DNA of 64,000 nt from Bacillus multifaciens (GTDB lineage: Bacteria > Bacillota > Bacilli > Bacillales > Bacillaceae_G). Under the pieces are notes generated by a model. The model did not search any database, had not been told where the DNA came from, and worked only from the letters and a program-made list of their open reading frames with translations. The position numbers and the translations under genes are program-made. Below, piece by piece: positions 1 to 64,000 of the stretch; the first letter of the stretch is position 1, and every line of letters begins with the position of its first letter. The stretch covers positions 1-64,000 of the forward strand of contig NZ_JAVBXD010000018.1 in the NCBI RefSeq assembly GCF_030756675.1, written 5' to 3'.

Positions 1-23
1 TCTGCAAATTTAGACATGAATCT

Positions 24-1295
24 TTAAGAAAAAAGAGAACTGCAAGCCTCTGCACTTTTCGCTGCAATTCTCTGCACTTTCTGCTTGCAAAAAACAGGAG
101 TATATACCGTTCCTTCTTTTTTTGTTTCTGTCGTTGGTACCTTTTTGGGAGTCTGTCCTTTCTGCTGTTCAGTTGTCCCATCTGCACGCGCATTTAGCAA
201 AGAGAATAGTGAAACAACAATCACAGTAATAACACCAAGTGCAGACCAACGATACGATTTCTTTTGAAACTTTTTAATCATAAAGATCCTCCTCTTTAAG
301 GCTCTTTTATTTCTGATTAGATTCGCCAAGCCAGGTATTGGATAATAGTTAGAATAATGTTCTAAAAGATTGATAATCGTATATCCATATGAAATTTTTT
401 CCTTTTCCTCCAAAAACGTGAGAGCAAGTGCATCACAAGCCATCTCTTGATCTTCCCGCATGCATGAGTAAGCATACCAAAGAATCGGATTAAACCAATT
501 CAAAATTAGCAGACTATGCATAATCCAATTGACGCAAACATCCCTCCGCTTAATGTGAGCTAATTCATGATGAAAAATATGTTGTAATTGCTGCTCATTA
601 AGCCGACTAATATGCACACTCGATACTAATACTTTCGGACGAAAGAATCCAAACACTGTTGGACTTGAAATTTTCCCAGCTAACAGTAGCGGGATATTTT
701 GCTGTATAGACATAGATTTTTTACATGTTTCAAAAATGTTAACAACCCTTTCTTCTGTGATAACGGGTTGTTGTTGTATGTAGGAATATAATCGTCTATT
801 GATAAAGTAAGTTGTGAAGCCTAGTATGATAACACCTATTATCCAAATGTATGAAGCAATTGTATAAAAAGAAAGGGAGGTATTCTTTTTCTTTTCATTA
901 TGAGCAGGCTCTACTACATGTTCCACTGTTGTCTGAGATGAATGATCAATGGAGCTTGTCTCTTGTATAACTGTATTGGTATCTGGCATGCTTTTTGTCT
1001 CACGCACGTGCTCGTTTTTTAAAGAAATATCAGGTTGATTTTGAGTTAAAGTGGTCGTTTTGTAACCATATGAAAGAAGTGAATACATACTATAAGAACT
1101 ATCTGGCGACCATGGCAGCAGTAATCGTACAATTAAAATCATCCATAGTAAATAATGCCACCTTGGACTTATCTTGTTTCTCAGCAAGATTTTGACACAC
1201 AAAATAAATGCCACTAATACACTTGCCATCAAAGATGTTTCTATAATCCAATCAAATACGAAAGGAAGGTAGGCATTTATAACCCTATCTATCAC
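24..1295 (-). CDS. BlaR1/MecR1-like M56 membrane metallopeptidase
   Basis: The protein has 423 residues and resembles the BlaR1/MecR1 family, membrane zinc proteases that sense a signal and relieve repression by a BlaI partner. Hydrophobic segments are visible at the N-terminus and near residues 145-165, and the zinc motif HHELAH lies near residue 240. A further hydrophobic segment near residue 355 is followed by a short tail rich in Lys, Thr and Gln. The large C-terminal penicillin-binding sensor domain of true BlaR1 (about 600 residues in total) is absent, so the signal may not be a beta-lactam. The start is GTG with an AAAGGGGAG site just upstream. It begins two bases after the blaI-like gene and is surely co-transcribed with it. 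No beta-lactamase gene is next to it. Confidence 0.85.
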   Translation of the reverse strand: MIDRVINAYLPFVFDWIIETSLMASVLVAFILCVKILLRNKISPRWHYLLWMILIVRLLLPWSPDSSYSMYSLLSYGYKTTTLTQNQPDISLKNEHVRETKSMPDTNTVIQETSSIDHSSQTTVEHVVEPAHNEKKKNTSLSFYTIASYIWIIGVIILGFTTYFINRRLYSYIQQQPVITEERVVNIFETCKKSMSIQQNIPLLLAGKISSPTVFGFFRPKVLVSSVHISRLNEQQLQHIFHHELAHIKRRDVCVNWIMHSLLILNWFNPILWYAYSCMREDQEMACDALALTFLEEKEKISYGYTIINLLEHYSNYYPIPGLANLIRNKRALKRRIFMIKKFQKKSYRWSALGVITVIVVSLFSLLNARADGTTEQQKGQTPKKVPTTETKKEGTVYTPVFCKQKVQRIAAKSAEACSSLFS

Positions 1296-1297
1296 CT

Positions 1298-1696
1298 CTA
1301 TCTCCCCTTTCGCTGATTTTCTTCATTCTTCTCATCAAGAATTTGTCTGAGTTCATTGATGTCTTCTGAAGATAACTTTTCTTCTTTCAAAAAATTTACA
1401 AGTAATGGTTTAAACGCTACGCCACAAAAACGTTTAAGTAGAGATTTTGTTTCTACTTGTAAATAAAGATCTTGTGACACTAAAGGATAATAAGCATACA
1501 TACACCCTTTTTCCTGATGGTAAGAAACAGCCTCTTTTTGGACTAATCGATTAATAAGCGTTCGAATCGTTTTCGGTTTCCAATTCATCGTTTCATCAAG
1601 TACTTCAATTACTTCATTGGCTGTTTGAGGCGACCTTGACCAAAGAACTTTCATGATTTCCAATTCAGCTTCCGATATTTTAGGTAATTTCTTCAT
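1298..1696 (-). CDS. BlaI/MecI family transcriptional repressor
   Basis: This is a winged-helix repressor of about 132 residues. The N-terminal region (ISEAELEIMKVLW, then a helix-turn-helix ending in IRTLINRLV) is typical of BlaI/MecI/CopY proteins. In this family the dimer binds TACA/TGTA palindromes and is cleaved by the partner protease. I prefer the ATG at 1696 over the upstream GTG at 1711, because AAGGGGTGG sits about 10 bases before the ATG and too close to the GTG. It is the first gene of a two-gene operon with the M56 protease. Two matching palindromes lie directly upstream, so it probably represses itself. Confidence 0.9.
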   Translation of the reverse strand: MKKLPKISEAELEIMKVLWSRSPQTANEVIEVLDETMNWKPKTIRTLINRLVQKEAVSYHQEKGCMYAYYPLVSQDLYLQVETKSLLKRFCGVAFKPLLVNFLKEEKLSSEDINELRQILDEKNEENQRKGR

Positions 1697-1718
1697 TTTA
1701 TAAAATTCCACCCCTTAT

Positions 1719-1732
1719 ATTACATTTGTAAT
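1719..1732. promoter_or_regulatory. BlaI-type operator, promoter-proximal
   Basis: The sequence ATTACATTTGTAAT is a near-perfect palindrome with the TACA-N2-TGTA core bound by BlaI/MecI repressors. It lies 23 bases upstream of the blaI ATG. Assignment rests on the motif and the adjacent blaI-like gene. Confidence 0.7.
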
Positions 1733-1744
1733 CTATAATTAAAT

Positions 1745-1758
1745 ATTACGAATGTAAT
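1745..1758. promoter_or_regulatory. BlaI-type operator, promoter-distal
   Basis: ATTACGAATGTAAT is a second copy of the operator-like palindrome, 26 bases (centre to centre) from the first. Two spaced operators overlapping the promoter are the usual arrangement for BlaI/MecI autoregulation. Confidence 0.7.
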
Positions 1759-1764
1759 CGCGTA

Positions 1765-2316
1765 GTGTCAACCATATTTGGGATTCGCAAATACATTTCC
1801 ATGAAAATAAAGAAATTAATCCCAAAAACAATAAAAACACGCTATTCTTTCTATAGAATCATAGGAAAGAATAGCGTGTTTGTATGGGGAACTAATTGCC
1901 ATTCTACTCTGTCCTCTATTATGTTTCAAATGCGGAAATTACTTCTCATAAAGAGGAAACAAGAGCTAAGTGAATATAAAACTATGTATATGATTAAAGA
2001 CTATTTTTCTCTTCTGCTCCAAACCATACAAAAAGACACCCAGGAACTATCAAAGATTTTGCTTCGTCTGTTTAACCTCCTACAACACAACGGACGAAAA
2101 TCTCATCGATACGAGAAAAAAACAGTCTTTGATATATTAGGTGTTGAATATTTATACAAAAAACCAGCGATATCAGTACGTGCACATGAAATCACTGTTT
2201 TTTTAAGTTTAACATTTTGTATCTTTTGTAAAACTAATTTTTGTTATCGGCTTCAAATAAAAATAAACAGAAAATTGTTTTTATTAACAAAAGTATGTAT
2301 AATCAAACGAAAATAG
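1765..2316 (+). CDS. Uncertain ORF, possibly degenerate coding sequence
   Basis: An open frame of 183 codons whose first third runs through the long inverted repeat, so at least that part is unlikely to be coding. The middle ([14 protein letters not shown], then [17 protein letters not shown]) looks protein-like, but I do not recognise a family. No convincing ribosome site precedes any internal ATG. It may be a remnant of an accessory gene or chance. Confidence 0.2.
1835..1881. repeat. Long inverted repeat (16-bp perfect stem)
   Basis: AAACACGCTATTCTTT at 1835-1850 is exactly complementary to 1866-1881, with a 15-base middle that can pair further. It lies upstream of the blaI promoter and not at a gene end. 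It could be an isolated terminator, a remnant of a mobile-element end, or an RNA structure. Confidence 0.6.
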
Positions 2317-2367
2317 ACAATTACTACCAATATTTAATTCTATTGAAATATCATAAGGAGGCAAACA

Positions 2368-3879
2368 ATGGGGAACGTTTATGAAAAAATAATAGTTACT
2401 ATTGTAACCATGGCCATTTCAATTTCTTTTTTTGGTTGTGAAGCAGAGAACAAAACAGCAAATACAACAAATGTCAAAAAAGAAAAAAAGGATACACAAG
2501 CTGATTCAATAGTACAGCAGCAAATAAAAGAGGCTGAAAAAAGAGGAAATACGGTTGGGAACATTTCTAACAAAGGGAAAATGGTCGAAAGTGATGGTTG
2601 GATTTATTATGCGGTCAATGGAAGTAAGAATACAAGAGGTATTTATCGTACAAAGGATTATTTCCAAACATCAGAACTTTTAGTAAAAGATGTAAATGCC
2701 TCTTATATAAATATAAACAGTCAATCTTTATATTTTATCCATATGCCGACAAATGATAATACAGGTTCAAATGAACTACCTTCTTTAATGAAATATGACA
2801 TTTCAGCTAAAAAACTCGATACATTGAAAACAGATACAAGTTACGTATATATAAAAGATCAAACTTTGTTTTATCCGAAAAAATACTCGGAGCATGGTGG
2901 TTTTGATATTATAGGGATTATAAAAATGGATTTGAAAACAGGACAAGAAGAGGACACTACACTTAAATACACTGGTTCGGCTCAAACAATAGATGATAGT
3001 ATTCTACATTGGAATAAAAATCGTGGAAGACAGGTTACCAAAAATAACAAAACCTGGTCAAAGGAAAAGTATGCAGAAATATCTAGTGCGGTATACCATG
3101 ATGAAAAACTATATGCTGTTGTAGATTTCTCGCTCCCTTTTGAAGCATATAAAGCTACGCACGGTATATACGAGTTAGACGTTCAGCAAAATACAGAAAA
3201 GCTATTAATACAGGACGTCTTACAGATGAACATAACAGGGGATACTTTTTATTATGTAAAAAATGACGGTGTTTATAAGAGAAAAATCAGTGGTGGAAGT
3301 GAAGAATTAATCTATAACAAAGCTCTTGAACCTTCTAAATCTTATTTATATTTTATAGCAGGAGATATGTATCTATATACAGATAATGGTGTTATTTTAA
3401 ATCTGAAGACAAAAAAGTCAAATGAAATAAAAGATAAACCGTTACCTAATGACGCAATGTTAAACAAAGTATTAAATGCACAAAAAGAACTCACCTATAT
3501 CCAAACTAGAGCATTCACAGGGAATTCAAAATCAATAGGGCGTTTTTCATACGGGGAATTACTCATCCCCGCATATAATACAAAAAAAGCGTTAGAAACT
3601 ACATTGTCTACATATTTCTCAAAACAATTTATTACGGATTATATGCAAAGTGAATATGTAAAAGAAATAGACGGAAAAATGCACTATGTTATTGGAGACC
3701 CAGGTTCAAAAGCTGCGACTAAATATATAAAGATTACTTCTTCTCAGTTAAAGGATGGTAAATTAGCAGCAAAAGTGGAGACATATAACGAGTATGAAAA
3801 TGTAACAAAAGATGTAGAAATAGAATTCAGTTATGAAAATAATCAATGGGTGATAAATAAAATGCCAAGTTTTGAGTAG
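2368..3879 (+). CDS. Secreted lipoprotein, DUF5050-like propeller plus C-terminal domain
   Basis: A 503-residue predicted lipoprotein. The N-terminus has a hydrophobic segment ending in FFGC at residues 21-24, a plausible lipobox with Cys24 lipidated, followed by a Lys/Thr-rich linker. The middle (roughly residues 65-370) has repeated blades such as DGWIYYA, SLYFIH and DTFYYVK, as in DUF5050-type beta-propeller proteins. The last 110 residues form a separate mixed alpha/beta domain (YFSKQFITDYM to NNQWVINKM) that reminds me of NTF2-like or IseA-like extracellular domains; this is a guess. A strong AAGGAGG site sits 7 bases before the ATG. It is transcribed alone; the substrate is unknown. Confidence 0.75.
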   Translation: MGNVYEKIIVTIVTMAISISFFGCEAENKTANTTNVKKEKKDTQADSIVQQQIKEAEKRGNTVGNISNKGKMVESDGWIYYAVNGSKNTRGIYRTKDYFQTSELLVKDVNASYININSQSLYFIHMPTNDNTGSNELPSLMKYDISAKKLDTLKTDTSYVYIKDQTLFYPKKYSEHGGFDIIGIIKMDLKTGQEEDTTLKYTGSAQTIDDSILHWNKNRGRQVTKNNKTWSKEKYAEISSAVYHDEKLYAVVDFSLPFEAYKATHGIYELDVQQNTEKLLIQDVLQMNITGDTFYYVKNDGVYKRKISGGSEELIYNKALEPSKSYLYFIAGDMYLYTDNGVILNLKTKKSNEIKDKPLPNDAMLNKVLNAQKELTYIQTRAFTGNSKSIGRFSYGELLIPAYNTKKALETTLSTYFSKQFITDYMQSEYVKEIDGKMHYVIGDPGSKAATKYIKITSSQLKDGKLAAKVETYNEYENVTKDVEIEFSYENNQWVINKMPSFE

Positions 3880-3885
3880 AGTAGA

Positions 3886-3917
3886 AAACTGAAACAAATT
3901 TCTTTGGTTTTCAGTTT
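3886..3917 (+). terminator. Probable terminator of the lipoprotein gene
   Basis: AAACTGAAA at 3886-3894 pairs with TTTCAGTTT at 3909-3917, immediately after the stop codon. There is no long T-run, so it is a weak candidate. Confidence 0.4.
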
Positions 3918-3920
3918 ATT

Positions 3921-4210
3921 CTAGCTTCCTACTTTCACGAGTGTGTATGGTATTTTCTTTATCACGTTCTTAAAACGACCATGTTTCTTTCGAATATTTC
4001 TTTGCTTGTTCCAAAAAAGATTGAGTCTCTCTAGAACGTACCAGTCTATTTTGCTAAGCCATTTCTGAACAATTGGAGATAAGCTGTAGTAATTTTCAAA
4101 TCCTTGTAAGATTCGATTTAACCCTTTCACCAACTCATTCAGTTGTAAGTACAATTTATTTCTAGGCTCTGTGTACTTCTGGATATCAAGCCATGGTATT
4201 TGTGAACCAG
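3921..4210 (-). pseudogene. Group II intron maturase remnant (C-terminal domain)
   Basis: About 95 residues (from WLDIQKYTEPRNKL through LNRILQGFENYY and WLSKIDWYVLERLNLFW to the end) match my memory of the maturase-specific C-terminal region of group II intron reverse transcriptases. The reverse-transcriptase core with its YADD motif is missing. The frame continues upstream to 4337, but that part looks unrelated. No intron domain V/VI sequence is visible in the 40 bases downstream. I read it as a relic cut at both ends. Only a protein-family search would make this firm. Confidence 0.55.
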
Positions 4211-4420
4211 GAAAACAGCAACCTTCGTCTGTAGGTGCTGAAAGTATAAAAGCATAATAAGCCATCATTTCTAATAGTAACGGGTTCGGATTTGAAGTAC
4301 AAAAATATGACCATCTAAAAAGAGGTGCTAATTGCACCGAGTGAATGTTTATATTAAAGTTGAGAAAAATATTTTTATCTCTAACTCAACAATCCATGTC
4401 TTCAAAAGTTACTAATTAAT

Positions 4421-5263
4421 CTATATCTTCATATTACATTCCCTATTTGGATTATAGACTTGTAGCCATCTATCAGCTTCACTAACCATCCATTTTCCAA
4501 ATTCATTTAAAAATAATAATAGTACTTTTGTATCTATTATAGGTGTTATTGCATATTCAAGTGCTTTTCTCATATCGTGTTCCTTTTCAGGAAAATATTT
4601 TGAAAACAATTTATAAGCAGGATATAAATCTCTTGTATATGTGTTTTCTTTCGTTAGGACAAGTGCAAGTCCAGCTCTTACTATAATTTTCATAATCCAC
4701 TTGCAACAATCTTTAATGTCCTCCATATCAGAATTATCTTGAAGGTCATCACATGCATTTTTAATTTGAGTTTGTAAGTGTATAAGGTGATCATTTGCTA
4801 AAGCTTCGTTAGCTTTAAATTTTGGTAATTGAGGTATCAGATCTTCTCCAAATACACATATTCCATGGGTTTTAAGTATAAAACTCATTATAGAAAAAGA
4901 TGAAGTATTTAGAATATCTTCTCTGGAATAGAAGCTTAATTCAATGCCATCTACACAATCATATTTTTGATTTAACCCATGTTCTATTTTTCCCACCCAA
5001 TTTAACCTTGGTTTATTAAGGCGTTGCTTGGTTACCGCTATTGTATCTAAGTCCGCTACACCTTCAATGCCTATCCCTCTTGGAATTGATCCTCTTATGT
5101 ATACACTATGCAAATCATCTTTGAGATAGGTAGAATAAGCATGAATCACATCCTGTATTACAGGTAAAAAAATAGGATTGATTTTCTTCTTATCCGACTG
5201 GTTGATAATATGCCCTTCTTTATCTACCATACATAGACTTCCGATATCTTTAATAACAGTCAT
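4421..5263 (-). CDS. Nucleotidyltransferase-domain protein (minimal NTase fold)
   Basis: A 280-residue protein with a classical DNA polymerase beta-type nucleotidyltransferase motif, RGSIPRG followed by ADLDTIAV near residues 58-77, supplying the Gly-Ser and Asp-x-Asp metal ligands. This fold is found in aminoglycoside nucleotidyltransferases, in MNT-type antitoxins and in other AMP-transferring enzymes. The C-terminal half is helical with no motif I can assign. Its length suits an antibiotic-type or standalone nucleotidyltransferase better than a small MNT antitoxin, and no HEPN partner is adjacent. AAGGGGCGG precedes the ATG. It lies alone in accessory DNA, so the substrate is unknown. Confidence 0.7.
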   Translation of the reverse strand: MTVIKDIGSLCMVDKEGHIINQSDKKKINPIFLPVIQDVIHAYSTYLKDDLHSVYIRGSIPRGIGIEGVADLDTIAVTKQRLNKPRLNWVGKIEHGLNQKYDCVDGIELSFYSREDILNTSSFSIMSFILKTHGICVFGEDLIPQLPKFKANEALANDHLIHLQTQIKNACDDLQDNSDMEDIKDCCKWIMKIIVRAGLALVLTKENTYTRDLYPAYKLFSKYFPEKEHDMRKALEYAITPIIDTKVLLLFLNEFGKWMVSEADRWLQVYNPNRECNMKI

Positions 5264-5415
5264 TACACCGCCCCTTTTACGATTTCAAAAATATATTTGT
5301 ATCTCTTTAGTGAACTTATCCCCATTTTGATTGCTAAAAAGCATGTTCACCACCGATATATTTCTCCCCCATTATGAATTATTTCATCTAATCAAATTAA
5401 GAGTTTACAATTATG

Positions 5416-5453
5416 AAAAAAGAGAAAACGGCTTTCGTCGTCTTCTCTTTTTT
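5416..5453. terminator. Intrinsic terminator-like hairpin
   Basis: AAAAAAGAGAA pairs with TTCTCTTTTTT (11 bp, 5416-5426 with 5443-5453) and leaves A- and T-runs on both sides, so it can act in either direction. It lies between acnA and the nucleotidyltransferase gene, both on the minus strand, and probably ends acnA read-through. Confidence 0.65.
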
Positions 5454-5524
5454 GTTTCAGTGTAAATATTTATACTAATCAATAAATTACTATTCTATTG
5501 TTTATTTAAAAATCATTCACATCT

Positions 5525-5668
5525 ATATAAATTCATTTTAATTTTTCGACATATAAGTCGCAGTTATGCAGAATAAAATAAGACCGCTACTATGCGCGGC
5601 CAGACGCTCTCGTCCTCCCCAAAAAAGAAAGGGGTTTTTATGTCGGTTTTTTAATTTACATTTATATA
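5525..5668 (+). repeat. MITE-like repeat, copy A
   Basis: A member of a dispersed family with recurring blocks: TTTTAATTTTTCGACATAT near the start, a TATGCAGAATAAA block, GACCGCTACTATGC with its partner GGCCAGACG, then TTTTTATGTCGG and an end like ATTTACATTTATATA. The ends are imperfect inverted repeats of TATGTAAAT type. It abuts the acnA stop codon. Boundaries were set by eye against the other copies. Confidence 0.65.
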
Positions 5669-5671
5669 AAC

Positions 5672-8395
5672 TTAGTTAGAAACCTTAGACTCTTCTAATT
5701 TCTCACGAAGAACCATTTGTAAGATACCGCCGTGACGGTAGTAGTCGATTTCTACTTCGCTGTCGAAACGTGCTACAACTTCAAATTGTTTTTTGTTTCC
5801 TTCTGAGTCAGTCGCAACTACTTTTACAAGATCGCGTGGTTTTACTGTTTTATCAACTTGAATTTCAAATGATTCTTGACCAGTAAGACCTAATGTTTCT
5901 GCATTTTCGCCATCTTTAAATTGCAGTGGTAATACGCCCATTAATACAAGGTTACTGCGGTGGATACGCTCAAAGCTTTCTGCGATAACTGCTTTAATAC
6001 CTAGTAAGTTTGTACCTTTTGCAGCCCAGTCACGTGAGCTTCCCATACCGTAGTCTTTACCAGCGATTACAAGAAGACCTGTGCCGTCTTGTTTGTATTT
6101 CATTGCTGCATCATAGATAGATGTCACTTCGCCTGTTGGCCAGTAAGTTGTGAATCCACCTTCTGTGCCAGGTGCGATTTGGTTTTTAATGCGGATGTTC
6201 GCAAATGTACCACGCATCATAACTTCATGGTTACCACGGCGAGAACCGTAAGAGTTGAAGTCAACTGGCTGCACGCCATTTTCTAATAAGTAACGGCCTG
6301 CTGGTGTGTTTTTACCGATAGATCCTGCTGGTGAAATGTGGTCTGTTGTTACAGAATCGCCAAATTTACCAACTACGCGCAGTCCTGAAAGTGTTTCCAC
6401 TTCACCTGGCTCTTTAGATAACCCTTCGAAGAACGGCGGGTTTTGGATATATGTTGAGTCATTGTCCCAAGTATATAACGCTTCGTTTGAAGTTTGGATT
6501 TCATTCCAACGTTCGTTGCTGTTAAATACTTGTGCATATTCTTTCTTAAATAGTTCAGATGTTACAACGTTTTGTACAACTTCTTCGATTTCTGCTGCTG
6601 TTGGCCAGATATCGTTAAAGTAAATTGGGTTGCCGTTTGCATCGTTACCGATTGCATCATTTTTCAAGTCGATATCTACTGTACCAGCAAGTGCGTATGC
6701 AACTACAAGCGGTGGAGATGCTAAGTAGTTTGCTTTTACAAGCGGATGAATACGACCTTCAAAGTTACGGTTACCAGATAATACAGATGTTACTAATAGG
6801 TCATTTGCAGCGATTGCTTCTTCTAATTCTGGTGCTAATGGACCAGAGTTACCGATACAAGTTGTACAGCCATAACCTACTGTTTGGAAACCTAATTGAT
6901 CTAAATAAGTTGTTAATCCAGACTTATCTAAGTATTCAGTAACAACTTTAGATCCTGGTGCTAATGAAGTTTTTACATAACCAGGTACTTTAAGTCCTTT
7001 TTCAATTGCTTTTTTCGCCACTAAACCTGCACCAATTAATACATATGGGTTAGATGTATTTGTACAGCTTGTAATCGCAGCAATTGCAATTCCACCTGTT
7101 TTCATCGTTACTTCTTCATCTTGTAATACTACTTTCATTTCTTTATCAAATTCTTGCTCTGAGAAGCCGAATCCTTGGTTACCAACTGGTGCCACAACAG
7201 CTTTATGGAACTCATCTCTCATGCTAGAAAGAGGAATTAAGTCTTGTGGACGTTTCGGACCAGAAAGGTTAGACTCAATTGTATTTAAATCAACTTCAAC
7301 AAGATCTGTATAAACTGGATCTTGACTATCAGCTGTATAGAATAAACCGTTCGCTTTACAATATTCTTCAACGATGCGAATTTGCTCTTCGCTTCTTCCT
7401 GTTAAACGTAAGTAATCTAATGAAATATCATCGATTGGGAAGAATCCACAAGTCGCACCGTACTCTGGTGCCATATTAGAGATTGTTGCACGGTCAGCTA
7501 ATGGCATACTTTGTAAACCGCTACCGAAGAATTCAACGAATTTTCCAACTACACCTTTTTGACGTAATACTTGTGTTACTTTTAATGCAACGTCTGTTGC
7601 TGTAGTACCACTTGGAAGTGTACCTGTTAATTTCACACCGATTACTTCTGGTACTGGGAAGTATGAAGGCTGTCCAAGCATTCCAGCTTCTGCTTCAATA
7701 CCACCAACGCCCCATCCAAGAACGCCGATACCGTTAATCATCGTTGTATGAGAATCCGTTCCTACTAATGAATCTGGGTATGCAACAAGTTCGCCTTCCG
7801 CATTTTTCACTGCATGAACTACTGGCGCTAAATACTCAAGGTTTACTTGGTGAACGATACCTGTTGCTGGTGGAACTGCACGGTAGTTATCAAATGATTT
7901 TTGTGCCCAGCTTAAGAATTTATAACGCTCTTCATTACGCTTAAACTCTAAGTCCATGTTAAATTGAAGCGCATCTGCTGAACCTGCTCTATCAACCTGT
8001 ACAGAGTGGTCAATAACAAGATCAACTGTAATTTCCGGATTGATTTTATCAGGATTTCCGCCCATATCTGCCATTGCTTTACGAAGAGAAGCTAAATCAA
8101 CAACAGCTGGAACTCCTGTAAAGTCTTGTAAGATAACGCGAGATGGCTTAAACGGTACATCGATATCTTGAATATCTTTCGTTCCCCACTTCGCTAAATT
8201 TTCAACATGCTCTTCTTTAATAACGCGGCCATCAACTTGACGAAGTACTGACTCAAGTAATACTTTAACCGAATATGGTAACTTAGAAACATTACCTGCC
8301 CCTGCATTTTCAAGCGCTTTCAAACTATAATAGTGATACGTGTTTCCATCTACTTCAAATGTTGCGCGAGTGTTAAATGGATTGTGTTTTACCAT
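5672..8395 (-). CDS. acnA: Aconitate hydratase (aconitase A)
   Basis: This TCA-cycle enzyme interconverts citrate and isocitrate with a 4Fe-4S cluster. The frame allows 929 codons, but I place the start at the internal ATG (8395), giving 907 residues, the normal Bacillus length. AGGGGGG lies about 8 bases before it, and the extra upstream residues have no family counterpart. The cluster-binding cysteines are visible in TSCTNTSNP (residues 444-452) and [12 protein letters not shown]. The C-terminal swivel domain contains [14 protein letters not shown]. It is divergent from sspO, as in B. subtilis (citB-sspO-sspP-cotM). An inverted repeat in the intergenic region may be a regulatory site. Confidence 0.98.
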
Positions 8396-8511
8396 TATGG
8401 TTACCCCCCTGTTAAACGTGACTGTAATTGTCTGAATATAAAATGTAGACAAATTTTTCAATACCTTACGATAATATATTATTACAACTTAATGGATAAG
8501 TAAATAATAAG

Positions 8512-8535
8512 AAACTTATAGTTTTCCATAAGTTT
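8512..8535. promoter_or_regulatory. Inverted repeat in the acnA/sspO divergent region
   Basis: AAACTTAT and ATAAGTTT are perfect 8-base arms separated by 8 bases, about 120 bases upstream of the acnA start. The B. subtilis gene is controlled by CcpC and CodY. This dyad does not fit the ATAA-N7-TTAT CcpC box exactly, so the binding protein is open. Confidence 0.35.
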
Positions 8536-8678
8536 TCTTTATAACTTCGCTGTTGCATAATAATTTTCTCGTTAACAGATACTATTCCTATAAAGTGAAT
8601 CTTCTTTTTTAGAGGGTATTTTACTTTATAAACGAACCGAACCATTCAATTTTTTATGGAGAATTAGGGGGGATAGTA

Positions 8679-8828
8679 GTGGGAAAACGTAAAGCAAATC
8701 ATGTCATCCCTGGAATGAACGCTGCCTCTGCACAGGGACAAGGTACAGGATACAATGAAGAATTTTCGAATGAGCCATTAACACCTGCACAACGCCAAAA
8801 TAATAAAAAGCGTAAAAAGAATCAATAA
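8679..8828 (+). CDS. sspO: Small acid-soluble spore protein O
   Basis: A 49-residue basic protein starting [13 protein letters not shown] and ending [11 protein letters not shown], which matches SspO of B. subtilis closely as I remember it. The start is GTG with TTAGGGGGGA 5 bases upstream. SspO is a minor core protein of dormant spores, expressed in the forespore under sigma-G in B. subtilis. The position, divergent from acnA with sspP and a cotM-like gene nearby, is conserved. Confidence 0.93.
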
Positions 8829-8832
8829 TTCA

Positions 8833-8861
8833 AAATCCCAAAAGATAATCTTTTGGGATTT
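8833..8861. terminator. Bidirectional terminator between sspO and the deacetylase gene
   Basis: AAATCCCAAAAG pairs perfectly with CTTTTGGGATTT around a 5-base loop, with a T-run on the + strand and an A-run on the other side. It lies between two convergent genes. Confidence 0.85.
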
Positions 8862-8862
8862 T

Positions 8863-9588
8863 TCAATGTTTGTACTTTAATAACTCTGATACTTTCACAA
8901 ATCGATACCCTTGTTTTTGCAAGGCTGGCAAAATTTCTTTTAATGCTTCAACTGTTTGGCTTCTGTCACTTCCGCCATCATGCAGTAAAACAATATCACC
9001 GCTTCTTGCATTGTTTAAAACATGTTGTACAATTTTATCTTTTCCAGGATTAGACCAATCCTTTGGATCTTGATGCCAGGACCATAATACAATTTGATAT
9101 CCTGCTTCTGTCGCAGTTTTAAACACCGATTCATTAATATATCCACCAGGCGGACGAAAAAGGAGTGGTTTCTCTACCCACTTTTTCAAATATTTTTTCC
9201 CCTCTAGAATATCATTTTCGAGCTTTTGTCCTGGTGCATTGCGTGCATATAAGTGGTTCATTGTATGATTCCCAATTTCATGGCCATCTTTTAATGCTTG
9301 TTCGATTAAATATGGATTACGCTGAATTCTATAGCCAATCATAAAAAAAGTTGCTTCAGCGTGGTATTCGTGTAATATATTTAAAATTTGCGGTGTATAT
9401 GTAGGATCCGGACCATCATCGAAAGTAATTGCTATTATTTTTTCATTCGTTGGTACTTCCCACGTAACAAAGCCAGTTGGTTCTAACTCTTTTCTCATTA
9501 ACATTTTTGCATCAACTTTTTCAATTTCCATCAAGCTTAACACTATGATTAGACAACTGATTATAATGCGGTTCGTTTTTTTAATCAT
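8863..9588 (-). CDS. Polysaccharide deacetylase (CE4/NodB family), secreted
   Basis: A 241-residue protein with an N-terminal hydrophobic segment (residues 8-22) acting as signal or anchor, followed by a NodB homology domain. Motif 1 is TFDDGPD (general base and metal ligand), motif 2 is HTMNH (metal-binding histidines), motif 3 is FRPPGG, then WSWHQDP and LLHDGG. Enzymes of this family remove acetyl groups from peptidoglycan N-acetyl sugars or chitin-type polymers. The ATG is preceded by AAGGGATAATA. The exact substrate cannot be read from the sequence. The C-terminus converges on sspO and shares its terminator. Confidence 0.9.
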   Translation of the reverse strand: MIKKTNRIIISCLIIVLSLMEIEKVDAKMLMRKELEPTGFVTWEVPTNEKIIAITFDDGPDPTYTPQILNILHEYHAEATFFMIGYRIQRNPYLIEQALKDGHEIGNHTMNHLYARNAPGQKLENDILEGKKYLKKWVEKPLLFRPPGGYINESVFKTATEAGYQIVLWSWHQDPKDWSNPGKDKIVQHVLNNARSGDIVLLHDGGSDRSQTVEALKEILPALQKQGYRFVKVSELLKYKH

Positions 9589-9611
9589 TATTATCCCTTT
9601 TTATGTGAAAA

Positions 9612-9635
9612 GGCTGCTGAGAACACTCAACAACC
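9612..9635 (-). terminator. Terminator of the small coiled-coil gene
   Basis: On the minus strand a 10-bp stem (GGTTGTTGAG with CTCAGCAGCC, with G-U pairs) and a 4-base loop are followed by TTTTC. Confidence 0.6.
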
Positions 9636-9637
9636 TA

Positions 9638-9901
9638 TTAATCACGTGCTTCCTCCACATTTTGCATAATATGTTGCAACTCTTGCTCATATTGCTGTAA
9701 TTGCTCTCGCTGCGTTTCAGAAGCAACTTCTAATGCATTTTGGATTTGTTCATATGCTTCTTGCACTTCTTGACGTAAATGTTTTAAGTCCTGAGCATAA
9801 TTTGGATCGTTTTTCACAATGTTTTGATATAAATTTTCTGCATCTTCCGTTCCTTGCTGCGCAGCTTGAAATGCTTGTTGTTTATCCTTATGGTACGGCA
9901 T
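9638..9901 (-). CDS. Small Gln/Glu-rich coiled-coil protein, function unknown
   Basis: An 87-residue acidic, glutamine-rich helical protein; the second half (LRQEVQEAYEQIQNAL and following) has heptad-like spacing. I do not recognise the family. I chose the second ATG (9901) because AAGGGGA lies 6 bases before it and only one base before the first ATG. It sits among spore-protein genes, which weakly suggests a sporulation role. It has its own terminator. Confidence 0.7.
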   Translation of the reverse strand: MPYHKDKQQAFQAAQQGTEDAENLYQNIVKNDPNYAQDLKHLRQEVQEAYEQIQNALEVASETQREQLQQYEQELQHIMQNVEEARD

Positions 9902-10090
9902 AATCATTCCCCTTTCTGTCTTTACTCTCCATTATCTTTTACCTTTTTCTCAAAAAACATTCTCGTATAAATTTATGAAGTTCTCTCATCCTAATATAAA
10001 GCGAAACATTCAGCTAATTCGTTTCGCTAATTAAGCTTTACCGTTTATTTGATGAATCACTAACGTTTAATAAAAAGAGGGGTCGTATAC

Positions 10091-10237
10091 ATGGAGAAAA
10101 ACAACAGCAAATCCATTCGAAAAAATTCACCGCAAGGTCAGGTTTCTGGCGGACAACCAGAACCATTAAGCGGATCACACAAAGTAAAGAATCGAAAACA
10201 TTCACGCCAAAAAAATCATGCTCACCACGACATGTAA
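10091..10237 (+). CDS. sspP: Small acid-soluble spore protein P
   Basis: A 48-residue basic protein with the block [16 protein letters not shown] and the ending HHDM, matching SspP of B. subtilis from memory. AGAGGGG precedes the ATG. It is a minor forespore-expressed protein. It lies upstream of the cotM-like gene and downstream of sspO, the order seen in B. subtilis, with two extra genes inserted here between sspO and sspP. Confidence 0.92.
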
Positions 10238-10240
10238 AAA

Positions 10241-10270
10241 AAATAGACAGTGCATGCGCACTGTCTATTT
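10241..10270 (+). terminator. sspP terminator
   Basis: AAATAGACAGTGC pairs perfectly (13 bp) with GCACTGTCTATTT around a 4-base loop, directly after the sspP stop. Confidence 0.85.
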
Positions 10271-10387
10271 ATCATATATTTATACTATCTTCGCTTCTTT
10301 GTTAAGCACATTTCCTCTTTCCTTTTCACCTCTAATTTAAAAGTGAATATCGTATTATGAATGAAATTTTACGGAGGTTTTCTTACA

Positions 10388-10771
10388 ATGGGCAAGAAAA
10401 AGAAAAAAGACTGCCTTTTTCATGTTGATGGCTTTGAAGAATGGATGAATCAATTTTGCTCCGATTTATACGCAAATTCCCCCTCTCCAAACGGTATTCA
10501 CGTTGACCTTTTTGAAACAGAACAGGAATATATTTTAGAAGCTGATATTCCGAACGTAATTGAGCAAAATATTCTTATTAAAAAGATGGAGACAGGCCTA
10601 CAAATTAACATTTCTAGTAATAATTCCGCCTTGCATCATATGATTTTCTTACCAGCCAATATTATATATAAAAAAATGATAGCCTATTTTGAAAATGGCC
10701 TTCTTACCATTCACATATCTAAAACAGAAGCAGCACTATTAACAGAACGAACCGTTCTCCTGACAAAATAA
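10388..10771 (+). CDS. cotM: Hsp20/alpha-crystallin-type spore coat protein, CotM-like
   Basis: A 127-residue protein with an alpha-crystallin-like core: VDLFETEQEYILEADIP, a middle strand LQINIS and the end strand YFENGLLTIHISK. The start is the second ATG (10388), placed 11 bases after a clear GGAGG; the upstream ATG would put that site inside the gene. In B. subtilis CotM is a coat protein of this fold located next to sspP-sspO-citB, so fold and neighbourhood agree. The first residues are Lys-rich (GKKKKKDC). Confidence 0.8.
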   Translation: MGKKKKKDCLFHVDGFEEWMNQFCSDLYANSPSPNGIHVDLFETEQEYILEADIPNVIEQNILIKKMETGLQINISSNNSALHHMIFLPANIIYKKMIAYFENGLLTIHISKTEAALLTERTVLLTK

Positions 10772-10840
10772 TCGTAAACAAATTTATCAAGTCATATAAG
10801 AAATGCCCTTTCTTCAACTGAAACAATGTATACAAAAAAA

Positions 10841-10864
10841 GGTGGCTGACTACAATCAACCACC
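10841..10864 (-). terminator. Terminator of the MFS transporter gene
   Basis: GGTGGCTGA and TCAACCACC form a 9-bp stem, with T-runs on both sides. On the minus strand it follows the MFS gene stop. Confidence 0.65.
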
Positions 10865-10899
10865 TTTTTCATTTCAAAACCTTATCCCTAACTGTAAAC

Positions 10900-12138
10900 T
10901 CATATTACATTTGTACTTCCTATTTTTTCTTCTATCGTTCTTTTACGAAGCAAATTTCTTGTCAATATAAGAATTGGAAATGCAAACATAGAAAGAGTCG
11001 CCAACATTGCAAAAATCACAAAACCATTATCGTAGCCGTAATGATCTAACAGAAGTCCGCCAAACCACGGTCCAATAACAGATCCAATTCCAGAGAATCC
11101 CATTGCCCCGAAATATGTTCCTTTTAAATTTGCTACTGCAATTTGATCAATAAACACATCTGTCATGGAAAACATTAATACTTCTCCAATTGTAAATATG
11201 ACGGTACAAACAAAAACAGCCCACATTGATTCCGCAAATCCAAATCCAAATAATCCTGCACTAACAAGTATTGTCCCCATCATAATGGATACGAGCGGTG
11301 TATACTTTTTACAAACTTGCACGATTGGGTACTGAACGATTACGACAGTAATTGCGTTTAATGCTAATGCATAAGAAAACAATTTCACTCCATTTTCAAA
11401 TAGATGGGAGTTCGCAAAATATTGAGAAAGCGTTGATGAAAACTGTGCGTATCCTGCTGTACTAATGATAATTCCAATTAACGCAACTAAAAAGACAATG
11501 TCTTTTCTTATAATGCGTAAGGAATCCATAAAAGTAACTTGTTCTGCCTCTCCTGCTTTTTCTTCTCCAATGCGATACCTGCGAAATTGAAATGCGAGTA
11601 CAAATGTATAAAGAACATACATAATAGCTGCTATAAAAAATGGTGTTGTTGATTCAGCGCTTCCAACTTGAAGACCAACAAGCGGGCCAATCGCAACCCC
11701 TACATTAATAGCACCGTAACGTAAGTTAAACACCATTAAGCGCTGCTCTGGCTTTGTTAAATCGGATAATAAAGCACGGGACGTTGGTTCAAAAAATGAA
11801 CGACACATCCCATTTAGTGCATTTAGCAGAAAAAATACCGCTACATGCTCCGCAAATCCAAACCCGATAAAGACAAGAATCCAAACAAGAATAGAGCCTA
11901 ACATAATCTTCTTTCGTCCATAGCGATCTGATAAATTCCCGCCAATAAAACTTGCAAATACACCAACTAATGCACTCGTTCCAATAATTGCTCCTGTAAC
12001 ACCTGCGGATATTCCTTTTGCATTCGTTAAATAAATTGCTAAAAATGGAATGCTCATCGATGTTGCAAATCTTGCAAATAATGTTCCAATAATGATAGTC
12101 ATCCCAATTGGATGAATGTTTCCTAACTTCCCCTTCAT
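10900..12138 (-). CDS. MFS transporter, drug-efflux type
   Basis: About 412 residues with 12 hydrophobic segments typical of the major facilitator superfamily. The cytoplasmic loop 2-3 motif GGNLSDRYGRKKIM (motif A) is intact and marks a proton-coupled 12-helix transporter. The family includes multidrug efflux pumps; the substrate is unknown. I place the start at the internal ATG (12138) because AAGGTGAGAG precedes it. No regulator is adjacent. It is separated from the upstream 130-residue gene by about 90 bases and may be transcribed alone. Confidence 0.85.
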   Translation of the reverse strand: MKGKLGNIHPIGMTIIIGTLFARFATSMSIPFLAIYLTNAKGISAGVTGAIIGTSALVGVFASFIGGNLSDRYGRKKIMLGSILVWILVFIGFGFAEHVAVFFLLNALNGMCRSFFEPTSRALLSDLTKPEQRLMVFNLRYGAINVGVAIGPLVGLQVGSAESTTPFFIAAIMYVLYTFVLAFQFRRYRIGEEKAGEAEQVTFMDSLRIIRKDIVFLVALIGIIISTAGYAQFSSTLSQYFANSHLFENGVKLFSYALALNAITVVIVQYPIVQVCKKYTPLVSIMMGTILVSAGLFGFGFAESMWAVFVCTVIFTIGEVLMFSMTDVFIDQIAVANLKGTYFGAMGFSGIGSVIGPWFGGLLLDHYGYDNGFVIFAMLATLSMFAFPILILTRNLLRKRTIEEKIGSTNVI

Positions 12139-12225
12139 CTCTCTCACCTTCTCTATATCCAAATGCAATGCAAAGAAAAAGAAAGCTGAAAAGCAGCTTC
12201 CTTTGAAAACATAATTTTCGTTTTC

Positions 12226-12618
12226 TTAAACACGAGCTGTTCGTTTCAGCTCCATATCAATACCATATGTAAACTGTAATTCTTTTAATACTCCCTCTAC
12301 TGTAATATTCACATTATGTTTACTATTAAATTCGGCTACACAATTCTCCACTTCTTCATGTGTATAAGCATATTCTCCAGCAATGAAACTTTTCATATCA
12401 AAACACTCATTAATACAAAGTTGAATGAGGAGTTGATCATACATTGAAACGATATCTTCTTTTTTCCATAATAATTCTTTCACATATAACCGATCAAATG
12501 TTACGCTTTCACGGTTACATTCTTTTAAATGACGGGTCATTCCATGCAATTCTCGATATAGTTCAGAAATATTTGTGTTTAGATGAATCAGTTTGCGTAC
12601 ACCATTTTCATACAACAT
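12226..12618 (-). CDS. Conserved-looking cytoplasmic protein of unknown function
   Basis: A soluble protein of about 130 residues, rich in charged residues and helix, with no signal peptide or membrane segment. I do not recognise the family. The ATG at 12618 is preferred to the GTG at 12627, since GGGGGTGG lies about 5-8 bases before it. It is divergent from the alaX gene with about 140 bases between them. Confidence 0.65.
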   Translation of the reverse strand: MLYENGVRKLIHLNTNISELYRELHGMTRHLKECNRESVTFDRLYVKELLWKKEDIVSMYDQLLIQLCINECFDMKSFIAGEYAYTHEEVENCVAEFNSKHNVNITVEGVLKELQFTYGIDMELKRTARV

Positions 12619-12726
12619 ATCATCCACCCCCGTTATGTTCCCTTTTTCTTATTATAGCAAGAAAATTCTAAAAAAGAGAATTTTTCTTATGAAATATTAG
12701 GAAAATTATACGTATTGTTTTACAAT

Positions 12727-12742
12727 AAACTTAGCTAAGTTT
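12727..12742. promoter_or_regulatory. Perfect 16-base palindrome in front of the alaX gene
   Basis: AAACTTAGCTAAGTTT is fully self-complementary and ends one base before the ribosome-binding site of the AlaX-type gene. The position suits an operator downstream of the promoter. No known consensus comes to mind. Confidence 0.4.
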
Positions 12743-12757
12743 GAAAGGAGTACGGTT

Positions 12758-13966
12758 GTGAAGCACAAATTATTTTATACAAATCCATATTTACAAACAT
12801 TTACGGCTCAAATTACAAAACAAGATCGTGACAAAGACGACAATTTATATGTTGTATTAACACAAACAGCTTTTTATCCAACAGGCGGTGGTCAGCCACA
12901 CGATACAGGACAATTAAATCAAATTCCTGTTATCAATGTGGAAGAAATAGATGGAGAAATTCGTCATTACATTACTGAAGAGATACATGCAGATAAAGTA
13001 ACGGGAAATGTTTCTTGGAAACGTCGTTTTGATCATATGCAGCAACATGCTGGGCAGCATATTTTGTCCGCTATATTTTGGGATCACTTCAATATTCCAA
13101 CAATCGGTTTTCACTTAGGAAGAGAAATCGTAACAATTGATTTAGAAACTTCTGACCTTTCTATCGAAACAGCTGAAGAAGCTGCTTATCTTGCAAATCA
13201 AATTGTACTTGAAAACCGTCCAATTACAGTTCGATGGGTAAACTTAGAAGAAGCAAAGCAGCTTCCACTGCGCAAGGAACCAACTGTGACCGAAAATATT
13301 CGAGTTGTTCTTATAGAAAATCTTGATTATAACGGATGTGGTGGTACGCATCCAAAACAAACGGGTGAAGTCGGCCCAATTCAAATTATCAATTGGGAGC
13401 GTCATAAAGGAAACATTCGCCTTACATTTGTTTGCGGATGGCGTACAATTGAACTAATGCAACGCAATCATTTCCTCGTGAAAGATGCCGCACAACAATT
13501 ACATAGTAAAGAAAGCGATATTGCAAACAAAATAAAACAGTTCCTTTCTGCTCAAAAGGAAAATGAAAAAGCGTTGCAAGAAGCCAATGAAAAACTCATT
13601 CTTGTAGAAGCAAATGAATTATTACAGCAAGCAGAAGAAACTTCATATGGCAAACAAATTGCCGTTAGCTATACAGAGCGTTCTATGCAGGAACTTGCTA
13701 AATTAGCAGCTATCCTTACAGAGAAAGATGACCACGCCATTACATATCTTGTTACACAAAACGGCGAAAACTTACAATGCATTTGTGCATGTGGTCCAGC
13801 CGTTAAGCTAAATATGAATACCCTTTTAAAAATAGCCCTTCCTCTAATAGAAGGAAAAGGCGGAGGGAATCCAAAAAGCGCACGCGGCGGCGGTAAAGCA
13901 ACTGTTACAGGCGAAGTATTTTTATCACACCTTATTCATACGCAAAAAGAAACACAAGAAGCATAA
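12758..13966 (+). CDS. Alanyl-tRNA editing protein, AlaX-L type
   Basis: A 402-residue trans-editing factor that hydrolyses mischarged Ser- or Gly-tRNA(Ala). The editing zinc site is visible as QQHAGQH near residues 97-103 and CGGTHPKQTGEVG near residues 192-204, which supply two His, one Cys and one further His. A helical linker follows, and the C-terminal third with GGGKATVTGEV resembles the DHHA1 domain of alanyl-tRNA synthetase, marking the long AlaX class. There is no aminoacylation domain. The start is GTG behind GAAAGGAG. It is monocistronic; a 15-bp hairpin at its end is shared with the convergent HAD gene. Confidence 0.9.
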   Translation: MKHKLFYTNPYLQTFTAQITKQDRDKDDNLYVVLTQTAFYPTGGGQPHDTGQLNQIPVINVEEIDGEIRHYITEEIHADKVTGNVSWKRRFDHMQQHAGQHILSAIFWDHFNIPTIGFHLGREIVTIDLETSDLSIETAEEAAYLANQIVLENRPITVRWVNLEEAKQLPLRKEPTVTENIRVVLIENLDYNGCGGTHPKQTGEVGPIQIINWERHKGNIRLTFVCGWRTIELMQRNHFLVKDAAQQLHSKESDIANKIKQFLSAQKENEKALQEANEKLILVEANELLQQAEETSYGKQIAVSYTERSMQELAKLAAILTEKDDHAITYLVTQNGENLQCICACGPAVKLNMNTLLKIALPLIEGKGGGNPKSARGGGKATVTGEVFLSHLIHTQKETQEA

Positions 13967-13983
13967 ATTGCTTCTTGTGTTTC
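13949..13983. terminator. Bidirectional terminator, alaX / HAD hydrolase
   Basis: A perfect 15-bp stem (GAAACACAAGAAGCA at 13949-13963 with 13969-13983) and a 5-base loop overlap the last codons of the alaX gene and end just before the HAD gene stop; TTTTATA follows on the + strand. Confidence 0.85.
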
Positions 13984-13985
13984 TT

Positions 13986-14543
13986 TTATATTTGCATACT
14001 CTTCTCCTTCAGAATATGAAGTAACTGATGATATGAATCAATGTAATAATCTGCGTCTGGAATTGCTTCGTTTTGAAAAGAACATGTTGTAATTCCTAGT
14101 TTTGTAGCCGGTATAATGTCTAACTCACGATCTCCCACAACGAAATTGATAGCATATTTCTTTTGCATATGAACATATGATTCTGGATTTGGCTTTTTAA
14201 GAAATCCATCTTCCCATCCATAATATTTTAATATCCGCAATACTTCTTCCTTCGAATTATGAGTTACAATACAATTACGATGCGCTCTTTGTAATACTTC
14301 TTCTACTCTAGGAAACGGTTGATATTCTGATGGATGCACAGACCTTTCCATTTCTAATATTTGATCAATTTGTCGCTGTGATAAGCCATAATATTTTACT
14401 GCATGTGTAAATGAAATCTTTAAATGTTTCATAATTTCATCTTCATGTATGTGTTCTTCTACGACTCTTTTAAACATACGTACAAATACACGATAACTAT
14501 CTACTAAAGTACCATCAAAATCCCATAATATATTTACTTTCAT
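13986..14543 (-). CDS. HAD-superfamily hydrolase (phosphatase-like)
   Basis: About 185 residues with HAD motif I as DFDGTLVD (nucleophile Asp and acid/base Asp), motif II as VTHNS, the conserved Lys in the LKKPNPESY segment and motif IV as VVGDRELDI. This matches phosphoglycolate phosphatase-like or PpaX-like enzymes with a helical cap; the substrate is not readable. I chose the ATG at 14543, with GGAGAG 6 bases upstream; the longer frame adds 20 residues before motif I that the family normally lacks. Confidence 0.85.
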   Translation of the reverse strand: MKVNILWDFDGTLVDSYRVFVRMFKRVVEEHIHEDEIMKHLKISFTHAVKYYGLSQRQIDQILEMERSVHPSEYQPFPRVEEVLQRAHRNCIVTHNSKEEVLRILKYYGWEDGFLKKPNPESYVHMQKKYAINFVVGDRELDIIPATKLGITTCSFQNEAIPDADYYIDSYHQLLHILKEKSMQI

Positions 14544-14656
14544 ACACACTCTCCATTGATAACGATGTATAAAGTCACATACTTTCTTATTACAATTTTT
14601 CATACATACGCTATTTTACACTGTTAACAAAATATGATTATCGTTAACAATGAACT

Positions 14657-16270
14657 TTAATCTTCTATATAGAATTCCTCTAGTTCTTTTCGAAGTGCTT
14701 GCTTCAAAAATTTCCCGACTGAAGTTTTCGGAATTTCTTTCAGAAAAACAATTTCATCTGGTAACCACCATTTTGCAAATTGCGGTTTTAAAAACTCATA
14801 TAATTCTTCTTTCGTAACAGATTGATCTTCTTTTACAACAACGCATGCAACAGGACGCTCTTGCCACTGTTTATGCGGCACTGCAACAACAGCCGCCTCA
14901 AATATTGCTTCATGTGCCATTAAGGCATTTTCTAAATCAACAGATGAAATCCATTCTCCCCCGCTTTTTATTACATCTTTCGTACGATCGACAATCTTAA
15001 TACATCCTTCTTCATCCACCGTAACGACATCCCCTGTATATAACCATCCATCTCGAAATCCCTCTACTGTTCGTTCGTCTTTATAATAACTTGCCGCAAT
15101 CCACGGAGCACGTAAGCATAGCTCGCCCATTTCTTGTCCGTCCCATGCTACCTCTCCTTTTTCTCCAACAACTTTCATTTCCACACCAGGCACTAAATAA
15201 CCTTGCTTCGCCCGTATCGTAAGTTGTTCTTCATATGGAAGGTCTCGTTCATAACTTTTCAACCGTGCAAGCGTGACAAGCGGGCTTGTTTCTGTCATTC
15301 CATATGCATGTACAAATGGAACATTGTATTTTTGTTCAAAGGCTGCAATCACGCTTTTTGGCGCAGCTGCACCGCCGCATAAAAATCGTCTTATATTTGA
15401 TAAATCATAACTATTTTTTTCTAATTCTTGCAGCACACCAAGCCAAATTGTTGGAACACCAGCTGCGATTGTTACTTTTTCTTCCTGCATCATTTCTAAT
15501 AAAATCTTCGGTGTAAACATCGGCCCAGGAAGAACTTGCTTGGATCCAAACCATGTCGCTGCAAACGGCAAGCCCCAAGCGTTTACATGAAACATTGGAA
15601 CAATCGGCATAGCAGCATCACTTTCAGAAACTGCCGTTGTATCTGCAAGACCAAGCGACATACTATGCAAAACGGTACTGCGATGTGTATATACTACGCC
15701 TTTCGGATTACCTGTCGTAGCCGATGTATAACACATACCAGCTGGCATATTTTCATCGATATCTTTTAAAAACGGAAAATTAGGATTTCCTTCTTCAAGA
15801 AGTTGTTCATAGTGGTAAACAGGTTGAAGTGAAGTTTCTGGAAGTTCTTTTTCATCAGTCATGATGATATAAGCTTGTACAGTTGATAATTCCTCTTGAA
15901 TTTTCTCAACAAGTGGTACCATATCTTCATCGATGAGTAAAATACGATCTTCTGCATGGTTTATAATATAAGAAATGTGTTGCGGGGATAAACGAATGTT
16001 AATCGTATGTAGTACCGCACCAATACCAGGAATCGCAAAATAGGCCTCTACATGCCGATGATGATTCCATGCTAGCGTTCCAACTCGTTCTCCTTGTTTC
16101 ACACCTAATTTGTCCAACACACTAGATAAACGTCTCGTTCGTTCACCTAACTCCTTATACGTTAACCGTGTAATGGTGCTATGGGTCCGAGAAATTATCT
16201 CTTTCTTTGGGAATAATTTCTCTGCTCTTTCGATCATCGAACTAATTGTTAATGGCACATCCATCATCAT
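14657..16270 (-). CDS. Acyl-CoA synthetase / AMP-dependent ligase
   Basis: A 537-residue member of the ANL (AMP-binding) superfamily that activates a carboxylic acid with ATP and transfers it to CoA. The AMP-binding motif YTSATTGNPKG lies near residues 177-187. Further hallmarks are HAYGMTETSP, GWLYTGDVV, DRTKDVIKSGGEW and the catalytic lysine in KTSVGKFLK near the C-terminus. The overall form is that of medium/long-chain fatty-acyl-CoA ligases. AGGGGGAG precedes a run of three ATGs. A cre-like sequence between promoter and start suggests CcpA repression, as for other fatty-acid degradation genes in Bacillus. Confidence 0.88.
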   Translation of the reverse strand: MMMDVPLTISSMIERAEKLFPKKEIISRTHSTITRLTYKELGERTRRLSSVLDKLGVKQGERVGTLAWNHHRHVEAYFAIPGIGAVLHTINIRLSPQHISYIINHAEDRILLIDEDMVPLVEKIQEELSTVQAYIIMTDEKELPETSLQPVYHYEQLLEEGNPNFPFLKDIDENMPAGMCYTSATTGNPKGVVYTHRSTVLHSMSLGLADTTAVSESDAAMPIVPMFHVNAWGLPFAATWFGSKQVLPGPMFTPKILLEMMQEEKVTIAAGVPTIWLGVLQELEKNSYDLSNIRRFLCGGAAAPKSVIAAFEQKYNVPFVHAYGMTETSPLVTLARLKSYERDLPYEEQLTIRAKQGYLVPGVEMKVVGEKGEVAWDGQEMGELCLRAPWIAASYYKDERTVEGFRDGWLYTGDVVTVDEEGCIKIVDRTKDVIKSGGEWISSVDLENALMAHEAIFEAAVVAVPHKQWQERPVACVVVKEDQSVTKEELYEFLKPQFAKWWLPDEIVFLKEIPKTSVGKFLKQALRKELEEFYIED

Positions 16271-16287
16271 CTTTCTTCTCCCCCTTA

Positions 16288-16301
16288 TAAAAACGCTTTC
16301 A
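16288..16301 (-). promoter_or_regulatory. Candidate cre site (CcpA) before the acyl-CoA synthetase gene
   Basis: Read on the minus strand, TGAAAGCGTTTTTA matches the cre consensus TGWAANCGNTNWCA at all but one defined position. It lies 18 bases before the start codon, a position typical of repressing sites. Confidence 0.45.
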
Positions 16302-16479
16302 TTTTTAAGTATTAGAAAAAGATCTATTAACAGTTCATTATGCTGTCATAAGTATAAAAATTGAAAGTTGTTTTGTCAATATTTTTAGAAGATTCAGATA
16401 AAATTTTATATATTTTTTCAAATGGCACTATACACTTTAATATTGACTCAAAAAAACAAACGTCCCTATTTACTTACAC

Positions 16480-16947
16480 TTACCATACACTCATTTGTGT
16501 TCTACCATCATTTTCATCTGTAATATATTCAACGTTCTCATATCTCATCTCTAGTGCATTTTTATATAACTTTCTAGTCATTTCGTTGTTCTTACAATAT
16601 AGCGTTGTATAAGAACAATCAACTATCAATATAATTAGTTCACAATCACTATTCACAAATTCTTCATATGTCGTTATTTTCGTTACATTTTTTCCTTTTG
16701 GAAACCGTTTTACATCTGCAAATATTAAGTAATAACATCCTCTATTTATCAAATTATGCATTGTTACACCATCAATAACCTCCTGCTCATCAGGAAAAAA
16801 AGGAGTCTCTAGTTGGTTTTTAGAAACAAAATATGATTCTTCAGATTCAACAAGCCAGTTGAAAGTAGTAATTTCTAAAGATTTTAATATATTTGCAAGA
16901 TGTCGTCCATATTCATTTGGAATCCCAAAAGTAACACCTCTTATCAT
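16480..16947 (-). CDS. DUF2691 family protein
   Basis: A 155-residue soluble protein. The N-terminal block RGVTFGIPNEYG, with ESYFVSKNQL and YYLIFADVKRFP further on, fits my memory of the DUF2691 family of Bacillus proteins of unknown function. No catalytic motif is evident. It stands alone between the acyl-CoA synthetase gene and a repeat. The sequence from 16302 to 16479 shows nothing recognisable. Confidence 0.65.
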   Translation of the reverse strand: MIRGVTFGIPNEYGRHLANILKSLEITTFNWLVESEESYFVSKNQLETPFFPDEQEVIDGVTMHNLINRGCYYLIFADVKRFPKGKNVTKITTYEEFVNSDCELIILIVDCSYTTLYCKNNEMTRKLYKNALEMRYENVEYITDENDGRTQMSVW

Positions 16948-16977
16948 TCCACATCACCCTCCTAACCTATTCACTTA

Positions 16978-17195
16978 CCTTATATATAAATTTCTTATCT
17001 CTTTTAATTTTTCGACATATCAGTCACTGCTATGCAAAATAAAGCATAACCGCTACTTGCTTGCTCCCTTTGTTTTAAACTTGGCATGTGGCAGGAAAAG
17101 GCCTTGACCGCTTCTATGCACGGCCAGATGCCCTTGTCCTCTCCTAAAAAGAAAAGAGGTTTTATGTCGGTTTTTCAACTTGCATTTACATAACA
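16978..17195 (+). repeat. MITE-like repeat, copy B
   Basis: An uninterrupted member of the family, with TTTTAATTTTTCGACATAT, TATGCAAAATAAAGCATAA, CTCCCTTTGTTTTA, the pair GACCGCTTCTATGC and GGCCAG, TTTTATGTCGG, and an end GCATTTACATAA. This copy is the empty-site reference for the bcr1 insertion in copy C. Confidence 0.7.
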
Positions 17196-17234
17196 AGTTA
17201 TTTTTGAAATCAAAAAGAAGAGTAATTTACTCTA

Positions 17235-17690
17235 TTACTCTCCCTTTTGTACATCATATTCCTCTCGCAAAATCGAATATATTTTCGTGTCTCGATACGA
17301 TCCCTTCACAAACATATCTTTTCGCATCGTTCCCTCATATTGCATTCCTAGTCGTTTCATCACTCGTTCCGATTGTGCATTACTAGCATGACACCCTGCT
17401 TCAATACGATTTAACTGTAATATTGCAAATCCATAATGAACACATGCCTTTGCTGCTTCCGTCGCAATGCCTTGTCCCCAATAGTTTGGCGATAATGCAT
17501 AAGCCACCTCTGCCTTATGATGATTCTTGTCATATTCGATGAAACCGCACGTCCCAATAATCTTTTTTTCGTTTTTCAGTTCTATTCCGTAAGCCGCTAT
17601 TTCTCCTTTTTCATATTGATCTAGGATCGACTGTATGAATATTTGGGAGTCCTGTAAAGTTTCATCTAAAATCGGCAAGGATACCTCTAC
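17235..17690 (-). pseudogene. GNAT acetyltransferase, C-terminal part, split by a tnpB element
   Basis: About 150 residues carrying the acetyl-CoA-binding core of a RimJ/RimL-type N-acetyltransferase: SPNYWGQGIATEAAKA (the Q/RxxGxG/A loop) and RVMKRLGMQYEG. The first strand and helix of the fold are absent here but are encoded at 19208-19346 on the same strand and in the same reading phase. The gene was therefore one GNAT gene into which the element at about 17.7-19.2 kb inserted. The open frame seems to continue a few codons into element DNA, so the exact left junction is uncertain. Confidence 0.8.
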
Positions 17691-17892
17691 TTCAATCGTG
17701 TGCAGGGCGTAGCCCAACGATAAGTGTGGGAGGAATTGCCGTCAGATACGGTATGGTACGTTAAAAATCGTAAGATTTTGTACCATATTAAGTATCTGAA
17801 ACTTCCACCTTGCCTCCTACTTCCTCCTATTTAGGTTATTTACTTTCACTAAAATTCCGATATAATATATTTAGTGAAAGGCGGTGAGAATA

Positions 17893-19008
17893 ATGTCTAC
17901 AATTACTGCGAAAATACAAATCTATGTTTCTGGCAATCAAGATGAAAGCTTAAAGATAACAGCTAACGCTTATCGTAAGGCTTGTAATTGGTTATCAAAA
18001 CATATCTTTGAAACAAAAAATCTAAATCAAATAAACTTGAATAACTTGTATTATTCTAACTTACGAAATCAGTTTGGACTAAAAAGCCAAATGGCTCAAT
18101 CTGTTATGAAAACAGTGATTGCTCGATACAAGTCAGCTAAATCAAATGGACATGAATGGTCTTTAATTGAATTTAAACTTCCAGAATATGACCTTGTTTG
18201 GAATCGTGACTACTCATTAACTCAGAGCCAATTTAGTATAAATACACTTGATGGTCGTCTTAGATTGAATTATGAACGCAAGGCTATGAAAAAATACTTT
18301 AATAATACTTGGAAGTTTGGTACTGCTAAACTTGTGCATAAACATAAAAAATGGTTCTTACACATTCCAATGACAAAAGAATTTACTGAATTAGATTACG
18401 CAGATGTAAACAATATTGTCGGCATTGATTTAGGAATCAACTTTCTTGCTACTACTTATGATAGTCAGGGTAAAACTACTTTCTACAACGGAAATGTTGT
18501 TAAGCATAAGCATGGTAAGTTTAAAGCTACTCGTAAACAGTTGCAAATGCGACAAACACCGTCTGCTCGTAAAAAACTAAAACAAATTGGTTCAAGAGAA
18601 AACCGTTATGTAACTGACGTAAACCATCAAATTACAAAGGCACTCGTTGATAAATACCCTAGAGGTACTATGTTTGTTTTAGAGGACTTAACAGGTGTTC
18701 GTTCCGCAACTGAAAAAGTACGGGTGAAAGACCGCTATGTTTCTGTTTCTTGGGCTTTCTACCAGTTCCGTCAGATGCTGGAATATAAAGCAGAAATGAA
18801 CGGACAGAAGGTAATTGTCGTAGACCCAAAATATACTTCTCAAACCTGCCCTAAATGTGGGCATATCAAGAAAACAAACCGTAATAAGAAATTACACACA
18901 TTCTGTTGTAAAAACTGCCAATACACGTCAAATGATGACCGTATTGGTGCTATGAATCTACACCGTAAAGGGATTGAACATATTGGTGTAGTTACTACAG
19001 GAGTATAG
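17893..19008 (+). CDS. tnpB: TnpB RNA-guided nuclease (IS200/IS605 accessory protein)
   Basis: A protein of about 371 residues, ancestor-type of Cas12. Catalytic RuvC residues look intact: Asp in VGIDLGINFLATTY, Glu in FVLEDLTG and Asp in NDDRIGAMNL. The zinc finger CPKCGH with CCKNC lies between the last two. In characterised systems TnpB uses an omega-RNA from the element's right end to cut DNA carrying a short motif followed by the guide sequence, which preserves the element after excision. I chose the ATG at 17893, spaced 7 bases from GGTGAG, over the GTG at 17884. The protein has full length for the family and no visible stop or frameshift. Confidence 0.92.
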   Translation: MSTITAKIQIYVSGNQDESLKITANAYRKACNWLSKHIFETKNLNQINLNNLYYSNLRNQFGLKSQMAQSVMKTVIARYKSAKSNGHEWSLIEFKLPEYDLVWNRDYSLTQSQFSINTLDGRLRLNYERKAMKKYFNNTWKFGTAKLVHKHKKWFLHIPMTKEFTELDYADVNNIVGIDLGINFLATTYDSQGKTTFYNGNVVKHKHGKFKATRKQLQMRQTPSARKKLKQIGSRENRYVTDVNHQITKALVDKYPRGTMFVLEDLTGVRSATEKVRVKDRYVSVSWAFYQFRQMLEYKAEMNGQKVIVVDPKYTSQTCPKCGHIKKTNRNKKLHTFCCKNCQYTSNDDRIGAMNLHRKGIEHIGVVTTGV

Positions 19009-19207
19009 CTCTTGTAGTAAGGGCGAAGTCAACCGTCCTTATGTTCCACCACACTAAGGTAGGAGAGCGTCGCTCGTTTGCACTACTGGGTAGGAATAAG
19101 CGTAGTTGCTCTCTATGAGGATAGAAGCACTGTCGAACTCCGACAGACGCAACCCGCCACTTCAAACGACCCCTAAGGGTGTTAAGTGGCGGATTGTTGA
19201 CGCGGAT
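18950..19207 (+). ncRNA. Predicted omega-RNA (right-end RNA) of the tnpB element
   Basis: The 200 bases after tnpB are GC-richer than their surroundings and strongly structured. The last stem is CCGCCACTT (19154-19162) with AAGTGGCGG (19184-19192), enclosing a small ACCC/GGGT hairpin. In known TnpB systems the guide RNA overlaps the 3' end of tnpB and ends with a guide of about 16-20 bases copied from host DNA beyond the right end. That guide would start near 19208-19211, in the interrupted acetyltransferase gene. The 5' end given is a guess. Confidence 0.6.
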
Positions 19208-19346
19208 ACCATACTGTATATGTCGCAATTTCTGTATTTGAAGCATATTCAAATACATCAGTTGCATCATCAATTGTTAACGGTCGTAAACGTAATCGTC
19301 CTGTAATAAGTGTTGGATATTTTTCTAAGATATTTTTATAGTCCAT
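19208..19346 (-). pseudogene. GNAT acetyltransferase, N-terminal part
   Basis: Translated from the ATG at 19344-19346, this strand gives MDYKNILEKYPTL, then GRLRLRPLTIDDATD and ASNTEIATYTVW, the standard beginning of RimJ/RimL-type acetyltransferases, open for 46 codons up to the element's right end. AAAGGAAATGACAGGA precedes the ATG. The continuation is at 17235-17690, in the same phase. The gene is inactivated unless the element is excised precisely. Confidence 0.8.
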
Positions 19347-19370
19347 TCCTGTCATTTCCTTTCTACATTT

Positions 19371-20039
19371 CTACTTGAAATGCTGTATAATGACTCCTTT
19401 ACCCTCTTCCACCTCAACCTCTGCAAGTGCCCCGTTTATAAATGTAATTTGCGGGGGCGTATGACCACAGTCTACGTCATAAATAATTGGAATTTGCAGC
19501 TCATCCATAAGTTCTTGGTATACATCTTCAGCGGTATATTCATTCACTGGATAATTCGCAGCACTGCGGCCAAATAAAATACCTGAACAATTTTCAAACC
19601 AACCAGCCAATTTCATTTGAACCAAAGATCGTCGTAAATCAGTAGTCGTTAACTCACAATTTTCAAAGTACCAAATGAACGGATCATCATTACAATATTT
19701 TTTCCGAAAATCTTGTACGTTACCAAATGGTGTGCCAATGAGGTGTCTAATCACATCGATACATCCGCCAAGCAATCGGCCTGTAATGTTCACATTACCA
19801 TTCGAAATTGTTTTCCAATTCGTTTCTTCTGTTAAGTGAAACACACACGGTGATGGATTATTATGTTGCCATTTCGCTTGATATTTCTCTGAAGAATACT
19901 GAATAATTGAATCCCCTGATTCCGTTGATAATACACTTTGCCACATTGCTGTTGTACGATCGGAATATTCGCCTCTTACATCTACAAAATTCGTTCCATG
20001 AGCAGTCGCTATTCCTGTTTTCTGTGAAAATAATTTGAT
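19371..20039 (-). pseudogene. S66 (LD-carboxypeptidase / MccF-like) peptidase, N-terminally truncated
   Basis: About 222 codons of an S66-family serine peptidase remain. GIATAHGTNF marks the middle of the protein, and GRLLGGCIDVIRHLIGT, FIWYFENCE, GILFGRS and DCGHTPPQ follow in the family's order. The complete family has about 300-350 residues; the N-terminal third, including the nucleophile-elbow region, is missing. An in-frame TGA lies at 20040-20042 and no start codon with a ribosome site is present upstream. The missing part is not found beyond the adjacent IS110 element, so this looks like a deletion or rearrangement end. Confidence 0.75.
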
Positions 20040-20073
20040 TCAGGGCACAATTTAGCTTTTTAATAATACATCT

Positions 20074-20106
20074 AGATCTTCTTTTTGTGTGTGAAACACG
20101 CAAAAA
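20074..20106. repeat. Hairpin between the S66 remnant and the IS110 element
   Basis: CTTTTTGTGTGT and ACACGCAAAAAG form a 12-bp stem with one G-U pair. It may end transcription of the transposase on the minus strand or mark the element edge. Confidence 0.35.
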
Positions 20107-20178
20107 GACAATAAGAAAGAAGACTACTGTTCTTTAGATATTTTTTCAGTAGTTGTGTATATGAAATTGGAAACTGGT

Positions 20179-21323
20179 CTATGCTAGTAATTTTGAGTAT
20201 TCAATAAATGCCGTTCGTTGTTTCAATATATGGTATATTACCTTAATTACTTTATGCGCAATGGCGATGATTGCTTTTCTCTTTCCTCTTCGTGCGGCTA
20301 AAGACCAGAATTTTCCTGATAACCATGTTTTCCGCATACGTGAAATGGCCCATGCTACTTCACAAAGTGTTGTTTTGATATGCGGATTTCCTTTTATAGT
20401 CCGGGTGCTTTTTTTTTACCGGCACTTTCATGATTGCCTGGTGATACACCTGCCCAAGAGGATAGATGCTGCGCAGAAGGGAATTGGCTCATTTCGATAC
20501 CAATCTCTGCGATGATACTTGCGACCGTGTTTTTTTTCACACCTGGTATTGTTAATAAAAGTTCCACTTGTTCCTGATACGGAAGTAATAGTTCATCTAT
20601 TCTTGCTTCTAATTGTTCAATAGCTTGTTCGAGAAATAAGATGTGATTCCATGAATGCCGAATTAAGAAAATTTGATGTTCGTTTAATGTGCCGAATAAG
20701 GAATCTGAAATATCTTGGGCTTTTGGCATCATTTTTGTGTGAATGGTCTCTTCGACATCTTGTAAATTCACGTATCCCTGTTCTACAAGACGAGTTAATA
20801 ATTTTCGTCCGGATACGCCAAATACATCAGAAATAACAGATCCTAACTTAATATTAGAACACTCTAATGTTTTTTGGATTCTGTTTTTTTCCGCTGTCAT
20901 ATCACCGATTACTTTTTTTCGGCGACGAGTCAAATCACGAAGTTCCCGAATATCCGCTGGTGGAACAAAACTCTTTTCAATCAATCCATATCGAAGAAGT
21001 TTGGCAATCCATTCCGCATCAGCTACATCTGTTTTTCGTCCAGGAACATTCTTAATTCGTTGTGCATTGGCAAGGGTAATATCAAAAAAGTCTTCTATAA
21101 TATTGTAGACCGGTTTCCAATATACACCTGTGCTCTCCATCGCAATATGAGTAATACCAAGAGATTCTAACCACCGAAGCATGTCAAAAAGATTCTTTGT
21201 CATTGTAGGAAATGTACGGACTTCCTTTATAAGGGTTTCGTCCGATGAACCAATTAAAATACAAACAACTATCTCTTTTTGATGTACATCTAGACCTGCG
21301 CAATGTGTGTGTAATGTATCCAT
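20179..21323 (-). pseudogene. IS110-family transposase with a -1 shift at a run of nine A
   Basis: The first frame gives 309 residues with the DEDD RuvC-like domain: GLDVHQKE, MESTGVYWKP and GRKTDVADAEWIAKLL supply the acidic residues. The Transposase_20 domain begins at LLTIPGVKKNTVASI and reaches GNHESAGKKK, then the frame stops. Shifting by -1 at the A run (20409-20417) continues with STRTIKGNPHIK, AISRMRK and AARRGKRKAIIAIAHK to a TAG at 20179-20181, the normal C-terminus. The gene is thus either broken by a one-base deletion, uses frameshifting or transcript slippage, or contains a homopolymer sequencing error. Confidence 0.85.
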
Positions 21324-21540
21324 AATATATCCTCCCTAAATTGAAATGAGATGGATAGTAGAGAGAAACGGAAAATCAACATTTTTCTGTACGTGATCAG
21401 ACGAAGGATCTTCTGTCAACAAAGGGATGTGCACCAATCTCTCTCTTACAGTTTTTAGGTCAGGGTTTTACCCACCATAAAGAAATACGTACTCGGCTAT
21501 CCATCATTACTATTCAGTATAGAAAGGTTTTAGGTGTGAT
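21324..21540 (-). ncRNA. Probable bridge-RNA region of the IS110 element
   Basis: The region upstream of the transposase start is non-coding in all frames and about the length of the bridge-RNA-bearing left end of IS110-group elements. I see no confirmed target- or donor-binding loops by eye, so this rests on position and family knowledge. Confidence 0.4.
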
Positions 21541-21549
21541 AAACCCATT

Positions 21550-21752
21550 TTCATGTAAGGGATGTGAGTGCAAAATCATGGATGTTTTTAGGGAAGGGCG
21601 AAAGCTTCTGGCCATGCATAGAAGCGGTCAGGTCCTTTTCCCTGCCACATGCAAAGTTTAAAACAAAGAGAGAAAGCACGTAGCGGGCACGTTTTGTTCT
21701 ACGCGGCAACGACTGAGATGTTAAAAAATCAAAGTGGATATACATAGAAAAG
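21550..21752 (-). repeat. MITE-like repeat, copy D (inverted orientation)
   Basis: Blocks of the family appear in reverse complement: CTGGCCATGCATAGAAGCGGTCAG, then CTGCCACATGC, AAACAAAGAGAGAAAGC, GCAACGACTGAGATGTTAAA, and an end ATATACATAGAA. It lies between the IS110 element and the ctpB terminator. Confidence 0.6.
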
Positions 21753-21778
21753 CTGCCGGGGGTTGCCCGGCAGCTTTT
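21748..21778 (-). terminator. ctpB terminator
   Basis: AAAAGCTGCCGGG pairs perfectly over 13 bp with CCCGGCAGCTTTT around a 5-base loop just after the ctpB stop on the minus strand, followed there by TTTTC. Confidence 0.85.
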
Positions 21779-21779
21779 C

Positions 21780-23210
21780 TTATTTCGCCATTAATTTCAG
21801 TGCTGTTTGAAGTTGCATATCGTTTTCACCAGAACGGATTTTTTCAACAATTTTATTCTGGATTGCCTCTGCAGTCTTTTTATCAAGCTTACCCGTTGCA
21901 TCCATACTGCTTGCATTTTGGAATGCTTTCACAGCTGCTTCTGTTTCTTTACTAAAATAGCCATCTTCACGACCTGGCTCATAGCCAAGACTCTTTAACA
22001 TCTCTTGTGCATGCTTCACTTGCTCATCGTTATCATTATAAGACAACGTTTTTTCAATTTGAATTGGCGTTGCGTAGTAGTAATCTGGTTGCTTCACTTC
22101 AACCGTCGGCTCAATTCCTTTTTTATGAATCCAATTGCCTTCTGGTGTTAGCCATTTAAACATTGTCAGTTTAATATTGCTGCCATCTGTAAACGGTACA
22201 GCTTGCTGAACAGTACCTTTTCCAAATGTTTTCTCACCAATAAGAGGATAGCCTTCTCCTTCTTTCAACGCTCCCGCTAAAATTTCAGAAGCAGAGGCAC
22301 TACCTTTATCAACTAATACAGAGATTGGATACGGTTTTCTTTCTTTTAACGATGTGTAGAACTTTTGCTTCTCGCCATTTCGCTGTTCGACTTGAAGCAT
22401 TGGTTTTCTATCTGTCATAATTTCTTTTAAAATGTCTTCAACACTTGTTAAATAGCCGCCTGGATTTCCGCGCACATCAATAACAAGCCCTTGTATATTT
22501 TTCTTTTCAAGCTCTTTCAACTGATCTTTAAATTCTTTCGCTGTTTTTTCAGAGAATGATGTAATTTGTATATATCCAATATCCTTTCCATTCTCTTTCT
22601 TCACAGAACTAAATACAGTGAAAATCGGAATTTTATCACGCTTAATTTTAAATGTTAGCGGATCAGTAACTCCTGAACGCTTCACTTCAAGCGTAACTGT
22701 TGTCCCTTTTTTTCCGCGAATCTTCATAACTGCTTCCTCGCGGGATAAGTCTTTCACACCATTCCCATCAACTGTTAAAATTTGATCGTTCGGTTTCAGA
22801 CCTGCTTTTTCCGCCGGAGAATCTTTAATCGGTGAAACAATGATTAATTTCTCATCCGTTTTATTTACTTCAGCACCAATTCCTTCTAGCTCTGGATCAA
22901 GCGATTGCTCAAATTGCGTCGCTGTTTTCTTATCCATGTATGTAGAATATGGGTCTTTCAGCGTTGCCAGCATCCCTTGAATAGCTCCTTCAACTAGCTT
23001 GTCATCCTTCACTTCCTCAACATAACGTGAATCAATTAATGCATACGCTTCGCGAATTTTGTCCAAATCCTCTTGTTTTACATTGGCACTTTTCCCTGTA
23101 ATAGATTGCGCCATATAAGGGCCGCCAAGCCAATATATACCCGCAAACATTCCGCCAGCGCCAATGAAAAACGCTACAACCATCCCTATAATCGCAACTC
23201 TACGTTTCAA
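21780..23210 (-). CDS. ctpB: S41 family C-terminal processing peptidase, CtpB-like
   Basis: About 476 residues: one N-terminal membrane segment, a PDZ domain with GIGAEVNKTDEKL and AGLKPNDQILTVDG, the protease core with GLVIDVRGNPGG and the catalytic serine in KGSASASEILAGALKE, the lysine in GKTFGKGTVQ, and a C-terminal peptidoglycan-binding domain (LKSLGYEPGREDGYFSKETEAA). In B. subtilis CtpB cuts SpoIVFA in the sigma-K checkpoint and lies beside ftsEX; the same position here supports the name. The frame opens at a GTG (23234) without a ribosome site. I prefer TTG at 23210, which has AAAGGGGA 8 bases upstream. Confidence 0.9.
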   Translation of the reverse strand: MKRRVAIIGMVVAFFIGAGGMFAGIYWLGGPYMAQSITGKSANVKQEDLDKIREAYALIDSRYVEEVKDDKLVEGAIQGMLATLKDPYSTYMDKKTATQFEQSLDPELEGIGAEVNKTDEKLIIVSPIKDSPAEKAGLKPNDQILTVDGNGVKDLSREEAVMKIRGKKGTTVTLEVKRSGVTDPLTFKIKRDKIPIFTVFSSVKKENGKDIGYIQITSFSEKTAKEFKDQLKELEKKNIQGLVIDVRGNPGGYLTSVEDILKEIMTDRKPMLQVEQRNGEKQKFYTSLKERKPYPISVLVDKGSASASEILAGALKEGEGYPLIGEKTFGKGTVQQAVPFTDGSNIKLTMFKWLTPEGNWIHKKGIEPTVEVKQPDYYYATPIQIEKTLSYNDNDEQVKHAQEMLKSLGYEPGREDGYFSKETEAAVKAFQNASSMDATGKLDKKTAEAIQNKIVEKIRSGENDMQLQTALKLMAK

Positions 23211-23248
23211 TGCGGAATTCCCCTTTCCGAACACACAATGGTGTATGA

Positions 23249-23277
23249 AAAGGCATCACACACTGTGCGATGCCTTT
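23249..23277 (-). terminator. Terminator after ftsX
   Basis: AAAGGCATC pairs with GATGCCTTT (9 bp, 11-base loop), followed on the minus strand by TTTTC. It separates ftsEX from ctpB. Confidence 0.65.
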
Positions 23278-23332
23278 AACTATTTCTACTATATGATAAG
23301 CTTGTACGAAATATGTTTGCAACTTTTTACAC

Positions 23333-24226
23333 TTATATTTTTAAGAAACGACGGATTGACATAACGCTTCCCCACATACCAATTAATGCACCAATTAGCA
23401 TTAATAATCCCGATAGTTCAAAAACGAACGGGCTGTATGGAAGCAACTCAAAAATTGTTCCTGCAAATTTCTCATTAAACATAGCTTGAATTGAATTATA
23501 TGAAATCAGAATCATAATGATCGGAATGATTGAACCTAGTACACCTAGGAATAATCCTTCTAATAAGAATGGCCAACGAATAAACCAGTTTGTTGCCCCA
23601 ACAAGTTTCATAATTTCAATTTCAGTGCTTCGTGCATAGATTGTAATTTTAATTGTATTAGAGATTAAGAACATCGCTGTGAATAATAGACCAGCAATTA
23701 AGATAATCCCAATATTACGGCCAGTTTTTACTGTTTCAAATAGTTTTTCTACTTCACCTTGTCCGTATTGTACCTTATTTACAAATTGCATTTTTGCAAT
23801 TTTCTTTGCAATAGTAGCTGTATCAGTTGGTTCTTTCGCTTTTACAACATATACGTCTTTTAACGGGTTATCTTGCTCAAATAGCTCGAATGTTTTCCCG
23901 CTATCGCCTAAACTTTTAATCAATTTTTTTAGTTCTTCGTCTTTAGAAGAATATTTAACAGAATCGACTTTCGAAATCTTTGTAATATCTTCTTTTAATT
24001 TCTTTTGATCCTCTTTCTTAGCTGCTGGATCAATGTGTACACGAATTTCTACATCTTGCTCTACTTTCGTCGCAACATGGTTCATATTCATAATCGCTGT
24101 TAAAAAGACACCTACAAGTAGTAATGTAACTGTTACTGCACTTACAGAGGCAAATGTCATCCATCCGTTACGGGATAAATTTTTGACACCTTCTCGTAAA
24201 TGGCGACTAAGGGTTTTAGTCTTCAT
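23333..24226 (-). CDS. ftsX: Cell-division ABC transporter permease FtsX
   Basis: A 297-residue membrane protein with four transmembrane segments (near residues 23-43, 170-195, 223-248 and 265-290) and a large extracellular loop after the first. With FtsE it controls CwlO-type peptidoglycan hydrolases at the surface and, in B. subtilis, the start of sporulation. The start ATG overlaps the ftsE end by 11 bases, and GGAGG sits 8 bases before it, so the two are translationally coupled. The 18 extra upstream codons of the open frame lie inside ftsE. A CwlO-like gene, the likely target, is at 36.8 kb. Confidence 0.95.
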   Translation of the reverse strand: MKTKTLSRHLREGVKNLSRNGWMTFASVSAVTVTLLLVGVFLTAIMNMNHVATKVEQDVEIRVHIDPAAKKEDQKKLKEDITKISKVDSVKYSSKDEELKKLIKSLGDSGKTFELFEQDNPLKDVYVVKAKEPTDTATIAKKIAKMQFVNKVQYGQGEVEKLFETVKTGRNIGIILIAGLLFTAMFLISNTIKITIYARSTEIEIMKLVGATNWFIRWPFLLEGLFLGVLGSIIPIIMILISYNSIQAMFNEKFAGTIFELLPYSPFVFELSGLLMLIGALIGMWGSVMSIRRFLKI

Positions 24227-24902
24227 ATCCGTATCCTCCCTCAATCTCGTCTCGAACAATTTTTCCACCTTCAATTGCAATTACACGATGACGAATTGTA
24301 TTTACAATATCCGCATTATGCGTCGCCATAATAATCGTTGTACCGCGATCATTAATGCGCTTAAAAATATTCATAATATCCATCGCTGTATCCATATCAA
24401 GGTTACCTGTTGGTTCATCGGCAATTACAACTTTCGGACGATTCACGATTGCTCTTGCAATTGCAATACGTTGTTGTTCCCCACCAGAAAGCTCACTTGG
24501 CAATGAACCGGCACGATCTTCAAGACCTACCAGACTTAATACTTCCGTAACGCGCTCACGAATCACGTCTCGGTCTTCTTCGATAACTTCTAAAGCAAAT
24601 GCAACATTTTCATATACAGTTAACTTCGGAAGTAACTTAAAATCTTGGAAAATTACGCCTAGCTGACGACGGAAATACGGTACGTCACGCTCTGCTAAAG
24701 ATTCAATTACTAAACCATTTACATTAATAGATCCTGTAGTTGGTTTTTCTTCACGATACATCATTTTAATAAATGTAGATTTCCCGGCTCCACTCGGTCC
24801 TACTACATATACGAATTCGCCTTGCTTAATTTTTACTGTGAGTCCATTAACGGCTTTCATGCCATTTGGATACTCCTTATAAACATTCGTCATTGTTATC
24901 AT
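24216..24902 (-). CDS. ftsE: Cell-division ABC transporter ATPase FtsE
   Basis: A 228-residue ABC ATPase: Walker A GPSGAGKST, signature LSGGEQQR, Walker B VVIADEPTGNLD and the switch histidine in IMATHN. The size and the pairing with FtsX are diagnostic. It is the first gene of the ftsE-ftsX operon. The 300 bases upstream to 25204 contain an 11-bp hairpin for the next gene but no promoter that I can assign with confidence. Confidence 0.96.
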   Translation of the reverse strand: MITMTNVYKEYPNGMKAVNGLTVKIKQGEFVYVVGPSGAGKSTFIKMMYREEKPTTGSINVNGLVIESLAERDVPYFRRQLGVIFQDFKLLPKLTVYENVAFALEVIEEDRDVIRERVTEVLSLVGLEDRAGSLPSELSGGEQQRIAIARAIVNRPKVVIADEPTGNLDMDTAMDIMNIFKRINDRGTTIIMATHNADIVNTIRHRVIAIEGGKIVRDEIEGGYGYED

Positions 24903-25150
24903 TATTTATCACCCAATACTAATGATTTTTTCGACACTTTTTATTCTTCGATGTTTAACTATAATTGCTAAAATCTTCGGTCGTTTTCTACGTTTTTCAC
25001 TATTTCAACTTCTAAATATGTAAAACTTTTTCTGCAAAATTCTACAAAAAGGCACTACGCCCTACATTGTACCATTATTCGCTTTTAAATTCGGATACAA
25101 GTTTGTTACAGTTATGTTACACGGTACGAAATATACGACATAACCCAAAT

Positions 25151-25189
25151 AAATAAGACCTCCTGTTGTCACACAATAAGGTCTTATTT
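25151..25189 (-). terminator. Probable terminator downstream of cccB and its repeats
   Basis: AAATAAGACCT pairs perfectly (11 bp) with AGGTCTTATTT. On the minus strand it lies between the cccB 3' repeat region and ftsE, and is followed by TTATTT. Confidence 0.6.
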
Positions 25190-25204
25190 GTTGATATTTC
25201 ATGA

Positions 25205-25485
25205 TGAGATTCTGAGTAAGTCGGCTCCGCTTTTCTTTCTTGTCTAGCTCTGCCTCCTAGGCCCTCATGTCTAAGAACCTTCCACACGAGAAGGTAAAAA
25301 GCACCTTCTGTGTGAAAGAACCTTAGCCACCAGGCCTGAACAGTCGGCTCCGCTTTTCTATTTTGTCCAGCTCCTGCGGCTAGAATGGTCGGTGGCTTCG
25401 CGCCTTCCTCCGAGGCACAATACGCCTCTCTGTCAGGAGCTCCATCCCCCTCCCATTCTGAACGAGCCGCTTCCGCTTTTCTATT
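25205..25485 (-). repeat. GTCGGCTCCGCTTTTCT repeat family, two copies in tandem
   Basis: The block GTCGGCTCCGCTTTTCT occurs near 25218 and again near 25345, each followed by TTGTC(C/T)AGCTC. The second copy continues with GCGGCTAGAATGG, and ends in CATTCTGAACGAGCCGC and TTCCGCTTTTCTATTT. The GCGGCTAGAAT and ATTCTGAACGAGCCGC parts can form a long hairpin. It directly follows the cccB stop on the minus strand. A third copy follows secA at 27797. Confidence 0.65.
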
Positions 25486-25815
25486 TTACTTCTTCTCAGC
25501 TAGCCATTCTGCTACTTTTTTCGCATCTTCGCCTTGGATTAGACCAGCTGGCATAGCGCCGCGGCCTTTCGTGATAATTTTTTCAATATCTTCTTTCCCG
25601 TACTTTCCGCCTACTTTTTCTAATGCTGGTCCAGATAATCCTTGTAAGTCATTACCGTGGCAACCTGCACAGCTTTTTTGAAATACTTTCTCAGCGCTAT
25701 CAGCACTTGCTCCTTGGCCGGGGCTAGAAGGTTTACTTTCTTCTTTTTTTCCACATGCTCCTACTGTAAGGGCTAACGATGCGCCTAATACAATCGTCAA
25801 TAACTTCTTTTTCAT
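25486..25815 (-). CDS. cccB: Cytochrome c551, membrane-anchored lipoprotein
   Basis: A 109-residue lipoprotein cytochrome. The signal peptide ends in the lipobox VGAC (Cys21), a Lys/Ser/Gly-rich spacer follows, and the haem site is CAGCH with the methionine ligand in GAMPAG. It carries electrons outside the membrane to cytochrome c oxidases. The size and the position between ftsE and prfB match cccB of B. subtilis. GGGAGCG precedes the ATG. Confidence 0.92.
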   Translation of the reverse strand: MKKKLLTIVLGASLALTVGACGKKEESKPSSPGQGASADSAEKVFQKSCAGCHGNDLQGLSGPALEKVGGKYGKEDIEKIITKGRGAMPAGLIQGEDAKKVAEWLAEKK

Positions 25816-26000
25816 CTATATCGCTCCCTACTATGAATTGACCTCTCAATAGCATTATAATGATTTTCCTGAAATTTCAAAACTTACCTGATCACCCGAT
25901 ATTCCCTTGAATTAGGGTAGTCTCTTGCAGGCTCAAGGCTTTTCAGTAATTGTTTCAATTTCGTGAACAAATGATAGGATACAAAAAATAAAAGTTTTCC

Positions 26001-26300
26001 ATATCAATCCATTTTGATTTTTCAACATATACATCACCGCTATGCAGAATAAAGTGAAACTTCCATCAGTGACGCTTTTCTCACTGATGGTTAGTTGAAC
26101 CAATCGGGCTTTTACGGGCAGTTATCCCCCACCTATCTTCTTCGCTTCCCTCTGAACCTTGAGGTGGGGGTCTTACTGCCCGTTAATGCGGGATAAAGCA
26201 TAATCTGCATTCGCTTCCTCCCTTTGTTTTAGGCAAGATGCTTTCGCCTATCTAAAAAGAAAAGATTTTTATGTCAGCTTTTCAATTTGTATTTATATCG
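26001..26300 (+). repeat. MITE-like repeat, copy C, interrupted by bcr1
   Basis: The left part (CATTTTGATTTTTCAACATAT to TATGCAGAATAAA) and the right part (GCATAATCTGC, CTCCCTTTGTTTTAGGC, TTTTATGTCAGC, ending GTATTTATAT) together make one family member. The bcr1-like element at 26054-26192 sits between them with ATAAA on both sides. Confidence 0.75.
26054..26192 (+). mobile_element. bcr1-like element with ATAAA target duplication, inside copy C
   Basis: This 139-bp element starts GTGAAACTTCCATCAGTG and ends GTTAATGCGGG, flanked by ATAAA at 26049-26053 and 26193-26197. Internal hairpins are CCATCAGTGA with TCACTGATGG, and an outer GGGCAGT...ACTGCCC pair around a GGTGGGGG stem. The layout agrees with bcr1 of the B. 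cereus group, which I recall as inserting at TTTAT. Confidence 0.85.
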
Positions 26301-26415
26301 TATAAAGAATCCAAAATGCACTTTATTTTTTGTTCTATCACATGCAGCATTTTATTATTTTCTACTTTTTACAAAGTAATATACGACTTGTATGCTACAA
26401 CTACACCCACCAAAA

Positions 26416-26440
26416 AGAGAAGTTGTGATGCAACTTCTCT
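26416..26440 (-). terminator. prfB terminator
   Basis: AGAGAAGTTG and CAACTTCTCT form a perfect 10-bp stem with a 5-base loop. On the minus strand the stem is followed by TTTTT. Confidence 0.8.
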
Positions 26441-26493
26441 CCTCTTTCTCTCCCTCTAGATAGAAGGTATACTTCGCATTTCCTCACGTATGC

Positions 26494-26518
26494 GCCAACG
26501 CCTTGTTGGCATTTTTTT
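26494..26518 (+). terminator. Weak plus-strand terminator beside the prfB stop
   Basis: GCCAAC and GTTGGC form a 6-bp stem followed by seven T on the + strand. No + strand gene is upstream, so it may stop antisense or spurious transcription from the repeat. Confidence 0.35.
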
Positions 26519-26520
26519 AT

Positions 26521-27622
26521 TTACGAAATACGGGAACGTAAATATGCATCAATAAATGCATCAATTTCTCCGTCCATAACTGCTTGAACATTCCCGACCT
26601 CTGTATTTGTACGGTGATCTTTTACAAGAGAATATGGATGGAATACGTATGAACGAATTTGACTTCCCCAGCCAATTTCTTTTTGTTCACCGCGAATTTC
26701 ATCAAGCTCTGCTTGTTGTTCTTCTAATTTTTGTTGGTACAGTTTCGCTTTCAACATTTTCATTGCATGCTCACGGTTTTTAATTTGTGAACGCTCAGAT
26801 TGACATGTTACCACAACATTTGTTGGAATATGTGTAATACGTACAGCTGAGTCAGTCGTATTAATATGCTGTCCACCCGCACCACTTGCACGGTACGTAT
26901 CTATTTTTAAATCCTCTGTACGTATTTCAATTTCAATATCATCGTTAAACTCTGGTACAACTTCACAAGATACGAACGATGTATGACGACGGCCAGATGA
27001 ATCGAATGGTGAAATACGAACAAGACGATGCACGCCTTTTTCTGCTTTTAAATAACCGTAAGCATTATGTCCTTTAATTAATAACGTAACGCTTTTAATC
27101 CCAGCTTCATCTCCAGGAAGATAATCTAACGTTTCTACTTTAAAGCCGCGTTTTTCTGCCCAGCGTGTATACATACGAAGCAGCATAGAACCCCAATCCT
27201 GTGATTCTGTTCCACCTGCACCTGGATGCAACTCTAAAATAGCATTATTCTTGTCGTGTTCTTCATTTAGTAATAATTGAAGTTCGTATTCGTTCATATC
27301 TGCAGATAAAGTTTTCACTTCGCTTTCAAGCTCCGCATGTAATTCTTCATCGTATTCTTCTTTTACAAGTTCATGTGTTACTTCTAGATTTTCAAACGTT
27401 TCATTCAGCGTGTTAAACTTACCAACCATATCTTTTAAAGCATTTGCTTCATTAATAACTGTTTGTGCACTCTTTTGATCATCCCAGAAGCTCGCACCCA
27501 TCATAATTTCTTCTAGTTCTGCGATTCGTTTTTCTTTTCCAGCGAGGTCAAAGAGACCCCCTAAACGCCGCTAATCTCTTAGCCATTTTCTCTAATTCTT
27601 GTCTAATTTCTACTAATTCCAT
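26521..27622 (-). CDS. prfB: Peptide chain release factor 2, with programmed +1 frameshift
   Basis: RF2 reads UGA and UAA stops. The main frame (to 26521) contains [10 protein letters not shown] for the GGQ region neighbourhood, [14 protein letters not shown] with the catalytic GGQ, and the C-terminal RF domain. Translation starts at the ATG at 27620-27622 behind AGAGGTGAC; after 24 sense codons it reaches an in-frame TGA at 27548-27550. There the classical signal AGGGGG-TCT-CTT-TGA-C makes the ribosome slip +1 and continue as LDLAGKEKR. The total is about 366 residues. It is transcribed after secA on the same strand. Confidence 0.96.
27548..27562 (-). promoter_or_regulatory. prfB +1 programmed frameshift site
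   Basis: On the minus strand AGGGGG (internal Shine-Dalgarno) is followed by TCT CTT TGA C. Slow UGA reading when RF2 is scarce allows slippage of the CTT codon to TTT, the well-known autoregulation of prfB. Confidence 0.95.
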
Positions 27623-27706
27623 TTTTGTCACCTCTATGTAATTACTTCATTTATTCCATACGAAAGAGCGGTAAGCCCTTCACTACATTATCCTAGCAAC
27701 AAGGCA

Positions 27707-27735
27707 AACTCTCTCTGCTTTTGCGAGAGAGAGTT
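27707..27735 (-). terminator. Hairpin between secA and prfB
   Basis: AACTCTCTCT pairs with AGAGAGAGTT (10 bp, 9-base loop). T-runs are short (TTTG on the minus strand), so it may only attenuate secA read-through. Confidence 0.45.
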
Positions 27736-27796
27736 CATCTCTTGTTATTATATGAATGTTTATCAAAAATTTCCATTCATGAGAAAAAACATTCTA

Positions 27797-27934
27797 AGCG
27801 AGTCGGCTCCGCTTTTCTTTTTGTCCAGCTCCTGCGGCTAGAATCTCCGGTCGTTTCGCCCCCTCGGACGAGGCATAAAGCACCTCTCTGTCGGGGGCGT
27901 CCTGCGATTCTAAACGAGCCGCTTCCGCTTTTCT
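27797..27934 (-). repeat. GTCGGCTCCGCTTTTCT repeat, copy after secA
   Basis: It begins GAGTCGGCTCCGCTTTTCT and TTTGTCCAGCTCC, then GCGGCTAGAATCTCCGG, a GCCCCCTCGGACGAGGC block with GGGGGCGTCC, and ends ATTCTAAACGAGCCGC, TTCCGCTTTTCT. It is the same family as the copies after cccB and again abuts a stop codon. Confidence 0.7.
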
Positions 27935-30445
27935 TTATTTCCCGATTCCACAGCAGTTTTTATATTTTTTCCCACTGCCGCATGTGCATAAGTCGTTGCG
28001 GCCTGTTTGGTCATTTTTTACGACTGGTTTTTTCTTTGCAGGTTCGTCGCCATCTGTCGGATGAACCGCTTCTCCTTGTGCTACTTCTTGACGTTCTAAG
28101 TTTTGTTCGATTTCCGCCTTCATGATGTAACGAGAAATTTCTTCTTCAATAGAAGCAATCATCGCTTCAAACATCGCAAAGCCTTCCATTTGATATTCGC
28201 GAAGTGGATCAATTTGACCATACGCGCGTAAATGAATACCTTCACGTAAGTGATCCATTGCATCGATGTGATCCATCCACTTCGAGTCTACAACGCGGAA
28301 CACAACTACTTTTTCAAATTCACGTATTTGTGCTTCTGGCATTTGCGCTTCTTTCTCGTCGTAGTGTGCTTTCACTTTCGTAAAGATGCTATCAATCATT
28401 TCTTCTGGCGCTAGGCGGCGTAATTCGTCTTCTTTCACATCGCCGTCTTGTAGAAGAGTTGAATTTAAGTACTCAACAAGACCAGCAATGTTCCACTCTT
28501 CTTCTAATTCCTCTTGCGTGTGAAGAGCTACCGCACGCTCTACTGTAGAATGCATCATTCCTTCAACAATGCCGCGCAGATTTTCTGATTCCATTACATC
28601 TTGACGCTGCTTGTAAATAACTTCACGCTGCTGACGAAGTACATCGTCGTATTGAAGCAGCTGCTTACGCGCATCGTAGTTATTACCCTCTACTCGTTTT
28701 TGGGCAGATTCAACAGCGCGAGATACCATTTTACTTTCGATTGGCTGTGTATCATCCATACCTAAACGATCCATCATCGCTTTCATATTATCAGCACCAA
28801 AACGACGCATCAGTTCATCTTCCATTGAAAGGTAGAACTGCGTCACACCTGAGTCTCCTTGACGTCCAGAACGACCGCGCAGCTGATTATCGATACGTCG
28901 GCTTTCATGACGCTCTGTACCGATAACAGCTAAACCTCCGACTTCACGTACGCCATCTGCAAGTTTAATATCCGTACCACGTCCAGCCATGTTTGTCGCG
29001 ATTGTCACCGCACCTTGATGACCTGCTTCAGCAACAATTTCTGCCTCACGCGCATGGTTTTTCGCATTTAAGACATTATGACGTACACCTTTTCTCGTTA
29101 ACATCTTCGAAATTAACTCAGATGTTTCAATTGCTACTGTACCAACAAGAACAGGTTGTCCTTTTTTATGACGCTCAACAATATCATTTACAACGGCGTT
29201 AAACTTTCCTTCCATTGTTTTAAAGATTAAATCTGCACGATCGTCACGAACAATTGGCTTATTCGTCGGAATCACAATAACTTGCATATTATAGATGTTA
29301 CGGAATTCTTCTTCTTCTGTTTTCGCTGTACCTGTCATTCCAGAAAGCTTCTCATACATACGGAAGTAGTTTTGGAATGTGATTGTCGCAAGCGTCATAC
29401 TTTCATTTTGAATTTCTACGCCTTCTTTTGCCTCAATCGCTTGATGCAATCCTTCGCTGTAGCGGCGCCCTTTCATAAGACGACCTGTAAATTGGTCAAC
29501 AATTACGATTTCGCCTTCTTGCACAACATAATCTGTATCACGCTGCATGACAACATGAGCACGAAGCGCCTGATTAATATGGTGAAGAAGCGCTACATGT
29601 TTTAAATCAAATAAATTTTCAATGTGGAACGATTTTTCTGCTTTGTTGATTCCTTCTTCTGTCAACATAACGTTTTTCGTTTTCACATCAAACGAATATT
29701 CTTTTTCATTTGTTAGCGTACGCACAAATGCATTCGCAAATATATATAATTCTGCAGATTTTTGCGCTTGTCCAGAAATGATAAGCGGTGTACGTGCTTC
29801 ATCAATTAAAATGGAGTCTACTTCATCGATGATGGCAAAGTGCAGTGGACGCTGTACACACTGCTCTTTATAAAGCACCATGTTGTCACGTAAGTAGTCG
29901 AATCCAAGCTCATTATTCGTGCTGTACGTAATATCAGCAGCATACGCAGCTTGCTTCTCCTCTCGTGACATATGATTTAAATTGATACCAACTGTTAAAC
30001 CAAGGAACTCATGTAATTGTCCCATTTCACCTGCGTCACGCTGTGCTAAATATTCATTGACTGTAACAACGTGAACACCTTTTCCTGTAAGAGCATTTAA
30101 ATATACTGGTAAAGTAGAAGTTAACGTTTTACCTTCCCCTGTTTTCATCTCAGAGATATTCCCTTCATGCAGGGCAATACCACCCATTAACTGAACAGGG
30201 TATGGACGCATACCAAGCACACGTGTTGCCGCTTCACGCACAACAGCAAAAGCTTCTGGCAACACGTCATCTACTGTTTCACCTTTTGTTAATCGCTCTT
30301 TAAACTCTACTGTTTTTCCTTTTAACTGTTCATCTGTCAATGGTGACATTTGATCTGCTAACGCTTCAATTTTATCCACGGTTTTTTGCATACGTTTTAT
30401 TTGACGTTCATTTGTATCAAACACCTTTTTTAAAATACCGATCAT
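27935..30445 (-). CDS. secA: Preprotein translocase ATPase SecA
   Basis: An 836-residue motor of the Sec export pathway that pushes unfolded preproteins through SecYEG. Walker A is [11 protein letters not shown], the DEAD-type Walker B is [17 protein letters not shown], and motif VI is [11 protein letters not shown]. The C-terminus ends in the zinc-binding [13 protein letters not shown] preceded by a flexible linker. The length is that of the housekeeping Firmicute SecA1. GGAGCG lies upstream of the ATG. prfB follows on the same strand after a repeat and a hairpin. Confidence 0.98.
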
Positions 30446-30470
30446 GAGAATACGCTCCTCTTTTATTAAA

Positions 30471-30513
30471 ATAAAACTTCCATCAGTGTCTTTTTTCTTT
30501 TCACTGATTGGTC
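30471..30513 (+). repeat. bcr1-like fragment
   Basis: ATAAAACTTCCATCAGTG and a partner CACTGATTGG reproduce the first hairpin of bcr1; the rest of the element is missing. It lies just upstream of secA. Confidence 0.45.
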
Positions 30514-30686
30514 GCTATAACACTCAATTTCATTTTGTATGAAAAATAGAATTCTTTCGCCAACTAAAAAAGTGTAAACCTACTGACAATTGTAACACTT
30601 GTTTTATATGTATGACAACAAATCGACTAAATGCATCTATGCATCTATAGAGTAGCGGTCTGCTCACATTCCTATACAATCTAAAA

Positions 30687-30711
30687 AAACGCAGCCATGA
30701 CAGCTGCGTTT
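30687..30711 (-). terminator. hpf terminator
   Basis: AAACGCAGC pairs perfectly with GCTGCGTTT (9 bp, 7-base loop); on the minus strand seven T follow. Confidence 0.85.
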
Positions 30712-30723
30712 TGCTTTATATGA

Positions 30724-31266
30724 TTATTTAGTTTCAATTAAACCATATTTTCCATCTTTACGGCCATACACAACATTTGTTTCATTTGTGTCTGAATTTG
30801 TAAAGACGAAGAAATTATGACCTAACATATCCATTTGTAAAATCGCTTCTTCTACATCCATTGGTTTTAAGTCAAATCGTTTTGTACGAACAAGCTCTAA
30901 TTCATCTTCAGCAACCTCTTCTTGCACAGCTGGTTGATCTGGAAGAATCAACATTGCTTTTACAGAGCCTTTCTCACGTAACTTACGATTTACTTTTGTT
31001 TTATGTTTACGAATTTGTCTTTCCAGTTTATCTACTACTAAATCAATAGCAGCGTACATATCGCTATTTGTTTCTTCAGCGCGAAGTAATAAATCTGGAA
31101 ACGGGATTGTTACTTCCACCCTTTGCTTGTCAGAGTATACTTTTAAGTTTACCTTAATTTCTGGAAAAGTATCGAAATAGCGTTCTAACTTATTTAACTT
31201 TTTCTCTACATATTCCTTTAATGCTGGAGTTACTTCAATATTTTCACCGCGAATGTTGAATTTCAT
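30724..31266 (-). CDS. hpf: Ribosome hibernation promoting factor, long form
   Basis: A 180-residue long-type HPF. The N-terminal RaiA/YfiA-like domain (residues 1-95, starting MKFNIRGENIEVTPAL) binds the 30S decoding region. The C-terminal domain (RTKRFDLKPMDVEEAILQM to the end) dimerises to form 100S ribosomes in stationary phase. The ATG follows AAAGGAGG. The position next to secA and prfB is conserved in Bacillus (yvyD). In B. subtilis it is induced by sigma-B and sigma-H; I did not identify such a promoter here. Confidence 0.95.
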   Translation of the reverse strand: MKFNIRGENIEVTPALKEYVEKKLNKLERYFDTFPEIKVNLKVYSDKQRVEVTIPFPDLLLRAEETNSDMYAAIDLVVDKLERQIRKHKTKVNRKLREKGSVKAMLILPDQPAVQEEVAEDELELVRTKRFDLKPMDVEEAILQMDMLGHNFFVFTNSDTNETNVVYGRKDGKYGLIETK

Positions 31267-31500
31267 AGATGAACTCCTCCTTTCAAGCCTATGTATAAGG
31301 TTTTCGACAAAGGAATCAAAAACCCTTCCTACATTTTAAAAAATTTTGATAAAATCGATATTTTTTTATCGATTTTTGTAGAAAAGAAAATGTATTATCT
31401 TTCCTACTCTTATTTTATCCTATTCACATCGTATTTACTGTATCAGGTGTGAAGAATAAGTTACAAAATTGCTACAACTTTTTGACAACTTTTTCTTTAT

Positions 31501-31649
31501 CCCGCTATTCGTGGGCAGTAATACTCCCACCTAACTTCTTTGTTTTTACCGAATTTTGAGGTGGGAGTATTACTGCCCGTAAAAGCCCGATTGGTGAGGG
31601 CTAATAATCAGTGGGGGATGAAGAAAACCCCCACTGATTAAAGTTTCAC
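31501..31649 (-). mobile_element. bcr1-like element with TTTAT duplication
   Basis: The 149-bp element starts CCCGCTATTCGTGGGC and ends AAAGTTTCAC, with TTTAT at 31496-31500 and 31650-31654. It has a strong GGTGGGAGTATTACTGCCC hairpin and an ATCAGTGGGGG stem. It lies between hpf and the cold-shock gene. Confidence 0.85.
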
Positions 31650-31659
31650 TTTATATAAA

Positions 31660-31687
31660 AACCTCCGTTAACTATGCAACGGAGGTT
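31660..31687 (-). terminator. Cold-shock gene terminator
   Basis: AACCTCCGTT pairs perfectly with AACGGAGGTT (10 bp); TTTTTAT follows on the minus strand. It lies against the bcr1 end. Confidence 0.8.
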
Positions 31688-31741
31688 CTCTTATGTGAAA
31701 CGTTGGTCCTTATAGCGCACCATGTTTCTCAGATAAAATGA

Positions 31742-31939
31742 TTATAACTTTACAACGTTTGCCGCTTGCGGACCACGCGCACCGTCTACAATCTCAAATT
31801 CCACTTTTTGCCCTTCTTCTAACGTTTTATATCCATCGTTCTGAATCGCAGAAAAATGAACGAAAACATCATCTCCGCCATCGCGCTCGATAAACCCAAA
31901 ACCTTTTTCTGAATTAAACCATTTTACTTTTCCTTGCAT
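31742..31939 (-). CDS. Cold-shock protein, CspA family
   Basis: A 65-residue single-domain OB-fold RNA chaperone. RNP-1 is KGFGFIE and RNP-2 is VFVHFSAI, with the aromatic residues intact. The B. cereus group has several such paralogues and I cannot say which this is. The open frame extends upstream by 27 residues, but the family starts at MQGKVKWFN (31939). A GGAA-type site precedes it. Confidence 0.93.
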
Positions 31940-32059
31940 GATCGTTCCATTCCCTTCAATCTTAAAATAAAGGCATTGCCTCATACTTTGACTATAACGA
32001 ATTAGAAAACGGAAAGTCAAAGAAGACTTATCGTCTTTTTCTTGTACCTTTCGACATAT

Positions 32060-33658
32060 CTATTTCTCAATATACACAGAACGCACAATTGTCCGAGTAT
32101 ATGCTTTTCCTTCTTTATTTTCCCCTTTAATATCGATCGTTACATTATACACACCTGATTTTTCAACATTCGGCAACTTCCCAGTAAATGTAGATGCATC
32201 CTCTTTTTGCAGTTTATTAGTTTGCGAAACTAACTTCCCATCCCGATCTACAACGTGCACATCAAAAGATACGTTTCCTTGCTGCAAGGAACGTTTTTGA
32301 GATTTCGTCAACTTAAATTCCGCTTTGTTTTGTTTCACTTTACCTGGCATTTCTAACGTAAACGGTGCAGCCTGTTTATAATTCGCAAGCATTAAATACG
32401 CATCATCCTTTTTCTGTGACATCATTTTTAACCGCCATTCTCCTTCTTCCATTTGATCGATTGTGAATGTTCGAATCGTCGCCCCGTTAAAATAAGCATA
32501 CGCTTCTCCAATTGCCGCTTTACTACTTTGATTTGTGTACACCTTACCAGATGGAGCAATAAGTTGTATTTGCACATTGGGATTTGCCGTCAATACAGAA
32601 ACACTCCCATCCGTTGCAGCGTCCACCGCAAAGGTTTGTTCCGCCCAGCTATTCGCCGGGAGCGTTCCTCCAAGCACGGTTTGATTCGCATTCACAGCCA
32701 AGTTTCTTTGTGATTCTTCAAATACAGTTTCGTTTACGATGGAAGGAGATGGCGACGTACTGTGCAAATAAGGTTCAATCCGTGAAAATACAGATGATCC
32801 CATTCGAATGCTATCATGATCAAGACTAGAATCTGTGAATAGATGTTTTCCATAAGGAAGCTTCGTACTCCATTCGTTAACTAACCCATCATTAGCACCA
32901 TACCAAGAGAGGTAAAACCCGCCCACGGACAACGCAGAGAAGGCCGGTCCCCAACTTGTTCCCGCCACTGTATAATACCGGTTCAACTTAGCGTTCGGAT
33001 TACTATCCGTTATGTTACGAAACTGCGCCATTTCCCCCGTCTGCAAAGAGTACGTTCCTGCATCTTGTTGTCCTAGTAAAGAAGCAAGCCAGCCTGCCCA
33101 CCAGCTATATGCCAAATCTGCTAAATTAGATCCATAGTGCGGAGAAGCAAGCGTCACTACATTTTCAACATAACGGCCGGCACCGTAATGGATAAGCGCT
33201 GCTTGCGTATCTGGTCCGCCTTTACTGTGCGCAACAATATTCACCTTCTTCCCAAAATGATTATGGATTTGCTCCAGCATAGAAGCGAGCAACCGCCCAT
33301 TATCCCACTCACTTGCCGAGCCTTTTCCAGCCGCATCATACAGCTGAACAAAAACAGTTTGATACCCTGCATTATAGGCTTTGTTGTACATATCATTCAT
33401 ACCGTGATAGACCGTTTCACCATACCAATCCTTAGCATTCCCATTCTTCCCTTGCACAAAAACGATCGGTGGTTTATTTGAACTATTCTCAGGAGTTGCC
33501 CCTAAAAACCAACTCCCAGGAGTAAACGATTCTGACGGCGGAAAAATCCCACCAGATAGTTGTACAGAACTAGCAAAAACAGATGAAATAGGAAAAGAGC
33601 AAGAAATAAATATACAAACAGTTAACAATGCAAAGAAACGTTTGAACTTATGAAACAT
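32060..33658 (-). CDS. Secreted lipase/esterase, alpha/beta hydrolase with C-terminal beta domain
   Basis: About 532 residues: a Sec signal peptide ending near VFA-SS (residues 28-31), an alpha/beta-hydrolase domain with PIVFVQGKNG for the oxyanion region and the nucleophile elbow AHSKGG near residue 160, and a C-terminal beta-sandwich-like half with SVSVLTANPNVQIQL. The elbow AHSKG in place of GHSxG is typical of a lipase group in Bacillus. The start at 33658 has AAGGGGG 7 bases upstream; the longer frame adds 13 residues before the signal. It is transcribed alone. Confidence 0.85.
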   Translation of the reverse strand: MFHKFKRFFALLTVCIFISCSFPISSVFASSVQLSGGIFPPSESFTPGSWFLGATPENSSNKPPIVFVQGKNGNAKDWYGETVYHGMNDMYNKAYNAGYQTVFVQLYDAAGKGSASEWDNGRLLASMLEQIHNHFGKKVNIVAHSKGGPDTQAALIHYGAGRYVENVVTLASPHYGSNLADLAYSWWAGWLASLLGQQDAGTYSLQTGEMAQFRNITDSNPNAKLNRYYTVAGTSWGPAFSALSVGGFYLSWYGANDGLVNEWSTKLPYGKHLFTDSSLDHDSIRMGSSVFSRIEPYLHSTSPSPSIVNETVFEESQRNLAVNANQTVLGGTLPANSWAEQTFAVDAATDGSVSVLTANPNVQIQLIAPSGKVYTNQSSKAAIGEAYAYFNGATIRTFTIDQMEEGEWRLKMMSQKKDDAYLMLANYKQAAPFTLEMPGKVKQNKAEFKLTKSQKRSLQQGNVSFDVHVVDRDGKLVSQTNKLQKEDASTFTGKLPNVEKSGVYNVTIDIKGENKEGKAYTRTIVRSVYIEK

Positions 33659-33854
33659 AACAGGCCCCCTTATCGAATTTAAAATTGTCCCGTACAATTA
33701 TGTTATGCACAGGTTTATCCAATCATTTGTAATTCATTAAATAATAGACGCACGATAAAAAAAGGCGGAATTTCTCCTTACAAAAATTTACTAGTATCAT
33801 TGCGTAATTCGAGTAGATAAAAACTATGATGATATACAATTTTTAAAAAACATA

Positions 33855-33883
33855 TTGTCATATTTCCAAATCTATAATATACT
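33855..33883 (+). promoter_or_regulatory. Sigma-A promoter of the small peptide gene
   Basis: TTGTCA (33855-33860) and TATACT (33878-33883) are separated by exactly 17 bases, close to the vegetative consensus TTGACA-17-TATAAT. A start near 33890 would give a leader of about 40 bases ahead of the small ORF. Confidence 0.65.
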
Positions 33884-33931
33884 AAACTTACAAAATTCTT
33901 AATATTCAAAAAATTAAGAGGAGGAATTATT

Positions 33932-34012
33932 ATGACGATCGCAATTGCATTTTTATCATTTTTAGGTGGATTAATTCCGTTAATAACAACTCTTTTAAAA
34001 GCATTCATGTAA
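33932..34012 (+). CDS. Very small hydrophobic peptide (26 residues), unannotated type
   Basis: The ATG is 6 bases after AAGAGGAGG, one of the best ribosome sites in the window. The product begins MTIAIAFLSFLGGL and ends TTLLKAFM, with one charged residue (Lys) near the C-terminus and an otherwise membrane-type composition. It has its own good sigma-A promoter, a long 3' region with a 12-bp stem, and a strong terminator at 34241. Peptides like this include type I toxins, membrane-active peptides and small membrane regulators. I cannot assign it; an ORF on the opposite strand (33778-34023) has no ribosome site and I reject it. Confidence 0.6.
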   Translation: MTIAIAFLSFLGGLIPLITTLLKAFM

Positions 34013-34040
34013 TCTTCTCGCACTTATAATAAATTATCGT

Positions 34041-34087
34041 ACAAATAATCTGTCTATCAAAGGTGAATTGATGTGCAGATTATTTGT
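34041..34087 (+). repeat. 12-bp stem in the 3' region of the small peptide transcript
   Basis: ACAAATAATCTG and CAGATTATTTGT pair perfectly around a 23-base loop that contains AAGGTG. There is no T-run, so it is more likely an RNA structure than a terminator. Confidence 0.5.
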
Positions 34088-34240
34088 GTGAGTCTAAATA
34101 TAACAAAAATATTTTAGTATACATATTGAAAAACGAAGCATGTAATAGGTGATATTACGATGTCGACTTAAAGACTTTCACCTAGATAGTCCCCCTGTTT
34201 TTCTTGTTAAAATAGTTTATTTTACCCTTATTATTATCTC

Positions 34241-34276
34241 AAAAAGAACTTGTAGTGATTGCTACAAGTTCTTTTT
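34241..34276. terminator. Terminator downstream of the small peptide gene
   Basis: AAAAAGAACTTGTAG pairs perfectly (15 bp) with CTACAAGTTCTTTTT around a 6-base loop, with A- and T-runs at the stem base, so it can work on both strands. Confidence 0.85.
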
Positions 34277-34387
34277 GCTTTTCTAGTTAAGTATGAATGG
34301 AAACTTTCAAATATTCATTCACCATAAAAAAGAATACTTATTTTTCTATGTTTCGTAGCATATTAAAATTGTATGAGGTGAAACAAT

Positions 34388-34537
34388 ATGACCAATAAGA
34401 ATAAAACTTCTGTGAATAAACGATTTCTAATATTGTTAAGAAACGTACAATATACTTATATAAATAGAATATCCAATGATCTACACTGGTTTTTTAGAAA
34501 AAGAAAAGAGTTTCTTTTGAAATTTACCTTAGTTTGA
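34388..34537 (+). CDS. Possible small basic protein (49 residues)
   Basis: The ATG follows GAGGTGAAACA. The product begins MTNKNKTSVNKRFLIL, is rich in Lys, Arg and Asn, and carries DLHWFFRKRKEF. I know no homologue. It lies between the terminator at 34276 and the convergent comFC gene. It may be a genuine small gene or chance; the ribosome site is the main support. Confidence 0.35.
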   Translation: MTNKNKTSVNKRFLILLRNVQYTYINRISNDLHWFFRKRKEFLLKFTLV

Positions 34538-34625
34538 TGGCGGTGTGGTGCTATCCCTATATAGAAACACTTTGAAAGCACACTTGCGCCAAACTACATC
34601 AGTAAGAAGGAAACCAAATAAAAAA

Positions 34626-35333
34626 TCAGCGGCATAACGTCAAAGACGAAACATTCTTCGCACCTCTTTCGTAGAAACATTGCGCCGCTTGACGCACCGT
34701 AATACCAGTTGTATACACGTCATCAATTAAGACAATGTCCTTCCCGTGAAAAGACTCTTCTTCCCCAAAAGAAAAAGGTCGCGACCGCTGCAATCGCTCT
34801 GCTCTTGTTTTCTTACTTTGCTTCTCTGCACCGCTTCGCATAAGAGATGTTTTCATCAATGGAATCGATAGGCACGATGCTAATAATTCCGCTTGATTAA
34901 AGCCTCGTTCATATTGGCGTGATAAGCTAAGCGGAATTGGAACAATACAATTACAATGCGAAAAATGCTGCCAAAAAGCATTGGCAAACGAAGAAGTAAA
35001 TAGTTGCACAAGAGCTGCATCACCGCGAAACTTAAAACGAGCTAACACTTCTTTCATCCAGTTATTATATACATAGACAGAGCGATTTTTGACATATACA
35101 TGCTGAAAATAAGGATCTTCCCTCCAGCGTAAACAATCATGGCAATATTCCCCTTTTCTATATTCACCCGCTAGACATTGAAACATTCTTCCGCAATCTG
35201 CACAAATATCTCCTGTAATATAAGAGAATTTTTGTTCACAATACGTGCATACCACCCTCTTATCTTGTTCAACAAAAAAAGAATACCAACTCGGCAAAAC
35301 AGAGACAACATCGCCGCAAAGAAGGCAATGCAT
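34626..35333 (-). CDS. comFC: Competence protein ComFC, phosphoribosyltransferase-like
   Basis: A 235-residue ComF family protein. The N-terminal zinc-ribbon has cysteine pairs CLLCG, CTYCEQ and CADCGR with CHDC. The C-terminal half is a type I phosphoribosyltransferase fold with the PRPP loop IVLIDDVYTTGIT. It assists DNA uptake during transformation together with ComFA. The start codon overlaps the comFA stop (TAATG), so the pair is translationally coupled. No comFB is seen between them. Confidence 0.93.
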   Translation of the reverse strand: MHCLLCGDVVSVLPSWYSFFVEQDKRVVCTYCEQKFSYITGDICADCGRMFQCLAGEYRKGEYCHDCLRWREDPYFQHVYVKNRSVYVYNNWMKEVLARFKFRGDAALVQLFTSSFANAFWQHFSHCNCIVPIPLSLSRQYERGFNQAELLASCLSIPLMKTSLMRSGAEKQSKKTRAERLQRSRPFSFGEEESFHGKDIVLIDDVYTTGITVRQAAQCFYERGAKNVSSLTLCR

Positions 35334-36679
35334 TAGTCAACTAACCCTTCTTGCTTTGCTCGTTTGTTCATCATTTGAATTTGTTTTTGCGCCGCAACCA
35401 TCGCCTCTGTTTTGCCGTAATGAAAATAGATGACATCTCCAGAAGGAGCATGACGACTGCGCCCTGCACGTCCGGCAATTTGAACGAGTGCACTTTCTGA
35501 AAACACCTGCTCTTCTGCCCCTAACACGGCTACTTGTAAATTCGAAACAGTAACACCCCGCTCTAAAATCGTTGTCGTCACTAATAAGGGAATCTCTCCT
35601 TTTCGAAACGAAGCCACTTTCTCTTTCCGCTTTGCATCTTCCGCATGCACACCTTCTATACGATGATCGATACATTTTAAAATAGAAACGATTTCTTCTA
35701 CATAACAAACATGAGGAACAAATAGAAATATAGGATATTGTCTTTCTAAATAGATGTGGAGCCATCGTAAAACGTTGGAAGGTAATGTTTTCTTTTCGAT
35801 AGATTTTCGCCAATTCCCACACCAGCGAAAAAGGGGTACAGGAAGGGGATAACGATGATAGCGAGCCGGAATAATCACACCGTTTTGTTTTCCATTACGG
35901 AGCTTTCTTTGCCACTCTTTAGACGGCGTTGCCGTCAAATAAATAAACGAAGCATTTTCTTTACTAGCAAAGCAAACAGCATATTGCAGCGTATCATCCA
36001 TCGAATAAGGAAAGGCATCAATCTCATCCACAATCATCACATCAAACGCTCTATAATAACGAAGAAGCTGATGCGTTGTCGAAATAACAAGCTGCGCATT
36101 TTTGGATAAGTCATCACTTCCACCGTATAGTGCGCAAATTGAAACAGACGGAAACACTTCTTGCAAACGCGGATAAAGTTCAAGTACAACATCCGTCCGC
36201 GGCGTGGCAATACAAATACGTTCCCCGCGGCGCAGCGCTTCTTCAATACCATGAAATAACATCTCTGTTTTCCCCGCGCCGCATACAGCCCAAACAAAAA
36301 ACGATTCTTTTCGCTTTACCGCCTGGACAATCCCGTCTGCAGCTCTGTGCTGCCCTTCTGATAACTGACCGTCCCACTTCAAACAATTCAGGGTCACTTC
36401 GTTTTGTATCGGACCAGTCCAGCGAACAAGCTCTGTACACTCACTCACCCTTCCCATCATGATACATTTCCGGCAATACGTACACACCGCACGGCAGCGA
36501 TAGCATAAAAATGAAAAAAATAATCGCCGCTCTTTATTTCCGCAGCGCTGACACAGATAACGAGAGTTTTTCCTTACAACACCTTTCTCATAACGAATAT
36601 AACCTTTCCGCTCCAACTGATACAGTTCTTCTTTCGATACAGATACTTCCTCTAACAGTAATTGACGACCTTCTAGCAT
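35333..36679 (-). CDS. comFA: Competence DNA-uptake helicase ComFA
   Basis: A 448-residue DEAD-box ATPase that helps drive transforming DNA into the cell. The N-terminal zinc finger has CQRCGN and CYRCRAVCTYCRKC. Walker A is AVCGAGKTEM, Walker B MIVDEIDAF (DEID), motif III TATPS and motif VI QIAGRAGR. GGGGGGAG precedes the ATG. It forms an operon with comFC through a one-base overlap. I saw no clear ComK box directly upstream. Confidence 0.95.
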   Translation of the reverse strand: MLEGRQLLLEEVSVSKEELYQLERKGYIRYEKGVVRKNSRYLCQRCGNKERRLFFSFLCYRCRAVCTYCRKCIMMGRVSECTELVRWTGPIQNEVTLNCLKWDGQLSEGQHRAADGIVQAVKRKESFFVWAVCGAGKTEMLFHGIEEALRRGERICIATPRTDVVLELYPRLQEVFPSVSICALYGGSDDLSKNAQLVISTTHQLLRYYRAFDVMIVDEIDAFPYSMDDTLQYAVCFASKENASFIYLTATPSKEWQRKLRNGKQNGVIIPARYHRYPLPVPLFRWCGNWRKSIEKKTLPSNVLRWLHIYLERQYPIFLFVPHVCYVEEIVSILKCIDHRIEGVHAEDAKRKEKVASFRKGEIPLLVTTTILERGVTVSNLQVAVLGAEEQVFSESALVQIAGRAGRSRHAPSGDVIYFHYGKTEAMVAAQKQIQMMNKRAKQEGLVD

Positions 36680-36740
36680 CTCACTCCCCCCTTTCTGCTT
36701 TTACTATAAAAGCATGGAAAGAGTTTGTAAAAAATCAAAA

Positions 36741-36780
36741 AAGCCGATAACCTACTCTTAAAATAGTAAGCTATCGACTT
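36741..36780 (-). terminator. Terminator of the CwlO-like gene
   Basis: A 16-bp stem with three G-U pairs (AAGTCGATAGCTTACT with AGTAGGTTATCGGCTT on the minus strand) is followed by TTTTTTGATTTTTT. Confidence 0.8.
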
Positions 36781-36809
36781 TATACACGTATTTTATTTGA
36801 TTATAAATC

Positions 36810-37979
36810 TTAGAATCTACCGTATCCTAAGAAATGTTTTTTGTTATAAGAGCTACTCAAATCAGAGTATCCAATTCCGCTATCACCAGCGTGAATCATT
36901 TGTCCGTTACCAGCATAAATACCGATATGAGATGGACCTGCTTTATACGTACCTTGGAAAAATACTAAATCACCTGGTTGTGGATCGCTAATGTGCGTCG
37001 TAGAATTCCAATATCCATTTACATCTTGACGACCTACGCCGTAAACGTAAGAAATGAAACCACTGCAGTCAAATCCACCGTTAGATGGGCTTGCGCTACC
37101 CCAAACATATGGCATACCAAGGTATTGTTCCGCTTTTCCAATTATACCACCCTTAGGAGCTGGAGTATCTTTGACTTCTTTTACTGGCTTAGGTTTCTCT
37201 TGTCCGCTACCATTATTTGCTGGCTGTTGTTGTGCTGGTTGTACTGGTTTCTCAGCTAAACTTTGTAAGTATAGAGCTTGCTTTTCTAAGTCTTTTAATT
37301 GACCTTCTGTGCTAGACATTCCATTTACAACCGTTTGCATTTTTGCACTTAACTCATCTACTGCTGCTTGCTTTTTCGCTTTTTCAACATCAAGTTCTTT
37401 TTTCGCAGTTTCAATTTTCGCTTGTGCATCTTTTAATTCTTTTTGTTTTTCTTTAATAAGTGCTACGTCTTTTTTCACTTTTTCTTGATCACTTTGTTGC
37501 GTTTTCATAATGTCTTCGTCAGACTCAAGAATTTGTGAAACAGAAGTTAAACGATCGATTAAATCTGCAAGACTTTTAGAGTTTACAACTACTTCTGTTA
37601 CAACGTTCGTATTTGGCTTCTCTTGAAGAGCAACTAAACGTTTCTTTAACAGTTCTTCACGCTGTGCAATTTTTGTTTGTAAATCTGCAATCTCTTTATC
37701 TTTTTGTTCAATTGTTTTTTGCGCTTCTTCTACTTGCTTTACCGTCTCAGCAAGTTTCGCTTCGTTCTCTTGAACAGACTTATCTAATCCTTGAACTGTC
37801 TTCTTTAATTCATCCATTTGTTTTTGGATTTCATCACGTTCTTGTTGTTGTTTATGTAAAGTGTCTTTTTGTTGTTGAATTTGTGTATTTACATCTTCAG
37901 CAAATGCGTTTGGTGTTACTACTGAAAACATCATAAATCCTGCAGCTAATGCGCAAGATGCGATTTTAATTTTTTTCAT
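36810..37979 (-). CDS. CwlO-like NlpC/P60 peptidoglycan endopeptidase
   Basis: A 389-residue secreted wall hydrolase. The signal peptide ends at NAFA-ED (residues 25-29). A long coiled coil (about residues 30-240) follows, then a Gln/Pro/Lys linker and the NlpC/P60 domain with the nucleophile in GGFDCSGFISYVY and the histidine in SHIGIYAGNG. This layout (coiled coil plus NlpC/P60) is that of CwlO and PcsB, D,L-endopeptidases activated by FtsEX. Two WalR-type boxes lie upstream. The gene is transcribed alone. Confidence 0.9.
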   Translation of the reverse strand: MKKIKIASCALAAGFMMFSVVTPNAFAEDVNTQIQQQKDTLHKQQQERDEIQKQMDELKKTVQGLDKSVQENEAKLAETVKQVEEAQKTIEQKDKEIADLQTKIAQREELLKKRLVALQEKPNTNVVTEVVVNSKSLADLIDRLTSVSQILESDEDIMKTQQSDQEKVKKDVALIKEKQKELKDAQAKIETAKKELDVEKAKKQAAVDELSAKMQTVVNGMSSTEGQLKDLEKQALYLQSLAEKPVQPAQQQPANNGSGQEKPKPVKEVKDTPAPKGGIIGKAEQYLGMPYVWGSASPSNGGFDCSGFISYVYGVGRQDVNGYWNSTTHISDPQPGDLVFFQGTYKAGPSHIGIYAGNGQMIHAGDSGIGYSDLSSSYNKKHFLGYGRF

Positions 37980-38074
37980 TATGTTCTACACCGCTTTCTT
38001 TTTTCTTATTTTCCCGAATTTATCTAATAAATTTATACCATAATTACCAATGTTTTTTTGTAATGTTACGCTTT

Positions 38075-38091
38075 TGTAAAAGAAATGTAAT
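38075..38091 (+). promoter_or_regulatory. Candidate WalR box 1
   Basis: TGTAAA-AGAAA-TGTAAT fits the WalR consensus TGTWAH-N5-TGTWAH at every position. It lies about 100 bases upstream of the CwlO-like start but reads on the strand opposite to the gene. Confidence 0.5.
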
Positions 38092-38200
38092 ATTATGCTT
38101 GTAGTTTTTTGACATTTCTGTTCTAATCTTGTTTTTTATTGTAGAGAAACAAGGAAATGAAACGATAATCCTTTTTCCTTTGTCGGACAATTTCAGTTAT

Positions 38201-38217
38201 TTTACAAAAATGTAACA
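38201..38217 (-). promoter_or_regulatory. Candidate WalR box 2
   Basis: On the minus strand TGTTAC-ATTTT-TGTAAA fits TGTWAH-N5-TGTWAH fully and has the same orientation as the CwlO-like gene, about 230 bases upstream of its start. No other recognisable element lies in 37980-38360. Confidence 0.6.
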
Positions 38218-38364
38218 TATTCAAACTCCCTTATTATTACATAGAATAATTTACCAGTCCACCCTTTCCCTTCATTATATATATAAAATTATTAGGATTT
38301 TACAATATACCATTCACTACTACGCACGACCTAATGCCCAATTTGTATTTATAAAAAAATAAAA

Positions 38365-38388
38365 AGTACAAGAGCACTCTCTTGCACT
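38365..38388 (-). terminator. Terminator of the HxlR regulator gene
   Basis: AGTACAAGAG and CTCTTGCACT form a 10-bp stem (one G-U pair) with a 4-base loop; TTTTTATTTTTTT follows on the minus strand. Confidence 0.8.
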
Positions 38389-38443
38389 TTCTATAAAATC
38401 TAAAGTGGTTCAGCGAACTCATACTCCATACAATTTCACTTTA

Positions 38444-38758
38444 TTAATGAACCCATTTCTCTGCCCATTTTTGCACTTCTTGCATGACACTCTCTAGCGC
38501 TTTCCCTTTATCTGTTAAACCATATTCAATACGTACTGGCACTTCTGGATAAACGGCACGCACAACGATTCCTTCACTCTCTAATTCCTTTAAACGCTCT
38601 GATAACATACGATCACTCATATTTGGAATAATATCAGCAATTTCGCGAAATCGTTTCGGTTCTTCTAATAATGATTTAATAATTAAACCTGTCCACTTTT
38701 TACTAAGAAGTGTAAAAGCAGATTCGAACTTTGGACATAAACACGGATTATGTTCCAT
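38444..38758 (-). CDS. HxlR-family transcriptional regulator
   Basis: A 104-residue winged-helix regulator. The pattern KKWTGLIIKSLLEEPKRFREI, NMSDRMLSERLKELESEGIV and VRIEYGLTDKGK is that of HxlR proteins. Two cysteines near the N-terminus (CLCPKFE) recall redox-sensing members such as HypR, where such a Cys forms a disulphide. The ATG at 38758 has AGAGGTG upstream; the longer frame has no support. No target gene lies next to it, so the regulated function is unknown. Confidence 0.88.
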   Translation of the reverse strand: MEHNPCLCPKFESAFTLLSKKWTGLIIKSLLEEPKRFREIADIIPNMSDRMLSERLKELESEGIVVRAVYPEVPVRIEYGLTDKGKALESVMQEVQKWAEKWVH

Positions 38759-38839
38759 ATGTTTCACCTCTTCTTTATTATAAAATAGTTTCTTATAAAA
38801 AGTAAGTTGTATCACTTATTTTTTATATTTTTACCAAAA

Positions 38840-38864
38840 AAGCTCTCTACTTGAAAGAGAGCTT
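38840..38864 (-). terminator. degV terminator
   Basis: AAGCTCTCT pairs with AGAGAGCTT (9 bp, 7-base loop); TTTTTT follows on the minus strand. Confidence 0.8.
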
Positions 38865-38873
38865 CATTTTTTA

Positions 38874-39716
38874 TTATTTTGTATACCATCCTAATCCAAG
38901 CGAACCTTCACCTAAATGTGTACCAATTACCGGTCCGAAATAACCAATTCGGAATTCAACATGCGGGTATTGTTCTTTCAATTCTTGTGCCCATTCTTTT
39001 GCTTCTTCTTCGCGATTTGCATGAATAATAACCGCTTCCATTGGGACCCCTTTGCTTGCTTGTTCATCAAAGACTTCTACAATACGTTTTAACGCTTTTT
39101 TACGCGTACGGATTTTTTCAAATGGAATAATAATTTTATCACGGAAATATAATACCGGTTTCACTTGCAATAAACTTCCAATAAATGCTTGTGCACTATT
39201 TAAACGGCCGCCGCGCTGCAAATGGTGTAAATCATCAACAACGAAGTACGCATCTATCATTTTCTTCATTTCATCAAAACGAGCAAGAATCTCTTCCGGA
39301 CTTTTTCCTTCACTCGCCATTTTTGCACCTTCACGTGCATAAAATCCTTGTACTTCACAGCTAATTTCTGAGTCGTATGTATATACGTCTACTCCTTCTA
39401 CCATTTGACCAGCTGTCGTTGCCGTCTGATATGTACCACTAATGCCGCTAGAAAGATGTACACTAATCACCGCATCATACTCTTTCCCTAGCTCTTCAAA
39501 TAATTTAACAAACTCCCCAATAGCTGGTTGCGATGTCTTCGGCAGTTCTTCTTGCTCCCTGACTTTCTCATAAAAATCTTCAGCTGTAATTTCCACTTCT
39601 TCTTGATAAGATTCATTTCCGAAAATAACATTCAAAGGAATCATATGTATATGTAATTCTTCACGTACATGTTTGGGTATATATGCCGTACTATCGGTTA
39701 CAATAGCTATTTTCAT
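38874..39716 (-). CDS. DegV family fatty-acid-binding protein
   Basis: A 280-residue DegV protein. Signature blocks are KIAIVTDSTAYIP at the N-terminus, TSQPAIGEF, HLSSGISGTYQTA (lipid carboxylate site) and RGGRLNSAQAF. The family binds fatty acids for the FakA/FakB kinase system or related lipid use. The start at 39716 has TAAGGTAGG upstream; the longer frame adds an unsupported 21 residues. In B. subtilis a degV gene also lies in this comF-tagO neighbourhood. Confidence 0.92.
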   Translation of the reverse strand: MKIAIVTDSTAYIPKHVREELHIHMIPLNVIFGNESYQEEVEITAEDFYEKVREQEELPKTSQPAIGEFVKLFEELGKEYDAVISVHLSSGISGTYQTATTAGQMVEGVDVYTYDSEISCEVQGFYAREGAKMASEGKSPEEILARFDEMKKMIDAYFVVDDLHHLQRGGRLNSAQAFIGSLLQVKPVLYFRDKIIIPFEKIRTRKKALKRIVEVFDEQASKGVPMEAVIIHANREEEAKEWAQELKEQYPHVEFRIGYFGPVIGTHLGEGSLGLGWYTK

Positions 39717-39967
39717 TTTCGTACCTACCTTATAAACAGTTTTATTATTTATTGTACATGAAAATGAAAAAAGGTGCATTAACTGACGAAAACGAGAAAA
39801 AAATTATAAACACTATTTCAACAATTTACAACACAAAAATTCAAATTATAATAGAAAGAGCTAAATTTCTGCAAAAAAGATTTGAAACTCCAAACTAGCC
39901 CTTTTAGAATAAAAAGTACTGGTAATTTATCCCGCTTTAATCGACATTCAACTCGGGATTAGATAAA

Positions 39968-40114
39968 GTGAAACTTTAATCAGTGGGGGTTTTCTTCACC
40001 CCCCACTGATTATTAGTTGAACCAATCGGGCTTTTACGGGCAGTTTATCTCCCACCTAACTTCTTTGCTTTTGTCAAATTTTGAGGTGGGAGTATTACTG
40101 CCCGTTAATGCGGG
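39968..40114 (+). mobile_element. bcr1-like element, full copy with ATAAA duplication
   Basis: A 147-bp element from GTGAAACTTTAATCAGTG to GTTAATGCGGG, with ATAAA at 39963-39967 and 40115-40119. Stems TCAGTGGGGG...CCCCCACTGA and GGTGGGAG with its partner are complete. It precedes the yigZ-like gene. Confidence 0.85.
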
Positions 40115-40152
40115 ATAAAAGTTGCAATTTACAAGGATAGGAGCGTGTATCA

Positions 40153-40794
40153 TTGCTATTACAATATTTCACAGTAAAGGAATATGGCGAACACGAAATA
40201 GTTATTCAAAAATCTCGCTTTATTTGCTATGTAAACCGCGCAACAACGGAAGAAGAAGCACAAGAATTTATCCAAAAGATTAAAAAACAACATTGGAACG
40301 CAACCCACAATTGCTCTGCCTACTTAATTGGCGAACATGACCAAATTCAAAAAGCAAACGATGACGGAGAGCCGAGCGGTACGGCCGGTGTACCCATTCT
40401 AGAAGTATTAAAGAAGCGTCACTTAAAAGATACTGTCGTCGTTGTCACACGCTACTTCGGGGGCATTAAACTCGGAGCGGGTGGTTTAATTCGTGCATAT
40501 GGAAAATGTACAAGTGAAGGTCTTAATCATATCGGCATCGTTGAACGAAAACTGATGCGCGTCATGAAAACGGAAATTGATTATACATTACTTGGAAAAG
40601 TTGAACATGAACTACGTAACTCTATATATGCTATTAAAGATATACATTACTTAGATCATGTTACATTCGATACGTATGTGCAGGAAGACAAAAAACAATC
40701 CTTTACAGAATGGATGATTGAAATCACAAATGGGAAATGTACAATTAACGAAGATGAGATGCTATATTTAGAACAAGATATAGCACAACAATAA
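40153..40794 (+). CDS. yvyE: YigZ/YvyE family protein (IMPACT-like)
   Basis: A 213-residue YigZ family protein. The IMPACT-type N-terminal domain carries the conserved DDGEPSGTAGVPILEVL and VVTRYFGGIKLGAGGLIRAYG; the C-terminal DUF1949 domain follows. The family has been linked to translation stress, but its role in bacteria is not settled. The start is TTG behind ATAGGAG, 9 bases away; no ATG is available before the conserved region. It lies 23 bases upstream of the LCP gene and probably forms an operon with it, as in B. subtilis. Confidence 0.9.
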   Translation: MLLQYFTVKEYGEHEIVIQKSRFICYVNRATTEEEAQEFIQKIKKQHWNATHNCSAYLIGEHDQIQKANDDGEPSGTAGVPILEVLKKRHLKDTVVVVTRYFGGIKLGAGGLIRAYGKCTSEGLNHIGIVERKLMRVMKTEIDYTLLGKVEHELRNSIYAIKDIHYLDHVTFDTYVQEDKKQSFTEWMIEITNGKCTINEDEMLYLEQDIAQQ

Positions 40795-40817
40795 ATACTA
40801 CTTAAAGGAGATTATTT

Positions 40818-42053
40818 ATGGAAGATCGTTATCATCATCTCCAGAATAGAAAAGCGAAAAAGAAAAGAAGACGCAAAGGTTTCATATTCCTCATTTTTGC
40901 TCTCCTTATCGGAGGCGGAGGAGTTTATGCTTATAATTCCTATTCTTCTTTAATGGGAATTTATAGCGGCTTACAGCACGATAAATCGAAACTCCGTACA
41001 GAAGATGTAAAAATTACGAAAGAACCATTTAGCCTTTTAATTATGGGGATTGAAGATTATGCAACAGGCGGCGAAAACGGACGAACTGATTCCTTAATGT
41101 TTGCAACAATTAATCCAAATACACAAAAAGTATCTTTAATGAGCATTCCGCGTGATTCACGTGTAACAATTGCCGGGCGTGATAAAAAAGATAAGATAAA
41201 CGCAGCTCATGCCTATGGCGGAGAAAAAATGACAAAAGACACAGTAGAAAACTTTTTAAAAGTACCTGTGGATCATTATATAAAACTAGACTTTAAAGGA
41301 TTTAAAGGTATCGTCGATGCTGTCGGCGGCGTTACAGTCGATGTTCCGTTTGATTTTTGGGAACGATCTGATGTGAACTATTACAAAAAGATTGAGTTTA
41401 AAAAAGGACAACAGCATTTAAACGGAGAAGAAGCATTAGCTTATGTTCGGATGAGAAAGCAAGATCCGAATGGTGATTTTGGGCGCGCAACTCGTCAACG
41501 TCAAGTACTTGCAGCGGTCGTACATGAATTAAACTCACCTTCTACCGTATTTAAAATAAACGATCTTGCAAAAGCAATCGGGAAATATATCAAAACAGAC
41601 ATACCTGTATCCGATGGTCTTGCACTCTATAAGAAATTTTCTGGCTTTGACGCATCTAACATTCAAACTGTAAAACTGGAAGGCGAAGATACGAAAATCG
41701 ATGGCATTTATTATTTCGTTCCAAACGAAGTAAGCGTTCAAGCAGTTCGCCAGACCTTTAATCAAAACTTAGAAAGGCAAGATCCTGCGTCAGGTACGCA
41801 AGAACAATCTGAAACAAAAGAACCGGCTAAACCAACTAACGGTCAAAATACAGAGCAAGAAAAACAAGAATCAGCTAAACCTGATCATAATTCGAATTCA
41901 CAGCAGCAAATCGAAAAACAGGAAATAACAAAACCAAATCAGAATTCGAATACACAACATAAAACCGAAAAGCAAGAAACAACGAAACCAAATCACAATT
42001 CCAATACACAAAAGACATCTCAATCCGATCAATGGCAAATGTCTCCGCACTAA
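40818..42053 (+). CDS. tagU: LytR-CpsA-Psr family wall-polymer ligase, TagU-like
   Basis: A 411-residue protein with a basic cytoplasmic N-terminus (RKAKKKRRRKG), one membrane segment (residues 21-40) and the extracellular LCP domain: IMGIEDYATGGENGRTDSLMF, SIPRDSRV and YVRMRKQDPNGDFGRATRQ. The family transfers teichoic acid or other polymers from the lipid carrier to peptidoglycan. After about residue 310 there is a low-complexity tail with three imperfect repeats around (E)KQE-x-x-KPNxNSNTQ. The name follows the tagO-lytR neighbourhood; the group has several paralogues, so it is provisional. Confidence 0.85.
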   Translation: MEDRYHHLQNRKAKKKRRRKGFIFLIFALLIGGGGVYAYNSYSSLMGIYSGLQHDKSKLRTEDVKITKEPFSLLIMGIEDYATGGENGRTDSLMFATINPNTQKVSLMSIPRDSRVTIAGRDKKDKINAAHAYGGEKMTKDTVENFLKVPVDHYIKLDFKGFKGIVDAVGGVTVDVPFDFWERSDVNYYKKIEFKKGQQHLNGEEALAYVRMRKQDPNGDFGRATRQRQVLAAVVHELNSPSTVFKINDLAKAIGKYIKTDIPVSDGLALYKKFSGFDASNIQTVKLEGEDTKIDGIYYFVPNEVSVQAVRQTFNQNLERQDPASGTQEQSETKEPAKPTNGQNTEQEKQESAKPDHNSNSQQQIEKQEITKPNQNSNTQHKTEKQETTKPNHNSNTQKTSQSDQWQMSPH

Positions 42054-42057
42054 GAAA

Positions 42058-42083
42058 AAGCTGTCTCCTTTCTAGGAGACAGC
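42058..42083. terminator. Bidirectional terminator between the LCP gene and mnaA
   Basis: AGCTGTCTCCT pairs perfectly with AGGAGACAGCT (11 bp, 4-base loop), with AAAAA before and TTTT after, between two convergent genes. Confidence 0.9.
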
Positions 42084-42102
42084 TGTTTTCTTCTAATATG
42101 CA

Positions 42103-43218
42103 TTATTTATTAAAATGTTCGACAATCGCTTTCACAATACGCTCTGACGCATAGCCATCACCGTATGGATTCGATGCTTTTGCCATTGCACTGTGTGCCT
42201 CTTTATCTGATAATAACTCATTTGCTAAGTTGAAAATTGTCTCTTCATCTGTACCAGCAAGCTTTAATGTACCTGCTTCAATACCTTCTGGACGTTCTGT
42301 TGTATCACGAAGAACAAGAACTGGCACACCAAGTGATGGCGCTTCTTCTTGCACACCGCCAGAATCCGTTAACATTAAGTATGAGCGGGCTGCAAAGTTA
42401 TGGAAATCAATTACATCAAGCGGTTCGATTAAATGAATACGATTATGCTCACCTAAAATTTCTCCTGCAATTTCACGAACAACAGGATTCATATGTACTG
42501 GATATACAACTTGTACGTCTTCATGTGTTTCAACAAGACGTTTAATTGCACGGAACATATTACGCATCGGCTCACCTAAATTTTCACGACGATGTGCTGT
42601 CATAAGAACAAGGCGATTATCTCCAATCTTCTCTAACACCGGATGTGTATACGATTCTTTTACTGTCGTTTTTAACGCATCAATTGCTGTATTTCCTGTA
42701 ATAAAAATGTTTGCCTCTTTTTTATTCTCTTGTTGTAAGTTTGTTGCAGACTTCGCTGTTGGTGCAAAATGAAGATCTGCCATTACACCAGTTAATTGAC
42801 GGTTCATTTCTTCTGGATATGGAGAATATTTATCCCATGTACGAAGGCCAGCTTCCACATGACCAACTGGAATTTGATTATAAAAGGCAGCGAGACTTGC
42901 AATAAATGTCGTTGTTGTATCACCATGTACAAGAACGATATCTGGTTTCGCTTCTTTCATAACCTTATCTAAACCTTCTAAACCACGAGTTGTAATATCA
43001 ATTAACGTTTGACGGTCTTTCATAATATTTAAATCATAATTTGGCTTAATACCAAAAATGTCTAACACTTGATCCAACATTTGACGATGTTGTGCTGTTA
43101 CAGTCACAATAGACTCAATTTGCTGTGAATGTTTTTGCAATTCTAACACGAGAGGGGCCATTTTGATAGCTTCCGGACGCGTTCCAAAAATCGTCATTAC
43201 TTTAATGCGTTCTGTCAT
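42103..43218 (-). CDS. mnaA: UDP-N-acetylglucosamine 2-epimerase (non-hydrolysing)
   Basis: A 371-residue enzyme converting UDP-GlcNAc to UDP-ManNAc for teichoic-acid linkage units or other wall polysaccharides. Conserved blocks are FGTRPEAIKMAPL, VHGDTTTTF, HVEAGLRT and LTDSGGVQEEAP. I chose ATG 43218 with GAGAGGAA 8 bases upstream over the TTG two codons earlier. It is followed downstream only by a terminator shared with the LCP gene. The gap to ugd (96 bases) leaves the operon question open. Confidence 0.95.
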   Translation of the reverse strand: MTERIKVMTIFGTRPEAIKMAPLVLELQKHSQQIESIVTVTAQHRQMLDQVLDIFGIKPNYDLNIMKDRQTLIDITTRGLEGLDKVMKEAKPDIVLVHGDTTTTFIASLAAFYNQIPVGHVEAGLRTWDKYSPYPEEMNRQLTGVMADLHFAPTAKSATNLQQENKKEANIFITGNTAIDALKTTVKESYTHPVLEKIGDNRLVLMTAHRRENLGEPMRNMFRAIKRLVETHEDVQVVYPVHMNPVVREIAGEILGEHNRIHLIEPLDVIDFHNFAARSYLMLTDSGGVQEEAPSLGVPVLVLRDTTERPEGIEAGTLKLAGTDEETIFNLANELLSDKEAHSAMAKASNPYGDGYASERIVKAIVEHFNK

Positions 43219-43314
43219 ATTCAATTCCTCTCTTCTTTCAGTTTCTCAATTCGTCATGTACCACAATACTTGTTATTATATATGAGAATCCAAAATGCCA
43301 AAAGGAAATATTTC

Positions 43315-44640
43315 CTAAAAGACATGTGAAACATTACGCTTTCGAATAACCCTTCTGCCAATGGAATAGTAATCAACCGTATATTTCTCCGCTTCTTCTA
43401 GCGCATAACAATTTCTTCCGTCAAATACAATTGCTTCATTCATAAGCTGTACATATTTCGCAATCGGATACGTTCGAATACTTTCCCACTCCGTTACAAT
43501 AAATGCGGCGTCTGCATTTAGAATTGCTTCGCTTATATCCGTGCTATACTGTACGCGATTCATAAAGATACGCTTTGCATGTAAAATCGCCTTCGGATCA
43601 TACACAATAACGTGAGCACCTCGTTCCAATAGCTGCTCAATAATGAAAAGAGATGGGGCTTCCCGTATATCATCTGTATTTGGTTTAAATGAAAGACCGA
43701 GAACAGCAACTCGTTTTCCTTGTAAATTCATGACTTTTTCAGCTTTTTCCACAAGTGAAGCTTGTTGCTTATTATTCACTTCAATGACCGCTTTTAGCAG
43801 CCTAAAATCATGAGCCACATTCCCTGCAATTTGCACAAGTGCATTTGTGTCTTTCGGAAAACAGGAACCGCCATATCCAATACCCGCTTGCAGAAAATGC
43901 GGACCAATTCGTTTATCAATCCCCATCCCAGCTGCCACTTCTGTTACATTAGCTTGTACTTTTTCACATATGTTTGAAATCTCATTGATAAAGCTAATTT
44001 TCGTTGCTAAAAAGGCATTCGATGCGTATTTAATCATCTCCGCACTACGTATATCCGTTGTAAACATTTCAATTGGCAACGTCTTATAAAGATCGGCAAC
44101 CCGATTCGCAACCTCTGTTGTTTCTGCTCCAATTATAATGCGATCGCCATGAAAGAAATCGTGCACCCCGCAGCCTTCTCGTAAAAACTCCGGATTTGAT
44201 ACAAGTTGGACACTTATATCTGTTTGTAATGACCTCTCAATCCATTCTTTCATAGCATCATTTGTTCCAACCGGAACCGTACTTTTCGTTACGACGATTA
44301 CATCTTGATTTGCATGCATCCCAATATCACAGCACACATTTATAATATGTGTTAAATTTGCAGATCCATCTAAGTAAGAAGGTGTACCAACCGCCACAAA
44401 AATATAATCAACTGCCTCGTAAGCTTCTTCTCTCTTTGAAGTAAACGATAGTTTCTGTTTCAAAACGGCATCTTCCAATAATTTTTGTAACCCTGGTTCA
44501 TATATTGGCAGTTCATTTTCTTCTAGCAACCGTATTTTTTGTTCGTTAATATCAAAACAAGTCACAGAGTGCCCAAGCGTCGCGAGTCCAACCCCTGTCA
44601 CTAACCCAACATATCCAGTACCTACCACCGTAATTTTCAT
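43315..44640 (-). CDS. ugd: UDP-glucose 6-dehydrogenase
   Basis: A 441-residue enzyme that oxidises UDP-glucose to UDP-glucuronate with NAD. The Rossmann motif GTGYVGLVTGVGLA is at residues 7-20, and the catalytic cysteine lies in GYGGSCFPKDT near residue 260. The central and C-terminal UDP-binding domains are complete. AAGGAGGTG precedes the ATG. It lies next to galE, which supplies or uses UDP-hexoses, suggesting a role in making an acidic polysaccharide such as a teichuronic acid or capsule. Confidence 0.95.
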   Translation of the reverse strand: MKITVVGTGYVGLVTGVGLATLGHSVTCFDINEQKIRLLEENELPIYEPGLQKLLEDAVLKQKLSFTSKREEAYEAVDYIFVAVGTPSYLDGSANLTHIINVCCDIGMHANQDVIVVTKSTVPVGTNDAMKEWIERSLQTDISVQLVSNPEFLREGCGVHDFFHGDRIIIGAETTEVANRVADLYKTLPIEMFTTDIRSAEMIKYASNAFLATKISFINEISNICEKVQANVTEVAAGMGIDKRIGPHFLQAGIGYGGSCFPKDTNALVQIAGNVAHDFRLLKAVIEVNNKQQASLVEKAEKVMNLQGKRVAVLGLSFKPNTDDIREAPSLFIIEQLLERGAHVIVYDPKAILHAKRIFMNRVQYSTDISEAILNADAAFIVTEWESIRTYPIAKYVQLMNEAIVFDGRNCYALEEAEKYTVDYYSIGRRVIRKRNVSHVF

Positions 44641-44695
44641 GCATACACCTCCTTCTTATGGTTCGTTTCATTTTTTAAGCTTTCGCAAAAAAACA

Positions 44696-44721
44696 AGTCA
44701 GCTGCTTACCTGCAGCTGACT
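44696..44721 (-). terminator. galE terminator
   Basis: AGTCAGCTGC pairs perfectly with GCAGCTGACT (10 bp, 6-base loop); TTGTTTTTTT follows on the minus strand. Confidence 0.85.
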
Positions 44722-44726
44722 CGTTT

Positions 44727-45713
44727 TTACTTACTATACCCGTTCGGATGGGATGTATGCCATTCCCAAGCTGTTTGAATCATTTCTTCAAGCGAATATT
44801 TTGCCTTCCAACCTAATTCGTTATAAATCTTCTCTGATGAAGCGATAAGCTGTGCTGGGTCTCCAGCGCGGCGCTCTGTGTGAATCACATTTGCTTTCTT
44901 CTCAGTTACACGTTCACACGTTTCAATCACTTCTTTTACAGAAAAGCCTTTTCCATTTCCTAAATTGTATACTTCATTTGTTTTTTGCTCATTTCGTAAA
45001 CTTTGCAGCGCTAAAATGTGCGCCTCCGCTAAGTCTGTTACATGAATGTAATCGCGAATACAAGTACCATCATGTGTATCATAATCTGTACCAAAGACAG
45101 CAATCGATTCACGTTTTCCTAACAAGTGCTGCAGTACAAGCGGAATTAAATGCGTCTCTGGCGTATGATCTTCTCCAATTGTTCCCGATACATGAGCTCC
45201 CGCTGCATTAAAGTAGCGAAGTACAACATATTTCATGCCATAAGCGGCATGAAAATCTTGTAAAATATGCTCAACCATTAATTTAGTGCGTCCGTATGTA
45301 TTGATTGGATTTGTTACAGTCTTTTCTGTAATCATATCTGTCTCTGGAATTCCGTACGTTGCCGCTGTAGAAGAGAAGATAAATGATGTTACGCCATGCT
45401 CCATCATTTTCTCAAGCAGCGTAATCGTTGCCGACACGTTGTTTTTATAATATTTCAACGGATTGGAAACAGATTCACCAACAAGACTATTTGCCGCAAA
45501 ATGCATAACAGCATCAATCGAATAGTTACTAAATACACGATCTAAATCCACCGCGTTACTTAAATCTCCTACTTCTAAAATCGCTCTTTCATCAACACTT
45601 TCACGATGACCAGTTGATAAGTTATCTAATACAATCACTTCAAATTTTTGGTCTAACAATTGTTTAACTGTATGACTTCCAATATATCCTGCTCCGCCAA
45701 CAACTAAAATCAT
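44727..45713 (-). CDS. galE: UDP-glucose 4-epimerase
   Basis: A 328-residue short-chain dehydrogenase-type epimerase interconverting UDP-glucose and UDP-galactose. NAD binding is by GGAGYIGSHTV at the N-terminus; the catalytic pair is SSTAATYG and YGRTK. AGGGGGAG precedes the ATG. It has its own terminator and so is separate from ugd. The 380 bases between it and tagO hold AT-rich promoter DNA, including a TTGACT hexamer about 60 bases before tagO; no repeat is visible there. Confidence 0.95.
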   Translation of the reverse strand: MILVVGGAGYIGSHTVKQLLDQKFEVIVLDNLSTGHRESVDERAILEVGDLSNAVDLDRVFSNYSIDAVMHFAANSLVGESVSNPLKYYKNNVSATITLLEKMMEHGVTSFIFSSTAATYGIPETDMITEKTVTNPINTYGRTKLMVEHILQDFHAAYGMKYVVLRYFNAAGAHVSGTIGEDHTPETHLIPLVLQHLLGKRESIAVFGTDYDTHDGTCIRDYIHVTDLAEAHILALQSLRNEQKTNEVYNLGNGKGFSVKEVIETCERVTEKKANVIHTERRAGDPAQLIASSEKIYNELGWKAKYSLEEMIQTAWEWHTSHPNGYSK

Positions 45714-46097
45714 GGTTTCTCCCCCTATAAAAAATATATCATCTTAATACTATATCTATTATAAAGCAATTCCTACCTGTAAAATCAATCTTCTCCTAAT
45801 CGCAACAAAAAACATTCATCTTTCCTCTACCGTGACCTTCATATAACATTTACCATCGCTCTTAAATAGGAAACATACATATTTTTCTGTAAAATATCCA
45901 TATTAAGACTAATTTTCATCAATAATTCGCTTTTAAAATGTCATATATTTCAGTTATTACAAATTGAAGTCAGGCGAAAAAAAGATTGAATTCCATTCTT
46001 TTTATGATACCATATGTTATGAGCCAGAAACATATATTGACTTTTTAAGTAAAAGAGAGAGATTTCAATACGTTAAAATATAAAAGGTGGGGTATTA

Positions 46098-47168
46098 ATG
46101 GACTCACGAATCATTTATGCAGTTTTGGCATCTTTCATTACCGTACTGATTGCTACCCCTTTCGTAATTAAGTTAGCATTTAAGATTGGGGCAACAGACA
46201 AGCCGAATGCTCGTAAAGTACATCAAAACATTATGCCTCGTCTTGGCGGACTGGCAATCTTTATCGGAGTTGTGATAGGGTGCTTTGTTAGCGGCTTGTA
46301 TGAACAGCGTATCGTATCGATTAGTATAGGTGCTGTCATCATCATTATCATTGGAATATTAGATGATATGTATGAATTATCTGCAAAAGTAAAATTCGGC
46401 GGACAACTTGCAGTCGCATTGTTAATCGTGAAAAACTTACAAATACCAGTGCTTTACATTCCAATTTTAGGAGAAACTGAACTTGGATGGCTATCTTATC
46501 CGATTACAGTTTTTTGGATTGTCGGTATTACAAACGCTATTAATTTAATTGACGGCCTTGACGGATTATCAGCTGGCATTTCATCCATTGTTCTTGCAAC
46601 GTTAGCTTACATGGCTGCTACCAGTGTTACTGGTGCCGGTAGTGCAATCATTTTACCGCTTGCACTCATCGTATTAGCAAGTACAATTGGATTTTTATTC
46701 TATAACTTCCATCCAGCGAAAATATTTATGGGAGATACAGGGGCACTGTTTTTAGGATATTGTATTGCGGTGCTATCACTACTTGGATTATACAAAAGCG
46801 TAACATTGTTTAGCTTTATCGTTCCAATCATTATTTTAGGGGTACCAATCTTTGATACAACATTTGCGATTATTCGCCGCGTTGTAAATAAGAAACCAAT
46901 TTCAGCACCAGATAAATCGCATTTGCATCACCGCTTACTAGCAATAGGGTTCTCTCATCGAACAACGGTGCTAATTATTTATGCATTTGGTATTTTCTTT
47001 AGTGTGAATGCCATTATTTTTTCAAAAGCAACATTATGGCTCTCGATTGTTCTTCTATTCCTTCTTATTTTAATCACTGAAATTGTGGCAGAGATTATCG
47101 GCCTTGTCCATGATCGCTATAAACCAATTATTTCAGTCTATAAAAAGGTAAAAAGACGCGAAGAATAA
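46098..47168 (+). CDS. tagO: Undecaprenyl-phosphate GlcNAc-1-phosphate transferase, TagO/WecA type
   Basis: A 356-residue multi-span membrane enzyme that starts wall teichoic acid (or related polymer) synthesis by loading GlcNAc-1-P onto the lipid carrier. The MraY/WecA motifs are visible: DKPNARKVH, ILDDMYEL, NLIDGLDGLSAG and FMGDTGALFLGY, then the histidine cluster SHLHHRLL. AAAGGTGGGG precedes the ATG. It is monocistronic with a good terminator. Confidence 0.95.
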   Translation: MDSRIIYAVLASFITVLIATPFVIKLAFKIGATDKPNARKVHQNIMPRLGGLAIFIGVVIGCFVSGLYEQRIVSISIGAVIIIIIGILDDMYELSAKVKFGGQLAVALLIVKNLQIPVLYIPILGETELGWLSYPITVFWIVGITNAINLIDGLDGLSAGISSIVLATLAYMAATSVTGAGSAIILPLALIVLASTIGFLFYNFHPAKIFMGDTGALFLGYCIAVLSLLGLYKSVTLFSFIVPIIILGVPIFDTTFAIIRRVVNKKPISAPDKSHLHHRLLAIGFSHRTTVLIIYAFGIFFSVNAIIFSKATLWLSIVLLFLLILITEIVAEIIGLVHDRYKPIISVYKKVKRREE

Positions 47169-47202
47169 CAGTAGTATAACCAATAGAACATAAAAATATG
47201 CA

Positions 47203-47242
47203 AACAGGACGATCTCTTTAAAGAAATTCTCCTGTTTTTTTG
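47203..47242 (+). terminator. tagO terminator
   Basis: AAACAGGA pairs with TCCTGTTT, with an inner TCTTT/AAAGA pairing, followed by seven T. Confidence 0.85.
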
Positions 47243-47321
47243 TTTTCCAAAATATAGTTCGTTTGAGAATGCCCGCCTTGGAGCAAGATAACAGTACAAT
47301 CTTCAGTTTAGGGTGAGCATC

Positions 47322-48086
47322 ATGATCAAGCGAACACTTTTATTTATTTGTTTGTTTTCTACTATCATCTTATGTTTTCTATCACCTATGCAGGCTGCCG
47401 TTGTACCTTCACGTGAGAATCGCCCTATCTCTCATTCTGAAACACAACTGCCTCGTCAATATACAGCTGCTTCGCAAACAAAAGTGGCTTATTTAACATT
47501 CGATGATGGGCCAAACAAATACACATCACAAATTTTAAACATTTTAAAGCAGAAAAACGGAAAAGCAACCTTCTTTATTATCGGTGGTCGCGTCTCTCGT
47601 TATCCTCAAACAACAAAACGGGTAATTGAAGAAGGTCATTATTTAGGATTACATAGTATGTCCCATAATGCAAAATCCCTTTATAACGGCGATCCCTCTA
47701 TTTTAGTTTCTGAAATGGAACAGGCCCGGGAAATTGTTCGGACCATCACTGGAATTGACACGCATCTCGTTCGCGTTCCTTACGGCAGCATGCCATATTT
47801 AAAGAAAAATTATCGAGATGCTCTCGTGGCATCTCACTATAAAATGTGGGATTGGACAATCGATACATACGATTGGAAAAGTCCTCATAATCCATCTGCC
47901 ATATTAGAACGAGTAATGAATCAAAGTGATAAACCAGTCGAAGTCATTTTAATGCACGATTCAAACGTCACTGTACAAATCTTACCAAAAGTCATTGACT
48001 ATCTTCATTCACAAGGATATACACTCCTTCCTTACAACCCTTCTTCTCATTTAGAAGTGAACTTTTGGAAGGACGCGAGATTGTAA
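47322..48086 (+). CDS. Polysaccharide deacetylase (CE4), secreted
   Basis: A 254-residue protein with an N-terminal hydrophobic signal segment up to about residue 25. The NodB motifs are TFDDGPN, the metal-binding HSMSH, RVPYGS, WTIDTYDW and ILMHDSN. The arginine-valine in motif 3 replaces the usual RPP. The ATG at 47322 lies 8 bases after TTAGGGTG; the track start at GTG 47313 would overlap that site. The position after tagO suggests a wall-polymer substrate, but this is inference. Confidence 0.88.
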   Translation: MIKRTLLFICLFSTIILCFLSPMQAAVVPSRENRPISHSETQLPRQYTAASQTKVAYLTFDDGPNKYTSQILNILKQKNGKATFFIIGGRVSRYPQTTKRVIEEGHYLGLHSMSHNAKSLYNGDPSILVSEMEQAREIVRTITGIDTHLVRVPYGSMPYLKKNYRDALVASHYKMWDWTIDTYDWKSPHNPSAILERVMNQSDKPVEVILMHDSNVTVQILPKVIDYLHSQGYTLLPYNPSSHLEVNFWKDARL

Positions 48087-48112
48087 CAGCTTTAGCCTCT
48101 ACTAAAGCTGTT
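48085..48112 (+). terminator. Hairpin at the end of the second deacetylase gene
   Basis: AACAGCTTTA pairs perfectly with TAAAGCTGTT (10 bp, 8-base loop), overlapping the stop codon. No T-run follows. Confidence 0.5.
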
Positions 48113-48124
48113 CACTTCCTATAA

Positions 48125-48305
48125 TTTAAGTTAAAAACCCTTTCTTTTTTATGGGTGGACGAGAGCATCTGGCTATGCATACCAGCGGTCAGAGCCTTTT
48201 TCTGCCACATGCCATGTGAAAACAAAGAGAGAAAGCGAGTGCGGACTCCCTTGCTTCTACATAGCAGTGACCTATATGTCTAAATTTATATTTTTTGATA
48301 TAAAT
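48125..48305 (-). repeat. MITE-like repeat, copy E
   Basis: Reverse-complement blocks: AAACCCTTTCTTTTTTATGG, CTGGCTATGCATACCAGCGGTC, CTGCCACATGCC, AAACAAAGAGAGAAAGCGAG, CATAGCAGTGACCTATATG. Confidence 0.6.
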
Positions 48306-48312
48306 ACAAAAT

Positions 48313-48365
48313 AAAAACCACTTTAACCAAATGAACAGCACTTGAAATTGGTTGAAGTGGTTTTT
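48313..48365. terminator. Long hairpin in the 48-kb gap
   Basis: An 18-bp stem with one mismatch or wobble (AAAAACCACTTTAACCAA with 48348-48365), with T-rich ends. It could stop transcription on either strand. Confidence 0.6.
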
Positions 48366-48395
48366 ATCATGAATTTCTTTGTTAAAAAAGAAAAA

Positions 48396-48433
48396 GAACA
48401 AAAGAAGCCTCAACCAAGAGGTTTCTTTTGTTC
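48396..48433. terminator. Second long hairpin in the 48-kb gap
   Basis: A 16-bp stem with one G-U pair (GAACAAAAGAAGCCTC with 48418-48433) directly follows the first. The short ORFs across both hairpins are not credible genes. Confidence 0.55.
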
Positions 48434-48589
48434 TTTCTCAATGACAAGTGATTTTACAGAACTATTATCCGTTGGCTCAAAGATAGTTAGGAGGCTATCT
48501 TCTTACATTTTTACTGTAACATAAAAAGTTACTTCTCACATATGCAATTTTACATATTCATAACATTCTTATTATTTTCTTATTTACAT

Positions 48590-48665
48590 AGATTCGATAT
48601 GATGTATAAAACTGACCCTTTTTATAATGGGTAAGAACGTCTGGCCATACATAAAAGCGGCCGCT
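48590..48665 (-). repeat. MITE-like repeat fragment F in front of chrA
   Basis: ATGGGTAAGAACGTCTGG, CCATACATAAAAGCGG match one end of the family in reverse orientation; the rest is missing. The open frame of chrA runs into it. Confidence 0.55.
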
Positions 48666-48710
48666 AGATTTACCAAAAACTTTCTCAAGAAAAAGGTGAC
48701 TCCTATCACT

Positions 48711-49901
48711 ATGAGTTCTAAACAAAGTATCGTAAAACACTTGCAAATATTAATAGAAATCTTTCTCGTTTCCACGAAGCTTGGGCTCACTTCCTTCGGA
48801 GGACCTGTTGCACATCTTGGCTATTTTCATAACGAATACGTCCAGAAACGAAAATGGATGGATGAAAGAAGCTACGCTGATTTTGTAGCACTTTGTCAAT
48901 TCCTTCCTGGCCCCGCTAGTAGTCAAGTTGGGATCGGAATTGGATTATCACGAGGCGGTATACTTGGAGCCATTGTTTCTTGGCTTGGATTTACACTCCC
49001 GTCCGTTCTTGTGCTCGTCCTGTTTGCTTCATTACTGCAGCAGATCGATATCGCACACGCGGGATGGATTCACGGCTTAAAACTAGTTGCCATTGCAATT
49101 GTTGCTCATGCATTATGGGGAATGGCGCAAAAACTAACACCAGACCGGGACCGCGTAACGATCGCAGTCATCGCCGCGGCTACTGTTCTATTATTCCAAA
49201 CAGCTTGGATACAAATTATTGTGATTCTATTTGCGGGCATCATTGGATGGCTCTTATACAGGGAACATACGATAACTGCTGAAACAGAGATATCTATTCC
49301 CATCTCACGCAAAGTCGCAGCACTATGTCTATCTTTATTCTTTCTCTTATTCATACTATTGCCGATACTACGCCCTTTCTCGCACTGGATTGCTATGTTT
49401 GATAGTTTCTATCGCTCAGGCTCTCTCGTCTTTGGCGGCGGTCATGTCGTTCTTCCACTCCTAGAAAATGAATTTGTGTCAAACGGCTATATAACGAAAG
49501 AACAATTTCTCGCTGGCTACGGAATGACGCAAGCCGTCCCTGGACCCTTATTCACATTTGCCGCTTATATTGGGGCAATTATGGGCGGAACGGCCGGGGC
49601 AACAATTGCGACAATTGCCATTTTCCTTCCCGCCTTCTTACTCGTTATCGGCGTATTGCCTTTTTGGGATGCACTGCGCCGCAAACCGTACGTACAAGGG
49701 GCTATGTTCGGTATAAATGCAGCGGTTGTCGGCATTTTACTCGCCGCTTTCTATCATCCCATTTGGACAAGCTCAGTGATGCAGTCCACTGACTTCGTTG
49801 TTGCATTACTCTTATTTACAATGCTTGCCTTTTGGAAAATGCCGCCGTGGGTCATTGTAATAATTGGTGCGATCAGCGGGATGATTTTGTCGGTACTATG
49901 A
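48711..49901 (+). CDS. chrA: Chromate transporter, ChrA family (two-domain)
   Basis: About 396 residues with two homologous halves: each starts with a TSFGGP / SLVFGGGHV type motif followed by QFLPGPASSQVG or GMTQAVPGPLFTFAAY. The family exports chromate and confers resistance, although many members have unknown natural substrates. The open frame starts at 48627 inside a repeat fragment; I choose the ATG at 48711, preceded by AAAGGTGA, because it gives the usual N-terminus. Confidence 0.9.
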   Translation: MSSKQSIVKHLQILIEIFLVSTKLGLTSFGGPVAHLGYFHNEYVQKRKWMDERSYADFVALCQFLPGPASSQVGIGIGLSRGGILGAIVSWLGFTLPSVLVLVLFASLLQQIDIAHAGWIHGLKLVAIAIVAHALWGMAQKLTPDRDRVTIAVIAAATVLLFQTAWIQIIVILFAGIIGWLLYREHTITAETEISIPISRKVAALCLSLFFLLFILLPILRPFSHWIAMFDSFYRSGSLVFGGGHVVLPLLENEFVSNGYITKEQFLAGYGMTQAVPGPLFTFAAYIGAIMGGTAGATIATIAIFLPAFLLVIGVLPFWDALRRKPYVQGAMFGINAAVVGILLAAFYHPIWTSSVMQSTDFVVALLLFTMLAFWKMPPWVIVIIGAISGMILSVL

Positions 49902-49952
49902 AACGAGGCTGATGGAAAAAGCACATAGATGTTGCTTCCGTCAGTCTCGTTT
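49901..49952 (+). terminator. chrA terminator
   Basis: AAACGAGGCTGATGGA pairs with TCCGTCAGTCTCGTTT (16 bp with two G-U pairs), with a smaller inner AGCA/TGCT pairing; TTTT follows. Confidence 0.85.
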
Positions 49953-49964
49953 TTACATGTCGAC

Positions 49965-50085
49965 AGGATATATCGGCGCTATTCTCCATATATCGGCGGA
50001 AGTATCACTTTTATCGGCGGTTCGACACGATTTAAAGACCCTTCGACGATGTTCGACATGAGGATAGACATGTGCCGGAGCCGGA
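49965..50085 (+). repeat. TATCGGCG-containing intergenic repeat
   Basis: ATATCGGCG, ATATCGGCGG and TTATCGGCGG occur within about 60 bases, followed by TTCGAC repeated three times (TTCGACACG, TTCGACGATG, TTCGACATG). The frame of the next gene is open through it, but the residues look like translated repeat. Confidence 0.55.
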
Positions 50086-50219
50086 TTGTATCGAAAAGTA
50101 TAAAAAGCAGACTTTTGAACCCGCCTCTTTTAATTTTCTCAATATTCAATTTATTAATCTTACAAATTATGTTACGATTTACAGAACAAACAAATTTAAA
50201 AACAGGAGTTGCATTGCGT

Positions 50220-50891
50220 ATGCCTAAAAATCAGCTCTGGTTCTCTCGAACGATAATTGTTGTTCTGTTTATAATCATTTCATGGGGACTATCTACGTTT
50301 TCTTTGTTTACACAGCAGGAATTTAGAAAATTCATAGGATGGGGACATTATTATAACTATGAAGCGGATTGGAAAAAACAAATGCCAGCACCACATGGTG
50401 ATCCAACAGAAATTACAGACGAAGATGAGAAACACGAAGGCCCACCTATTCAAATACCTCCAATACCATGGAAAGATAAGATATTAGGTGCGATCAATGA
50501 AACCATTCAAAATAACAAAAAATTATGGCTAACTATCCTAATTATCACAGCAACTATCATTCTTGCTTTCCTGTATTTCAAAAAGAAAAAATCAATCCGA
50601 CCCGCCTCTATTGTACGCCCTACACAGCAAACTCGCACAGAAACTACTACGATAACAGATGAACATAACAATGACATCCATTTGATTCACAATGAAATCC
50701 GACAAGAACTTATACAATGGGAAAAAAATCTACCTAAACATAACAGAAGAAAACCATATGAGACCGTGCAGCGGTGGCTACTAAGGCTTAATAAGCCAAC
50801 AAACATTATACCGATCTATGAAAAAGTCCGTTACGGAGAAAAAGAATATTCAGCTAGCGAGTTAGAATTAGTAAGACGCTGGGTGAAATAA
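50220..50891 (+). CDS. DUF4129-domain membrane protein, probably N-terminally truncated
   Basis: A 224-residue protein counted from the ATG at 50220 (or TTG at 50214 behind AGGAG). Two membrane segments flank an acidic, proline-rich extracellular loop (residues 11-30 and about 102-120, with GDPTEITDEDEKHEG between). The C-terminal 70 residues (EIRQELIQWEKNLPK, RKPYETVQRWLLRL, YEKVRYGEKEYSASE) match the DUF4129 domain, often found with transglutaminase-like proteins in larger membrane proteins. The frame extends upstream to 49929 through repeat DNA; another hydrophobic stretch at 50120-50170 may be the remains of the missing part. No partner gene is present. Confidence 0.6.
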   Translation: MPKNQLWFSRTIIVVLFIIISWGLSTFSLFTQQEFRKFIGWGHYYNYEADWKKQMPAPHGDPTEITDEDEKHEGPPIQIPPIPWKDKILGAINETIQNNKKLWLTILIITATIILAFLYFKKKKSIRPASIVRPTQQTRTETTTITDEHNNDIHLIHNEIRQELIQWEKNLPKHNRRKPYETVQRWLLRLNKPTNIIPIYEKVRYGEKEYSASELELVRRWVK

Positions 50892-50894
50892 CAT

Positions 50895-51086
50895 TATATA
50901 ATTACAAACCATAGAAACCCTTTTCTTTTTACATGGGCGAGAGGAACTGGCCATGCATAGACGCGGTCAGGACCTTTTTCTGCCACGTGTGATGTTTCAA
51001 ACAAAGAGAGCAAGTGAGTGCAGGTCCTGTTTTGTTTTACATAGCAGCGACTTATGCGCTGAAGAATCAAAATGAATTTACATAGA
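50895..51086 (-). repeat. MITE-like repeat, copy G
   Basis: Reverse-complement blocks: AAACCCTTTTCTTTTTACATGG, CTGGCCATGCATAGACGCGGTC, CTGCCACGTG, AAACAAAGAGAGCAAG, CATAGCAGCGACTTATG, ending AATCAAAATGAATTTACATAG. Confidence 0.7.
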
Positions 51087-51115
51087 ACCTAAACTGCACT
51101 TCGCAGGTTTAGGTT
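51086..51115 (-). terminator. chbG terminator
   Basis: AACCTAAACTGC pairs with GCAGGTTTAGGTT (12 bp with a one-base bulge), just after the chbG stop on the minus strand. Confidence 0.6.
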
Positions 51116-51131
51116 CCCATTTGTACTCCCC

Positions 51132-51836
51132 CTAAAACTTCACAAGTTCGATCCCGCTCGGAAGCTTACTTTCTGTTAAAATACGTAACTCTTCAACACG
51201 CTTCATGACATAAGACGAACATTTCAACAGCTCTGCATCTATATAAGCTGGATGTACCATAATTTCAACAGTTGTTCCGTCCTGCACACGCTCATTTAGT
51301 TTTGTAAAGTAATTATCCGTTACACCATCTCCGTAAAAATCATGTAAAAACACATCAGAAAACGGGCGTACTGCACGCTCTTGTTCACAGCGGCGCACCG
51401 GAAGATGATATTTCTCTGCCAATCGCTCTAATACATCGTGCAAAATTGGCAGTGCATGAACATGATGATGACTATCAATGTGCGTCGGTGTGAAACCATA
51501 TGACAAAAACTTTTCAATTTGCGCAGTCCACTCCCGCTCGGCATCATCTAGATCTATATTCCCTTCTCGTACCGTACTTTGCGAATGAAACGAACCATCT
51601 TCTTTTACAAGAGAAGGTACATCAGAAAGAAGCGGTTTTCCCGCGGTTAATACAAGATGTACGCCCACTCCGAGCGTCTTATATTCCTTCGCTAATTGCA
51701 CTGCATGTTCTACCTCTGGCATATTCATCATCATCGTCGCGGAGTTAACAAGGCCATTCACGTGCGCATCAATAATGCCGTAATTCACACCTCGTGTTAA
51801 TCCGAAGTCATCTGCGTTTACAATTAACCGGATCAT
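51132..51836 (-). CDS. chbG: ChbG/YdjC carbohydrate deacetylase
   Basis: A 234-residue YdjC-family hydrolase. The metal and base residues are in [14 protein letters not shown] and in [24 protein letters not shown] is also typical. ChbG removes acetyl groups from chitobiose-type sugars (and their phosphates) so that they can be cut. The ATG at 51836 has AGGAGAG upstream. It lies downstream of celF, separated by a repeat-filled gap, and fits with import of N-acetylated or plain beta-disaccharides by the cel PTS. Confidence 0.9.
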
Positions 51837-51861
51837 TACATTCTCTCCTGTGTACATTCAT

Positions 51862-52140
51862 TTTGATGTTTCAACAGAAAAATCCCAATACCCTCTACTT
51901 CATCGTACAGGGCAAAACAAGCCCTGACCGCTTATACACAGCCAGTTCCCCTCGCCCCTCTAGAAAGTAGGGGTTTTTAGAGGCTTTTCAGCAAACAAGT
52001 CGCAGGCATACTAAACACATAGTGACCCGCACTCATTCCCTACCTTTTGTTTTCACATGGCACGGGGCAAAAAAGGGATCCGACCGCTACTATGCATAGT
52101 CAGTTCCTCTCGCCTCCCCTAAAAAAAGGGTTTCAGCAGG
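51862..52140 (+). repeat. MITE-like repeats H and I, tandem copies
   Basis: Two incomplete copies in + orientation. The first has TTTTGATGTTTCAACAG, GCCCTGACCGCTTATAC and AGTAGGGGTTTTTAGAGGC. The second has AAGTCGCAGGCATAC, TCCCTACCTTTTGTTTTCACATGGC, GACCGCTACTATGCATAGTCAG and AAAAGGGTTTCAGCAGGC. They fill the gap between celF and chbG. Confidence 0.6.
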
Positions 52141-52157
52141 CCTCTATAGCACTGCTT

Positions 52158-53483
52158 TTAGTTCTCCACTTTCTTGAAAAACTGCGGAAGATATTTTTTA
52201 TGAGCCTCTAGCATTTCATCTAATATTTGTTTTGCTACTTTATCAGATGGTACAAGTGGATTAATAGTCATCGCAAGCAGCGCTTTATGATAATCACCTG
52301 TTATAGCAGCTTCAATTGTTACACGTTCAAACGATTTAATTTGTTGTACTAAACCGCGAACTGGTACTGGTAAGTCACCAACCGCAATTGGTTTTGGGCC
52401 ATCCTTTGTAATTATACAGTTTATTTCAACAGCAGAATCGGCTGGCAGACTTGCGATTGCACCATTATTTCTTGTATTTACAGGTTGAATATCACCTTTA
52501 TTGTTATAAATAGACGTAATTAAGCTACAAGCCGCATCACTATAATATGCCCCGCCGCGTTTTTCTAGTTGCGGTGGTTTACGATCTAAATTGGGATCTT
52601 TATATAGTTCAAACAGATCATTCTCTAGCTTTTTCACTACTTCTGCACGTGTACCATTTTCTAGTGCCGCCTTCTTTTCTTCTTCTAACATTTCGCGTGT
52701 TTTATAGTAGTAACGGTGATACGGACATGGAATGGCCCGAAGCGCACGAATGAAATCAGGCTCCCAATCAAGCATCGCAATATTTTGCATTGTCATTTGT
52801 TTCTCTGGATCTGTCATGAATTCCAGCACACAGTCCATGATGCTCACGCCATCTACATACACATCCAGCCCATACACCATATGATTTAAGCCTGCAAAAT
52901 CAACGTGTACACGGCTTGAATCTACAGCGAGAATCTTCGCTAATTCCATACGAATTCCAATCGGAACGTTGCATAATCCAACAACTTTTTGAATGTTTGT
53001 ATAGCGAAGAACAGCTTCTGTTACCATACCTGCTGGATTTGTAAAATTGATTAACCATGCGTTTGGACAAAGCTCCTCTATGTCTTTACAAATAGCTAAA
53101 ATAACCGGAATTGTTCGTAAAGCTTTAAATAAACCGCCAGGACCATTTGTCTCCTGACCGATTACATCATATTTTAACGGAATGGCTTCATCTTTACCGC
53201 GAGCTTCTAACAATCCAACGCGAAACTGCGTTGTCACAAAGTCCGCATCCTTTAATCCTTCGCGGCGATCTAGCGTCAGATGAATATCAATTGGTACTCC
53301 TGCTTTTTTCACCATACGCTTTGCTAAATGACCAACAATCTCTAACTTTTCCTTCCCTTCTTCCACATCAATTAACCAAATTTCCCGAACAGGAAGTTCA
53401 TGATAGCGCTTAATAAAACCTTCAATTAACTCTGGCGTATAACTAGAGCCACCGCCAATGGTTGCAATTTTTATTCCACCCAT
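52158..53483 (-). CDS. celF: 6-phospho-beta-glucosidase, GH4 family
   Basis: A 441-residue NAD- and Mn-dependent glycosidase that cleaves phosphorylated cellobiose or chitobiose brought in by the cel PTS. The NAD-binding start is ATIGGGSSYTPELI; metal binding is by GLCNVPIG with the histidine in GLNHM; NGPGG and TNPAGM are also family marks. GGAGAAC lies upstream of the ATG. In B. subtilis the equivalent licH closes the licBCAH operon; here a LytTR/DUF3021 pair lies between celC and celF. Confidence 0.93.
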   Translation of the reverse strand: MGGIKIATIGGGSSYTPELIEGFIKRYHELPVREIWLIDVEEGKEKLEIVGHLAKRMVKKAGVPIDIHLTLDRREGLKDADFVTTQFRVGLLEARGKDEAIPLKYDVIGQETNGPGGLFKALRTIPVILAICKDIEELCPNAWLINFTNPAGMVTEAVLRYTNIQKVVGLCNVPIGIRMELAKILAVDSSRVHVDFAGLNHMVYGLDVYVDGVSIMDCVLEFMTDPEKQMTMQNIAMLDWEPDFIRALRAIPCPYHRYYYKTREMLEEEKKAALENGTRAEVVKKLENDLFELYKDPNLDRKPPQLEKRGGAYYSDAACSLITSIYNNKGDIQPVNTRNNGAIASLPADSAVEINCIITKDGPKPIAVGDLPVPVRGLVQQIKSFERVTIEAAITGDYHKALLAMTINPLVPSDKVAKQILDEMLEAHKKYLPQFFKKVEN

Positions 53484-53637
53484 GCGACATGTTCTCCTCT
53501 CGCATTGATTTCTTATTCAGTGTCGTACTGCCATTTCTGCTTTTTCTCCTCTTGCTTCTGATTGTATGAGCTTATTTTGGAAATGATGCGCTTCATTCAT
53601 CATTTCCCAGACTTATTTAGTTAAAGTAATAAAAAAA

Positions 53638-53666
53638 TACGCCAAGTTCATTTCACACTCGGCGTA
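53638..53666 (-). terminator. Terminator of the LytTR-DUF3021 operon
   Basis: TACGCCAAGT and ACTCGGCGTA form a 10-bp stem (one G-U pair); TTTTTTTATTAC follows on the minus strand. Confidence 0.8.
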
Positions 53667-53681
53667 CTTTTCTTCTCTGTC

Positions 53682-54089
53682 CTATTTCAGCTGATGATTT
53701 AAACTCTCAATCTTTTTCTTCCAATATATCGTCATCACAAACCATATTATGAAGTAAACGATAATAAAGATCCCTACACAAATGAGAATGGAACTTACAT
53801 GATTCGGAATCCAGCCCATCCATATTGCAGCCGGAAGAAATGTTCCTAGTAATATAATGAAATGAATGATTGTTTGCTTTAACAGGCTCCATTCTTCCCT
53901 CTCAAAAACAAAAGAAGCAACGGAGAAGATTATCCCAACTATATTTGCTACAACGAGGTAGATTAACAACGTCTTTGTCTCTATCGTCTCCATTCCATTT
54001 GCATAACCGATTCCCAAAAATAACAAACTATAAAACATCGCCATCCCCATACCAGCTGCTAGCTTTGCACCTATTCTATCCATCATCAT
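53682..54089 (-). CDS. DUF3021 family membrane protein
   Basis: A 135-residue protein with four membrane segments (residues about 10-30, 43-63, 70-95 and 100-122). DUF3021 proteins are regularly encoded directly after a LytTR regulator, as here. The LytTR gene's end supplies the ribosome site (AGGAGG just before its stop), and the ATG comes one base after that stop. The function is unknown; it may modulate the LytTR protein at the membrane. Confidence 0.85.
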   Translation of the reverse strand: MMMDRIGAKLAAGMGMAMFYSLLFLGIGYANGMETIETKTLLIYLVVANIVGIIFSVASFVFEREEWSLLKQTIIHFIILLGTFLPAAIWMGWIPNHVSSILICVGIFIIVYFIIWFVMTIYWKKKIESLNHQLK

Positions 54090-54090
54090 A

Positions 54091-54537
54091 CTAACCTCCT
54101 ATATTCAAAACTTCTTTAATAAGCGGTACATATTTTCGCGAAACGTACTCTTTCATTCCATTTGAAAAATGGGCACACATGCTGCCACTAAACGACATTT
54201 CAAAACTTTTTACATGCTTTATATTTGCAATTGTCGATTTTGAGAACCTAACAAATCCCTCTCGCTGTAAGGAAGTCTCTAATTCATACAACCGGTGTTT
54301 TACTTCCAGATTTCCTTTTGACGTTTGAGCAAATACCTTCCTACCTTCCGAATAGAACCAATATATTTCCTTGAACTCCAATAAATAAAACTGTTGATCT
54401 GCTATCCCAACAATTTGCTTGATTGTCCCCCCTTCTAATATTTTCAAAATGTGCTGAACATCTTCAGTCATCTCTTTCGTCCTTATCACGATTTCTAGTT
54501 CTTCATGTGCTGGGTCTAAATCAATATGAACCTTCAT
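54091..54537 (-). CDS. LytTR-domain transcriptional regulator
   Basis: A 148-residue regulator. The N-terminal 45 residues (DLDPAHEELEIVI) are a short extra domain, and the C-terminal part is a LytTR DNA-binding domain with EIYWFYSEGRKVFAQTSKG, FVRFSKSTIANI and SFSGSMCAHFSNGMKEYVSRKYV. It lacks a receiver domain. It forms a two-gene operon with DUF3021. Its own promoter probably lies in the 108 bases up to the bcr1 copy at 54647. Confidence 0.9.
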   Translation of the reverse strand: MKVHIDLDPAHEELEIVIRTKEMTEDVQHILKILEGGTIKQIVGIADQQFYLLEFKEIYWFYSEGRKVFAQTSKGNLEVKHRLYELETSLQREGFVRFSKSTIANIKHVKSFEMSFSGSMCAHFSNGMKEYVSRKYVPLIKEVLNIGG

Positions 54538-54646
54538 ATCAGCCCCCCTTTACTACTTCATTTTTACATAAATGTGGAAAAAATAAATGAATATGTACAT
54601 AAGTGGTCCTGTTATTTGTTTAACTTGCCATTTTCAGCGCATACAG

Positions 54647-54762
54647 TGAAACTTCCATCAGTGGGGGCCGCCCCCCCACTGATGGTTAGTTGAACCAATC
54701 GGGCTTTTACGGGCAGTTTTCTTCCCGGCTCTTCTTCAGCCTTTACTGCCCGTTAATGCGGG
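54647..54762 (+). mobile_element. bcr1-like element (shortened) between celC and lytTR
   Basis: The 116-bp element starts GTGAAACTTCCATCAGTG and ends GTTAATGCGGG. The right flank is ATAAA; the left is ATACA (54642-54646), one base different, as after mutation. The GGTGGG stem of full copies is reduced. Confidence 0.75.
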
Positions 54763-54770
54763 ATAAAAAA

Positions 54771-54790
54771 GACCTTGCACACGCAAGGCC
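54771..54790 (-). terminator. celC terminator, using bcr1 bases for its T-run
   Basis: GGCCTTGC and GCAAGGTC form an 8-bp stem with a 4-base loop on the minus strand; the six T that follow come from the ATAAAAAA at the bcr1 edge. Confidence 0.75.
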
Positions 54791-55107
54791 TATTTTCCAT
54801 CTAACATCTTCCTATATAAATCAACAAACTCACTCGCTAATTCCTTCATTGTTATAGCATTCATAAGGTGATCCTGTGCGTGGACGAACAGTAACGTAAG
54901 CTCGACCCGTTCGCCGCCTGCCTCTTGTTGGATCAACGCTGTTTGTAAGCGATGAGCTTCCTTTAACTCGCTGTCTGCCTCTTGCAATTTTCCGTCCGCT
55001 TCGGAAAACTTTCCTTGTTTCGCAAATTGGATTGCCTCCATTGCTGAGCTCCTCGCATTTCCCCCGTGTAAAATTAAATGAAAAGCCGTTGTCTCTATCG
55101 TATCCAT
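54790..55107 (-). CDS. celC: PTS lactose/cellobiose-type EIIA component
   Basis: A 105-residue helical EIIA. The phosphorylated histidine is in [11 protein letters not shown] near residue 77, with LHGGNARS, a second conserved block. It passes phosphate from HPr to the EIIB CelA. AGAGGA precedes the ATG and the gene starts seven bases after celB ends. It is the last gene of the celABC transport operon. Confidence 0.93.
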
Positions 55108-55113
55108 TTTCCT

Positions 55114-56427
55114 CTATTGCTCCCCCTTTTCTTCTGCCTGCTTTTGCTTATCCCACATTTTTAGGAATGGGAAATAGATGAAAAAAGCTAAGAAGAAGTT
55201 TACTAGCTGCATCACAACACCTGAAATCTTACCGCCCGTTGCTAAATAGCCGCTAAACAGAATCGGTGTTGTCCACGGCACAGCTGCACCGCTTGGCCGC
55301 GCCACAAAACCCCATTCCATCGCAAAGTATGTCACAATCGTTAGGACAAGAGGAACAAGAATAAATGGAATAAGAAGCAAAGGATTTAACACAATTGGCA
55401 TTCCAAATGTCACCATTTCATTAATATTAAAAATACCTGGCCCAATGGATAACCTGCCTAAACTTTTCAATTGCTGACTTCGCGCAAATAATAACATCGC
55501 TACGACAAGTGCGAGCGTTGCACCAGAACCGCCCAAATAAATCCATAAATCAAAGAATTGCTGCGTAATTGTATTTGGTACATCTTGCCCAGCTTGAAAG
55601 GCGACGCGGTTTTGATCCATTAATGAGAGCCAAATTGGCCCCATCACGCCACCAACAATTGCCGCTCCGTGAATCCCGCATGCCCACAATACTTGAATAA
55701 GAATAATTGCAACCACAGCTCCAAATAAACTAGCACCAAGTGCACTAAGCGGTGCTTGTAGCAATTGCCCTATAATATTATGAATACTGCCAAATGAGGT
55801 ATGTTCCAAAATGAGCCGTATAATCCACACGATGGTAATGACAACAAAGCCAGGGATAAGTGCAACAAACGAACGCGACACTGCCGGCGGTACTGTTTCT
55901 GGCATTTTAATCACAATATTTCTCTTAATAATAACGCGGTATACTTCTGTAGATATAAGTGCTAAAATCATCGCCACAAATAAACCTTGGCTGCCAGTAA
56001 GTGCAGCTGGGATCACGCCTTCTACTAAAATACTTTCCTTCGTCGCTTCTACAATATGAGAAACTTGAAATGGTGTTGCTAATAAGAAGGATACGAGCGA
56101 CAACGCTCCTGATGATAATGCATCTACTCTATAATGCTCCGCCAGTCTGTAAGCGATTCCAAAAGAAGCGATTAAAGACATAATATTAAACGTAGCACTT
56201 ACCGGATACCCTAATGCTTTTTGCCAGCCACCCCCAAATAAGTTGGCCATGAAATCATTATATCCAGGTATCGGCAACGCACTAATAATTAAGAAAAATG
56301 ATCCGATAATTAAGAAAGGCATCGTTAAAATAATTCCGTCTCGGATCGCTTGTAAGTGACGCTGCTCCGCAATTCTTCCTGCTACAGGCATAACGTATCT
56401 CTCTAAAAACCTCGTCATCCTCTCCAC
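55114..56427 (-). CDS. celB: PTS lactose/cellobiose-type EIIC permease
   Basis: A 437-residue membrane permease with about ten hydrophobic segments. Family marks are the N-terminal LQAIRDGIILTMPFLIIGSFF and the sugar-site region NINEMVTFGMPIVLNPLLLIPF. It moves cellobiose, chitobiose or a similar beta-disaccharide during phosphorylation. It begins five bases after celA ends. Confidence 0.94.
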   Translation of the reverse strand: MERMTRFLERYVMPVAGRIAEQRHLQAIRDGIILTMPFLIIGSFFLIISALPIPGYNDFMANLFGGGWQKALGYPVSATFNIMSLIASFGIAYRLAEHYRVDALSSGALSLVSFLLATPFQVSHIVEATKESILVEGVIPAALTGSQGLFVAMILALISTEVYRVIIKRNIVIKMPETVPPAVSRSFVALIPGFVVITIVWIIRLILEHTSFGSIHNIIGQLLQAPLSALGASLFGAVVAIILIQVLWACGIHGAAIVGGVMGPIWLSLMDQNRVAFQAGQDVPNTITQQFFDLWIYLGGSGATLALVVAMLLFARSQQLKSLGRLSIGPGIFNINEMVTFGMPIVLNPLLLIPFILVPLVLTIVTYFAMEWGFVARPSGAAVPWTTPILFSGYLATGGKISGVVMQLVNFFLAFFIYFPFLKMWDKQKQAEEKGEQ

Positions 56428-56432
56428 TCTCC

Positions 56433-56735
56433 TTATGCCTTCATTGACAACGCTGCTTGTAACACCGCTTCCCCATTACAAAGTCCGTAATGTACAGGTT
56501 GAATGACATTCACAGGTATTCCTTTTTCTTTACAGAGCTCTTGCATTTTCGGTAATAGATAACGTACTTGCGGGCCAAGTAATAATACATCCGCTTCATC
56601 AATATGACCCTGCACATCCGCACCAGGTACGGCCCAAATTCTAACTTCTATCCCTTGCGCCTCTGCTGCTTTTTCCATCTTTGTAACAAGCAAACTCGTA
56701 GACATGCCTGCCGCGCAGCAAAGTAAAATGTTCAT
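56433..56735 (-). CDS. celA: PTS lactose/cellobiose-type EIIB component
   Basis: A 100-residue EIIB with the phosphocysteine in [14 protein letters not shown] near residues 4-17, followed by the LLGPQVRYL block. It is the first gene of the operon celA-celB-celC. GGGGGGA lies upstream of the ATG. No LicR/BglG-type activator gene is present within the window near it, unlike the lic locus of B. subtilis. Confidence 0.94.
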
Positions 56736-56777
56736 ATGATCCCCCCCTTTCCCATTAGCTCTTTACAGCTCCCCATA

Positions 56778-56792
56778 AGGTTAAGCTAACCT
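56778..56792. promoter_or_regulatory. Palindrome upstream of celA
   Basis: AGGTTA-AGC-TAACCT has perfect 6-base arms, 43 bases upstream of the celA start and next to a TATATATA stretch that could be part of the promoter. It is a candidate operator; I know no match. Confidence 0.4.
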
Positions 56793-56834
56793 ATATATAT
56801 GTCTAGGGAAATTCTTATATGACGAGCATATAAA

Positions 56835-56880
56835 GTGAAACTTCCATCAGTGGGGGATTTTACTGCCCACGAATAGCGGG
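56835..56880 (+). mobile_element. bcr1-like element with internal deletion
   Basis: Only 46 bp: GTGAAACTTCCATCAGTG joined to a TACTGCCCACGAATAGCGGG end, with ATAAA at 56830-56834 and 56881-56885. Ends and duplication are complete, so the middle was lost. Confidence 0.75.
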
Positions 56881-57028
56881 ATAAACAAAAATTCCCTACG
56901 CTAAATTTACTTTCTCTCTTTGCATTTCACACACTGACACAAAATTGTTACAAGTTTCACAAAGTGTCTATATCACTATCCTCGTTCCTATACTATGATA
57001 ATCGTGTAAAGAATAGGAGATGATGACA

Positions 57029-58180
57029 ATGACACATAATGCGCCCGAGTTTAAAATCTTGCAAAGCATCGCCTTTCTAGCAGTTGTTCTGCAAAGCTCA
57101 TTACTATATACAATGAACCTTGGAAACTTATCACTTGAGCAGTCTATTGTTATCGGCATGCTATTTAATCTAGCAAAGTTCTCGGCTCCAGCATTTATTT
57201 TCATTGTCGGCTTTCATCTAATTAGTCAATATACAAAACAGATGCTCTATACACAGTACATTTATGAAAAAACAACAAGTTTATTAGCACCATATTTCTT
57301 TTGGTCCATTATTTACTTATTGATGGCGAAGCAAATACCATCCCTATGGGGTGTGATTCATAGCCTTCTGCTCGGAACAGCAGCACCGCACCTTTGGTAT
57401 GTTGTGATGATGTTTCAAATTCATTTATTGTTCCCGCTCCTTTGTTTCGTCTTTCACTGGTTTCATAGACGTATTCATAACAAGCAGGATGTATATCGGT
57501 ATACATTTACATTTGCTCTCATTTATTTTCTATTAATGTGGTTCTCATCTCACTACATTTTCAACGGAGAGCCATTAACAAAATTTACGACTTTACATTA
57601 TACAGATCGCTCTTTCTTATTCTATTCTTTCTATTTTGTTATGGGAGGAATTGCAGCGGTTGCCCTGCAGGCTTGGCGTACCTTTGTATTTAAACATTTG
57701 CCACTTGTTACATGTTTATTTTTCGCTTTATTTCTATTCATTAATTATGAACTCTTTAGTTTTCACGGTGTAAATACAATTCGCCTTACTGTTACAACAT
57801 ATTTAAAACCATCGATGTTTATATACATCGTTTGTGAAATTGTCATTTTATATGCGTTATCTATAACAATTGCACAGCATCGCACCTTCATACATAAAGG
57901 GCTTCGCTATATTGGGAACTTTACGTACGGAGCGTATTTGGCACACTTTTTCTTTTTACAAATGAGTGTGAAACTATTATCTTTCTTTGCCTTACCAACA
58001 AACTCAATTGTATATAGCATATGCTTATTTAGCTGCACAGCCATTTTATCTTTAGGAACAATTATTGCGTTTAGCTATATGCCGTTTCATAAATGGATTA
58101 CAGGCCCGACTCCTTCTCTCTCACTTTCTTTATCATTAAGTAACGCTCCCATCAAGAAAGGCTTACTATTTCGCAAATAA
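57029..58180 (+). CDS. Acyltransferase family 3 membrane protein
   Basis: A 383-residue integral membrane protein with about ten hydrophobic segments, resembling the acyltransferase_3 (OafA/IcaC) family that acylates surface polysaccharides. The family's N-terminal region (LQSIAFLAVVLQSS) is present, but its usual early Arg/His motif is not obvious. The third ATG (57029) is best spaced (8 bases) from AGGAG. The C-terminus has an odd serine-leucine repeat (SLSLSLSLS). The acceptor is unknown. Confidence 0.75.
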   Translation: MTHNAPEFKILQSIAFLAVVLQSSLLYTMNLGNLSLEQSIVIGMLFNLAKFSAPAFIFIVGFHLISQYTKQMLYTQYIYEKTTSLLAPYFFWSIIYLLMAKQIPSLWGVIHSLLLGTAAPHLWYVVMMFQIHLLFPLLCFVFHWFHRRIHNKQDVYRYTFTFALIYFLLMWFSSHYIFNGEPLTKFTTLHYTDRSFLFYSFYFVMGGIAAVALQAWRTFVFKHLPLVTCLFFALFLFINYELFSFHGVNTIRLTVTTYLKPSMFIYIVCEIVILYALSITIAQHRTFIHKGLRYIGNFTYGAYLAHFFFLQMSVKLLSFFALPTNSIVYSICLFSCTAILSLGTIIAFSYMPFHKWITGPTPSLSLSLSLSNAPIKKGLLFRK

Positions 58181-58189
58181 CGACATACA

Positions 58190-58220
58190 AAAGAGGTAAC
58201 CTTTTTCAGATTACCTCTTT
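58190..58220 (+). terminator. Terminator of the acyltransferase gene
   Basis: AAAGAGGTAA pairs perfectly with TTACCTCTTT (10 bp, 11-base loop); TTCTTT follows. Confidence 0.8.
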
Positions 58221-58255
58221 TTCTTTATTGCTATAATAATGAAGTTATCCCTTCA

Positions 58256-58399
58256 CTACACGCTTTCTTTTGCTGGCCGATATAATGTTTGTACGAGACG
58301 ATCATATTCACGCCTAGTAATTTCTTTATTATATAGCTTTAACAATAAATCTTTATGCTCTTTCGAAAATGCCATTTTTTTAATGACTTCTGGATACAT
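58256..58399 (-). CDS. Small protein of unknown function (47 residues)
   Basis: The ATG at 58399 lies behind GGAGGGAGAAG, a good ribosome site. The product begins MYPEVIKKMAFSKEHKD and contains NKEITRREYDRLVQTLY, a soluble helical design. I do not recognise it. The open frame extends upstream by 45 codons with no ribosome site. The real gene is probably short. Confidence 0.55.
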   Translation of the reverse strand: MYPEVIKKMAFSKEHKDLLLKLYNKEITRREYDRLVQTLYRPAKESV

Positions 58400-58695
58400 G
58401 AAAACTTCTCCCTCCGTTTCATGAATACAACTAAATCCAGTGAACATTAGTATTTCTGCCTTATAGTTTATAAAAACCAAAACAGAACTCACGTTCGTAT
58501 AAAGCATTATAAAACATTTTTCTTCAAAGCACAATTCTAAAATGCAAATTCTTCTTTTTATTTATTTTCCGAAGATTTCAACATTATAATATCATAATCT
58601 CTCCTCAAGTACATACATATTTTTTGTCACTTTTTTGAATAAATTTTCCATAATGGTAAGAAAATAATGGCAAAAAAGAGAAGAGGAGTAGACCT

Positions 58696-60051
58696 ATGGA
58701 TACTGTTACACTATCGCGCGCTTTCTTTGGATCATCGTTAGCCTTCCATATTATTTTTGCAACGCTAGGAATCGGACTTTCTTTAATGATTTTTATAAGC
58801 GAAGTGTTATATCACTGGAAAAAGGATCCCGATTACTCTGTGATGGCCAAAAGATGGACGAAAGCATTTGCGATTCTTCTTGGTGTCGCCATTCCCACAG
58901 GAACAATTGTAGGCGTTCAAATTTCCTTGCTTTGGCCTGGCTTTGCGAAGATTGTCGGACAAGTCATTTCCGTCCCGTTTCAAATTGAAATTTTCGCCTT
59001 CTTCCTAGAAGCATTATTCATGTCCATTTATGTGTATGCTGCAGATAAATTGCCACCATTCATGCGATTAGTATCGCTCTTTTTTGTGATGTTCGGCGCA
59101 ACTGCTTCTGCTGTACTTATTACATCAGCAAATACATGGATGAATACACCAGCCGGATTTTCAATGGCTGCAGACGGCTCAATCTACAATGTCGATCCTT
59201 GGAAAGCATTTTTTAATCCAAGCTTTGTCACAAGCTCCATTCATGTCGTCATTACAGCTTATGCAACAGGAGCTGCTGTCATCGCTTCAATCGCCGGTTT
59301 TAAATTACTAAAACGAAATAAGAGCGCACAGGAGATTACCTATCATAAAAAAGGACTATATTTAGGTCTAATCGTCACGTTTATTGCAGGCGCAATTATG
59401 TGGCTTTCTGGACATGAATCTGCGATTGCCTTGCATGAGCACTCGCCAGAGAAATTAGCAGCAGCAGAAGCATTATATCAGACGCAATCACATGCACCGC
59501 TAGCTGTTGGCGGCGTACTTGATCCAGAAACAAACAAATTGAAATACGCCATTGAATTTCCAAATCTACTAAGCATGTTAGTTGGTTTTTCTCCAAGTAC
59601 AGTTGTAAAAGGATTAAATGAATTTCCACAAGAAACGTGGCCGCCTTTTTACACTCATCTATTCTTTGATTTAATGGTCGGAGCAGCTACATATACATTT
59701 GCCGTCGCTGCAATTGCACTTGGATATTGGTACTTCATTTACCGAAAAAAAGGAGGACAATTGCCGAAATGGATGCTGTGGGCTACTGCGGCGTGCGGTC
59801 CAATTATGCTTCTTGGCATTGAATTTGGTTGGATTTTCAGCTGTAGCGGTCGGCAGCCTTGGACAATTTATGGATTTCAGCGGACGACAGATGCTGCCAC
59901 GCGCGCTGATTTTGTCGGACCATTATTCGTCGTATTTGTCGTCCTTTACATTGCACTTGGTGCTTTAACTATCTTCGTATTACGAACATTCTTTCAGCGC
60001 CATCCACTAAAGAACGACTTACAACCGAACAGGGGGGATTCACATGCATGA
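58696..60051 (+). CDS. cydA: Cytochrome bd-type quinol oxidase subunit I
   Basis: A 451-residue subunit I. The haem-ligating histidine is in SRAFFGSSLAFHIIF (His18), the second in a later helix, and GRQPWTIYGFQRT marks the conserved C-terminal region. The quinol-binding loop is short, as in Bacillus bd oxidases. It reduces oxygen to water without proton pumping. GAAGAGGAG precedes the ATG. cydB overlaps its end by 8 bases. No cydCD genes follow, so this is the cydAB-only type (ythAB-like). Confidence 0.93.
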   Translation: MDTVTLSRAFFGSSLAFHIIFATLGIGLSLMIFISEVLYHWKKDPDYSVMAKRWTKAFAILLGVAIPTGTIVGVQISLLWPGFAKIVGQVISVPFQIEIFAFFLEALFMSIYVYAADKLPPFMRLVSLFFVMFGATASAVLITSANTWMNTPAGFSMAADGSIYNVDPWKAFFNPSFVTSSIHVVITAYATGAAVIASIAGFKLLKRNKSAQEITYHKKGLYLGLIVTFIAGAIMWLSGHESAIALHEHSPEKLAAAEALYQTQSHAPLAVGGVLDPETNKLKYAIEFPNLLSMLVGFSPSTVVKGLNEFPQETWPPFYTHLFFDLMVGAATYTFAVAAIALGYWYFIYRKKGGQLPKWMLWATAACGPIMLLGIEFGWIFSCSGRQPWTIYGFQRTTDAATRADFVGPLFVVFVVLYIALGALTIFVLRTFFQRHPLKNDLQPNRGDSHA

Positions 60052-61063
60052 AGCAAGTATCGCTATTATCATTCTCTGGGCCGTCGTTTTTGTATACAGT
60101 ATTTTAGGCTCAATTGATTTCGGAGCCGGCTTTTGGGGGATGGTGTACGCAAAGCATCCAACACTTGCTGGAAAACTGGCGAATCGCTACTTATCCCCAA
60201 CGTGGGAAGTTACGAATACATTTCTAGTCTTTGTCGTTGTGGCGTTTCTCGGCTTCTTTCCAAAGGCTGCATTTACACTTGCAACTGCAATGTTTGTACC
60301 TGTTACCTTAATTCTCATTCTCGTTGCCATTCGCAGTACCTTTATGGTGTTTGCTTACTCTGTGCCAAAGTACGAACGTATACTGCGCACAATTTCAGGC
60401 ATTACAGGTCTTTTAATTCCAGCTCTCTTAATTACAGTTCTTCCTGTAACAGAAGGAGCTTTCATTACCACTGCTAACGGGAAAGAAACGTTACTATATG
60501 GAAAGTTATTATCAAGCCCAGTCGTATATTGGTACATGCTCTTTGGCCTAACATCTGAACTCTTTTTATCTGCCCTCTTTCTCGCTGACTTTGCTAGTGA
60601 ACAAGGCTCTAAAGATACATACCGTCTCTATCGGCGAAATGCCATCTTACTCGGACCTGCAACACTTGTCACCGCCATCATCGCACTTGTCGTCATGGAA
60701 CCAGAAACACATTGGCTCATGGAGGGTTTAATTAAACAGTTTCTATGGTTTACAATCTCAATTATCTTTTTTATCATTGGCTATTCCTCGCTTTGGTGGA
60801 CAAACAAAAGACAAGGAATACTTGGCTGGCCGCGCATTGCTGTTCTTTCTGTCGTCGCCCAATATGGATTTGCAAGCTATGCTTACGGCGTTGCCCACCT
60901 TCCGTATATTATCTACCCAGAGGTGACCGTGTTTACAAGCTTTACAACGACAGAAACATTTTATGCGCTGCTCGTCCTCTATGCTATTGGTATCGCGATT
61001 TTATTACCGGGATTCATCTTCTTCTGGAATTTATTCTTGAAGGATCGATCATTTTTGAAGTGA
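60044..61063 (+). CDS. cydB: Cytochrome bd-type quinol oxidase subunit II
   Basis: A 339-residue membrane subunit with about nine hydrophobic segments; the N-terminal block ILWAVVFVYSILGSIDFGAGFWGM is that of CydB. It supports haem binding in subunit I. Its ATG lies within the end of cydA (8-base overlap) after GGGGGG, so translation is coupled. Confidence 0.93.
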   Translation: MHEASIAIIILWAVVFVYSILGSIDFGAGFWGMVYAKHPTLAGKLANRYLSPTWEVTNTFLVFVVVAFLGFFPKAAFTLATAMFVPVTLILILVAIRSTFMVFAYSVPKYERILRTISGITGLLIPALLITVLPVTEGAFITTANGKETLLYGKLLSSPVVYWYMLFGLTSELFLSALFLADFASEQGSKDTYRLYRRNAILLGPATLVTAIIALVVMEPETHWLMEGLIKQFLWFTISIIFFIIGYSSLWWTNKRQGILGWPRIAVLSVVAQYGFASYAYGVAHLPYIIYPEVTVFTSFTTTETFYALLVLYAIGIAILLPGFIFFWNLFLKDRSFLK

Positions 61064-61244
61064 AGCGAAACACAAGGACATTCCGATAACATTCAACATA
61101 AAATAGTAAAGACACCGGCTCGCAAAACAAAGCAGAACCTCCACTCGCTCCCGCCCACCTAAAAAAGAGTGTTCTGCCCTTTATGTAGTAACAATTTCTT
61201 AGTCAAACATCATCTACCTCAAAATAAAGAGTAGATTTCACTCC

Positions 61245-61278
61245 GCATTTACCTAGCAAAAAAATATTAGGTAAATGC
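61245..61278 (+). repeat. 11-bp stem downstream of cydB
   Basis: GCATTTACCTA pairs perfectly with TAGGTAAATGC around a 12-base A-rich loop. It lies about 180 bases after cydB, in a 450-base gap otherwise holding a weak MITE-like remnant near 61100-61180. Confidence 0.5.
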
Positions 61279-61307
61279 ACGCATTCACTTTTCTCTTATA
61301 AATACCT

Positions 61308-61340
61308 AATAGGCACATACTGGCTATGTGCCTATTTTCA
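61308..61340 (+). terminator. cydAB terminator
   Basis: AATAGGCACATA pairs perfectly with TATGTGCCTATT (12 bp, 5-base loop), then TTTTC. Confidence 0.75.
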
Positions 61341-61515
61341 TCCCAAAATCCCCATATACTATGTCTCTTCCTTAAAGTATCAAACGTACATATTTTCATA
61401 GTTAGTGAAATGCCTCATACCTTCTTTAAGCAATTTGAATATGATTAAATAGAAAGTCTTGGACAAGTCGAAATAATCTTGTTCAAACTACAGAACTAAG
61501 AAGGGTAGGCTAGCT

Positions 61516-62874
61516 ATGGGTATTGAAATTTGGATTACGGTTATTGTTTTTCTTCTTACCATGACCATCATCTTTTGGCGGCCAGGCGGATTAAACGAAG
61601 CATGGCCAGCTGCAATCGGAGCAGGCATTATCATTATTACTGGACTCGTATCACGCAGTGACATTACCGATATTATTAGTAAAATTGGCGGCGCCTCTAT
61701 TACCATCATCGCCACAATCGTTATGGCTGTTATATTAGAAAGTTTCGGTTTCTTCCACTGGGCAGCAGCCAGACTCGCAAACTTAGCAAAAGGATCAGGG
61801 CATCGCTTATATTGGTACATCCAATTACTCTGTTTTCTTATGACGTTATTGTTTAATAACGATGGTAGCATTTTAATTACAACACCAATTTTAATTTTAC
61901 TTCTAAAAAACCTTCAATTAAAACCGCATCAACAAATTCCATATTTATTAAGCGGCGCATTGATTGCAACGGCTTCTAGCGCTCCAATTGGCGTTAGTAA
62001 TATTGTAAATCTAATCGCACTAAATATCGTTCACATGACACTCTATATGCACACAGCAATGATGTTTGTGCCTGCAACGCTAGGACTTATCTTTATGTCA
62101 TGGCTCATGTATATAGTTGTGAAAAAGAAATTACCGAAACAACTACCAAAATCCGCTTACGACATTGAAGAGGTCTTTTTCACAAAGCATTTCCATCCAT
62201 TAAAAGGAAAAGATTCGGTTGATACAAAAAGTAAACGCACGAAATTTATGTTAAAAGTGTTGCTGTTTGTCTTCCTTATGCGTTGCCTTCTTTTCGTTGC
62301 CTCCTTCCTTTCCATTCCGATTGAGATTGTCGCTGTAATCGGCTCTCTCGTTCTACTCATCTGGAGATGGTATTATTTACGAACAAATCCAGTCGATATA
62401 TTAAAAAAGACACCGTGGCACATTCTCATTTTCGCTTTTTCCATGTACGTTATTATTTACGGTCTTCATAACGCTGGATTAACAGCTTGGCTTGTACAAA
62501 TGTGCGAACCAGTTGTCAATCAAAGTTTATTATATGCCAGCTTTATCATGGGGGGACTCGTTTCACTTCTATCAAACATCTTTAACAACCATCCTGCCTT
62601 AATGATTGGAACGATCACCTTAACAGAAATGGGATTAGATCCTATTACCCTCAAAACCATCTATCTTGCCAACATTATTGGTAGCGATATGGGATCATTG
62701 TTATTACCAATCGGTACACTCGCTTCTCTTATTTGGATGTATATCTTAAAGCAAAATAAAATCAAAGTAAAATGGAAAGATTACTTGAGCGTCTCCTTAA
62801 TTGTCATTCCAATCTCCACAATCGTAACACTCTTCCTCTTATTCTATTGGGTACAGCTCGTCTTCGCGCGTTAA
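61516..62874 (+). CDS. ArsB/NhaD-type ion permease
   Basis: A 452-residue membrane protein with about 11 segments. It resembles the arsenite-efflux ArsB/NhaD group of the ion transporter superfamily: FWRPGGLNEAWPA near the N-terminus, LFNNDGSILITTPILI in the first re-entrant half, and SNIFNNHPALMIG in the second. Database names would be arsenic transporter, but no arsR, arsC or arsA is adjacent, so arsenite as substrate is unproven. AAGAAGGG precedes the ATG. Confidence 0.85.
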   Translation: MGIEIWITVIVFLLTMTIIFWRPGGLNEAWPAAIGAGIIIITGLVSRSDITDIISKIGGASITIIATIVMAVILESFGFFHWAAARLANLAKGSGHRLYWYIQLLCFLMTLLFNNDGSILITTPILILLLKNLQLKPHQQIPYLLSGALIATASSAPIGVSNIVNLIALNIVHMTLYMHTAMMFVPATLGLIFMSWLMYIVVKKKLPKQLPKSAYDIEEVFFTKHFHPLKGKDSVDTKSKRTKFMLKVLLFVFLMRCLLFVASFLSIPIEIVAVIGSLVLLIWRWYYLRTNPVDILKKTPWHILIFAFSMYVIIYGLHNAGLTAWLVQMCEPVVNQSLLYASFIMGGLVSLLSNIFNNHPALMIGTITLTEMGLDPITLKTIYLANIIGSDMGSLLLPIGTLASLIWMYILKQNKIKVKWKDYLSVSLIVIPISTIVTLFLLFYWVQLVFAR

Positions 62875-62890
62875 CTTATCAAACGAAACA

Positions 62891-62939
62891 AAATCCCCCT
62901 GCTCTCGCTCAGCAGGGGGATGATTAGTTATATTAGGTT
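62891..62939 (+). terminator. Terminator of the permease gene, first copy of a 49-base direct repeat
   Basis: ATCCCCCTGCT pairs perfectly with AGCAGGGGGAT (62893-62903 with 62911-62921). The 49 bases recur at 63777-63825 with two mismatches. Confidence 0.85.
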
Positions 62940-62964
62940 GAAAAGTGTTTAGAACAGTGCTTTC

Positions 62965-63047
62965 AGTTTCAACTTATAAGGCACTGACCGCTTCTATGCA
63001 CGGTCAGACGTTCTTGCCCAACTAAAAAGTTTCTAATTTGCGTTTAT
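62965..63047 (+). repeat. MITE-like repeat fragment J
   Basis: GGCACTGACCGCTTCTATGC, ACGGTCAGACG, AAAAAGTTTCTAATTTGCG and an end TTTATGTACA match the right half of the family. It runs up to the stop codon of the DUF7010-like gene. Confidence 0.6.
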
Positions 63048-63586
63048 GTACAATTTCCTAAAGCCTTAACCTCAAAGCTTAACCATATAGAGAATATAAT
63101 TTCTAAAGATATCATAACGATTGCCACTATTACTGGGCTAAAAATAATTCCTACTATTAAAGATGTGAAAGAAACGACTATAGCCATTACAAAATACGCT
63201 TTCGATTTATATAACCATCCAAAAGGTAGTAAATGTGCTCCAAATATTATAGCTAATACCATAGCCATTTTTTCAGGAGCTGCTTGATAAATCCACATTG
63301 CAATTAAAATATATAAGAATTGATTACAAGAAAATAAGATCCCTAAAGCATTTAATGAATTATCCTTAGTTGAAAATTCTGCTTTTATTAATTTAGATAT
63401 CATAAAAGCAATTGGTAAAAGCGTTGCAGTAATACAAAATGTTAATAAGTTTTTTGTCGATACCTCTTTTATCGGAAGTAGCCATACTACTAAGATAGCA
63501 CTCCACATAATGATTGAAGCCAAAATAAAATGCAATCCCCGTTTGCCCCTTACCGCTATATTCTCTCTTAATCTATCTAATTCCAA
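63044..63586 (-). CDS. DUF7010-like integral membrane protein
   Basis: A 180-residue protein with six hydrophobic segments: about residues 18-36, 46-62, 79-98, 107-124, 131-148 and 150-172. I recall similar Bacillus proteins annotated as DUF7010; no function is known. The N-terminal 16 residues are charged (ELDRLRENIAVRGKRG). The frame and composition are good. It is flanked by the 49-base direct repeat. From 63587 to 63776 I see nothing. Confidence 0.65.
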   Translation of the reverse strand: MELDRLRENIAVRGKRGLHFILASIIMWSAILVVWLLPIKEVSTKNLLTFCITATLLPIAFMISKLIKAEFSTKDNSLNALGILFSCNQFLYILIAMWIYQAAPEKMAMVLAIIFGAHLLPFGWLYKSKAYFVMAIVVSFTSLIVGIIFSPVIVAIVMISLEIIFSIWLSFEVKALGNCT

Positions 63587-63776
63587 TACTTCATCCCCTT
63601 TTCATAACATATTAACGAACGAAATAAACCAAATATTAGCTATTCCACATATACATTATATAGCATTTTATCCATTTTTGTAATTTTCTTGAATATCTAT
63701 GTTATTTAAGCATAGCTTTACTAGGTTTCCTCCAATTCGCCTCATTTTCCATATGAAGTATTCTCCATAGAACAAC

Positions 63777-63825
63777 AAATCCCCCTGCTCTCGCTCAGCA
63801 GGGGGATGATTATCTATATTAGGTT
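63777..63825 (+). repeat. Second copy of the 49-base direct repeat with terminator hairpin
   Basis: It is the same as 62891-62939 except for two adjacent bases (GT becomes TC). It keeps the full 11-bp ATCCCCCTGCT hairpin although no + strand gene ends here. Confidence 0.85.
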
Positions 63826-63905
63826 AGGTACACGTGATTATAGATTGAAAAGGTGTTCAGAAAGGTATTTTCTATATAAATCTATTAAAAACCCTCGCAC
63901 ATAAA

Positions 63906-63991
63906 GTGAAACTTTAATCAGTGGGGGTTTTCTTCATCCCCACTGATTATTAGCCCTCACCAATCGGGCTTTTACTGCCCGTTAATGTGGG
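63906..63991 (+). mobile_element. bcr1-like element (shortened) with ATAAA duplication
   Basis: An 86-bp element from GTGAAACTTTAATCAGTG to GTTAATGTGGG, with ATAAA at 63901-63905 and 63992-63996. The TCAGTGGGGG stem is kept and the second large hairpin is lost. Confidence 0.8.
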
Positions 63992-64000
63992 ATAAAACAA

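What the first reader, a model, noticed from the sequence alone, without database searches (positions are those of the whole stretch)
17690..19346. tnpB-only element with intact nuclease and predicted omega-RNA, splitting an acetyltransferase gene
TnpB has all three RuvC acidic residues and its zinc finger; the 200 bases downstream are strongly structured. No tnpA is present, so the nuclease and guide RNA are maintained without their transposase. The predicted guide begins at about 19208-19211, inside the acetyltransferase N-terminal part, so the intact allele of this gene would be its natural target.
Basis: partly seen in the sequence, partly recalled or inferred. Interest (0 to 1): 0.7.

Follow-up and report, generated by a model that had tools for sequence, protein, structure and literature searches.

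The report
tnpB-only transposon with its guide RNA
A common kind of small bacterial jumping element, carrying an RNA-guided DNA-cutting enzyme and its guide RNA but no transposase of its own, sits inside an acetyltransferase gene; some relatives have lost the enzyme and kept only the guide RNA.

Summary
The element is real, looks intact and is ordinary in kind: a 1,536-bp tnpB-only (IS1341-type) member of the IS200/IS605 superfamily at 17666-19201, not 17690-19346. Relatives in other genera share the DNA from a TTCAT (17661-17665) to a terminal TTGAC (19201), and the closest intact homologues of the interrupted acetyltransferase fit that junction with nothing lost or duplicated. The predicted guide starts at 19202, not 19208-19211; the inferred target-adjacent motif is TTCAT. 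TnpB (371 aa) keeps all catalytic and zinc-finger residues (30 of 30 aligned sequences). The right end is a well-supported omega RNA (z -6.2, covariation above shuffled and slid controls) whose first hairpin overlaps the end of tnpB. "Maintained without their transposase" over-reads the data: the host genome is not held, most related genomes carry Y1 transposases, and some tnpA-bearing copies share the ends. Most likely function: TnpB, guided by the right end, cuts copies of the locus that lack the element, so repair keeps it there (inferred, not tested). The unexpected part lies outside the window: tnpB-less relatives of 444-507 bp keep the ends and a structured omega RNA, in genomes with and without a TnpB of this family.

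The parts
17666..19201 (+). whole tnpB-only IS200/IS605-type element, 1536 bp
   Evidence: Shared DNA boundaries in relatives whose flanks differ; junction agrees with the closest intact homologues of the interrupted gene
17661..17665 (+). TTCAT, insertion target and inferred TAM, just left of the element
   Evidence: TTCAT directly before a recognisable left end in 26 of 34 relatives examined (left ends judged by eye)
17673..17741 (+). left-end subterminal hairpin
   Evidence: DNA fold -13.6 kcal/mol, z -2.2, 6 of 200 shuffles fold as well; core shared with some tnpA-bearing elements
17839..17866 (+). promoter-like site TTTACT-16-TATAAT before tnpB
   Evidence: consensus scan, 10 of 12 matches, one of 14 sites found in 17600-19400 against 6.1 in shuffles; not evidence of function
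17893..19008 (+). tnpB, 371 aa, ATG start chosen; GTG at 17884 is an alternative
   Evidence: L001-L010 and L024 encode proteins 83-91% identical
18427..18429 (+). codon of RuvC D179
   Evidence: 30 of 30 aligned sequences
18682..18684 (+). codon of RuvC E264
   Evidence: 30 of 30
18937..18939 (+). codon of RuvC D349
   Evidence: 30 of 30; D348 is also conserved; assignment from the alignments to solved Cas12f chains
18993..19019 (+). first hairpin of the omega RNA, overlapping the 3' end of tnpB
   Evidence: 6 of 11 pairs with double changes; covariation 0.375 against 0.220 in shuffles, 0 of 500 as high, at most 0.243 when slid
19017..19152 (+). omega RNA core
   Evidence: covariation over 19010-19201 in 20 sequences; model R1
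19154..19192 (+). right-end subterminal hairpin; its outer stem is helix 7 of the counted structure
   Evidence: 88.4% of cells paired, 4 of 9 pairs never vary, 1 has a double change, so little covariation here
19197..19201 (+). TTGAC, right terminus
   Evidence: 32 rows: 29 GTTGAC, 2 GTTGAT, 1 ATTGAC; the search pattern selected for these
19202..19221 (+). predicted guide (first 20 nt of host flank)
   Evidence: follows from the right end; one occurrence in the window at up to 3 mismatches
19202..19355 (-). N-terminal piece of the interrupted GNAT acetyltransferase
17235..17665 (-). C-terminal piece of the interrupted GNAT acetyltransferase

Best explanation
A tnpB-only IS200/IS605-superfamily element (IS1341 type) inserted as single-stranded DNA 3' of a TTCAT, by a Y1 TnpA supplied in trans, inside a GNAT acetyltransferase gene. 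TnpB is transcribed with its right end. It, or a host RNase, trims the transcript to an omega RNA of about 210 nt plus a guide of about 16-20 nt read from the flank (19202 onward). The RNP searches for TTCAT followed by the guide sequence, which exists only where the element is absent: an excised copy or an incoming intact allele. It cuts there, and repair from the element-bearing copy keeps or spreads the element. The occupied site is spared because TTGAC, not TTCAT, precedes the guide. Shown here: anatomy, boundaries, the target motif of the family, catalytic residues, covariation of the RNA. Inferred from ISDra2 and AmaTnpB (PMC8612924 and PMC10278001, passages): cleavage, RNA processing, TTCAT as TAM, the retention cycle. 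Movement in trans is inferred from shared ends.
For: Ends and flanks. Junction: the two gene pieces, kept apart, both match five intact homologues. In the three closest of them (L103, L104, L111) the matches are 9, 12 and 9 nt apart, exactly as a junction 17665|19202 predicts with no base gained or lost. Nuclease residues. RNA: (17 of 42 pairs with double changes; covariation 0.293 against 0.141 shuffled, 0 of 500, and at most 0.082 when slid). Mobility: four copies in Enterococcus lemanii, 98.2-98.8% identical in DNA, at different TTCAT sites. tnpA-bearing elements with the same hairpins, and one Y1 tnpA behind TTCAT plus this left end (L208).
Against: No element-free allele of this site was found: the host genome is not held and the nearest scored genomes by secA are only 78-79% identical (50 of 397 not scored). 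TAM, cleavage and RNA processing are untested. Two of five homologues matched by both pieces (L101, L115, more distant) are one codon off the exact spacing, one each way. 8 of 34 relatives showed no TTCAT at a recognisable left end. Four genomes with this TnpB (G003, G004, G009, G011) show only partial, broken or long-frame Y1 matches. The tnpA-bearing elements seen mostly have another apparent target (TTTAA) and end in TTCAC, and L208 has a different right end, so the trans transposase is not pinned down. The counted structure was derived from the same alignment, which favours it over slid versions.
Confidence: 0.8

Rival explanations
1. A dead relic: the element can no longer move, cut or make RNA, and is only passed on by descent.
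For: Only one left end in the window; no tnpA beside it; no own genome to test for a partner.
Against: tnpB is open over its full length, the seven catalytic and zinc residues are kept, both ends and the RNA helices are intact, and a promoter-like site is present. An old relic would be expected to show decay.
Confidence: 0.12
2. The nuclease and RNA have been taken over by the host for another job (regulation or defence) and no longer serve the transposon.
For: Nuclease and RNA stand without tnpA; such exaptations of TnpB are known (recalled, no call).
Against: The guide is read from the insertion site, the RuvC triad is kept, the element lies inside a broken gene, and close relatives lie beside other sequences in different genera.
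Confidence: 0.04
3. The boundaries of the first reader: left end near 17690-17699, right end near 19207, guide from 19208-19211.
For: The C-terminal ORF runs open to 17717, which makes the element's first 52 bases look like acetyltransferase.
Against: 17661-17717 is shared by relatives at other sites; the bases after 19201 differ between relatives; the spacing in the closest homologues fits 17665|19202.
Confidence: 0.01

Closest known systems
IS1341-type (tnpB-only) elements of the IS200/IS605 family, as counted in Bacillus cereus genomes (PMC9956272, passages)
   Same: Solo tnpB element; common in the likely host group (112 of 152 B. cereus genomes)
   Different: That paper's elements were not compared with this one here; TTCAT does not occur in its main text
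ISDra2 TnpB and its reRNA (PMC8612924, passages)
   Same: Pentanucleotide 5' of the element, no target duplication, guide RNA from the right end, RuvC active site
   Different: TTCAT instead of TTGAT; no tnpA; protein similarity weak (4.3e-10 with solved ISDra2 TnpB against 9.4e-27 with a solved Cas12f)
Cas12f nucleases
   Same: Closest solved structures by sequence; NCBIfam Cas12f2 model matched at 107.5 bits, below its cut-off of 450
   Different: Transposon ends and a guide taken from the flank; no CRISPR array was looked for
PATEs (palindrome-associated elements linked to IS605; PMC3119063, PMC7290912, search listing only; their nature as gene-less elements is recalled)
   Same: The 444-507 bp relatives lack tnpA and tnpB and keep the ends
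   Different: The relatives found here also keep a structured omega RNA; whether PATEs do was not examined

Membership tests
IS200/IS605 superfamily, IS1341 (tnpB-only) group | subterminal hairpins at both ends instead of terminal inverted repeats | tested here: met
   left: (z -2.2, modest); right:
IS200/IS605 superfamily, IS1341 (tnpB-only) group | insertion 3' of a fixed short motif without target duplication | tested here: met
   TTCAT in 26 of 34 relatives; exact spacing in 3 of 5 homologues matched by both pieces, the other two one codon off in opposite directions; no natural empty site seen
IS200/IS605 superfamily, IS1341 (tnpB-only) group | tnpB present, tnpA absent from the element | tested here: met
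   besides tnpB no ORF of 100 aa or more within 17666-19201
IS200/IS605 superfamily, IS1341 (tnpB-only) group | moved by a Y1 TnpA acting in trans | tested here: inconclusive
   Unbroken, nearly full Y1 matches of TnpA size in 9 of 14 and 3 of 4 related genomes; shared hairpins; host genome not held
TnpB RNA-guided nucleases | RuvC D, E, D and four-cysteine zinc finger | tested here: met
   30 of 30; NCBIfam guided_TnpB above cut-off
TnpB RNA-guided nucleases | RNA-guided cutting next to the TAM | not testable with these tools
   bench work
omega RNA (reRNA) | conserved structured RNA ending at the right end | tested here: met
   no Rfam family reached its gathering score in the window
omega RNA (reRNA) | the RNA is made and carries a guide from the flank | not testable with these tools
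   needs RNA sequencing
Cas12f (CRISPR) | CRISPR array supplying the guides | not tested
   No array search was run; the Cas12f2 model was below its cut-off

The most novel reading that the evidence does not exclude
The family has given rise to a lineage of guide-RNA-only transposons: 444-507 bp, no protein, same TTCAT target and left end, a shared leader with a TATAAT- or TATACT-like box (by eye), and a complete omega RNA whose first hairpin keeps pairing through compensatory changes. They would load a TnpB made elsewhere with a guide for their own site, and so be kept in place by another element's nuclease: parasites of an RNA-guided retention system. In that light a copy like the window's is a nuclease donor, able to serve several guide-only copies at once.
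Probability: 0.38. Interest if true: 0.65.

Novelty: new member of a known kind. Interest (0 to 1): 0.38.

Why it matters
The element itself is a clean, well-bounded example of a tnpB-only element: ends, inferred TAM (TTCAT), guide and target gene, and a covariation-supported omega RNA for which no Rfam family reached its threshold. The family is worth more than the single copy. Among solved structures its nuclease is nearer to Cas12f than to ISDra2 TnpB. It occurs beside RNA-only relatives, which makes it testable whether non-coding transposons borrow a nuclease with guides of their own.

Tried and rejected
One search failed because a locus id was given where a genome handle is needed. Plasmid and viral-contig searches found no relative; the phage search found only pieces covering at most 27% of the query. 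Searching the family and an even draw of the order of the nearest held genus for the acetyltransferase DNA found only distant homologues, best 66% over 328 bases (in one search only two candidates per listed genome were scored), so no element-free allele could be compared.

Rows dropped: the first omega alignment had wrong coordinates for L127 and was replaced. The final one holds 20 of 33 candidate rows; left out are L007 and L010 (near copies of L009), L014 and L017 (long insertions), and nine shorter right ends (L023, L025, L026, L027, L029, L030, L046, L048, L057). The RNA model also left out L013. The hairpin count lacks L003, which the script's pattern missed. An element boundary at 17699 was rejected. 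CRISPR origin was judged only from family scores. Structure prediction was not used.

Paper searches. Passages of three papers were seen; the rest are listings. Recalled, from no call: work on TnpB promoting transposon spread in Geobacillus, standalone omega RNAs of IscB, the pairing of guide sequences with cleavage sites in TnpA, TnpB exaptation, and the B. cereus-group gene order by which I guessed the host.

Full report
What was claimed.

Boundaries. TnpB relatives were fetched from bacterial and archaeal genomes (best 80 of 85 kept, 78 distinct loci). In eight alignments that run the whole length (L001-L005, L008, L011, L024), homology with the window starts at 17656-17661 and ends at 19200-19205; in L007, L009 and L010 it ends at 19168, before a length difference in the right hairpin, and L006 aligns in two pieces. 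Printing both edges shows TTCAT at 17661-17665 followed by the same left end, and a right end GTTGAC at 19201, with differing DNA outside. TTCAT stands directly before a recognisable left end in 26 of 34 loci examined, of the 78 (judged by eye). The eight others are L015, L018, L019, L020, L021, L026, L064 and L072. The right terminus was read in 32 rows as GTTGAC (29), GTTGAT (2) or ATTGAC (1), found with a pattern that selects for these.

The broken gene gives an independent check. Its two pieces, kept apart, were searched against 23 loci; five intact homologues are matched by both. In the three closest (L103, L104, L111) the two matches are 9, 12 and 9 nt apart, exactly what a junction 17665|19202 predicts, with no base duplicated or lost. 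In the two more distant ones (L101, L115) the spacing is one codon longer and one codon shorter. So the element is 17666-19201, 1,536 bp, and the predicted guide starts at 19202.

Protein. TnpB is 371 aa from ATG 17893. It matches Cas12f1-like_TNB and OrfB_IS605 and NCBIfam guided_TnpB above its cut-off. D179, E264 and D349 and C319, C322, C339 and C342 are identical in all 30 sequences aligned (window plus 29 chosen relatives, 59-91% identical). Among solved structures the best match is a Cas12f chain (9.4e-27); ISDra2 TnpB is much weaker (4.3e-10).

Guide RNA. 19010-19201 folds at -73.2 kcal/mol, z -3.82, 0 of 200 shuffles as low. With the 3' end of tnpB and 20 nt of flank (18983-19221) it folds at -96.1, z -6.22, 0 of 200. 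On 20 aligned right ends (of 33 candidate rows), 94.9% of pair cells are standard pairs and 17 of 42 pairs have changes on both sides; covariation is 0.293 against a shuffled mean of 0.141 (0 of 500 as high) and at most 0.082 when partners are slid. A further hairpin at 18993-19019 overlaps the end of tnpB: on 22 sequences (18 distinct) covariation is 0.375 against 0.220 (0 of 500) and at most 0.243 when slid; two of the five measures are less clear, reached by 13 and 137 of 500 shuffles. Related sequences can exceed shuffles by descent alone, and a structure taken from its own alignment is favoured over slid versions, so these are strong but not absolute. No Rfam family reached its gathering score in the window.

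Transposase. The claim that nuclease and guide are kept without their transposase cannot be made: no genome is held for the window. Y1 matches above cut-off occur in 14 of 14 genomes reached through relatives and in 4 of 4 further ones, against 5 of 14 control genomes. An unbroken match over nearly the whole domain in a frame of TnpA size (about 136-163 aa) is seen in 9 of 14 and 3 of 4. G010 has a shortened one; G003, G004, G009, G011 and G212 show only fragments, broken copies or long frames of 186-272 aa. tnpA-bearing IS605 elements share a left hairpin, a right hairpin or both with this family (L096, L083, L088), but with an apparent TTTAA target where a left end was seen and a TTCAC end. 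One Y1 locus, L208, stands behind TTCAT (L208:1283) and a left end like ours, but has a different right end and may be a hybrid. Enterococcus lemanii holds four copies 98.2-98.8% identical over tnpB and right end, 83-84% identical in protein to the query, at different TTCAT sites, so the family has moved recently there. tnpB-only elements are ordinary: IS1341 in 112 of 152 B. cereus genomes (PMC9956272, passages).

How it works. [quoted passage not shown] The parts for the same cycle are here with TTCAT, except tnpA. That TTCAT is the TAM, that the RNA is made, and that the nuclease cuts are inferences.

Beyond the window. A covariance model of the RNA core was searched in 397 genomes of the order (25 with a match at 1e-6; only 8 candidates per genome scored, so a floor) and in 14 related genomes (13 of 14). 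Together they give 30 distinct places above 100 bits; 29 were fetched. In 7 of 29 (L150, L151, L153, L175, L176, L177, L190) no TnpB matched within the stretch held; three more (L157, L178, L192) are cut by contig ends behind the 3' end of tnpB. L190 is a 328-bp internal deletion and L150 lacks a left end. The other five share an ORF-poor leader, which a pattern search found also in two further copies cut by contig ends in G212 (3 of 397 genomes in all; L177 escapes the pattern by mismatches). The elements measure 444 bp (A. alkalilacustris), 460 bp (four copies in G212, two read whole) and 507 bp (G139); the four read whole lie between TTCAT and GTTGAC or GTTGAT, are 82-88% identical between genomes and 97% within G212, and their longest ATG ORF is 39-45 aa. 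The left edge of L177 was not read. G212 and G139 have no TnpB of this family at 1e-30, although they have other TnpB-like matches (23, ten fetched, those that align 26-35% identical). Their first omega hairpin still pairs, in part through double changes. This is either a guide-only lineage using TnpB in trans, or the right end kept because TnpA needs part of it; the second does not easily explain conservation of the core away from the terminal hairpin, but the elements may also be young, and G212 shows no TnpA-size Y1 gene.

Host. By gene order the window looks like a Bacillus cereus-group chromosome (my inference from memory). By secA the nearest scored genomes include the two Ectobacillus genomes, 78-79% (50 of 397 not scored). 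Not settled.

Verdict. Real, ordinary in kind, better bounded than reported. The most interesting extension is the guide-only relatives.

Noticed in passing
L175/L127 (A. alkalilacustris), L151, L176, L202, L204 (G212), L153 (G139), L177 (G074): tnpB-less relatives of 444-507 bp (or copies cut by contig ends) that share a leader and, where read, keep the ends and a complete omega RNA; G212 and G139 have no TnpB of this family at 1e-30.
   Followed up: partly
L190 (genome of Bacillaceae bacterium Marseille-Q3522): 328-bp internal deletion keeping the left end, the last codons of tnpB and the whole omega RNA.
   Followed up: partly
L150 (A. alkalilacustris genome G002): Omega RNA and right end without a left end, next to what looks like a permease reading frame (by eye); may be an assembly effect.
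   Followed up: no
L208, 1283-1400 (G074): A Y1 tnpA with another tnpB stands behind TTCAT and a left end much like that of the window element, but with a different right end.
   Followed up: partly
window 19371-21323: C-terminal part of an LD-carboxypeptidase (S66) followed by an IS110-family transposase ORF; the gene looks interrupted.
   Followed up: no
window 16996-17150 and 21585-21740: Inverted repeats of 104 and 57 nt, 77% and 82% complementary, on both sides of the element and the IS110 copy.
   Followed up: no
window 17740-17800: Palindrome-like stretch between left end and tnpB, conserved also in the tnpB-less relatives; role unknown, perhaps transcription control.
   Followed up: no
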